Below are positions 1 through 33,102 of a stretch of 33,102 nt of DNA, piece by piece. The DNA is from Sulfurihydrogenibium sp. (lineage in GTDB: Bacteria > Aquificota > Aquificia > Aquificales > Hydrogenothermaceae), in NCBI RefSeq assembly GCF_028276765.1, contig NZ_JAPYVU010000019.1:1-33102 (forward strand). The letters run 5' to 3'. A program made the translations under genes and the position numbers. Under the pieces are notes generated by a model. The model had not been told where the DNA came from. It did no database searches and worked only from the letters and a program-made list of their open reading frames with translations. The number at the start of each line of letters is the position of its first letter. Position 1 is the first letter of the stretch.

Positions 1-1
1 C

Positions 2-685
2 GTTCCATCTGAACCGTGTGGGTTATAAAGATAAAGTTCATCTAAAGCTTTATCAAAATCTCCATTGTTCCATCTGAACCGTGTGGGTTATAAAGCGTCA
101 TACATTTGAACCCATCTTTTATCGGATGGGTGTTCCATCTGAACCGTGTGGGTTATAAAGGTCTTTTTTTATATAAAGAGAGATACACTCCCCCCAAGTT
201 CCATCTGAACCGTGTGGGTTATAAAGCAAATCTAAAAACGTAACGACTTCCCTCGTGATTGAGTTCCATCTGAACCGTGTGGGTTATAAAGCTTTTAAGC
301 AAATCTTGGCGGACTACCTTTAGCGGTTGTTCCATCTGAACCGTGTGGGTTATAAAGTAACTTTCAAAAATGAATTTTTAGATATATATCTTGAGTTCCA
401 TCTGAACCGTGTGGGTTATAAAGGCAGGCGAAGGATAACGATTGTAGAGATAAAAAAACAGTTCCATCTGAACCGTGTGGGTTATAAAGAGATAACTCTC
501 AGAAAGATTTAGCTCCTTCATTAGCGTTCCATCTGAACCGTGTGGGTTATAAAGTGTCTGTCGTCTTTTCCGCATCTATCACGAGAATGGTGTTCCATCT
601 GAACCGTGTGGGTTATAAAGTAAATTCTTTGTAGTGTTTCTTTTGTAGTTCTCTCTGTTACATCTGAACCGTGTGGGTTGTAAAG
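2..685 (+). CRISPR. CRISPR array 1 (11 repeats, 10 spacers, left end outside window)
   Basis: A 29-nt repeat beginning GTTCCATCTG and ending GGGTTATAAAG starts at 2, 67, 132, 198, 263, 329, 395, 461, 526, 592 and 657. Spacers are 36-37 nt and all differ. The last repeat (657-685) is degenerate: it begins GTTAC instead of GTTCC and reads GGGTTGTAAAG at its end. Decay of a terminal repeat normally marks the leader-distal end, so the leader should lie to the left, outside the window, with transcription rightwards. The array may continue beyond base 1. Array 3 (20613-22014) uses the same repeat family. No cas genes lie nearby, so the processing machinery must be encoded elsewhere. The spacer at 96-131 contains an inverted repeat, ACCCATC with GATGGGT. 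Confidence 0.98.
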
Positions 686-731
686 AAAAAATAATGGAAA
701 ATAATAGGAAATTAAACAGGAGGAAAAAAAG

Positions 732-1229
732 ATGAAAAAAGTTTTAGGTTTAGCCTTGTTTGGCATCTTAGCAACAGGTAGCATGACTTATGCCGCATAT
801 GTTCCTGAAGATACCGACCCTGAAGCTTATAATGAAATTGAAGCTGACTGCTGGGCTGCTCAACGTAAAATGGATATCCAAGAACTCGTTAATTGTCATA
901 AGGATTTAGCTGACTGGTATAAGAAAAAAGGAAAATATGATGTTGCATATTATGAAATAAGTCAAGCTGGATATTATTGCAGCATGGCTGGAGATTATAA
1001 AAACGCAATAAAATACACTCTTGAAGCTATCGAAGGCTTTAAAAAGATAGGAAATAAAGAGGGAGAAGCAGATAACTACAGACAGCTTGGATATATCTAT
1101 AAAGAAAAGGGAGACAAGAAGAAAGCAAAAGAATACTACATGAAAGCATATGAACTTTATAAATCCATCGGAGCAGAAAAGGATGCTCAAGACACTTTAA
1201 GAGCAATGAGGAGTAAAAGAGGTTATTGA
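732..1229 (+). CDS. Secreted small TPR-repeat protein
   Basis: 165 residues. The start is an ATG with an AGGAGG box 6 nt upstream. Residues 1-21 form a signal peptide: a Lys-Lys N-terminus, a hydrophobic core and a small-residue end at TYA before AY, so the product is predicted to be periplasmic. The rest is helical with tetratricopeptide-like repeats. The clearest pair is at about 79-112 and 115-148, with the typical LGYIYKEKGD turn and A-x-x-Y/F spacing. Three cysteines (in ADCW, VNCH and YYCS) lie in the mature part. TPR units mediate protein-protein contacts; no enzymatic motif is visible and the specific role is unknown. The gene begins only 46 nt after CRISPR array 1 in the same direction with no evident promoter between, so read-through from the array is plausible. 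About 110 nt after its stop is an orphan CRISPR repeat, so the gene sits between two pieces of CRISPR locus. Confidence 0.85.
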   Translation: MKKVLGLALFGILATGSMTYAAYVPEDTDPEAYNEIEADCWAAQRKMDIQELVNCHKDLADWYKKKGKYDVAYYEISQAGYYCSMAGDYKNAIKYTLEAIEGFKKIGNKEGEADNYRQLGYIYKEKGDKKKAKEYYMKAYELYKSIGAEKDAQDTLRAMRSKRGY

Positions 1230-1337
1230 TATATTGACTTATAGATTATTCGCTGTATGTTAGCCCTATTCCTACTGACATTCTATCTGCTATGGACTGT
1301 AGAAACAATTAAAACAAAAACCTTAGGCAAAAGTTTG

Positions 1338-1386
1338 GTTCCATCTGAACCGTGTGGGTTATGTAAGAGGTGAGATGTGAGACGTT
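1338..1386 (+). repeat. Orphan CRISPR repeat plus array-3-type trailer
   Basis: Bases 1338-1362 match the first 25 nt of the 29-nt repeat of arrays 1 and 3. They are followed by GTAAGAGGTGAG and heptad units ending ACGTT. The same junction, repeat broken after GGGTTAT then GTAAGAGGTGA, ends CRISPR array 3 at 21990-22053. The terminal repeat and trailer of a CRISPR locus therefore occur here without an adjacent array; array 1 stops 650 bp to the left, with the TPR gene between. Confidence 0.85.
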
Positions 1387-1387
1387 A

Positions 1388-1531
1388 AATCCACACTGTC
1401 ATTCTGAAGCAGGCGAAGAATCTCATTTTTTCTTTTCAAATCAAAAAATCAAGAGATGATATCCTTTGTCCTATAGCCTCAGGACGATGACAAAAAAGCT
1501 AAACTTGCAAAAATTTTTAAAATATTCTTAC
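1388..1531. repeat. MITE-like dispersed hairpin element, copy 1
   Basis: The left arm (1397-1424, TGTCATTCTG ... GAAGAATCTC) and right arm (1453-1492, GAGAT ... GGACGATGACA) are imperfect inverted complements around an AT-rich centre. An A/T-rich tail follows (AAACTTGCAAAAATTTTTAA...). The same element recurs in many intergenic gaps of the window. No ORF is present, so any mobility would need a transposase in trans. Apart from this element and the orphan repeat, I see nothing else in 1230-1537. Confidence 0.8.
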
Positions 1532-1537
1532 TACAAA

Positions 1538-2752
1538 TTAACTAATAACTCTTCTTCCAAGTTTACCAATAAGCTCTGCACCATAAACAATTATGCCTAA
1601 CTTTCCTGCTTTAATATCCTCTTTATTTTCATTTATAGCTCTAATAACATCTTCTAACCTATAACCATTATTTCCATCACTATCTGTATCACTGTAAAAC
1701 TCTAACTTCCTCTCGCTACTTTCAACATCACCTATATACAAATTTTGAGATACCATATCCGGTATAAACTCAGACTTTAGCTGAAGCTCTACCTTATCCC
1801 CCTCTTTTAACTGTGTATCAACTATAAAAACTGGGTCTGTAAAGATACGTGGCTCAGAAAGTGGCAGTTCTTTAAGCTCGTTTAAAATATAGATTTTTGC
1901 ATTGCCTTTATTCAAGTATGCAATTTTAAAATCTTCCTTTTCTTCTATTTGAGATACAACAGCTCTTAATACTCCTTTGATTGTTTTACTATACGGCAAA
2001 ACCTTATGATTTACATAATCCTTATTAACCTTACAAACAGAGGACAGTAGCCTCCATCCGATAAAGCTAAAATCTTTTTCTTTACACTTTATGCCATTAC
2101 TTTCTGTATATAGTCTTACTTGTTTTATAAATAAAAGCTCTTCTCTACTGCCTGCAAGCCTGCCTTTTGAGAAGGTTATAAGCTCTGGAATAAAGTCAGA
2201 AAATTGTCTTTGTGGTAATAAGCCAAAAATACAGCCACAGTAATTTTGATGATAAAGCTCTGATTCTTTCGCAAGTTTATTCATTTTTTCTGTTCCGCCG
2301 TTTTTTCTAAAATCAATAGCCAAAAACTCCAAACCATACTCACTTGCTACCTTTTCTCCAACTTCTTTTAATACTTCAAAGTCTTTTTTAGGACTCATCA
2401 TTAAAACTGTTGTAAGCTTATTACATCCAAGCTCTTTGGCTATTTCTGCACTTTTAGTTAATCTTACATCATGGCAAACAGTACATCTTTCGCCTCTTTC
2501 TGGTTCGTTTTCAAGACCTTTTACAGAAGACAGCCATAAATCTAAATCATAATCTCCTTTTATACACTCTATTCCAAGCTGATTGCAAACTCTTTTTGTT
2601 TCTATCCATCTAAGCTCAAACTCTTCTTCTGGATGTATGTTTGGGTCATAAAAATAGCCAATTAGCTCACTGTTTGGAAAATCTTCTTTTAGTTTTCTAA
2701 GTGCATAAACACTATCAACTCCGCAGCATATATGAACAAGAATTTTATCCAT
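1538..2752 (-). CDS. queH: Epoxyqueuosine reductase QueH-like protein with C-terminal extension
   Basis: 404 residues. The N-terminal ~185 residues carry the QueH (DUF208) signature. This comprises a vicinal Cys pair C9-C10 in ICCGVDS, the GYFYDPNIHPEEEF block (about 32-45), C90-x-x-C93, TTVLMMSPKKD (about 114-124), DFRKNGG and NYCGC (C172, C174). QueH reduces epoxyqueuosine to queuosine at the tRNA wobble position, using an Fe-S cluster and a metal bound by these cysteines. Residues ~190-404 are an extension not needed in short QueH proteins. I recognise no domain in it, though a stretch near 300-345 with alternating hydrophobic residues looks beta-rich. The start is supported by a CAGGAG box 7 nt upstream. 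The gene stands alone, flanked by a MITE-like element and a gene remnant. Confidence 0.85.
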   Translation of the reverse strand: MDKILVHICCGVDSVYALRKLKEDFPNSELIGYFYDPNIHPEEEFELRWIETKRVCNQLGIECIKGDYDLDLWLSSVKGLENEPERGERCTVCHDVRLTKSAEIAKELGCNKLTTVLMMSPKKDFEVLKEVGEKVASEYGLEFLAIDFRKNGGTEKMNKLAKESELYHQNYCGCIFGLLPQRQFSDFIPELITFSKGRLAGSREELLFIKQVRLYTESNGIKCKEKDFSFIGWRLLSSVCKVNKDYVNHKVLPYSKTIKGVLRAVVSQIEEKEDFKIAYLNKGNAKIYILNELKELPLSEPRIFTDPVFIVDTQLKEGDKVELQLKSEFIPDMVSQNLYIGDVESSERKLEFYSDTDSDGNNGYRLEDVIRAINENKEDIKAGKLGIIVYGAELIGKLGRRVIS

Positions 2753-2815
2753 CTTTTAGCTCCTGATTTGTTTATAATATTTTAATATTTTACTTCTAAC
2801 AGGAGGAAATCAAGT

Positions 2816-2878
2816 ATGAGAAAAATACTAATTTCTGCAGTTTTAGTATTATCAAGCATTTCTGTGAAAGTGCCCTAA
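2816..2878 (+). pseudogene. Truncated signal-peptide gene remnant
   Basis: A strong AGGAGG box (2801-2806) precedes an ATG at 2816. The frame encodes 20 residues: MRKILISAV, then a hydrophobic run to SSIS, then VKVP and a stop. This is a typical start of an exported protein. The frame ends exactly where a MITE-like hairpin element begins (AAATCCACACTG from 2879). The simplest reading is an exported-protein gene cut off by insertion or deletion at the element; no continuation of the gene is visible after the element. A genuine 20-residue peptide is less likely. Confidence 0.55.
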
Positions 2879-3022
2879 AAATCCACACTGTCATCTGCAG
2901 CCGGCGAAGAATCTACGCCTTTATACTCATACTCTGTCATTTCTGAAGCCGAGCTCTCATATTTTTTCTTTTCAAATCAAAAATCGAAAGAGAAGATCCT
3001 TTGCTTCGTTTAGATGACGAAC
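2879..3022. repeat. MITE-like dispersed hairpin element, copy 2
   Basis: Starts with the shared AAATCCACACTGTCAT edge, then GCAGCCGGCGAAGAATCT. A second, partly duplicated left arm (TGTCATTTCTGAAGCC) follows, then the AT-rich centre TTTTCTTTTCAAATCAAAAATC and the right arm GAAGATCCTTTGCTTCG ... GATGACGA. It lies between a truncated gene and truA. Nothing else is seen in 2879-3100. Confidence 0.75.
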
Positions 3023-3100
3023 AATGTAAGCTTATAAAAATTTTGCATCGCTCTCATCCTTTCTAACCTTTCAATTAACAATATGTTAAAATAAAAAGCT

Positions 3101-3832
3101 ATGGAGATAAAAAATTACAAGCTTGAAATCAGTTATATTGGAACTAACTACAACGGTTGGCAAAGGCAGAAAAACGGAATCGGAATTCAACAAGTCATTG
3201 AAGATTTATTGTCTGAGCTTTTGAAAGAAAAAATAACGCTAATTGGTGCAGGAAGGACTGATGCAGGCGTCCATGCTTTAAGGCAGGTTGCAAACTTTAA
3301 AACAAAAAAACATAAAAACCCAAAGACTATATACACCTATCTCAATGCAAAACTGCCAAGGGACATTTCAATTTTGAAAGTTGAAGAAGTGCCGCTTTCT
3401 TTTAATGCAAGATTTTCAGCCAAAGGAAAGACATATATTTATAAGATTAATACTAAGCCAGACCCATTTTTGTTTAAGCTTGCTTGGTATTATGATAAAA
3501 AATTAGACTTGATAAAGATGGCAGAAGGAATTAATTTAATAAAGCAATATAAAGACCTTTCTTCTTTGGCAAAAGCAGGGGATTATATAAGAAAAGAAAT
3601 TGATTTAAGAGAGCTTAAGTTATACTTTGATGGTAAAATCATAACCATAGAAATTACAGCATCTCACTTTTTAAGAAATATGGTCCGTAGAATTGTAGGA
3701 CACCTTGTCGCACTTGGAAGAGGTAGCTTAAGCTTAGAAGAGTTAAAAGATATAATAGAAAAGAAAAGTCCATCCCATGGCAAATTTACAGCACCGCCAG
3801 AAGGTTTATATTTAAAAGCAGTGTATTATTAG
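3101..3832 (+). CDS. truA: tRNA pseudouridine synthase A
   Basis: 243 residues, usual length for TruA. It isomerises uridines 38-40 in the tRNA anticodon arm. The catalytic motif GAGRTDAGVHA spans residues 49-59 with nucleophile Asp54. The N-terminal block YKLEISYIGTNYNGWQRQ and the later SFNARFSAKGKTYIYKI, FLRNMVRRIVGHL and GLYLKAVYY blocks are typical. The start is an ATG; there is no strong Shine-Dalgarno box immediately upstream, only GCT before the ATG, so a leaderless or weakly initiated message is possible. Flanked on both sides by MITE-like elements, so it is probably monocistronic. Confidence 0.97.
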   Translation: MEIKNYKLEISYIGTNYNGWQRQKNGIGIQQVIEDLLSELLKEKITLIGAGRTDAGVHALRQVANFKTKKHKNPKTIYTYLNAKLPRDISILKVEEVPLSFNARFSAKGKTYIYKINTKPDPFLFKLAWYYDKKLDLIKMAEGINLIKQYKDLSSLAKAGDYIRKEIDLRELKLYFDGKIITIEITASHFLRNMVRRIVGHLVALGRGSLSLEELKDIIEKKSPSHGKFTAPPEGLYLKAVYY

Positions 3833-3865
3833 TAAGAAAGTGAGAAGTGAATAGGTTAGGTGAGA

Positions 3866-4000
3866 AAAAAGAAATCCTTCGCCTTACGGTCTCAGGACGG
3901 TCAAAAGATGAATGATAAGTATTAAAGAAAGGATAGCCTTGTTTGTCATTCTGAGCGAAGCGAAGAATCTCATATTTTTGTTGAATTTCTCACCCGACGT
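3866..4000. repeat. MITE-like dispersed element, copy 3 (arms in reversed order)
   Basis: A right-arm-type segment (GAAATCCTTCGCCTTACGG ... CTCAGGACGGTCA) occurs first. A left arm follows (3944-3971, TGTCATTCTGAGCGAAGCG then AAGAATCTC), and then the tail TTGAATTTCTCACCCGACGT. The ACCCGACGT tail recurs at about 6943 and, as GCCCGACGT, at about 31453. A GTGAGAA/GTGAATA stretch sits just before it. Confidence 0.7.
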
Positions 4001-4082
4001 ATCATGAATTGCCATTACGTAAGATGATGAGAATTCGGAAGTAAAGTATTGCGATTATAAAGAAAAAAAGGAGAGAATAAAG

Positions 4083-5006
4083 ATGGAAAATTTACAAAAT
4101 TATGAAAATTTTAGAGTAGGGTTTGTTGCTATTGTTGGAAGACCAAACGTTGGAAAGTCAACGCTTTTAAACAATATAATCGGAACAAAATTAAGCATTG
4201 TCAGTCCAAGACCACAGACAACTCGGATGAGAATTTTAGGCGTTAAACATCTGCCAGATGCACAGATAATATTCTTAGACACGCCGGGGGTTCAAAAAGG
4301 CGGAGATTTACTTACAAAATCAGTAATGGAATCTGTAATATCAGGAATAGAAAGTGCAGATGTTATTTTAATGGTCATAGATGCTGAGGCAGGTTGGACA
4401 AAAGAAGATAAAGAAGTCGTAGAAAACTATCTTAAAAAAGTAAATAAGCCTGCGATCCTTGCAATCAATAAAATTGACAAGATAAAAAGAGACTTAGTTT
4501 TACCGCTCATCGAAGAATCTATAAAAATATATGACTTTAAAGAATTTGTTCCAATATCTGCTATCAAAAATCTAAATATTGATGAGCTTATTGAAACAAT
4601 AAAAAAATACCTACCAGAATCTCCGCCTTTGTACCCAGAAGACCAAATAACAGACCTGCCACTAAAGTTTTATATAGCAGAAATCATTCGTGAAAAAGTA
4701 TTTTTAAATACAAGGCAAGAGGTTCCATACTCTGTTGCTGTTGAAGTTGAAAGTATACAAGAAGGAGAAAAGAATAAAAATCTGCTTATTATTGATGCAG
4801 TCATTTATGTTGAAAGAGAAAATCATAAAGGTATAATTATAGGTAAACAAGGACAGATGTTAAAGAAAATCGGCATGCAAGCAAGAGAAGAGCTTGAGTT
4901 TTTACTTGGTAAAAAAGTTCATCTAAATCTGTATGTAAAAGTTAAAGAGAGATGGAAAGAAGATTTACCACTACTTAGAGAGCTTGGTTATAACCAAATA
5001 TCATAA
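4083..5006 (+). CDS. era: GTPase Era
   Basis: 307 residues, normal for Era, which binds the 3' end of 16S rRNA and couples GTP hydrolysis to 30S assembly. G1 is GRPNVGKST (19-27). The switch threonines are in QTTR. G3 is DTPG (66-69), G4 NKID (129-132) and G5 SAIK (159-162). A C-terminal KH domain follows with GIIIGKQGQM (250-259). The start has an AGGAGAG box (AAAAAGGAGAGAATAAAG before ATG). It is 14 nt upstream of mgtE in the same orientation, so the two are likely cotranscribed. Confidence 0.98.
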   Translation: MENLQNYENFRVGFVAIVGRPNVGKSTLLNNIIGTKLSIVSPRPQTTRMRILGVKHLPDAQIIFLDTPGVQKGGDLLTKSVMESVISGIESADVILMVIDAEAGWTKEDKEVVENYLKKVNKPAILAINKIDKIKRDLVLPLIEESIKIYDFKEFVPISAIKNLNIDELIETIKKYLPESPPLYPEDQITDLPLKFYIAEIIREKVFLNTRQEVPYSVAVEVESIQEGEKNKNLLIIDAVIYVERENHKGIIIGKQGQMLKKIGMQAREELEFLLGKKVHLNLYVKVKERWKEDLPLLRELGYNQIS

Positions 5007-5020
5007 AAAAGGAAGGCGCT

Positions 5021-6400
5021 ATGTCCCCAATAATTGAAGTTTTAAAGGAAACTCTAAAAAGGGCTATAGGCAAAAGAGATTATAAAACCATAGAAAAGAT
5101 TATTATAAAAACCCACAAAGGAGACATAGCCGAAGTCTTTAAATATCTAAATAAAGAAGAAAGAAAAATCTTAATGCTTACCTTAATCAAATCAAACATT
5201 CAAAAAGCTGGCGATGTTTTTCAAGACCTTGAAGAAGATATAAAATCTGAATTGCTTAGAAATTTAAGCTCAAAAGACTTAACAAATCTTTTGAATAATC
5301 TCCCGGTTAATGAAATTGTAAAAATTATAGACCATATCCCTGATGATGTAAGAGATATTATTCTAAAAAATTTAGAGAAAGAAAAGATTGAAGAGTTAGA
5401 AGAGTTAGAACAACTGCTTACTACCAATGAAGATAACATAGCATCTATCATTAGAGAAGATTTTCTAAGTATCAACGAAAACATTACAGTTCAAGAAGCT
5501 ATTGAAATTGTAAAAAATGCAGATAAAGAGATAGAGATTCTTTATATCTATGTTGTTGATGATAAAAACAGGCTTATTGGCGTTGTCTCGCTGAAGGAAT
5601 TAATCACATCTCCGGGTAATATTTTAGTAAAAGATATAATGACAAGAGAGCTTATAACTGTAAGCATAAACGCTACAAAAGAAGAAGTTATTGATATTTT
5701 TAAAAGATACGACCTTTATATTTTACCTGTTATTAATGATGAGGAAGAGCTTGTAGGTGTAGTTTATATTGAAGATATAATTGATGTAATCTCTGAGAAA
5801 ACAACAGAAGACTTCTTTAAAATGGCAGGAGCAAAAGAAGAGGAGCTTTTTTATCAAGATAAGACGTTTAAAATTGCAAAATTAAGAATGCCTTGGCTTT
5901 TAACCGCAACATTTGGAGAGTTTATAACAGCTATAATCATAAGTTTTTTTAGTTTTACAATTGAGCAGTTTTTACCAATCATTTTTTTCTTGCCAATGGT
6001 TGCCGCCCTTAGTGGTAATATAAGCTCTCAAGCTGCCATCATTACAGCAAGAGGACTAAAAGAAGGAAGACTTTCGGAAAACATAGTTGATTATATCCGT
6101 TCAATAATAAAAGAGTTAAAAGTTGCTTTGGTAATTGGTTTTGGAGCTGGCTTGTTGGTTGGTTTAATCTCTTCTTTATGGATAAACAATCATAAACTTG
6201 GAATGATAGTTGGAGTTGCTTTATTTTTTAGCATAGTTATAGCCGGCTTAATTGGTAGCTTAATACCATATATTATGGACAAGATGGGTAAAGACCCAAC
6301 CTTAGCAACCGGAGTTTTAGCATTAACCATTACAGATATCGTTGGAATATCAATATATCTATCCGTTGCAACATACTTTATACATTACTTACATTTATAG
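5021..6400 (+). CDS. mgtE: Magnesium transporter MgtE
   Basis: 459 residues with the full MgtE architecture. An N-terminal helical Mg-sensing domain (about 1-130) is followed by two CBS domains (about 135-255, including VKDIMTRELITVS and EEELVGVVYIEDIIDVI). A connecting helix leads to five membrane segments (about 290-459). The pore block PMVAALSGNISSQAAIITARGL corresponds to the family P-x-x-x-x-x-x-GN-x-x-SQ motif, and DPTLATGVLALTITDIVG carries the conserved Asp residues. The protein forms a Mg2+-gated dimeric channel in the inner membrane. An AGGAAGG box precedes the ATG. No Mg riboswitch fits in the 14-nt gap to era, so regulation is probably at the protein level. Confidence 0.96.
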   Translation: MSPIIEVLKETLKRAIGKRDYKTIEKIIIKTHKGDIAEVFKYLNKEERKILMLTLIKSNIQKAGDVFQDLEEDIKSELLRNLSSKDLTNLLNNLPVNEIVKIIDHIPDDVRDIILKNLEKEKIEELEELEQLLTTNEDNIASIIREDFLSINENITVQEAIEIVKNADKEIEILYIYVVDDKNRLIGVVSLKELITSPGNILVKDIMTRELITVSINATKEEVIDIFKRYDLYILPVINDEEELVGVVYIEDIIDVISEKTTEDFFKMAGAKEEELFYQDKTFKIAKLRMPWLLTATFGEFITAIIISFFSFTIEQFLPIIFFLPMVAALSGNISSQAAIITARGLKEGRLSENIVDYIRSIIKELKVALVIGFGAGLLVGLISSLWINNHKLGMIVGVALFFSIVIAGLIGSLIPYIMDKMGKDPTLATGVLALTITDIVGISIYLSVATYFIHYLHL

Positions 6401-6411
6401 AGGTCAGTATC

Positions 6412-6834
6412 ATGGAGACAATCGCAATTCACCCACCATTTACACACTTTGCAATAGCTTTTCCATTAATGCTGTTAATCGTTCATTTGTTTTATATGAT
6501 AAACAAAAAAGAGTTAGACAGTCTGCACTTTGTATTAACATTCTTATCAGCTTTGGCTGTTATTGTTGCTACCATAACCGGCATTATAGCTCATGAACCA
6601 ATAGAAACTAAGCTTGAAGAGATTAAGGCTTTTGGCTATCATCAAAAACTTGGCTTACTTCTTGCACTTTATTTTGTTATATTATCTGTCGTAAGAATCA
6701 TAATGACTAAAACAAAAACACTTAACTTAGTATTTACAATCTTATTGATAATTGGCGTTGTTCTTTTATTTATTCAAGGAAAGCTTGGCGGTTCAATCGT
6801 TTATGAAAACATGATTACACCATGGTTAAAGTGA
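6412..6834 (+). CDS. DUF2231-type four-helix membrane protein
   Basis: 140 residues. Four hydrophobic segments lie at about 12-30, 40-60, 77-95 and 103-120. The HPPFTHFAIAFPL start, an internal histidine-containing GYHQKLG and the end GKLGGSIVYENM match the DUF2231 pattern of an HP-x-x-x-H N-terminal motif and a GG-x-x-VY C-terminal motif. The function of the family is not established; the conserved histidines suggest heme or metal binding (inference). It starts 11 nt after mgtE behind AGAGGT formed with the mgtE stop, so it is translationally linked to mgtE. Confidence 0.75.
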   Translation: METIAIHPPFTHFAIAFPLMLLIVHLFYMINKKELDSLHFVLTFLSALAVIVATITGIIAHEPIETKLEEIKAFGYHQKLGLLLALYFVILSVVRIIMTKTKTLNLVFTILLIIGVVLLFIQGKLGGSIVYENMITPWLK

Positions 6835-6837
6835 AGC

Positions 6838-6951
6838 TGTTCCAAAAATTAACGTTGTCATTCTGCAGCCGGCGAAGAATCTCAACCTCAAAGATGTCAT
6901 TATGAGCGAAGCGAAGAATCTCATGTTTTTAATGAATTTCTTACCCGACGT
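6838..6951. repeat. MITE-like dispersed element, copy 4 (two left arms in tandem)
   Basis: Begins with CTGTTCCAAAAATTAACG, the same edge as the terminal inverted repeat of the copy at 19829. It then has two head-to-tail left arms: 6856-6883 (TGTCATTCTGCAGCCGGCG ...) and 6895-6922 (TGTCATTATGAGCGAAGCG ...). It ends with GAATTTCTTACCCGACGT. No right arm is present, so it is a rearranged copy. Confidence 0.7.
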
Positions 6952-7011
6952 GTACTAAACATTATAATGTTATAAAATTTTTTAAACCTGTTTAAAAACC
7001 TTGGAGACAGC

Positions 7012-7776
7012 ATGAAAATATACATAATTACTATATTTCCGGATTATTTTGAATGTTTTAAAAATTATGGAGTTGTGAATAAGGCTATAAAAAACGGACT
7101 TGTTGAGATAAACACTATAAATCTTAGAGATTTTACAACAGATAAGCATAAAACAGTTGATGATGTTGTTTATGGTGGTGGTCCCGGAATGCTTTTGAAA
7201 CCAGAGCCTATATTTAAAGCATTTGACTATATAAAAAATATATCCAAAAATCCTTATACTATAATAACCGAGCCATGGGGAAAAACTTTTAATCAAGAAA
7301 TAGCAAGAAAATTGGCGGAAAAAGAAGAGATTGTAATAATTTGTGGAAGGTATGAGGGGGTTGATGAAAGAGTTAAAACGTTAGTAGATGAGGAGATATC
7401 TATCGGTGATTATATTTTATCGGGTGGAGAGCCGGCTGCATTGGTTATTATGGACAGTGTTATTAGATTGCTTCCAGGTGTTTTATCTGATGACGAAAGT
7501 AAAGAAGTAGATTCTTTCAGTGATGGACTGCTTGGATACCCTAACTACACAAGACCGGCTGAATTTAGAGGTATGAAAGTTCCGGAAGTTTTACTATCCG
7601 GTAACCATAAATTGATAGAAAAATGGAGGAGGTTCCAAAAACTAAAAAGAACTTACAAAAATAGACCAGATTTATTAGAAAAAGCAAAATTATCTGTTGA
7701 AGATAAACAGCTATTAAAGTATATTATAGAAGGTAAAGAATTTGAAGATTTGATTAAAGAGGGAAAAATTGCTTAG
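7012..7776 (+). CDS. trmD: tRNA (guanine-37-N1)-methyltransferase
   Basis: 254 residues, typical of TrmD, a SPOUT methyltransferase that uses AdoMet to methylate G37 next to the anticodon and prevent frameshifting. The sequence starts MKIYIITIFPDYF and contains YGGGPGM (54-60), the trefoil-knot loops CGRYEGVDER (111-120) and ISIGDYILSGGE (129-140), and FSDGLLGYPNYTRP with the linker Asp expected to act as base. EVLLSGNHKLIEKWRR follows. GGAGA lies 5 nt before the ATG. It overlaps the next gene by 8 nt and heads a run continuing to hsp20 and lon. Confidence 0.98.
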   Translation: MKIYIITIFPDYFECFKNYGVVNKAIKNGLVEINTINLRDFTTDKHKTVDDVVYGGGPGMLLKPEPIFKAFDYIKNISKNPYTIITEPWGKTFNQEIARKLAEKEEIVIICGRYEGVDERVKTLVDEEISIGDYILSGGEPAALVIMDSVIRLLPGVLSDDESKEVDSFSDGLLGYPNYTRPAEFRGMKVPEVLLSGNHKLIEKWRRFQKLKRTYKNRPDLLEKAKLSVEDKQLLKYIIEGKEFEDLIKEGKIA

Positions 7777-8104
7777 TTTTGAAAAACCACCAATAGATAT
7801 TCTTGAAGACGAAGAAAAGTATATAGTAATAATAGATTTGCCCGGATGTAAAAGAGAAGATATAGAAATAACAGGTGATGAGAAAACTTTAAAAATCAGA
7901 GCTCTTAAAAGTATAAACCTGCCGGGAAAGTATATTTTAATGGAACGTTTCACAGGAATTGTCAAAAGAAGTATCAGATTTCCGCAATACATAGATATCT
8001 CAAAAGGCAAGGCAGTTTATGAAAACGGCTGCTTGATTATCTATATACCAAAAGCAAAAAATCAGTTTATAATAGATACTATTTGTAAAATTTCAATTTT
8101 TTAA
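7769..8104 (+). CDS. Small heat shock protein, Hsp20/alpha-crystallin family
   Basis: 111 residues from a TTG start inside the end of trmD, with GAGGG 6 nt upstream. Almost the whole chain is an alpha-crystallin domain. PPIDILEDEEKYIVIIDLPGCKREDIEI opens the sandwich, and FPQYIDISKGKAVYENGCLIIYIPK is the conserved A-x-x-x-NG-x-L closing strand. The N-terminal arm is very short and the C-terminal I-x-I extension is at most FIIDTICKISIF, so it is small for the family. It is an ATP-independent holdase. Placement immediately before lon links aggregation control with proteolysis. Confidence 0.85.
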   Translation: MLSFEKPPIDILEDEEKYIVIIDLPGCKREDIEITGDEKTLKIRALKSINLPGKYILMERFTGIVKRSIRFPQYIDISKGKAVYENGCLIIYIPKAKNQFIIDTICKISIF

Positions 8105-8122
8105 AAACTGCAGGAGGTCTGA

Positions 8123-10528
8123 ATGGGTCAATTTGAAGATAGATTAGATTTGCCTGAGCTGCCATCAACATACCCACTTATTCCAACAAGAGATGTTGTA
8201 GTTTTTCCTTATATGGTATTTCCACTTTTTATAGGAAGACCATTTTCAATTAAGGCAGTAGAAGAAGCACTTGATAATAATCAAAGATACATCTTTCTCT
8301 CTCTTCAGAAAGACAAAGAAAAAGAAATTCCGACAAAAAAAGACATTCATGAGATAGGTGTTGTTGCTACAATTATCAGAATGATGAAGCTTGAAGATAA
8401 TCGTATTAAAATCCTTGTTCAAGGTGTTTCAAGAGGAAGAATAAAAGAATTAAAAAAAGTAGATGATTACTATCAAGTGGAAGTTGAAATTATAGAAGAC
8501 CCGGAAGTAGAAGAAACATTAGAAATTCAAGCACTTAAACATTCACTAAAAGATTTATTAGACAAGGCTATTTCGCTTGGCAAGCAGATAGTGCCAGATT
8601 TAGTTGAGATAATAAAATCTGTAGAAGAGCCGGGAAGACTTGCCGATTTGGTTGCATCTATACTTGATATAAAAGCAGAAGAAGCACAGCAGATTTTAGA
8701 AATCTTAGACCCTGTTGAAAGATTAAGATTTGTTCATGATAAATTTTTAAAAGAAGTAGGAATATTAGAGCTTCAGCAAAAAATTAGAATATCTGCAAGA
8801 GAAGCGATTGAAAAAGACCAAAGAGAATACTTTTTAAGACAGCAAATAAAAGCAATTCAAGAAGAGCTTGGTGAAAAAGATGAAAAGCAGGAAGAAATAG
8901 AAAACTACAAAAAGAAAATAGAAGAATCTGGAATGCCAAAGGAAATAAAGGAAGAGGCTTTAAAGCAACTTAGAAGATTTGAAAAAATGCATCCAGATTC
9001 AGCAGAAGCAGGTGTTATTAGAACTTATCTTGATTGGCTTGTAGAACTTCCATGGAATAAAAGAACAAAAGACAGACTCGACCTTAAAATTGCTAAGAAA
9101 ATCCTTGATGAAGACCATTATGACTTAGAGAAAATAAAAGAAAGAATCTTAGAGTATTTAGCTGTATTAAAGCTTAAAAAAGAGAGCTCAAAAAGGGATA
9201 GATCTATAAAAGGACCTATATTATGCTTTGTTGGACCGCCGGGTGTAGGTAAAACTTCACTTGGAAGGTCTATTGCAAAAGCGTTAAACAGAAAATTTGT
9301 TAGAATCTCTCTTGGCGGAGTAAGAGACGAAGCAGAAATAAGAGGTCATAGAAGAACGTACGTTGGAGCGATGCCCGGAAAAATCATCCAGGTAATAAAA
9401 CAAGCCGGAACAAAAAACCCGGTAATAATGTTAGACGAGGTAGATAAAATCGGCTTAGATTTTAAAGGAGACCCAACAGCTGCACTCTTGGAAGTCTTAG
9501 ACCCGGAACAGAATAGAGAGTTTGTAGACCATTACCTTGGCGTTCCTTTTGATTTGTCAGAAGTAATGTTTATTTGTACAGCAAACAGATTAGATACCAT
9601 TCCAAGACCTTTATTAGACAGAATGGAGGTTATTAGACTCTCAGGTTATTCAGAAGAAGAAAAATTGCATATTGCTAAAAAATATCTAATTCCTAAGCAA
9701 TTAAAAGAAAACGGCTTAGATGAAAAAACCATAGAATTTTCAGACAAAGCAATCACGTTCTTAATTAGAGGCTATACAAGAGAAGCAGGCGTTAGAAACC
9801 TTGAAAGACAGATAGGTTCTATCATTAGAAAAATAGCTAAAAAAATAATAGAAACTGGAAAGAAAAAGAAATATAAAATTACTCCAAGTCTAATTAAAAA
9901 ATTCTTAGGAGCACCGATCTACTCAACAGAGAAAGAAGAGAAAGATGAGATCGGCGTTGTTACAGGACTGGCTTGGACTGAGTTTGGGGGAGAAATTCTC
10001 AAAATAGAAGTAACGAGGATGGCAGGAAAAGGCAATTTAGTTCTTACAGGTTCACTTGGCGATGTAATGAAAGAATCTGCAAGAATTGCATTCTCTTATG
10101 TAAAATCTAAAGCTAAAGAGCTTGGAATTGACCCGGAAGAATTTGGTAAATACGATTTACATATTCACGTGCCTGCGGGCGCTATTCCAAAAGATGGACC
10201 ATCGGCAGGTATAGCAATTACAACAGGCATTGCATCTGTATTTACAAACAGACCTGTAAGGTCAGATGTTGCAATGACAGGAGAAATCACATTAAGAGGA
10301 AAAGTTTTACCTGTTGGTGGACTAAAAGAGAAGATTTTAGCAGCAAAAAGAGCCGGAATAAAAACAGTAATTTTACCAAAAGACAACAAAGAAGAAGTCA
10401 TGTCAGACCTTCCACCGTATGTAAGAAAATCAATGAATTTAATTTTTGTAGACCATATTGATGAAGTTTTCAAAATCGCATTAAGAGAGGAAAAAAAAGA
10501 AGTTGAAAATCAGGAAAGCGAAAGTTAA
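8123..10528 (+). CDS. lon: ATP-dependent protease Lon
   Basis: 801 residues, full-length LonA. The N-terminal LAN domain (about 14-205) begins [20 protein letters not shown] helical linker reaches ~320. The AAA+ module has Walker A GPPGVGKT (371-378) and Walker [10 protein letters not shown] (434-442). The protease domain has catalytic Ser694 in KDGPSAGIA and Lys737 in [14 protein letters not shown]. It degrades misfolded and regulatory proteins in the cytoplasm. A GGAGG box precedes the ATG, 18 nt after hsp20. The 3' end overlaps the next gene by 26 nt. Confidence 0.99.
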
Positions 10529-10964
10529 AGATGCAACCGAAATTTTTAAAATCTTACAGCATTTTGCACTAAAAGAAGTTTTACTACCAAGAAGTTTAAA
10601 CAGTATATATGAAAATATACGAGATTTTTTTGTGTGTGAAATAGATGGTAAGATTGTTGGCGTTGGGTCTTTGCATGTATACTGGGAAGATTTGGCGGAG
10701 ATAAAATCTTTGGCTGTAAAAGAAGAGTATCAGCATCTTGGGATAGGTAGAAGCATAGTCCAAGAGTGTTTAAATGAAGCCAAAGAGCTTGGTATAAAAA
10801 GAGTTTTTGCTTTAACTTACGTTCCAGAATTTTTTAAAAAAATTGGATTTGAAATTACAGATAAATCTAACTTTCCGCAAAAGGTATGGACTGAATGCAT
10901 TTATTGTGTAAAATTTAATGATTGTCATGAAATTCCTGTATCTATAAACTTGGAGCAAGAATGA
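10503..10964 (+). CDS. GNAT acetyltransferase, probable short N-acetylglutamate synthase
   Basis: 153 residues, read from a TTG within the lon 3' end (GAGAGGAAAAAAAGAAG upstream provides a ribosome site). A single GNAT domain is present. [19 protein letters not shown] and [12 protein letters not shown] precede the acetyl-CoA loop HLGIGRS, then [15 protein letters not shown] and [15 protein letters not shown] with C-terminal cysteines. This order (LPRS near 36, [11 protein letters not shown]-x-x-C-x-x-C) resembles stand-alone ArgA-type N-acetylglutamate synthases that start arginine synthesis in organisms lacking classical ArgA. Substrate assignment is inference; the GNAT fold itself is secure. 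It overlaps the following gene by 4 nt. Confidence 0.75.
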
Positions 10965-11593
10965 AGCATATATATCTTTGCAGACATGGTGAAAGTGAAT
11001 ACAACGCAAAAAAAATAGTTCAAGGGCATATAGACACAGATTTAACAGAAAATGGGATATTGCAAGCTAAAAAACTTGGTCATTTTTTGAAAGATAAAGG
11101 AATAAAAAAAGTAATATCTTCTGATTTAAAAAGAGCATTCAAAACAGCACAGATTGTGGCAGAAATTTTAAAAGTAAATCATGAAGTTGACCCAAGAATT
11201 AGAGAGATGCATTTTGGCACATGGGAAGGCTTAAGCTATGACTGGATTTATCAAAACGCAAAAGAACATTTTGATAACTGGTTAGCAAATCCTGTAAAGC
11301 ATCCTTTACCAAAGCAAGAAAGCATAGAATCTTTTGAAAAAAGGCTAAGGCTATTTTTTGAAGATGTAAGAAACCACAATGAAGACAATATTTTAGTAGT
11401 TGGGCACGGTGGTTCAATACAGGGTTTACTTTGCATAGCTATGAATCTTTCCATGGAGCATCTTTGGAAATTTAGACATAATAATACAGGATTATCGCTA
11501 ATTTTATCTGATAAAAATAGCACAAATGTTAAATTTATAAATATGGCTTACCATCTTGAAAATTCTTTAGAAGGTGGTATTATAACTTTATGA
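10961..11593 (+). CDS. Histidine phosphatase superfamily protein (PGM/PspA-like)
   Basis: 210 residues. The phosphohistidine motif LCRHGESEYN has His9. QGHIDTDLTENG, SSDLKRAFKTA (Arg58), REMHFGTWEG (proton donor Glu82) and VVGHGGSIQGL (His149) complete the active site. Members include cofactor-dependent phosphoglycerate mutases, alpha-ribazole phosphatase and the metal-independent phosphoserine phosphatase of Aquificales. The motifs do not settle which reaction is used here. The ATG overlaps the end of the GNAT gene (ATGA), with GGAGC upstream, so the two are translationally coupled. Confidence 0.85.
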   Translation: MKHIYLCRHGESEYNAKKIVQGHIDTDLTENGILQAKKLGHFLKDKGIKKVISSDLKRAFKTAQIVAEILKVNHEVDPRIREMHFGTWEGLSYDWIYQNAKEHFDNWLANPVKHPLPKQESIESFEKRLRLFFEDVRNHNEDNILVVGHGGSIQGLLCIAMNLSMEHLWKFRHNNTGLSLILSDKNSTNVKFINMAYHLENSLEGGIITL

Positions 11594-11611
11594 TTTTTTG
11601 GAGGTAAAAAC

Positions 11612-12733
11612 ATGGATAATGTAGTTGTTTTTGAAAATAAGAATAAACCATCGTATTTAGAGACAGGTTTATTTATTGGCGTTATTTTGGCATTCTTAGG
11701 ATTATCTGTTTTCTTGGCTTTATCGTCAGGAAAGGTTAGCAACGTTCTTGTATTTCAAATTGCCGGCTTTATTTATGGTTTATCAGCATTGATGTATATT
11801 TTTCAGTTTTTCTTTAAAAATGAAAATATAGGCAAGGTTGGTACATTACTTGCATTTGCCGGATGGCTAACACAAACAGCAGGATTGTTTATAAGAGGTT
11901 TAGAATCTTATAATATGGGTATTTTCCATCCACCTTGGACAAACCTTTATGAATCTTTAATGTTTTTCCCATGGCTGGCAGTTGGACTGTATTTATACAT
12001 TGAGAGAGAATACAAAACAAGAACTATTGGAACATTTTTTATGCCGATCATTGCGTTTTTAGTTATCTGGGGTCATAAGTTTAATACTGATATTAATCCA
12101 TTGGTACCTGCTTTAAGAAGCTATTGGCTTTACCTTCATGTGCTTTCATCGTTTGTAGGTTATGCAGGTTTTACAGTAGCATTTGGTGCATCTTTTGCTT
12201 ACCTGCTTAAAGAAGCTCAAGTTAAAAACAAACCGGTAAATACGTATCATTATGCAGGATTTATTTTTAGTTTAATCTTAACAGGGATTTTTGGATATCT
12301 TACTTTAACCGGTGCTAAGGATATTAAAACAATGATTTTTGGAATTATCTTTATCATCACTCTTATAGCTTTAATTTATTTTGCTGTATATGTCCTAAAA
12401 CCTATAGCCAATAAACTTCCATCTGAAAATTTACTTTCAGAGATTGCTTTTAAAGCAGTTGCAATCTCTTTTCCTGTATGGACTGCATCTATAATGCTTG
12501 GCGGTGCATGGGCAAATGAGGCTTGGGGTAGTTATTGGAGCTGGGACCCTAAGGAAACTTGGGCTTTAATAGTTTGGTTATTCTTCGCAGCATACATACA
12601 CGGAAGAACTATCGGAAAATGGAAAGGCGAAACTTCTGCATGGATAGTGGTAGCAGGCTTTATAATGCTTCTAATCTGTTATTTTGGAGTAAACTTATAC
12701 TTCCCTGGTTTACATAGTTATGCTACAGAGTAA
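11612..12733 (+). CDS. ccsB: Cytochrome c biogenesis protein CcsB/CcsA family
   Basis: 373 residues with about eight hydrophobic segments (roughly 18-38, 44-66, 76-95, 113-130, 141-155, 172-198, 214-234, 240-262, then two near 282-330 and 342-362). The tryptophan-rich WWD-type motif EAWGSYWSWDPKETW (303-317), with His330 in AYIHGR, and earlier His106 and His176 are the expected heme-handling residues. System II cytochrome c maturation moves heme across the membrane and attaches it to apocytochromes. The name ccsB is used as in bacterial genomes for the WWD protein; a separate ResB-like partner is not in this window. GGAGG lies 7 nt before the ATG. It ends the rightward run before the CRISPR leader. 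Confidence 0.88.
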   Translation: MDNVVVFENKNKPSYLETGLFIGVILAFLGLSVFLALSSGKVSNVLVFQIAGFIYGLSALMYIFQFFFKNENIGKVGTLLAFAGWLTQTAGLFIRGLESYNMGIFHPPWTNLYESLMFFPWLAVGLYLYIEREYKTRTIGTFFMPIIAFLVIWGHKFNTDINPLVPALRSYWLYLHVLSSFVGYAGFTVAFGASFAYLLKEAQVKNKPVNTYHYAGFIFSLILTGIFGYLTLTGAKDIKTMIFGIIFIITLIALIYFAVYVLKPIANKLPSENLLSEIAFKAVAISFPVWTASIMLGGAWANEAWGSYWSWDPKETWALIVWLFFAAYIHGRTIGKWKGETSAWIVVAGFIMLLICYFGVNLYFPGLHSYATE

Positions 12734-12769
12734 GTAAGGTAAAGCTTAGGTTTTTTAAGTATTTTCCGC

Positions 12770-12797
12770 TTGACATGTAGAAAATTTTTTGTATATT
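12770..12797 (+). promoter_or_regulatory. Promoter-like pair at the start of CRISPR leader module A
   Basis: TTGACA (12770-12775), a 16-nt spacer, then TATATT (12792-12797). The same pair, with a 17-nt spacer, opens leader module B at 19981-20009. Conservation in both copies suggests it is used. Transcription from it would run ~580 nt through noncoding DNA toward array 2. Confidence 0.55.
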
Positions 12798-13153
12798 TAC
12801 ATTAACTTTTTAATTTTTTAACTGCACCTTGGCAATTGAATAGGTTAGCCCACACAAGCTTATTTTACGTGAGACGTGAGAAGTGAGACGTTAAATATTG
12901 GTTTATCAATAATTTAGTGATTTTTATCTGATTGATTGATGACTTAGTGAGATGATTTAGCAGTCAGTAAAGCTAAGGTGTTGATAATGTGATTTTATTT
13001 TTTGATGCTTGATTTAAGTTTGTGTAGTAATAGTTTGAAAAGGATTTTGTGAAAAATGAATGTAAGTGTTTGTTGAAATAAACTTTTTAATTTTGAATTC
13101 TTTAATGCTTAATTTTTTGAAAATTTGTAATTTTTTATTTCAAAATTTTTTAA

Positions 13154-13298
13154 GATCGGGAAGTTAAAGAGTGGTATTTGCAGCGGGCTTCTGAGTTTAG
13201 GGTTTTCAGCGGTTAGCTTGTGATGGGATGTTAAAGGATAAAATATAATAATATATTTTCTGTATATCGAGGTTTGCTGCAAAAAACTTCAACTTGCG
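13154..13298 (+). ncRNA. Candidate structured RNA or regulatory block in leader A
   Basis: This ~145-bp block is almost identical to 20381-20525 while flanking leader DNA has drifted. It contains complementary segments in nested order: GAAGTT (13160-13165) with AACTTC (13285-13290), and TTTGCAGC (13177-13184) with GCTGCAAA (13276-13283). An internal AAAATATA-ATAA-TATATTTT hairpin lies near 13239-13258. No reading frame is present. A folded RNA is my inference; protein-binding DNA is an alternative. No known RNA family is recognised. Confidence 0.35.
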
Positions 13299-13322
13299 GA
13301 TTTTTTAAAAATTTGGTATAAT
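13294..13322 (+). promoter_or_regulatory. Leader promoter of CRISPR array 2
   Basis: TTGCGG (13294-13299), 17 nt, TATAAT (13317-13322). The first base of repeat 1 lies 64 nt after the end of the -10 box, exactly as for array 3 (20549 to 20613). This is the likely pre-crRNA promoter. The -35 box is weak but the -10 is consensus. Confidence 0.65.
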
Positions 13323-13385
13323 GTTTTACAACTTGGCAATTGAATAAGATTTTTACGATTTTATTTTTGAGTTAAAATTTGACGG

Positions 13386-13875
13386 GTTTGTAGCCTACCT
13401 ATGAGGAATTGAAACTTAATTAATTTAATTAAAAAGGAGATAGTGAAATGAAGTTTGTAGCCTACCTATGAGGAATTGAAACGATTTTATGGTGGTGGTA
13501 GGCTTTTTATTTATAATTCGTTTGTAGCCTACCTATGAGGAATTGAAACCAAGGGAGATTAGTTTCTTTCTTAACAAAGACCAGAGTTTGTAGCCTACCT
13601 ATGAGGAATTGAAACAAGAGTATGTAGAATACATAGTGGATAGGGCAATAAGTTTGTAGCCTACCTATGAGGAATTGAAACAAGGATGATGATTTTACTC
13701 ACATACTGACGGTTACATACGTTTGTAGCCTACCTATGAGGAATTGAAACATATTAAACAACTCCAAGCTGTCTGACTCTTTCAATGTTTGTAGCCTACC
13801 TATGAGGAATTGAACTCAAATAGGGAATGAAAAAGATTACAAAGAGTATATGTTTGTAGCCTACCTATGAGGAAT
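13386..13875 (+). CRISPR. CRISPR array 2 (8 repeats, 7 spacers)
   Basis: A 30-nt repeat beginning GTTTGTAGCC and ending GGAATTGAAAC starts at 13386, 13453, 13520, 13586, 13652, 13721, 13787 and 13852. Spacers are 36-39 nt. The seventh repeat has lost one A (GAAC end) and the eighth is cut after GAGGAAT, so the right end is leader-distal. The GAAAC-ending repeat resembles those of type I-B/III systems of thermophiles; this subtype is inferred from repeat style, since no cas genes are present. Spacer 1 (13416-13452) contains AAGGAGATAGTGAAATGAA, a ribosome site with start codon in sense orientation. Confidence 0.98.
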
Positions 13876-13994
13876 AAGGCTGTTTAAAAATTTGGTATAA
13901 TGTTTTTTACATTGGCAATTGAATAAGATTTTTGCGAATTTATTTTGAGTTAAAATTTAACGGGTGTTACATCTGAACAGTGTGGGTTTGGAAC
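13876..13994 (+). repeat. Third leader fragment with one decayed repeat of the other CRISPR family
   Basis: Directly after the broken last repeat of array 2, bases ~13881-13965 repeat the leader-proximal ~85 bp of leader A: TTTAAAAATTTGG, TATAAT at 13896-13901, TTGGCAATTGAATAAG, TTTTGAGTTAAAA and ACGGG. This is followed at 13966 by GTTACATCTGAACAGTG then TGGGTTTGG, a decayed copy of the array 1/3 repeat, not of array 2. The -10 to repeat distance is 65 nt. It looks like the stub of an emptied array-3-type locus. Confidence 0.8.
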
Positions 13995-14061
13995 TCTATA
14001 TAGTGCGGCTGATAAAGGTTTTATTAAACAAAAAATCACCACAATGCTTTTATGATATCTT

Positions 14062-14083
14062 AAACTCAAACAAATCTGAGTTT
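14062..14083 (+). terminator. Possible terminator after array 2 region
   Basis: AAACTCA (14062-14068) and TGAGTTT (14077-14083) form a 7-bp stem with an 8-nt loop, followed by TCTC rather than a long T run. It could end array 2 transcripts before tyrS. Weak. Confidence 0.3.
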
Positions 14084-14138
14084 TCTCAAACTGGTATGAT
14101 TTATACTCACTTTCTCACTTTTCCTTTTACAAATAAGC

Positions 14139-14144
14139 TATAAT
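14139..14144 (+). promoter_or_regulatory. tyrS: Candidate -10 box for tyrS
   Basis: A consensus TATAAT lies 32 nt before the tyrS ATG. No good -35 is seen at 16-18 nt upstream, so the call is tentative. Confidence 0.35.
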
Positions 14145-14176
14145 TATTACTTACTTTTATACATACGGAGGAGTTT

Positions 14177-15367
14177 ATGCTACCTGCAGAGAAACAGCTT
14201 GAAATTATAAAAAAAGGTGTTTTAGAAATAATATCCGAAGAAGAATTACTTAAAAAATTGAAAGAAGAAAGACCTTTGATAGTAAAAGCTGGATTTGACC
14301 CTACTGCACCGGATTTACATCTTGGACACACAGTTTTACTTCAAAAGCTGAGAGATTTTCAACAACTTGGACATACAGTATTTTTCATAATCGGTGATTT
14401 TACGGCAATGATAGGAGACCCTTCAGGAAGAGACCAAACAAGACCACCGCTAACAAAAGAGCAGGTCTTAGAAAATGCAAAAACATATAAAGAGCAAGTA
14501 TTTAAAGTGTTAGACCCGGAAAAAACAGTAGTGGTCTTTAACAGTGAATGGCTTGGGAAAATGACAGCTGAGGACTTGATAAAACTTACAGCAAAATACA
14601 CCGTTGCAAGAATGTTAGAAAGAGAAGACTTTAAGAAAAGGTTTAAAGAAAATATACCTATCTCAATACATGAGTTCATATATCCGCTACTGCAAGCTTA
14701 TGACTCAGTTGCCATTAAAGCAGATGTGGAACTTGGCGGTTCTGACCAAAGATTTAACTTATTAATAGGAAGGGATATTCAAAAAGAATATGGAATTGAA
14801 AGTCCTCAGGTAGCGATACTGCTTCCTCTTTTAGTTGGAACAGACGGCGTTAAGAAAATGAGCAAATCTTACGGAAACTATATTGGAATAACCGAACCGC
14901 CGGAAGAAATGTTTGGAAAAATAATGTCTATTTCTGATGAACTTATGTGGCAGTATTGGGAATTATTAACAGATTTAACATTAGAGGAAATAAGCAAGCT
15001 TAAAGATTTACATCCCATGGAAGTTAAAAAACAGCTTGGAATGTATATTGTTGAAAGATTTCATGGTAAAGAAGATGCATTAAAAGCAAAAGAACATTTT
15101 GAAAAGGTTCATTCTAAAAAAGAAATTCCAGAAGATATCCCGGTGTTTAAACTCTCTGAAATTAATACTGATGAAACAGAGCTTTTTGAAATAATATTTA
15201 AACTAAATTTAACAGAAACAAAAGCGGAAGCTAAAAGACTTATAAAACAAGGCGGAGTTAAAGTTAACGGAGAAAAAATCACAGACCCAATGTATAAGCC
15301 GGATTTAAGTAGGGAGCTTATCATTCAGGTAGGAAAAAGAAAGTTTGCTAAAATTATTCCAAGCTAA
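14177..15367 (+). CDS. tyrS: Tyrosyl-tRNA synthetase
   Basis: 396 residues. Class I synthetase: the HLGH signature is at 48-51 and KMSKS at 227-231. [12 protein letters not shown], the tyrosine-pocket region [24 protein letters not shown] and a C-terminal S4 RNA-binding domain (about 332-396, [23 protein letters not shown]) complete the protein. The HLGH form and length fit the TyrZ-like branch found in Aquifex. GGAGGAG lies 5 nt before the ATG. Its 3' end overlaps the convergent yraN by 14 nt. Confidence 0.98.
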
Positions 15368-15701
15368 AAGCATTCTCTAAATGAAAAATTTGGTTGCCTT
15401 TAAAGGCAACCACATCAAACCTAAAATCTTTTTCCTGCAGATTATTCTCTTCAATAAATTGTAGTGCTGTTTTTACGATCTTATCTATTTTTTTCTTTGT
15501 TATACTCTCTTCACCACTGCCAAAACTTTCTGTAAACCTTCCCTTAACTTCTACAAAAACAATTACATTATTTGTTTCAGCTATTATGTCAATTTCACCA
15601 TACTTAGACCTGTAGTTTCTAAGTAAAACTTTATAGCCAATTGATTCTAAATACTTTACAGCCCTATCTTCAAAAAATTTACCTTTCTGTGTTTTATCCA
15701 A
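15354..15701 (-). CDS. YraN family (UPF0102) endonuclease-like protein
   Basis: 115 residues, family-typical. It contains [25 protein letters not shown], then the nuclease-like core [21 protein letters not shown] (E-D...E-x-K) of the restriction-endonuclease fold. Its cellular role is unproven. It is the last gene of the leftward glmU operon and overlaps the preceding PpiC-like gene by 8 nt. A perfect 22-bp palindrome (15391-15412) lies in its C-terminal coding part. Confidence 0.9.
15391..15412. repeat. Perfect 22-bp palindrome in yraN 3' end
   Basis: TGGTTGCCTTT followed directly by its reverse complement AAAGGCAACCA. On the minus strand it is followed by AAATTTTTC, on the plus strand by CATCAAACC. 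It lies 24 nt past the tyrS stop and ~35 nt before the yraN stop. It could act as a transcription brake between the convergent genes, but it lacks a good U tract for tyrS. Confidence 0.6.
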
Positions 15702-16566
15702 GCCTTTGAATTACAGCCTGCTCTTTAAGTTTTTTCAACAATAAATCGTATTCTTTTTTAAGCTTTTCTACTTCTTTTTCGCTCATTTCAGTTTTAGGAA
15801 TGAGTTTATTCTCTTCTTTTTCTATGTAAATAAAATACGCTCCTTCGTTTGTTTCAACTTTAAAAATATCCCCTGCTTTGTGTGAAAAGATCGCTTTGTC
15901 AAGTTCTTTAACAAGGTCTCCTTTTTTGATTTCTCCTATCAAACCTTTATTTTCAGCAGTAAATTTATCATCTGAATATTTAGATGCAAACTCGCTAAAA
16001 TTATTTTTGTTTAATTCTTTATCAAGCTTTGATAAAACTTCTTGATAGTCAGGTCTATTTTTTGAGATAAAAATAAGTCTTACTGTTTTAACATCTTCCT
16101 TAGTACCTTCAATGATACCTTTTGATGCTTTTTCTCTCATGTATAGATGGAGCAGTCTGTTAGCGAGCATATCTCTTGCTAAAAATTCTTTTAATTTTGA
16201 ATAAGAAATTCCACTATCTTCAAGTTTTTTCTTAAAAGTTTCTAAATCATCAATCCCATTTGCTTTTGCTATGTTTAAAACTGCGTTATCTAATTCCTGT
16301 GGAGACACAGAAATACCCATTCTTCTTGCCTGTTGTGCTAAAAGCAGTGAGTTTATTATCTTTTCTTCAGCTTCTTTATCATCTTTGATGTTATACCAGT
16401 TTTTCGCAAACTCTAAATCTGACTTTAAGACAGGCTCTCCATTTACAACAAGCACAACTTTATCAAAAAGCTCATAACCATCATCTGCTTTGGCTTTGTT
16501 GTTAAAGGTAAATGATAAGGCTATCAAAAGAATTAAAAATACATTCAAAATGATTGTTTTTTTCAT
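15694..16566 (-). CDS. Periplasmic SurA/PpiC-type peptidyl-prolyl isomerase
   Basis: 290 residues. A signal peptide is clear (MKKTIILN, then a Leu/Ile-rich core, ending near AKA at 26). A SurA-N-like helical chaperone part follows, beginning DKVVLVVNGEPVLKSDLE (36-53). A parvulin PpiC domain lies at about 161-250 (VRLIFISK, FASKYSDD, NKGLIGEIKKGDLVKELDKAIF, GAYFIYIEK), with a C-terminal helix. The family assists outer-membrane protein folding. Only one PPIase domain is present versus two in E. coli SurA. It sits between the DUF29 cluster and yraN in the glmU operon, 11 nt after the last DUF29 gene. Confidence 0.88.
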   Translation of the reverse strand: MKKTIILNVFLILLIALSFTFNNKAKADDGYELFDKVVLVVNGEPVLKSDLEFAKNWYNIKDDKEAEEKIINSLLLAQQARRMGISVSPQELDNAVLNIAKANGIDDLETFKKKLEDSGISYSKLKEFLARDMLANRLLHLYMREKASKGIIEGTKEDVKTVRLIFISKNRPDYQEVLSKLDKELNKNNFSEFASKYSDDKFTAENKGLIGEIKKGDLVKELDKAIFSHKAGDIFKVETNEGAYFIYIEKEENKLIPKTEMSEKEVEKLKKEYDLLLKKLKEQAVIQRLG

Positions 16567-16577
16567 AAAATTCCTCC

Positions 16578-17093
16578 TTAATTTTCAATCCATGGTTCAT
16601 ATTCTAAAATCTGCTGGAAAGTATATGGACATTTCTTTGGAAAATCTTGCTCTGTTGGTATTTTGCCAAAATATTTTTTAGCTAAATGATGATTTTCCGG
16701 TTTTTTAAACCATTTAACTAATCTTCTAACTGCACTTTTCCATGCTAAGTCTATTTCTTCCTGGGCTTTTCTTTTTAACGAAGGACTATCATTAAATAAC
16801 CATTCTAATTCGGTTCTGGCATTATCTATACTATCAATCCAGCTATCTCCCATCGTTTCGTTTTCTCTAAAATGTTCATACTTATAAAGATGTTCTAAAA
16901 TCACAGTCATAAAACTAATTACACTTCTAAGCTCGCTTCTTCCCATACTCTCAAGCTCCTCGATAACATGCTCCCAGTCTACTAAGTTAAACTCTTTATT
17001 TTTTAATAATTCTACATTTTCTATAATCCATTGGTAAAAATCTTTGTTGTACAAATCTTTTATTTCTTCTTTATTAAGCGATTTTACAGCCAT
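16578..17093 (-). CDS. DUF29 family protein, paralogue a
   Basis: 171 residues from the ATG at 17093, chosen because GGAGGAGTAATT directly precedes it; an in-frame start 27 nt upstream would place the ribosome site inside the gene. DUF29 features are LYNKDFYQWIIENVELLKNKEF near the start, then LVDWEHVIEELESMGRSELRSVISFMTVILEHLYKYEH, and a C-terminal W/P-rich tail FPKKCPYTFQQILEYEPW. It is helical and soluble, with no known catalytic residues and no established function. The 5' two-thirds is nearly identical at DNA level to paralogue c, while the last ~110 nt match paralogue b, a mosaic suggesting gene conversion. Confidence 0.88.
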   Translation of the reverse strand: MAVKSLNKEEIKDLYNKDFYQWIIENVELLKNKEFNLVDWEHVIEELESMGRSELRSVISFMTVILEHLYKYEHFRENETMGDSWIDSIDNARTELEWLFNDSPSLKRKAQEEIDLAWKSAVRRLVKWFKKPENHHLAKKYFGKIPTEQDFPKKCPYTFQQILEYEPWIEN

Positions 17094-17095
17094 AA

Positions 17096-17620
17096 TTACT
17101 CCTCCAAGTCCTTTAGCCATGGTTCATATTCTAAAATCTGCTGGAAAGTATATGGACATATCTTTGGAAAGTCTTGCTCTGTTGGCAATCTGCCAAAATA
17201 TCTTTTAGCTAAATGATGGTTTTCCGGATATTTAAACCAAGTAATCATCTTTTTAATTGAGTCTTCCCATGCTTCTTGAATGCTTTCTTCAGCTTTTTTC
17301 TCTAAGGATGGATTCTTATCAAAAATCTTAATTAATCTATATCTTGAATTTAAGATACTTTTTATCCAGCCATTGCCCATTGTATTATTATCTCTGAAAT
17401 GTTCATATTTATATAAATGCTCCAAAACCACAGTCATAAAACTGATTGCGCTGCTAAGCTCGCTTCTTCCCATACTCTCAAGCTCCTCAATCACATTCTC
17501 CCAGTCTACTAAGTCAAAATCTTTATTTTTGAGAAGTTGTACATTTTCTGTTATCCATTTGTAAAAGTCTTTTTCGTATAATGATTTTAGCTCTTCTTTA
17601 CTAATAATTTTCGTAATCAT
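17096..17620 (-). CDS. DUF29 family protein, paralogue b
   Basis: 174 residues from the ATG at 17620, preceded by AGAGGAGTAATA; the longer in-frame start 27 nt upstream is less likely. It has the same core as its neighbours (LVDWENVIEELESMGRSELSSAISFMTVVLEHLYKYEHFRDN) and ends YTFQQILEYEPWLKDLEE. The middle part (INSRYRLIKIFDKNPSLEKKAEE) is the most diverged of the three copies. The stop is 2 nt from the start of paralogue a, so translation is probably coupled. Function unknown. Confidence 0.88.
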   Translation of the reverse strand: MITKIISKEELKSLYEKDFYKWITENVQLLKNKDFDLVDWENVIEELESMGRSELSSAISFMTVVLEHLYKYEHFRDNNTMGNGWIKSILNSRYRLIKIFDKNPSLEKKAEESIQEAWEDSIKKMITWFKYPENHHLAKRYFGRLPTEQDFPKICPYTFQQILEYEPWLKDLEE

Positions 17621-17622
17621 TA

Positions 17623-18144
17623 TTACTCCTCTAAGTTCTTTTTCCATGGCTTATAATTTAAAATATCATCAAACAAATAAGGACATCTTTCCGGAAAGTT
17701 TTTTTCGGTAGGTAATTTGCCAAAGTGTTTTTTGGCTAATTTTTCATTCACTGGTTTTTCAAACCATCTAATAAGTCTTCTAACCGCATTTTTCCATGCT
17801 ATATCTATTTCTTCTAAAGCTTTTCTTTTTAACGAAGGGCTATCATTGAATAACCATTCTAATTCGGTTCTGGCATTATCTATACTATCAATCCAGCTAT
17901 CTCCCATCGTTCCACTTTCTCTAAAATGCTCATACTTATAAAGATGTTCTAAAATTATAGTCATGAAACTAATTACACTTCTAAGCTCGCTTCTTCCCAT
18001 ACTCTCAAGCTCCTCGATAACATGCTCCCAGTCTACTAAGTTAAACTCTTTATTTTTTAATAATTCTACATTTTCCATTATCCATTGGTAAAAATCTTTA
18101 TTGTATAATTGCTTTAAATCTTGTAAATCCTTAGCTGCCTTCAT
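17623..18144 (-). CDS. DUF29 family protein, paralogue c
   Basis: 173 residues. The ATG lies inside the end of glmU (14-nt overlap), with GGTGATGGAAA just upstream. The sequence LYNKDFYQWIMENVELLKNKEFNLVDWEHVIEELESMGRSEL is nearly identical to paralogue a. The C-terminus (FPERCPYLFDDILNYKPWKKNLEE) is distinct. First of three tandem DUF29 genes with 2-nt gaps, all inside an envelope-biogenesis operon. No function is recognised; the strong conservation of the EELESMGRSE core suggests a shared binding surface. Confidence 0.88.
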   Translation of the reverse strand: MKAAKDLQDLKQLYNKDFYQWIMENVELLKNKEFNLVDWEHVIEELESMGRSELRSVISFMTIILEHLYKYEHFRESGTMGDSWIDSIDNARTELEWLFNDSPSLKRKALEEIDIAWKNAVRRLIRWFEKPVNEKLAKKHFGKLPTEKNFPERCPYLFDDILNYKPWKKNLEE

Positions 18145-19597
18145 TTTCCATCACCTTCTTTTTTCTCTTTTCAGCATAGTTTTCTATAATTTTTTGCTGA
18201 TTTCTTTCAATTGCAAGGGCTTTATCCGGAACGTCTTTTGTTATTACTGAGCCAGAACCTGTGACCGCTTCTTCTCCAATCACAATCGGAGCAACAAGCA
18301 TCGTATCACTACCTATAAAAGCTCTGTCTTTTATAATAGTTTTATGCTTTCTAAATCCGTCATAATTGCATGTAATTGTTCCTGCTCCTATGTTTACATC
18401 TTTACCAATTTCAGCATCTCCTAAGTAGCTTAGATGTCTTGCATTTGTTCTTTCTCCAATAATAGAGTTCTTAACTTCAACAAAGTTTCCTATTACTGCT
18501 GATTCTTTGATGACTGCATTATTCCTTATTCTTGCAAATGGTCCTATTACGGCGTTATCTTCAATTATAGAATCTTCTATGTAGCTGTTTGCAAGTATTT
18601 TGACATTTTTACCTATTTTAGAATTTTTTATGATACAGTTAGGCTCTATTATCGTTCCTTCATCGATAGAAGTTTCTCCTGATAAGAAGCAGTTTTGATA
18701 TATTTCTACGTCTCTTGATAAGTTTACATCAAATTCTATCCACGTACTTTCTGGTTGATGGAAAGTTATACCATTTAAAGCCCAAAATGTAATATATCGT
18801 TGCTTCAAAATGTTTTCTACTCCTGCAAGCTGCAATCTATCGTTTACATTTAGTATTTCTGTATAGTCTGGAATTTCTAAAGCATAAATATATTTTTCCT
18901 CTTGTCTTAAAATCTCTATTACATCGGTTAGATAGTATTCTTTTTGTGCGTTATTGTTTTCTAATTTTTCAAGTGCATTATATAGGTAAGGAGCATAAAA
19001 TAAGTATATTCCAGAGTTTACTTCGTTTATATTTTTTTCTTGTGGTGTTGCGTCCTTTTCCTCAACAATTTTTATAACTCTATGACTGCCGTCTTTTATA
19101 ACCCTTCCATAACCGTACGGATTTGGAACTCTTGCTGTAATCATAACCCCTGCTATGCTTTTATTTCTGTAGCCTTTGTATGTTTCTAAATTTGCTCCTT
19201 CGTATCTTATCAATGCTTTAAAGTATTCTCTTGCATTTTTTAGAGTTTCTCCCCCAATAAGCGGAGTATCTCCATTTATGATTAAAACATAGCCATCAAA
19301 ATCTTTAAAATACTCTCTTGCGGTCAAGACTGCATGTCCGGTTCCAAGCTGCTGCTCTTGATAGACAAATTTACATCCATCACAGTTTAACTCTTTTATT
19401 ACTTCTTCTTTTTTATGTCCAACTACAAAAACGATCTCGTCTGGTTTTATCCATGATACCGCATATTTTACATACCAAATCATCGGCTTTCCGAGTATTT
19501 TGTGCAAAACCTTTGGCTTTTCTGATTTAAATCTTGTTCCTTTTCCAGCTGCAAGAATTATTGCTATTAATGGAAAGTCTTTAGCAGTATCTTTCAT
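18131..19597 (-). CDS. glmU: Bifunctional GlmU: GlcN-1-P acetyltransferase / GlcNAc-1-P uridyltransferase
   Basis: 488 residues, slightly longer than the ~456 typical. The N-terminal uridyltransferase has LAAGKGTRFKSEKPKVLHKI (15-34), QEQQLGTGHAV and INGDTPLIGG. The C-terminal left-handed beta-helix (about 270-460) carries ARHLSYLGDAEIG, NIGAGTITCNYDGFRKHKT and GSGSVITKDVP, with the acetyl-transfer residues expected in this stretch. It makes UDP-GlcNAc for peptidoglycan and for LpxA-dependent lipid A synthesis (lpxA is at 25758). AGAGG lies 7 nt upstream of the ATG. First gene of a leftward operon with three DUF29 genes, a PpiC chaperone and yraN. Confidence 0.97.
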   Translation of the reverse strand: MKDTAKDFPLIAIILAAGKGTRFKSEKPKVLHKILGKPMIWYVKYAVSWIKPDEIVFVVGHKKEEVIKELNCDGCKFVYQEQQLGTGHAVLTAREYFKDFDGYVLIINGDTPLIGGETLKNAREYFKALIRYEGANLETYKGYRNKSIAGVMITARVPNPYGYGRVIKDGSHRVIKIVEEKDATPQEKNINEVNSGIYLFYAPYLYNALEKLENNNAQKEYYLTDVIEILRQEEKYIYALEIPDYTEILNVNDRLQLAGVENILKQRYITFWALNGITFHQPESTWIEFDVNLSRDVEIYQNCFLSGETSIDEGTIIEPNCIIKNSKIGKNVKILANSYIEDSIIEDNAVIGPFARIRNNAVIKESAVIGNFVEVKNSIIGERTNARHLSYLGDAEIGKDVNIGAGTITCNYDGFRKHKTIIKDRAFIGSDTMLVAPIVIGEEAVTGSGSVITKDVPDKALAIERNQQKIIENYAEKRKKKVMENEGS

Positions 19598-19671
19598 GTT
19601 GTTAACCTCTTAATGATTTATTCCTTTGATTTAAATTTTAGCATAAAGCAAGCCAACAAGGAGATAATTCT

Positions 19672-19810
19672 AAAAATCCACACTGTCATTCTGCAGCCGA
19701 CGAAGAGTCTCGTAATTTTCTTTTCAAGTCAAAAAATCAAAAAACGAGATCCTTCGACCTTACAGCCTCGGAATGACAAGGAAAGGTAAACTTACTGGAA
19801 TTTTGGAACA
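19672..19810. repeat. MITE-like dispersed hairpin element, copy 5a
   Basis: Has the edge AAAATCCACACTGTCATTC and left arm GCAGCCGACGAAGAGTCTC. The centre is AT-rich. The right arm GAGATCCTTCGACC ... CGGAATGACA is followed by GGAAAGGTAAACTTAC and the end TTTTGGAACA (19801-19810). It is in tandem with copy 5b. Confidence 0.8.
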
Positions 19811-19828
19811 CTCTCAATTTCTGCTGAA

Positions 19829-19967
19829 ACTGTTCCAAAAACCCAAATCGTCATTCTGAGCGAAGCGAAGAATCTCATGTTTTTCTTTTTAAATCAAAAA
19901 AGAGATCCTTTGGACTTCGGTCACAGGATAAAGAGGAAAGGTAAATTTACAAAAATTTTGGAACAGT
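19829..19967. repeat. MITE-like element, copy 5b, with perfect 12-bp terminal inverted repeats
   Basis: ACTGTTCCAAAA (19829-19840) and TTTTGGAACAGT (19956-19967) are exact reverse complements bounding a 139-bp unit. Inside are the usual arms TCATTCTGAGCGAAGCG ... and GAGATCCTTTGGACTTCGG ... ACAGGAT. This is the best-preserved copy in the window and defines the ends of the family. No coding capacity. Confidence 0.85.
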
Positions 19968-19980
19968 CTCCAATTTCTGC

Positions 19981-20009
19981 TTGACATATAGAAAATTTTT
20001 TTGTATATT
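19981..20009 (+). promoter_or_regulatory. Promoter-like pair at the start of leader module B
   Basis: TTGACA (19981-19986), 17 nt, TATATT (20004-20009). Counterpart of 12770-12797. It would transcribe the noncoding module toward array 3. Confidence 0.55.
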
Positions 20010-20380
20010 TATATTAGCTTTCTAATTTTTAATTTTGTAACTGAACCTTGGCAATTGAATAGGTTAGCCCGCACAAGCTTATTTTACGTGAAAAAGTGAG
20101 ACGTGAGAAGGGAGACGTTAGAAATTGGTTTATCAATATCTTAATGATTTTTATTTGACTCATTGATGGTTTGGTGAGATGACTTAACAGTCAGTAAAGC
20201 TAAGGTATTGGTAATGTGATTTTATTTTATGATGTTTGATTTAAGCTTGTGTAGTGATGACTTAAAAGGGATTTTTTGAAGAGTAGTTGTAAGTGTTTGA
20301 TGAATTTGACTTTTTGATTTTAAAATTTTTAGTATTTAAATTTTTGAAAATTTGTAATTTTTTATTTTAGAATTTTTTGA

Positions 20381-20525
20381 GATCGGGAAGTTAAGGAGTG
20401 ATATTTGCAGCGAGCTTCTGAGTTTGTGGTTTTCAGCGGTTGGCTTGTGATGGGATGTTAAAGGATAAAATATAATAATATATTTTCTGTATATCGAGGT
20501 TTGCTGCAAAAAACTTCAACTTGCA
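20381..20525 (+). ncRNA. Candidate structured RNA or regulatory block in leader B
   Basis: Second copy of the block at 13154-13298. The same complementary segments (GAAGTT/AACTTC, TTTGCAGC/GCTGCAAA and the AAAATATA hairpin) are all intact, and only a few scattered substitutions are seen (for example TTAAGGAG for TTAAAGAG, GCGAGC for GCGGGC), none in those stems. Confidence 0.35.
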
Positions 20526-20549
20526 GGTTTTTTAAAAGTTTGGTATAAT
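20521..20549 (+). promoter_or_regulatory. Leader promoter of CRISPR array 3
   Basis: TTGCAG (20521-20526), 17 nt, TATAAT (20544-20549). Repeat 1 begins 64 nt beyond the -10 box, as in array 2. Confidence 0.65.
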
Positions 20550-20970
20550 GATTATCAGAATATTGATAGAGTAAGTTAAAAGCGATTTTAATTTTGAGTT
20601 AAAAGTTAACGGGTTACATCTGAACCGTGTGGGTTATAAAGAGTGGATATAGGTATAAAGCAGAGCATTGGTTTAGGAGTTACATCTGAACCGTGTGGGT
20701 TATAAAGTTAAATCATAGATTAGATTCCAGAGAACTATTGGGAGTTACATCTGAACCGTGTGGGTTATAAAGAGGGCGGTAAACCACCCTCGGGTTCAAC
20801 CTTTTCTCCGTTACATCTGAACCGTGTGGGTTATAAAGAATCTACTAAATATAAACTCAACCAAACTTTCTTTTAGTTACATCTGAACCGTGTGGGTTAT
20901 AAAGAATCATTTCTAATAGTCTTTCCATCTTGCTCCTCCTGTTACATCTGAACCGTGTGGGTTATAAAGC

Positions 20971-20999
20971 TTGACAAATTAAAAATACAAATGTATAAT
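20971..20999 (+). promoter_or_regulatory. Exact consensus sigma-70 promoter within a CRISPR spacer
   Basis: The spacer 20970-21005 contains TTGACA (20971-20976), exactly 17 nt, and TATAAT (20994-20999), in the direction of array transcription. It was presumably captured from an invader's promoter. It could start an internal array transcript covering the 16 downstream repeats. Confidence 0.6.
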
Positions 21000-21626
21000 A
21001 TAAATGTTACATCTGAACCGTGTGGGTTATAAAGAAAATTAAGAATGTAATCTCTAAGCAACTCCTTAAAGTTACATCTGAACCGTGTGGGTTATAAAGT
21101 TCAAACCAAGAAACGGAGAGTTTTACGAACAAGTAGGTTACATCTGAACCGTGTGGGTTATAAAGGCTTTTTTTGTTTTCTTCTACTTCGTCTAAGAAAT
21201 CGTTACATCTGAACCGTGTGGGTTATAAAGTCAAATTTTGCATCGGAGTATGATGAAGAGTTAAAACAGTTACATCTGAACCGTGTGGGTTATAAAGTCT
21301 TTAAACTTGCTACAGGTTCCAGAGTAAGGAAGTGTTACATCTGAACCGTGTGGGTTATAAAGTTATTTTTCTTACCAAATCATTTAATACTTGCTTATCT
21401 GTTACATCTGAACCGTGTGGGTTATAAAGCTTTTCAGATATTTTATGTCTACTCCGTTCTGTTCTGTTACATCTGAACCGTGTGGGTTATAAAGAAAAGT
21501 ACCAGTAGAGCTTCTAAACTCTACTGAAGCGTTCCATCTGAACCGTGTGGGTTATAAAGTTCGTATAAATCCATAATCATTTCTCTTACCTCCTAAAGTT
21601 CCATCTGAACCGTGTGGGTTATAAAG

Positions 21627-21886
21627 CGTAATTCTCCTTTATCTATTTTTTTAACACAAACAGTTACATCTGAACCGTGTGGGTTATAAAGTTCTTACAG
21701 CGATTAAACCAACGAGAGCACCAACAAGTTACATCTGAACCGTGTGGGTTATAAAGCGTAATTCTCCTTTATCTATTTTTTTAACACAAACAGTTACATC
21801 TGAACCGTGTGGGTTATAAAGTTCTTACAGCGATTAAACCAACGAGAGCACCAACAAGTTACATCTGAACCGTGTGGGTTAGAAAG
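21627..21886 (+). repeat. 130-bp tandem duplication inside array 3
   Basis: Spacer CGTAATTCTCC... (21627-21662), its repeat, spacer TTCTTACAGCG... (21692-21727) and the next repeat recur at once from 21757. The only difference noticed is GGTTAGAAAG versus GGTTATAAAG in the last repeat. Both spacers are therefore present twice. Confidence 0.95.
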
Positions 21887-22014
21887 ATTGACGAATATAT
21901 TTTTACGTCAATATCGGGAGAGTGGTTACATCTGAACTGTGTGGGTTATAAAGTCAAGGAGAGGGAGGTAGTAGCATTCCTGGTAATATGTTCCATCTGA
22001 ACCGTGTGGGTTAT

Positions 22015-22053
22015 GTAAGAGGTGAAACGTGAGACGTGAGATGTGAGACGTTT
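22015..22053 (+). repeat. Array 3 trailer with GTGAG heptad repeat
   Basis: After the broken last repeat: GTAAGAGGTGAA, then heptads ACGTGAG, ACGTGAG, ATGTGAG and ACGTT. Similar heptads occur at 1369-1386 and in both leader modules (near 12868 and 20087). Confidence 0.75.
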
Positions 22054-22118
22054 TAAAAGAATGATAATGGTTTAAATTTATTCTACGTTTTACGTACATA
22101 GTTCACGTATTATGTTTA

Positions 22119-22144
22119 AGTTCTGAACCGTGTAGATTAAAAAG
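22119..22144 (+). repeat. Decayed solitary CRISPR repeat
   Basis: AGTTCTGAACCGTGTAG then ATTAAAAAG resembles the array 1/3 repeat with four bases missing near the start and two substitutions. It lies ~105 bp beyond the end of array 3. I see nothing else definite in 22145-22320. Confidence 0.5.
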
Positions 22145-22325
22145 TCATCTTAATCACGCCAATTAATAATCACATGCTTTGGAACGAAAAATTAGAAATT
22201 TTTACAAAATTCAAAAAAGAGATTTTCCGAACTTGTTTCTTATAATAACAGTTAATAACCGATTTATAAATGACAGATTTTAGAAATTAGCTTTGATTTA
22301 AAAGATTGGTTTGAAATATTAGAAA

Positions 22326-22344
22326 ACCCGGGATAGACCCGGGT
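22326..22344 (-). terminator. Intrinsic terminator of the cold-shock genes
   Basis: ACCCGGG and CCCGGGT form a 7-bp GC-rich stem with a 5-nt loop. On the minus strand the stem is followed by TTTTCTAAT. It lies 9 nt past the stop of the second csp gene. Confidence 0.85.
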
Positions 22345-22352
22345 GTATTTGA

Positions 22353-22559
22353 TTAAAGTTTTTCTACTTTATCAGCTCTTGGACCTTTTGTATCTTGAAC
22401 GATTTCAAATCTAACTTTTTGACCTTCTTCTAAGTTCTTAAATCCAGAGCCTTGGATAGCTGAAAAGTGTACAAATATGTCTTGCCCATTGTCATCTCTT
22501 GTAATAAAACCATAACCTTTTTTCGTGTCAAACCATTTTACTGTTCCTGTTACTGCCAT
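22353..22559 (-). CDS. Cold-shock domain protein, copy 2
   Basis: 68 residues, a single OB-fold cold-shock domain. RNP1 is KKGYGFI and RNP2 is DIFVHFSAI. It begins [11 protein letters not shown]. It binds single-stranded RNA/DNA and acts as an RNA chaperone. It lies 21 nt downstream of the other csp gene with an AGGAGG site before its ATG, so the pair forms one operon ending in the terminator at 22326-22344. It differs from its neighbour at about a quarter of positions. Confidence 0.97.
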
Positions 22560-22580
22560 TTCTAACTTCCTCCTTTTTCC

Positions 22581-22787
22581 TTAAACTTTCACTACGTTTA
22601 CTGCCTTCGGGCCTTTTTCGTCCTGAGCAATTTCAAACTCTACTTTTTGACCTTCTTCAAGAGTTTTAAATCCTCTTGACTGAATCGCTGAAAAATGAAC
22701 GAAAACGTCCCCTTGACCATCATCTCTTGTGATGAAGCCAAATCCTTTCTTTGAGTTGAACCACTTAACTGTACCTGTGATACGCAC
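22581..22787 (-). CDS. Cold-shock domain protein, copy 1
   Basis: 68 residues. RNP1 is KKGFGFI and RNP2 is DVFVHFSAI. It begins [11 protein letters not shown]. First gene of the csp pair. A TTGGAGG box precedes the ATG. It is preceded by a ~155-nt untranslated leader with a long inverted repeat, as expected for post-transcriptionally regulated csp genes. Confidence 0.97.
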
Positions 22788-22826
22788 GACTATAATACCT
22801 CCAAAAAAAATAATAAATTTACCTCT

Positions 22827-22936
22827 AACAGAAGAGGTTTAAAGAAACACTTTGGATTTTTTGGGACCTGAAGAGATTTTTTGATGTGTTACTTCCTTCC
22901 CCTGACTTTGCAGTACTTCTTTAAACGTCTTCTGTT
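22827..22936 (-). promoter_or_regulatory. csp 5' UTR long-range inverted repeat (possible RNA thermoswitch)
   Basis: Bases 22827-22846 (AACAGAAGAGGTTTAAAGAA) and 22917-22936 (TTCTTTAAACGTCTTCTGTT) are complementary at 19 of 20 positions, plus one further outer pair, enclosing ~70 nt. The arm nearer the gene can instead form a local hairpin (minus strand CCTCT-TCTGTT-AGAGG) just upstream of the ribosome site. The two folds exclude each other. Switching with temperature is inference. Confidence 0.5.
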
Positions 22937-22949
22937 ATTTTGTTCTTAT

Positions 22950-22978
22950 AGTATGAACTATTTTTTAAATAAAGTCAA
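22950..22978 (-). promoter_or_regulatory. Promoter of the csp operon
   Basis: On the minus strand TTGACT (22978-22973), 17 nt, CATACT (22955-22950). Transcription would start near 22943, giving a ~155-nt 5' UTR that begins just before the long inverted repeat. Confidence 0.5.
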
Positions 22979-23080
22979 GCAATGGATGCATCTTTTTTGT
23001 GCATATTTCCGAACTTACAATATTGCCGAAACGACAAATTTGTTATATCATTAAGATGAATAATATTTGAGGTGATGAAG

Positions 23081-24046
23081 ATGGAAATTTCATATCTTAG
23101 AATATCAGTCACAGATAAATGTAATCTTAAATGTTTTTACTGTAGACCAGATAATCAGGAATTCATTCCCCATGAAGAAATATTGAGGTATGAAGAAATA
23201 GCAAGACTTGTAAAAGCAATGACAAAATACGGATTAAGAAAAGTCAGAATTACAGGCGGAGAGCCGTTGGTAAGACCGCAGATAGAGAACTTAGTTAAGC
23301 TAATTAGAGAAATCCCTGAAATAGAAAATATAGGAATGACAACAAATGCTATAACTCTAAAACATCATGCAGAAAAGCTTAAAGAAGCAGGCTTAGATAG
23401 ATTGAATATAAGCATAGACAGTCTAAAACCAGAGTTGTTTTATCAGATAACTAAAGGTAGATTGGAAGATGTTTTGGAAGGGATAAGGATCAGCAAAAAA
23501 CTTGGGTTTGACCCAATCAAAGTTAATGCAGTAATAATAAAAGGTTTAAACGAAGATGAAGCTTTAGATTTTGTAAAATTTGCAATAGATTACGGCGTTG
23601 AAGTAAGATTTATTGAAATGATGCCAATCGGTCAGGGTTATATAAAATGGGATGAAGAAATGGTTAAACCATTAGACCAAGTTAGAGAAAAGATTGAAGA
23701 AAAGTATGGAATGTTAACTCCTTCAACGTCTATAGGCAGTGGTGCAGCAAGGGTTTATGAAATACCAAAATTAGGTGTGAAGGTTGGTTTTATTACTCCT
23801 ATCTCAAATCCTTTCTGTGATGGATGCTCTAAATTGAGACTCACAGCAGAAGGAAAGATAAAACTTTGTTTGAGAACAGATGAAGAACTATCAGTTAAAG
23901 AAGTGTTAAGATATGGAACCGATGAAGATTTAGATGAGTTTTTAAGAAAAGTTTTAATAGCTAAGGAAATTTCAAATCTAAAGATTCAAAAATCAAATTA
24001 TGCTTTTTCAGACTGTGTAAGGGTTATGACGAGCATTGGCGGTTAG
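23081..24046 (+). CDS. moaA: GTP 3',8-cyclase MoaA
   Basis: 321 residues from the ATG at 23081, chosen because GAGGTGAT lies 5-8 nt upstream; the in-frame GTG/ATG at 23072/23075 fall on that box. A radical-SAM cluster is ligated by C14-x3-C18-x2-C21 (DKCNLKCFYC). The C-terminal second [4Fe-4S] ligands are C246, C249 and C263 (FCDGCSKLRLTAEGKIKLC). RITGGEPLVR and the C-terminal GG tail are typical. It carries out the first step of molybdenum/tungsten cofactor synthesis from GTP. No other moa gene is in the window. It is followed at 40 nt by a small membrane ORF and thiE. Confidence 0.97.
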   Translation: MEISYLRISVTDKCNLKCFYCRPDNQEFIPHEEILRYEEIARLVKAMTKYGLRKVRITGGEPLVRPQIENLVKLIREIPEIENIGMTTNAITLKHHAEKLKEAGLDRLNISIDSLKPELFYQITKGRLEDVLEGIRISKKLGFDPIKVNAVIIKGLNEDEALDFVKFAIDYGVEVRFIEMMPIGQGYIKWDEEMVKPLDQVREKIEEKYGMLTPSTSIGSGAARVYEIPKLGVKVGFITPISNPFCDGCSKLRLTAEGKIKLCLRTDEELSVKEVLRYGTDEDLDEFLRKVLIAKEISNLKIQKSNYAFSDCVRVMTSIGG

Positions 24047-24086
24047 TATGTTAAAATAGTATTAATCTGTCTTGGAGGTCAATGCT

Positions 24087-24182
24087 ATGGATGTTGGAAC
24101 TTGGTTTCCAATATTAATTCTTGGAATGGTTATTTTTACTTTTATACTATTTGGAATTTTTGTATACTTAGATAGGGACTAA
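24087..24182 (+). CDS. 31-residue single-span membrane peptide
   Basis: ATG at 24087, preceded by a strong TTGGAGG box 8 nt upstream. The frame encodes MDVGTWFPILILGMVIF, continues as a hydrophobic helix and ends FVYLDRD. The stop TAA overlaps the next ATG (TAATG), so its translation is coupled to the ThiE/TenI-like gene. The size and shape resemble accessory peptides of membrane complexes, but I do not recognise a family. The ribosome site and coupling make it a likely real gene. Confidence 0.6.
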   Translation: MDVGTWFPILILGMVIFTFILFGIFVYLDRD

Positions 24183-24733
24183 TGCTCCATAAATTTTATT
24201 TTATTACAGACAGAAAAAAGTTTAAAAAACCTTTTCTTGATACTATAAAAGAAGTTTTAGATAAAGGTATCAGATTATTTCAAATCAGAGAAAAAGACCT
24301 TCCGGATAATGAACTTTTTAAGCTTACGGAAGATGTTTTAAAGATTGCCGAAGGTTATGATGTAAAGATAATTATCAATAGTAGGCTTGATATTGCTTTA
24401 CTTTTAAATCTTGATGGCGTGCATCTTCCAGAAAATGGTCTTCCAATAGAGCCTATAAAGAAAAAATTTCCCAATTTGATAGTTGGTAAGTCTTGTCATT
24501 CTTTGGAATGTGGATTACAGGCTTATCAAGATGGAGCAGATTATGTTTTTATTTCTCCGATTTTCCAGGTAGAGGGTAAAGCACCACCAATTGGAGTAGA
24601 AAAGTTAAGGGAAATAGTAAATAAATTACCTTTACCTGTTTATGCTCTTGGTGGTATAAATAAATACAATGTTCAATCTGTGCTTGATACAGGCGTTTAT
24701 GGAATTGCAAGTATAAGATATTTTTTAGATTAG
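24182..24733 (+). CDS. Thiamine-phosphate synthase / TenI family protein
   Basis: 183 residues, a compact TIM barrel. Recognisable blocks are FYFITDRKKF, GIRLFQIREKDL (Q-x-R-x-K motif), VKIIINSRLDIAL, GVHLPENGLP, VGKSCHS, ADYVFISPIF, PPIGVEKL and YALGGINKYN. ThiE joins HMP-PP and HET-P to form thiamine phosphate; TenI is a related aromatase that does not condense them. SCHS rather than STHS, and the short length, leave TenI possible. The start overlaps the stop of the 31-residue ORF. Confidence 0.85.
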   Translation: MLHKFYFITDRKKFKKPFLDTIKEVLDKGIRLFQIREKDLPDNELFKLTEDVLKIAEGYDVKIIINSRLDIALLLNLDGVHLPENGLPIEPIKKKFPNLIVGKSCHSLECGLQAYQDGADYVFISPIFQVEGKAPPIGVEKLREIVNKLPLPVYALGGINKYNVQSVLDTGVYGIASIRYFLD

Positions 24734-24792
24734 GTTTTTTATGGTGTTATGAAAGTGCTTTAAAATTTTAATTAAATATCTTGGGAGATTGC

Positions 24793-24957
24793 TTGTAAAA
24801 ATCCACACCGTCATTCTGCAGCCGGCGAAAAATCTCCTCTTTTCACTCTTTCACTTTCTTAAAAAAAGAGATCCTTCGGCCTTACGGCTTCAGGATGACA
24901 GTCAAAGGTTGATTGAAATGTGCGAAGAATCTCACAAAAATTTTTAAAACATTCTTA
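24793..24957. repeat. MITE-like dispersed hairpin element, copy 6
   Basis: The edge GTAAAAATCCACACCGTC leads to the left arm (24809-24836, CGTCATTCTGCAGCCGGCG ...). The right arm (24868-24900, GAGATCCTTCGG ... CAGGATGACA) is one of the best matches to the left arm. The tail is CACAAAAATTTTTAAAACATTCTTA. It fills the gap between the convergent thiE-like gene and lpxI. Confidence 0.8.
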
Positions 24958-25761
24958 TTAAACCTTAACAGACATCACAGTAATGCCATATTCCTTTGCT
25001 CTATTTATAAACTTCTCTTTTTCTAACAAAAACGTTTTATTCGCTTCAACTGCCAAGACCTTGGCTTTTGCTTTCTTCATACTTTCAAGAGTTCTTACGC
25101 CAATAACCGGAACGTCGTATCTCATATCTTGATTACTACGTGCAGTTTTACAGACTACTGTATTCTCTCCTCCAAGCTCTCCGCCTCTTAAAATACATTT
25201 ATCAGTTCCTTCCACGCCTTCCACAGCAATCACAACACCATCTTTTACAACCACAGTTTGACCAATATCAAGGTCTGCAACCTCTTTTGCTATCTTTATT
25301 CCAAATTCTACATCTTTTAAAACTTCTTTATCATCAACCGGATTTATCAAAAAACCTTCCGGGATTAGCAACTCTTTTAAATAAGGTGTTGGGTCTATAA
25401 ATTTAAATCCTTCCGACTCAAGCTCATGAATGATTGATTGGAGTATAGATTTTGCTCTTTTGTCTTTTAATTTACTTAAAAATGTTTTTGCTCTATGGTC
25501 TAATTTATGAAAATGAAATAGTATTGAGCTATGCTCTATTTTCCCAAGCATAACAAGGTTTTGAATGTTTTCTTTTTTGAGAAAATCTATTATTTTTTGA
25601 GCTTCTGTGAATGAAAACCAATGAGTTTTTCCGTAGCGTTCTAACTCTTTATCTGCTGAGGATTTTATGGCTATGATGGTTAGATCTTCGTTGTTTTGAT
25701 AGGCTGATTTTGCAAAGGCTTTTGGAAGCTCTCCACTACCTGCGATAAGTCCGATTTTCAT
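24958..25761 (-). CDS. lpxI: UDP-2,3-diacylglucosamine pyrophosphatase LpxI
   Basis: 267 residues of the LpxI (DUF1009) type. It starts MKIGLIAGSGELPKAFAKSA. It contains VMLGKIEHSSILF, ESEGFKFIDPTPYLKELLIPEG, DIGQTVVVKDGVVIAVEGVEGTDKCILRGG and MRYDVPVIGVRTLESM. It hydrolyses UDP-2,3-diacylglucosamine to lipid X in lipid A synthesis, replacing LpxH. The ATG overlaps the lpxA stop by 4 nt, placing it directly in a lipid A operon. Confidence 0.95.
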   Translation of the reverse strand: MKIGLIAGSGELPKAFAKSAYQNNEDLTIIAIKSSADKELERYGKTHWFSFTEAQKIIDFLKKENIQNLVMLGKIEHSSILFHFHKLDHRAKTFLSKLKDKRAKSILQSIIHELESEGFKFIDPTPYLKELLIPEGFLINPVDDKEVLKDVEFGIKIAKEVADLDIGQTVVVKDGVVIAVEGVEGTDKCILRGGELGGENTVVCKTARSNQDMRYDVPVIGVRTLESMKKAKAKVLAVEANKTFLLEKEKFINRAKEYGITVMSVKV

Positions 25762-26573
25762 TCTTCGTCAGATATAAGCAGTTTCCTTTTTGAAGCTTCT
25801 GGGGCTATTCCTCTTTTTGTTGTTTTGACAAAGTCTAAAAGCATTTGAATTTCTTTAGTTTTAGGAAGTTTTTCTTCTACTTCTTTTATACCCTCTGCCA
25901 AAGTTGGAGATGTTCTAAATAATATTCTGTATGCTTCTTTTAAAAGTTTTATAGTCTCTGAGCTAAATCCTCTTCTTTTTAAACCGACTAAATTTAAACC
26001 ATACAATAAAACATGATTTTTTGACGCCCTTGTAAAAGGTGGTATATCTTTATCTACGGCAGATGCACCGCCTACCATTGCATAATCACCAATTCTGCAA
26101 AATTGATGTATTGGTGTCAGTCCACCTACAAATACATAATTTCCTATTCTTACGTGTCCTGCTAATGTGACGCAGTTAGCTAAGATTGTATTGTCTCCTA
26201 CTTTGCAATCATGAGCAATATGAACGTACGCCATCAAGTAAGTATTATTTCCGATTCTTGTAATTCCATCATCAAAAGATGTTCCTCTGTGTACTGTACA
26301 GTATTCTCTTAAAACCGTATTATTGCCAATTTCTACATAAGAGATTTCACCTTTAAAGCCAAGATGCTGTGGAATGTTTCCAATAACACAGCCTTCATAG
26401 ATTTCACAGTTTGAACCTATTTTTGTATAATTTCTAATTTTGACAGATGAATGAATGACTGTATTATCGCCAATTTCTACTTCATCCTCAATAATAGAAA
26501 AAGGACCAACCTTAACGTTGGTCCCAAGCTTTGCTTTACTACTAACGATCGCTGTTGGATGTATTTCTACCAT
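25758..26573 (-). CDS. lpxA: UDP-N-acetylglucosamine acyltransferase LpxA
   Basis: 271 residues. A left-handed beta-helix of hexapeptide repeats runs to about 190, followed by a helical C-terminus. The signature VHIAHDCKVGDNTILAN contains the catalytic His (H121). GNIPQHLGFKG and REYCTVHRGTSFDDG are also typical. It transfers a 3-hydroxyacyl chain to UDP-GlcNAc, the first committed lipid A step; GlmU (18131-19597) makes the substrate. It follows trxA by 9 nt and overlaps lpxI. Confidence 0.97.
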   Translation of the reverse strand: MVEIHPTAIVSSKAKLGTNVKVGPFSIIEDEVEIGDNTVIHSSVKIRNYTKIGSNCEIYEGCVIGNIPQHLGFKGEISYVEIGNNTVLREYCTVHRGTSFDDGITRIGNNTYLMAYVHIAHDCKVGDNTILANCVTLAGHVRIGNYVFVGGLTPIHQFCRIGDYAMVGGASAVDKDIPPFTRASKNHVLLYGLNLVGLKRRGFSSETIKLLKEAYRILFRTSPTLAEGIKEVEEKLPKTKEIQMLLDFVKTTKRGIAPEASKRKLLISDEE

Positions 26574-26582
26574 TAAATTCCT

Positions 26583-26900
26583 TTATGTAAGCAATGCTTT
26601 TAAAACTTCCTTAGACTGTACGCCAACTTTTGTATCAACTACTCTTCCGTTTTTGAATACCATGATCGTTGGAATAGCTCTGATGCCGTATCTCATTGCA
26701 AGGTTAGGATTTTCATCTGTATTTACTTTTACAACCTTTGCCTTTCCTTCTAATTCTACTGCAAGCTCTTCTACGATTGGAGCTATTAATCTACATGGAC
26801 CGCACCATGGAGCCCAAAAGTCTACTAATACAGGTAAGTCTGAGTTTAATACTTCTTGTTCAAAATTTGATTCGTTCACGGATATAACTTTGCCTGCCAT
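26583..26900 (-). CDS. trxA: Thioredoxin
   Basis: 105 residues. The active site WCGPC has Cys33 and Cys36 within [15 protein letters not shown]. The cis-proline is Pro77 in [12 protein letters not shown]. It is a cytoplasmic disulfide reductant. It sits 4 nt behind arsR and 9 nt before lpxA, so it is translated from the same message. An AGGAGG site precedes the ATG. Coupling to an ArsR-type regulator suggests redox or sulfur control (inference). Confidence 0.98.
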
Positions 26901-26904
26901 ACTT

Positions 26905-27219
26905 TTAATCCTCCTGTGTTAAATTTTTGTATAAATCTAATACTCTTTTATCCTTAATATAATAACATACAATTGAACCTTCTCGCTTGTATCCAAGTAT
27001 TCCTCTGTTTCTCAATACTGAAAGATGTTGAGATACGTTTGGTTGTGGCAAATCTAAAGCTTCCCATATATGTTTGACGCATTTTTTTCCGCTTGCAAGA
27101 AACCCGATAATTTTAAGTCTTGCCGGATGAGCTAAAGCTTTGAGAAGTTCAGCTGTATCTTCTAAAAATTGTTCATCTTGCCATTTTTCAAGCTCTTTTG
27201 TTCCTTCCTTTAATTCCAT
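26905..27219 (-). CDS. ArsR/SmtB family transcriptional regulator
   Basis: 104 residues from the ATG at 27219, with AGGTGA 5 nt upstream; the earlier in-frame start overlaps this site. A winged helix-turn-helix is present: [17 protein letters not shown], then [34 protein letters not shown]. Cys47 (KKCVKH) aligns with the first cysteine of the ArsR CVC metal box, but the second is Lys49. Cys85 lies in the wing. Two lone cysteines without the metal box resemble persulfide- or redox-sensing ArsR proteins; this is a hypothesis. It is first in the arsR-trxA-lpxA-lpxI operon and probably regulates it. Confidence 0.88.
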
Positions 27220-27247
27220 AAAAATCACCTGCGATTTAGAATATTAG

Positions 27248-27266
27248 AATATATTATAAATATATT
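27248..27266. promoter_or_regulatory. Candidate operator for the ArsR-type regulator
   Basis: Two copies of the self-complementary AATATATT (27248-27255, 27259-27266) are separated by ATA. They overlap the -10 box and spacer of the operon promoter. The spacing suits repression by a dimeric regulator. The region is AT-rich, so chance is possible. Confidence 0.35.
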
Positions 27267-27281
27267 TTTTTATATATGCAA
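27253..27281 (-). promoter_or_regulatory. Promoter of the arsR-trxA-lpxA-lpxI operon
   Basis: On the minus strand TTGCAT (27281-27276), 17 nt, consensus TATAAT (27258-27253), ~33 nt before the arsR ATG. Confidence 0.6.
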
Positions 27282-27295
27282 TAGAAATGTAGAGA

Positions 27296-27560
27296 CTACT
27301 TGCAAAAATCAACATCATCATTATGAAGCCATGCTAAAAGTCTCAATTCTTTTACCTTTCATTTATTTATTGTATAGACAATTCATGAATTGCCTCTACT
27401 TTCTTGGTTTTTAAAAAAGAGACCCTTCACTTTGTTCAAGATGACAAGGAAAGTAAAAATGTCATTCTGAGCGTTAGCGAAGAATCTCTTTTTTCTCTCA
27501 CTTATTCATTTTTTTTAAAAGAAGCGATCCTTCGGACTAAAGTCCTCAGGATGATCGTTG
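27296..27560. repeat. MITE-like dispersed elements, copies 7a and 7b
   Basis: The first unit (27296-27447) has diverged arms (TGCAAAAATCAACATCATC ... CAAGATGACAAGG) and a central ATTCATGAAT palindrome. The second (about 27459-27555) has TGTCATTCTGAGCG, AGAATCTC, then GCGATCCTTCGG ... CTCAGGATGA. Together they fill most of the 367-bp gap between arsR and the HdrB-like gene. Confidence 0.7.
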
Positions 27561-27586
27561 AAGGTAAAGTTGTATTTACATTTCCA

Positions 27587-28462
27587 CTATGCTACTTTTT
27601 CAATGATTGCTTTTGTTGAAATTACGTGTTTGTGTAAGCCAAGCTCTTTTGGTTTTAAGCCTATTGCTAAACCTATAAGCTGTGGTAAGTGTAAAACCGG
27701 CATTCCAATACTTACTCCGATTTTTTCTTCTGCTTCCGGCTGCATAGCATCAAGCTGAGTATGGCACAATGGACAAGGTGTTACCATAAAGTCAGCTTTT
27801 TCTTTTTTTGCTGCTTGTGTATCCATTGCTGTTAATCTTAATGTAACTTTGTCTTCTGCAGACCAAAAAGAATGGAATCCACAGCAAGCAAGTCTTGCAT
27901 CATGATCTACAGGTGTTCCACCAAGAGCTTCTATCAATCTTTCTATAGAAGTTGGGTTGTCTGGATCTTCGTATCCTGTTAAGTAAGGTGGTCTTATGAT
28001 GTGGCAACCATAGAAAGGAGCTATTTTAAACTCTTTTAATGGTCTTACCACCATTTCTTTAATTTTATCAAGACCAACCGCATCTATTACTTCCCATAAA
28101 AAGTGAGTAACTTCTATTGTTCCTTTATATTCTAATCCGGATTCTTTTAAAACTTCATTAACTGCAGCTCTAACTTCTGGGTCATGGTCTAATTTGAATT
28201 TTGCTTCTCTAAGCATTAATGTACAAGTATTACAGATTGTTAACATATCAAGCCCAAGCTCTTCTGCCAATGCTAAGTTTCTTGCATTTATAACAAGAGA
28301 TAAAAATTCATCTTTCTCTTGAACGGCACCTGCTCCACAGCAAGTAGCAGCTTCAAGCTCTATTAATTCCATTCCAAGCTTTTCTGCAACAAGCTTTGTT
28401 GAATCATAAAGCTCAGGAGCTACGCCCTTAGCTGAACATCCTGTATAAAATGCATATTTCAT
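27587..28462 (-). CDS. HdrB-like CCG-domain subunit of succinate dehydrogenase/fumarate reductase
   Basis: 291 residues with two CCG domains. The first has C9, CCG at 41-43 and C77-x-x-C80; the second has C153, CCG at 193-195 and C230-x-x-C233. In heterodisulfide reductase HdrB this cysteine pattern binds noncubane [4Fe-4S] clusters. In non-classical (type E) succinate:quinone reductases and in the fumarate reductase of Aquificales a homologous subunit replaces the heme anchor or takes part in electron transfer. The ATG overlaps the iron-sulfur subunit gene by 4 nt, supporting one complex. The flavoprotein subunit is not in this window. No membrane helix is seen. Confidence 0.88.
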   Translation of the reverse strand: MKYAFYTGCSAKGVAPELYDSTKLVAEKLGMELIELEAATCCGAGAVQEKDEFLSLVINARNLALAEELGLDMLTICNTCTLMLREAKFKLDHDPEVRAAVNEVLKESGLEYKGTIEVTHFLWEVIDAVGLDKIKEMVVRPLKEFKIAPFYGCHIIRPPYLTGYEDPDNPTSIERLIEALGGTPVDHDARLACCGFHSFWSAEDKVTLRLTAMDTQAAKKEKADFMVTPCPLCHTQLDAMQPEAEEKIGVSIGMPVLHLPQLIGLAIGLKPKELGLHKHVISTKAIIEKVA

Positions 28463-29505
28463 GATTGTACCTCCTTCTTCTTGCTTTTTCTCTTGTCTTC
28501 ATAAACAGTATGCACGTCCGGAATAATTTTTATTTTAACTTTATCTTTCATCTCTCTTGCTTTATCCATGATCTTTTGAACTTCTTCATGTCTTTTTACT
28601 TTATGACCACCGAAGAAGTCTGCAATGTTAACTTTACCTTTAAAGAACATTCTAAGACCAAATGGAATTCTTTTTGCAGCACCAAGCAATCCTTCTTGTC
28701 TCATTGGAAGAAGCATTTCGTTTAAAAGACCCCTGTTGTATATATCATTTTCAAAAATCTCAGCGTGTATTTCTCCAGGTGATTTAAAGCCCTCTTCTGC
28801 AGCAATGATTCTTGTTCTTATGATGTTTTCATACGGCTGAACTTCCTTAGGACATCTTGTTGTACACTCCATACATCTAACGCACCATTCAAGATTGAAA
28901 TCTTTTAATACTTCTTCAAGTCTTTCTTTCTTTGCCCCATCTCTTGAATCTGCAATAAATCTGTATGCTTTTGATATTACCATTGGTCCTAAGAAATCTT
29001 TATTTACTTTAAGAGCATTGCAGTCTGACATACAAGAATTACATAAAATACAATCAGAAGCATAATCTATTTTCTGATGGTCAAATGGGTCTTGTCTGTA
29101 TTCTTTACCATCTGCAGGTGGAGGCTCTTTTGGTATAAACCAAGGCTTAATTCTTTTTAATTTATCAACTACCCAGTCCATATCATAGACAAGGTCTTTT
29201 AATACTCTAATATTTCCTGCCGGTTCTACGATGATAGTATCTGTATTATATTTTTCTAATAGATGTGTAATTTGGACTTTGCAGGCTAAGTTCGCATGTC
29301 CGTTTATCTTTACTGCACAAGAACCACAGATTGCAGCCCTACAGTTATATCTGAAAGAAATCGACGGGTCCTGTTCTTCTTTAGCCTTAAAAAGTGCTGC
29401 CAGTAGCGTCATTCCTTTTTCTACCGGAAGTTTGTAAGTTTTGTAATATGGTTCTGCGTCTTTTGTTGGGTCATATCTAAACACTTTAAGATAAAAAAAC
29501 TCCAT
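28459..29505 (-). CDS. Succinate dehydrogenase/fumarate reductase iron-sulfur subunit
   Basis: 348 residues from the ATG at 29505 (AGAGGTGG 5 nt upstream), longer than the ~240 of classical SdhB/FrdB by a C-terminal extension of about 110 residues. [2Fe-2S] ligands are C55, C60, C63 and C75 (CRAAICGSC ... INGHANLAC). Two ferredoxin-like sets follow: C152-x2-C155-x2-C158-x3-C162 and C208-x2-C211-x2-C214-x3-C218. The second set has four Cys in CVRCMECTTRC, so it may hold [4Fe-4S] instead of the classical [3Fe-4S]. With the HdrB-like partner it likely serves fumarate/succinate conversion, possibly in the reductive TCA cycle (inference from the suspected lineage). Confidence 0.93.
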   Translation of the reverse strand: MEFFYLKVFRYDPTKDAEPYYKTYKLPVEKGMTLLAALFKAKEEQDPSISFRYNCRAAICGSCAVKINGHANLACKVQITHLLEKYNTDTIIVEPAGNIRVLKDLVYDMDWVVDKLKRIKPWFIPKEPPPADGKEYRQDPFDHQKIDYASDCILCNSCMSDCNALKVNKDFLGPMVISKAYRFIADSRDGAKKERLEEVLKDFNLEWCVRCMECTTRCPKEVQPYENIIRTRIIAAEEGFKSPGEIHAEIFENDIYNRGLLNEMLLPMRQEGLLGAAKRIPFGLRMFFKGKVNIADFFGGHKVKRHEEVQKIMDKAREMKDKVKIKIIPDVHTVYEDKRKSKKKEVQS

Positions 29506-29557
29506 AGCTACCACCTCTGTAAAAATTTACATTCATATATTTAAACATATTTTTTAT

Positions 29558-29582
29558 AAAAATCAAATACTGTTTGATTTTT
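29558..29582. terminator. AT-rich hairpin between bioD and sdhB
   Basis: AAAAATCAAA (29558-29567) and TTTGATTTTT (29573-29582) form a perfect 10-bp stem with a 5-nt loop, T-rich on both sides. It could end the leftward fabD-bioD transcript ~125 nt after bioD. All-A/T ends make it modest. Confidence 0.5.
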
Positions 29583-29705
29583 TCTTTTTTAAGTTAAACG
29601 GTTAAGCTGTAATTTGATACATAGAGTGAGAGCGGTATAGTAAAGGATTTAATATTTTGATTTTGATTCTTTAATAGAAAAATCCGGAACATCCTATGTA
29701 ATCAT

Positions 29706-30359
29706 TCATAAGATTAATCCTGCCGCATTTTTCAATTTTTCATAACATTCGTTAGCAGGATTTTCAGATTTATTACATTTTGCTATTACTTTTACCTTAG
29801 AAAACTTTTCTATTACTTCAGGATTTTTTTCTTCTGATATATCATTGCCGGTAAAACCATTCATGATAATACCTAAGATATTAGCATCTTTCAAAGCTTC
29901 CAAAGTAAGCAGTGTGTGATTTATTGTTCCAAGACTTGCTCTTGATGCTAAAAGAACAGGTATATCTAAGTCTTTAATCAGTTCTCTGTAAGTATAATTT
30001 TCTTTAATCGGAACCAAAACACCGCCGGCTCCTTCCACTATTACAAAATCATATTTTTGAACAAGGTATTCATAATGTTTTATTATTTTCTCCAAATCTA
30101 TATCTCCACCTTCCATTATAGTTGCCACGTATGGAGCTACAGGATTTTTGAAAGTATATAAAACTACTTCGTCAATCGGCTGACCCGTCAGTTTTGATAA
30201 TAAAGTAGCATCTTCCGGAATTGGGTCTGCACCGGTTTCAACAGGCTTAAAGTATGCTACTTTTAATCCTTTTTCTATTAGTGTTTTAGCCAAAGCATAG
30301 GAAATGGTCGTTTTTCCTACGCCTGTATCTGTTGCTGTGATAAATACAGATTTAAGCAT
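29706..30359 (-). CDS. bioD: Dethiobiotin synthetase
   Basis: 217 residues, usual BioD length. The P-loop TATDTGVGKTT is at 8-18. FKPVETG carries the conserved Lys, and VEGAGGVLVPI, VLLASRASLGTINHTLLTLEAL and GIIMNGF follow. It forms the ureido ring of dethiobiotin from DAPA, CO2 and ATP. The ATG overlaps the fabD stop by 8 nt, tying it to fatty-acid initiation, which also supplies the biotin pimeloyl chain and depends on biotin through acetyl-CoA carboxylase. Confidence 0.96.
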   Translation of the reverse strand: MLKSVFITATDTGVGKTTISYALAKTLIEKGLKVAYFKPVETGADPIPEDATLLSKLTGQPIDEVVLYTFKNPVAPYVATIMEGGDIDLEKIIKHYEYLVQKYDFVIVEGAGGVLVPIKENYTYRELIKDLDIPVLLASRASLGTINHTLLTLEALKDANILGIIMNGFTGNDISEEKNPEVIEKFSKVKVIAKCNKSENPANECYEKLKNAAGLIL

Positions 30360-31257
30360 TCTCTATGTCTTGCAAAGTTTCTATATTTTTAAGCTCTAAA
30401 TTGCCGTTGATTCTTTTTATAAGACCGGTTAAAACTTTCTTTGGACCAATTTCATAAACTGTTTTAACGCCATTATTTGCTAAAAACTCTACAGTTTGAA
30501 CCCATCTAACAGGTGAATAAAAATGAGCTTTTAACTCTTCTTTTATCTCTTGAGCCTTTGTTATTGGGGTTGCAGTGATGTTTGATATAACAGGAATTTT
30601 TGCATCGTTAAAAGGTGTATCTTCAATATACTTAGCAAATTCCTTTGCTTTTTCTTTTAAAAGTGATGAATGGGCAGGAACTGATACAGCTAATGGCACA
30701 ACCTTTTTAGCACCTTGTGATTTTAAAACTTCCATCGCTTTTTTTACTGCTTCTGTTTCGCCAGAAATGACGGTTTGTTCATAAGAGTTATAGTTTGCAA
30801 TTTCAACAACGCCATCGATCGTTTTTAAGACCTCTTCTATTTTATTTGCATCTAAGCCAATTATTGCAGCCATTAAGCCTTTTCCTTCTGGAACCGCGCT
30901 TTGCATTAAACTTCCTCTTATATAAGTGAGATAAACAGCATCTTCTATGGATAAACTACCTGCAACAGTTAAAGCTGTAAACTCTCCTAAGGAATGCCCA
31001 GCCAAAAATGAGGGAGTTATATTCTTTTTATCGTTAAAAATTTTGTAAATCAAATAAGAAGTAAGTAAAATAGCCGGTTGTGTGTACTGTGTAAGATTAA
31101 GTTTTTCTTCATCATTGAATATAATCTCTGTCAAATTAAATCCAAGTTTTTCATTAACTTTATTGTGAATCTCTCTAACTTCTTCAAAGCTATCATAAAT
31201 ATCTTTTCCCATACCAACATACTGAGAACCTTGTCCTGGAAAAACAAAAGCTATCAT
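30352..31257 (-). CDS. fabD: Malonyl-CoA:ACP transacylase
   Basis: 301 residues from the ATG at 31257, preceded by AAGGAGG at 11 nt. A longer in-frame start 87 nt upstream adds residues unlike the family and spans the ribosome site, so it was not used. The sequence starts MIAFVFPGQGSQ. The nucleophile is Ser89 in GHSLGE, with Arg114 in YIRG and His196 in VPAHSS. It loads malonyl groups onto ACP for fatty-acid elongation. It overlaps bioD downstream. Confidence 0.97.
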   Translation of the reverse strand: MIAFVFPGQGSQYVGMGKDIYDSFEEVREIHNKVNEKLGFNLTEIIFNDEEKLNLTQYTQPAILLTSYLIYKIFNDKKNITPSFLAGHSLGEFTALTVAGSLSIEDAVYLTYIRGSLMQSAVPEGKGLMAAIIGLDANKIEEVLKTIDGVVEIANYNSYEQTVISGETEAVKKAMEVLKSQGAKKVVPLAVSVPAHSSLLKEKAKEFAKYIEDTPFNDAKIPVISNITATPITKAQEIKEELKAHFYSPVRWVQTVEFLANNGVKTVYEIGPKKVLTGLIKRINGNLELKNIETLQDIENA

Positions 31258-31290
31258 TAATCTACAAACCTCCTTTTTCTGTTTGTAATT

Positions 31291-31296
31291 ATTATA
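31291..31296 (-). promoter_or_regulatory. Candidate -10 box of fabD-bioD
   Basis: Consensus TATAAT on the minus strand 33 nt before the fabD ATG; no convincing -35 is seen. Confidence 0.35.
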
Positions 31297-31317
31297 TCTT
31301 ATTAATTTTTTGCATAC

Positions 31318-31460
31318 ATTGGGTGAGAAATTGGGTAAAAGCATGAGATTCTTTACACGGCTCCAGAAAGATATCTAAAATTATTTTTCCTTTCTGCTCA
31401 TCAATCAGCCTTTGACTGTCATTTTTTTAAATTCTAAAACGATTAATTTCTCGCCCGACG
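31318..31460. repeat. Diverged MITE-like element, copy 8
   Basis: Begins TTGGGTGAGAAATT and ends AATTTCTCGCCCGACG, roughly complementary edges. In between are GCATGAGATTCTTTAC and GACTGTCATTTTTT, traces of the arm sequences. It is the most decayed copy. A few tens of bases of AT-rich DNA then separate it from nadA. Confidence 0.5.
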
Positions 31461-31594
31461 TTTTATTATTTAGTATATAATCTGATATATTAAAACCTTT
31501 TAGTGCTTGAAAATTTTTTATTTTTAGCTTAAATTATTATGCAATTTTATAACGCTGTTTGATTTTTTATAAACAACAAGAAGGAGGTATGTTT

Positions 31595-32521
31595 GTGAAC
31601 AATAACAAACTCATTGAAAAAATAAATAAACTTAGAAAAGAAAAAAACGCAATAATACTTGCCCATTATTATCAAAGACCGGAGATACAAGATATAGCTG
31701 ATTTTATTGGTGATTCCTTAGAGCTATCAAGAATAGCTCAAAAATCTGATGCTGATATTATTGTTTTCTGCGGTGTTAGATTTATGGCAGAGACCGCAAA
31801 AATACTAAATCCAACTAAAAAAGTTTTACATCCAAATCCGGAAAGTGGTTGTCCCATGGCAGACATGGCAACCTTAGAAGGCGTTAAAAAATTAAAACAG
31901 CAGCATCCGGATGCTGTCGTAGTGTCTTATATAAATACAAACGCTGATGTAAAAACAGTTTCTGATATTATCGTAACCTCAAGAAATGCTGTTAAAGTTG
32001 TAAAATCTCTTGATGCGAAAAAAATAATCTTTGTTCCTGACCAATTTCTCGGAAGTTATATTGCAAGACAAGTGCCGGAAAAAGAGTTTATTTTATGGAA
32101 AGGATTTTGCCCTCCACATTTTAATTTATCAAAAGAAACATTACTTGAATTAAAACAAAGATATCCAGATGCAAAAATCGCTGTTCATCCAGAGTGTAAT
32201 ACAGATACAGTAGAAATTGCTGACTTTGTAGGTAGTACAACACAAATTATAGAATATGCAACAACTTGCGATGCTGACACTGTTATAATTGGTACAGAAG
32301 TTGGAATACTGCACGCACTTAAAAAGAAAAATCCAAATAAAAATTATATATTTCCTCAGTCTGCTGATTATTGCGGAACGGTTCACTGCTGTGACATGAA
32401 AAAGAACACACTTGATAAAGTCTTAGAAGTTCTTGAAAAAGAAACAAATGAAATTGTTCTACCGCCAGATATCATACAGAAAGCTGCTATTCCTCTTGAA
32501 AGAATGTTAGCAGTAGCTTAA
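31595..32521 (+). CDS. nadA: Quinolinate synthase
   Basis: 308 residues from the GTG at 31595, which has GGAGG 7 nt upstream; the ATG at 31589 lies too close to that box. It contains AIILAHYYQRPEIQDIADFIGDS. Three cysteines fit the [4Fe-4S] ligands: C86 (SGCPMADM), C172 (KGFCPPHF) and C265 or C266 (VHCCDMKKN). HPECNTD carries another conserved Cys. It condenses iminoaspartate and DHAP to quinolinate for NAD synthesis. It stands alone, flanked by MITE-like elements. Confidence 0.97.
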   Translation: MNNNKLIEKINKLRKEKNAIILAHYYQRPEIQDIADFIGDSLELSRIAQKSDADIIVFCGVRFMAETAKILNPTKKVLHPNPESGCPMADMATLEGVKKLKQQHPDAVVVSYINTNADVKTVSDIIVTSRNAVKVVKSLDAKKIIFVPDQFLGSYIARQVPEKEFILWKGFCPPHFNLSKETLLELKQRYPDAKIAVHPECNTDTVEIADFVGSTTQIIEYATTCDADTVIIGTEVGILHALKKKNPNKNYIFPQSADYCGTVHCCDMKKNTLDKVLEVLEKETNEIVLPPDIIQKAAIPLERMLAVA

Positions 32522-32544
32522 GTGAAATAAATAATGAAATTAAA

Positions 32545-32830
32545 GATGTTCCAAGGGTTTTGTAAGTTTTACCTTTTTTCGTTATCCTGAGGACTTTAGT
32601 CTGAAGGAACTCCTCTTTTTGAAAGTGAGTAAGTGAAGATGAAAGAATGGAAATTCTTCGTCTGCTGCAGAACGACACCATTGAGGAGCTTTTGTCATCA
32701 AGCAACAAACTTATGAATTCTGCAAACTATATAATATAATAACCAACCATACCTTGGGTAAGAAATCAGTGGTTTTTATAAAATTTAAAAATGAGATCCT
32801 TTGAGCTTGCGTCCTCAGGATGTTCTATGT
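32545..32830. repeat. MITE-like dispersed elements, copies 9a and 9b
   Basis: The first unit (about 32547-32692) starts with TGTTCCAAGG and a right-arm-like segment (TTATCCTGAGGACTTTAG), then AAATTCTTCGTCTGCTGCAGAACGACA as the reversed left arm, so its orientation is inverted. A second partial unit (32792-32830) has GAGATCCTTTGAGC ... CTCAGGATG. It adjoins the IS110 fragment. Nothing else is seen in this 315-bp gap. Confidence 0.7.
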
Positions 32831-32836
32831 TAAATG

Positions 32837-33102
32837 TCAAGTACACAAATTTTCATCAAATGGTTTTCTATTCTTTAATACACCATATGCCTGCCTTAGT
32901 AACTTATGTGCTACAGCTACTAATGCTAATTTTTTAGCCTTGCCTTTACTTACTAACCTTTCGTATAATTCTCTACAGTATTTGTTAAACCTTATTGCTG
33001 ATAATGCTGCCATGTATAGTATCTTTCTTGCATATGGATTTCCCATTTTCTTTATCTTGCCACTTTTCTTTACACTTGATCCACTTTCATATGGACTTGG
33101 AT
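32837..33102 (-). CDS. IS110-family transposase, C-terminal part (continues beyond window)
   Basis: The frame is open from the window edge to a stop at 32837 (88 residues visible). It reads PSPYESGSSVKKSGKIKKMGNPYARKILYMAAL in two adjoining motifs, then YERLVSKGKAKKLALVAVAHKLL and YGVLKNRKPFDENLCT. This is the Transposase_20 (IS116/IS110/IS902) C-terminal domain, whose conserved Ser in the SGSS region acts with the N-terminal DEDD nuclease half. The start lies to the right of the window. IS110 elements usually lack terminal inverted repeats and carry bridge-RNA regions. No left-end boundary can be fixed here. Confidence 0.85.
   Translation of the reverse strand, partial: PSPYESGSSVKKSGKIKKMGNPYARKILYMAALSAIRFNKYCRELYERLVSKGKAKKLALVAVAHKLLRQAYGVLKNRKPFDENLCT
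32837..33102 (-). mobile_element. Left edge of an IS110-type insertion sequence
   Basis: Inferred from the transposase C-terminus. The element extends out of the window to the right. DNA between the stop and the neighbouring MITE-like unit is short (a few bases), so the IS end is probably within ~32825-32840. Confidence 0.6.

Follow-up and report, generated by a model that had tools for sequence, protein, structure and literature searches.

What is the short stretch of DNA behind the second CRISPR array of a contig from Sulfurihydrogenibium sp., a hot-spring bacterium, and how did it come to pair the leader of one repeat family with a repeat of another? The window analyzed here is the whole stretch of 33,102 nucleotides of contig NZ_JAPYVU010000019.1 (assembly GCF_028276765.1). 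Array 2 (13386-13875) is built of the family-B repeat GTTTGTAGCCTACCTATGAGGAATTGAAAC, and arrays 1 and 3 are built of the family-A repeat GTTMCATCTGAACCGTGTGGGTTATAAAG. A preliminary description had read the sequence behind array 2 as the stub of a further CRISPR locus. Leader, repeat, and Cas1 usually are described as a coevolving set (PMC8092290), and a survey of the Aquificales, in which leaders are not mentioned, reported one to thirteen CRISPR clusters per genome (PMC4227106).

The genome from which the window comes (G000) is a draft of 1.75 Mb in 84 contigs, the window being its contig C19. Related genomes compared with it include G004, a single contig, and G005 (S. yellowstonense SS-5), a draft that is 82% complete. 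Many contigs of the two drafts end inside arrays; a second cas1 could be missed in them, and joints between repeats could be misassembled. The features of the locus are listed in Table 1.

Table 1. Features at and around the stub, with array 3 for comparison (window positions)
Feature	Position	Strand	Remarks
Array 2 long leader, B-type, chimeric	12761..13385	+	Core is the last ~85-100 bp; start set at the onset of similarity to other leader copies
Array 2, family-B repeats 1-7 and spacers	13386..13851	+	
Terminal repeat of array 2	13852..13875	+	Body intact, last 6 nt degenerate; same in six other B arrays
Residue AAGGCTG between repeat and leader, probably B-array trailer	13876..13882	+	Compared with trailers of C8, C7, and C41; too short for a test
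Stub leader core, truncated	13883..13965	+	Match to array 2 leader, closest-copy comparison, alignment, motif spacing
-10-like box TATAAT in stub leader	13896-13901		
B motif TTGGCAATTGAATA in stub leader	13912-13925		
A-type leader end (...TTAACGG) in stub	to 13963		Followed by an extra GT at 13964-13965
Single family-A repeat, terminal type	13966..13994	+	Mismatches: body (21 nt) 1, tag (8 nt) 4
IS remnant, 3' end of a transposase-bearing IS	14024..14106	+	rve/DDE integrase core, PF00665
Array 3 leader, A-type (comparison)	20026..20612	+	
Array 3, family-A repeats under an A-type leader (comparison)	20613..22018	+	

The end of array 2 and its joint with the stub

The terminal repeat of array 2 was thought at first to have been cut where the stub was joined to it. 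The repeat is intact through position 13875 and is without its final 6 nt. An end of the same kind (...ATGAGGAAT, followed by degenerate bases) was observed in C8, C7, C5, and C41 of the same genome and in C198 and C227 of S. yellowstonense. A fusion that cut the last repeat therefore was rejected, and what had been taken for a cut is ordinary decay of a terminal repeat. A leader copy does come next, as had been stated, but it is not joined directly, since about 7 nt resembling the trailer of B arrays lie between the two. The joint to the leader lies within a shared run, TTTAAAA.

The stub leader and its closest relatives

The expected ~85-bp leader copy was found as 83 bp that match the leader end of array 2 itself with 90% identity (E=2.9e-26). 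Two leader variants occur in these genomes, which differ in the middle (ATTGATAGAGTAAG in A, TTGGCAATTGAATAAG in B) and have the rest in common; the leaders of arrays 2 and 3 are 84% identical over 300 bp. By comparison of the leader copies, the stub leader is of the array 2 (B) type and not of the array 3 (A) type, which corrects the earlier assignment of the stub to the array-1/3 type. Judged in the same way, the stub falls in the class of B leaders that precede A repeats. The -35-like region and the upstream ~500 bp, which are present in full leaders, are gone from the stub, and the -10-like box is kept. The stub also carries private changes (deletion of a T, the extra GT, a degraded tag, and one change in the repeat body).

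A tandem duplication would account for the leader copy without a further locus, if the leader end of array 2 had been copied behind the array and the A repeat were coincidental or had arrived later. The shared B type and the 90% identity are as this would predict. The closest copy, however, is not the leader of array 2 but that of C7, a B array (96%); the A repeat stands exactly at the leader end, in the position of a first repeat; and the arrangement of a leader followed by the other family recurs at other loci and in another species. We consider such a duplication unlikely.

The leader-like part also might have been a generic dispersed repeat unrelated to arrays. This is not what was observed: in the genome of the window, 29 leader copies are 83 bp or longer, and all 29 directly precede a CRISPR repeat.

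The single repeat of the stub

The decayed repeat of the other family that had been noted behind the leader was confirmed. Positions 13966 to 13988 differ from the family-A repeat at 1 position in 23, and no match with two or fewer mismatches was found in the dinucleotide-shuffled window. Over the full 29 nt of the A repeat, 20 of the 21 body positions are intact and the decay is concentrated in the 8-nt tag. An 8-nt tag is established for type I and type III crRNAs. Across 48 array ends, which are related and not independent sequences, the terminal repeats differ at 115 of 384 tag positions versus 19 of 1,027 body positions. Such a pattern would arise if the sole task of the last repeat were to provide the site of Cas6 cleavage; its tag would be dispensable because no guide follows it. 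The signature is present both in the last repeat of array 2 and in the single repeat of the stub, and the stub thus reads as a leader plus a terminal repeat, that is, a locus with zero spacers. It has a leader directly upstream of a repeat of known family; at least two repeats with a spacer between them would make an array, and as the stub has one repeat only, we term it a relic locus. The preliminary description is borne out in that the stub is what is left of a further CRISPR locus; that it was emptied does not follow, as a locus emptied, one never filled, and one truncated by deletion look alike here, the IS remnant beginning 30 bp past the repeat.

Ectopic single repeats with regulatory roles are described for type I systems (PMC9458426), and the stub, rather than being a dead array, could give rise from its leader and repeat to a CreA-like small RNA directing the type I-B complex to a host gene. 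The retained -10-like box would suit this. The -35-like region has been lost, however, the degradation of the repeat affects the very 8-nt tag with which the guide would begin, and no second repeat closes a guide unit downstream, where the IS remnant follows 30 bp on. As to a toxin gene, the ORF listing gave no reading frame of at least 80 amino acids between 12733 and 14177. A conserved 5' handle and a second repeat-like element around the guide mark CreA-like RNAs, a combination that the stub lacks. Such a regulatory role appears highly improbable.

Leader copies and repeat families across genomes

The claim that the same leader end stands in front of both repeat families was found to be true genome wide and in two sister genomes, by the counts of leader and repeat types and by leader trees. 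Among 46 leader copies in G000, G004, and G005, A leaders precede A repeats in 21 cases and B repeats in 1; B leaders precede B repeats in 15 and A repeats in 9. The variants still are strongly associated with their own repeat family (p=3e-5), which means that exchange is restricted. Long and healthy arrays are found at the swapped loci: on C35 a B-type leader heads 18 perfect A repeats, and on C44 an A-type leader heads 14 B repeats.

In a tree of the core leaders, the repeat family changes 10 times, and at least 4 of these changes are forced by well-supported (starred) branches; few branches of this tree are well supported, because the leaders are short and similar. In a tree of the upstream leaders, the family changes 11 times, and clustering by family was no better than in 61 to 78 of 500 shuffles. 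The idea that the ~500-bp upstream leader sorts with the repeat family was rejected on the basis of this tree.

Two further observations concern the leaders. The ~500-bp upstream leader (window positions 12830-12900 and 20045-20120) opens with TTGACA..TATATT..CCTTGGCAATTGAATAGG, apparently the core of an older leader, and continues with trailer-like GTGAGACGTGAG; the long leader may itself be a nested composite. On C48 (L058, 11096-11206), a spacer-like insert of 38 bp is flanked by direct copies of ~26 bp that comprise the leader end and the first 11 nt of a B repeat. This looks like an out-of-register spacer integration, about 15 bp into the leader.

Origin of the shared leader end

Genome G003 keeps two separate systems. 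One comprises a type I-B operon, cas1 included, and an A-like array; the other comprises a B array together with a Cas6 of its own and cas3/cas5/cas7. The cas1 of its B system reads in two pieces. The leaders of G003 end in AAAAATTAACGG (A) and CTAAAAGAAGG (B), and the B arrays of G010 carry a native-like leader. In these native B leaders, the distance from the B motif TTGRCAATAGAATA to the repeat is 13 nt (G003) or 17 nt (G010), and it is 16 nt in both the G004 B array and the relic on C45. In all living motif-bearing arrays of the clade, of either family, the distance is 39 to 40 nt, and the extra stretch between motif and repeat is the leader end that is common to A-type leaders. The longer spacing, compared with the native range of 13 to 17 nt, and the A-type end argue that what we call the B-type leader of the clade is a chimera. 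From its sequence, the part behind the B motif appears to be an A-system (type I-B) leader end, and the resemblance between the A leader end of G003 and that of the clade is short and AT rich.

One cas1 was found in each of G000 (draft), G004 (single contig), and G005 (draft, 82% complete). Its product is 64% identical to the A-system Cas1 of G003, versus 45 to 57% for the B-system cas1 fragments; on these identities the remaining Cas1 is that of the A system, and a cas1 of the B system is missing among the three genomes. Cas8b1, Cas7/Cst2, Cas5t, Cas3, Cas4, Cas1b, and Cas6 of the sole-cas1 operon score above curated cutoffs, which identifies it as type I-B; cas2 was not seen in it because the contig ends after cas1. 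A family-A array adjoins cas1 in G004 and G005.

The Cas6 associated with B arrays was traced with TIGR01877, as PF10040 gave no match. It is intact in S. yellowstonense C216 (L137, 9746-10477), beside a B array. At C8 (L051, 2307-2570) of the genome of the window, the match is limited to the first 69 residues, and the gene is apparently truncated, abutting a different sequence.

One A spacer and one B spacer share 34 nt, with the same protospacer start base and the same orientation. This single case is as expected from one machine with one PAM, and the spacer also could have moved by recombination. Neither the protospacer of this spacer nor a chimeric leader with B repeats was found in viral contigs. 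Other CRISPR-related loci were seen in passing: a type III-B locus that includes a CalpL-like protein (Lon-like/SAVED, PF18145) and its neighbors on C25 (L121) and in G004 (L122), and a Csm-type Cas10 locus on C72 (L120).

Composite loci and the right flank of the stub

The order seen in the window, a B array followed by a leader and a decayed A repeat, was found also on C4, whose orthologue, identified by its right flank, is S. yellowstonense C190. The reverse order, an A array followed by a leader and B repeats, occurs in S. yellowstonense on C198, beside cas1, and on C53. On C45 and C63, an A array is followed by a decayed native B leader and decayed B repeats. Unlike families are paired in all of the composites; where a tandem locus held the same family twice, recombination between repeats presumably would collapse it. 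The junctions differ from locus to locus, which indicates that composites arose more than once.

The IS remnant is 77 to 85% identical to about 20 places in G004 and G005, and similarity to the region upstream of tyrS in G004 resumes exactly at its end, 14106. Leaders are bordered by this IS end elsewhere too, in G004 (1561608-1561693, with the leader core from there) and in S. yellowstonense C38. Neither an array nor a stub lies beside ccsB or tyrS in G004, where the two genes are some 436 kb apart; in G003 and G001 they are adjacent but divergent, and the S. yellowstonense contig ends inside tyrS. From the arrangements in G004, G003, and G001, the ccsB-tyrS block sits at a rearrangement breakpoint of the genome of the window. 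The right flank of the stub also matches the trailer of C45 over 23 bp (E=0.023), a weak match that was not relied on.

A misjoining of two near-identical leaders during assembly of the 84-contig draft would produce a composite of this kind. Contigs that end in arrays are numerous, and neither flank pairing is present in G004, as such an artifact would predict. Its private changes, however, argue that the stub is not a misplaced copy of a known locus, and a comparable composite is present in two independent assemblies (C4 and its S. yellowstonense orthologue). There is little to recommend an artifact.

With the leader end and the repeat body almost intact, the stub might still serve as a silent landing site, an empty leader-repeat locus able to take spacers. 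No spacer is present, however, and the missing T and added GT lie beside the integration site. The upstream ~500 bp is absent as well, although the G004 locus at 1561692 has five repeats behind a leader core of ~100 bp. On balance we doubt that the stub retains this capacity.

Other features of the window

Several observations do not concern the stub. In array 1, the last regular repeat is separated from the terminal repeat at 1338 by a stretch (686-1337) that holds a TPR-protein gene (732-1229), as if the gene had been inserted into the array. In array 3, a 130-bp unit of two repeats and two spacers is duplicated with 99% identity (21596-21855). At 22116-22145, and similarly in L047, L063, L088, L091, and L093, a second solo decayed A repeat is present; in many A arrays, such a repeat stands ~100 bp past the terminal repeat, behind a GTGAGACGTGAGATG-rich trailer. 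Three DUF29 genes with mutual DNA identities of 75 to 82% lie in tandem at 16578-18144. A dispersed repeat around GTCATTCTGAGCGAAGCGAAGAATCTC occurs at 8 places, e.g., 1387, 6846, 19674, and 24799.

Proposed history of the stub

The stub probably is a CRISPR locus reduced to a leader core and a terminal repeat and fused behind array 2, a relic of repeated recombination among some 29 leader-bearing loci in a genome whose B arrays apparently were adopted by the type I-B Cas1-Cas2. In the ancestor, the A system, of type I-B and equipped with cas1, would have been separate from the B system, which had a leader, a Cas6, and a cas1 of its own, as the two still are in G003, and the cas1 of the B system would then have been lost in the clade. 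Active B arrays carry the chimeric leader, in which the A-system leader end comes after the B motif. A single I-B Cas1-Cas2(-Cas4) presumably recognizes this end and inserts spacers at whichever GTT-starting repeat comes next. B arrays with the chimeric end would stay alive and those with a native end would decay, as suggested by three cases (G004 855865, C45, and C63). Recombination between leaders, and between trailer and leader, could give rise to tandem A/B loci, and spacer loss together with IS-linked deletion could reduce these to stubs. We infer the order of these events, the routes of recombination, and the use of both families by Cas1-Cas2. The two leader copies are 580 bp apart here; recombination between them would remove array 2 and bring the A repeat under the long leader, which would be one route to a family swap.

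We regard as possible, though not yet as probable, a more general account. The B family, having lost its own Cas1, would have been adopted by the adaptation machinery of the other system through exchange of ~30 bp of leader end, which changed the spacing from 13 to 17 nt to 39 nt. The tandem A/B loci with two direct leader copies would be working intermediates, in which one array is lost by recombination between the leaders and the resident leader comes to head repeats of the other family.

Relation to known systems

In Flavobacterium columnare, type VI-B arrays are served by the Cas1-Cas2 of a type II-C system (PMC8092290). As proposed here, one adaptation module serves different repeats, which was established there by deletion of cas1 and is inferred here. 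The F. columnare leaders are unlike at the leader-repeat junction, whereas here the junction side of the leader is practically the same for both families, and intermediate and native forms are visible. Sulfolobus islandicus REY15A likewise has one Cas1 module, serving types I-A and III-B, and several effector complexes (PMC4390879); that case is about the several effector complexes, and the part of the account considered here describes no leader exchange between repeat families. Where types I-B and III-B co-occur, a III-B system without its own cas1 is thought to use the I-B acquisition machinery (PMC12814883), and a III-B locus is present here too. The repeats are alike in that case, whereas here they differ and the leader is shared. 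The sole-cas1 operon is of the same kind as other type I-B systems (Cas8b1/Cst1, Cas7/Cst2, Cas5t, Cas3, Cas4, and Cas1b); it differs from them in that its leader is shared by a second repeat family, which has a relic Cas6 of its own. The literature searched, which was mostly open access, yielded no account of repeat families exchanging leaders, and this is weak evidence of absence.

The stub alone is a modest relic, and the wider pattern of leader sharing matters more. The clade looks like a natural experiment that separates leader, repeat, and Cas1, with one Cas1, one leader end, and two unrelated repeats, and that includes native and chimeric leaders and swaps in both directions. This makes directly testable what share of integration specificity the final 30 bp of the leader account for and how small the contribution of the repeat may be, and it offers a route by which orphan arrays may be kept alive.
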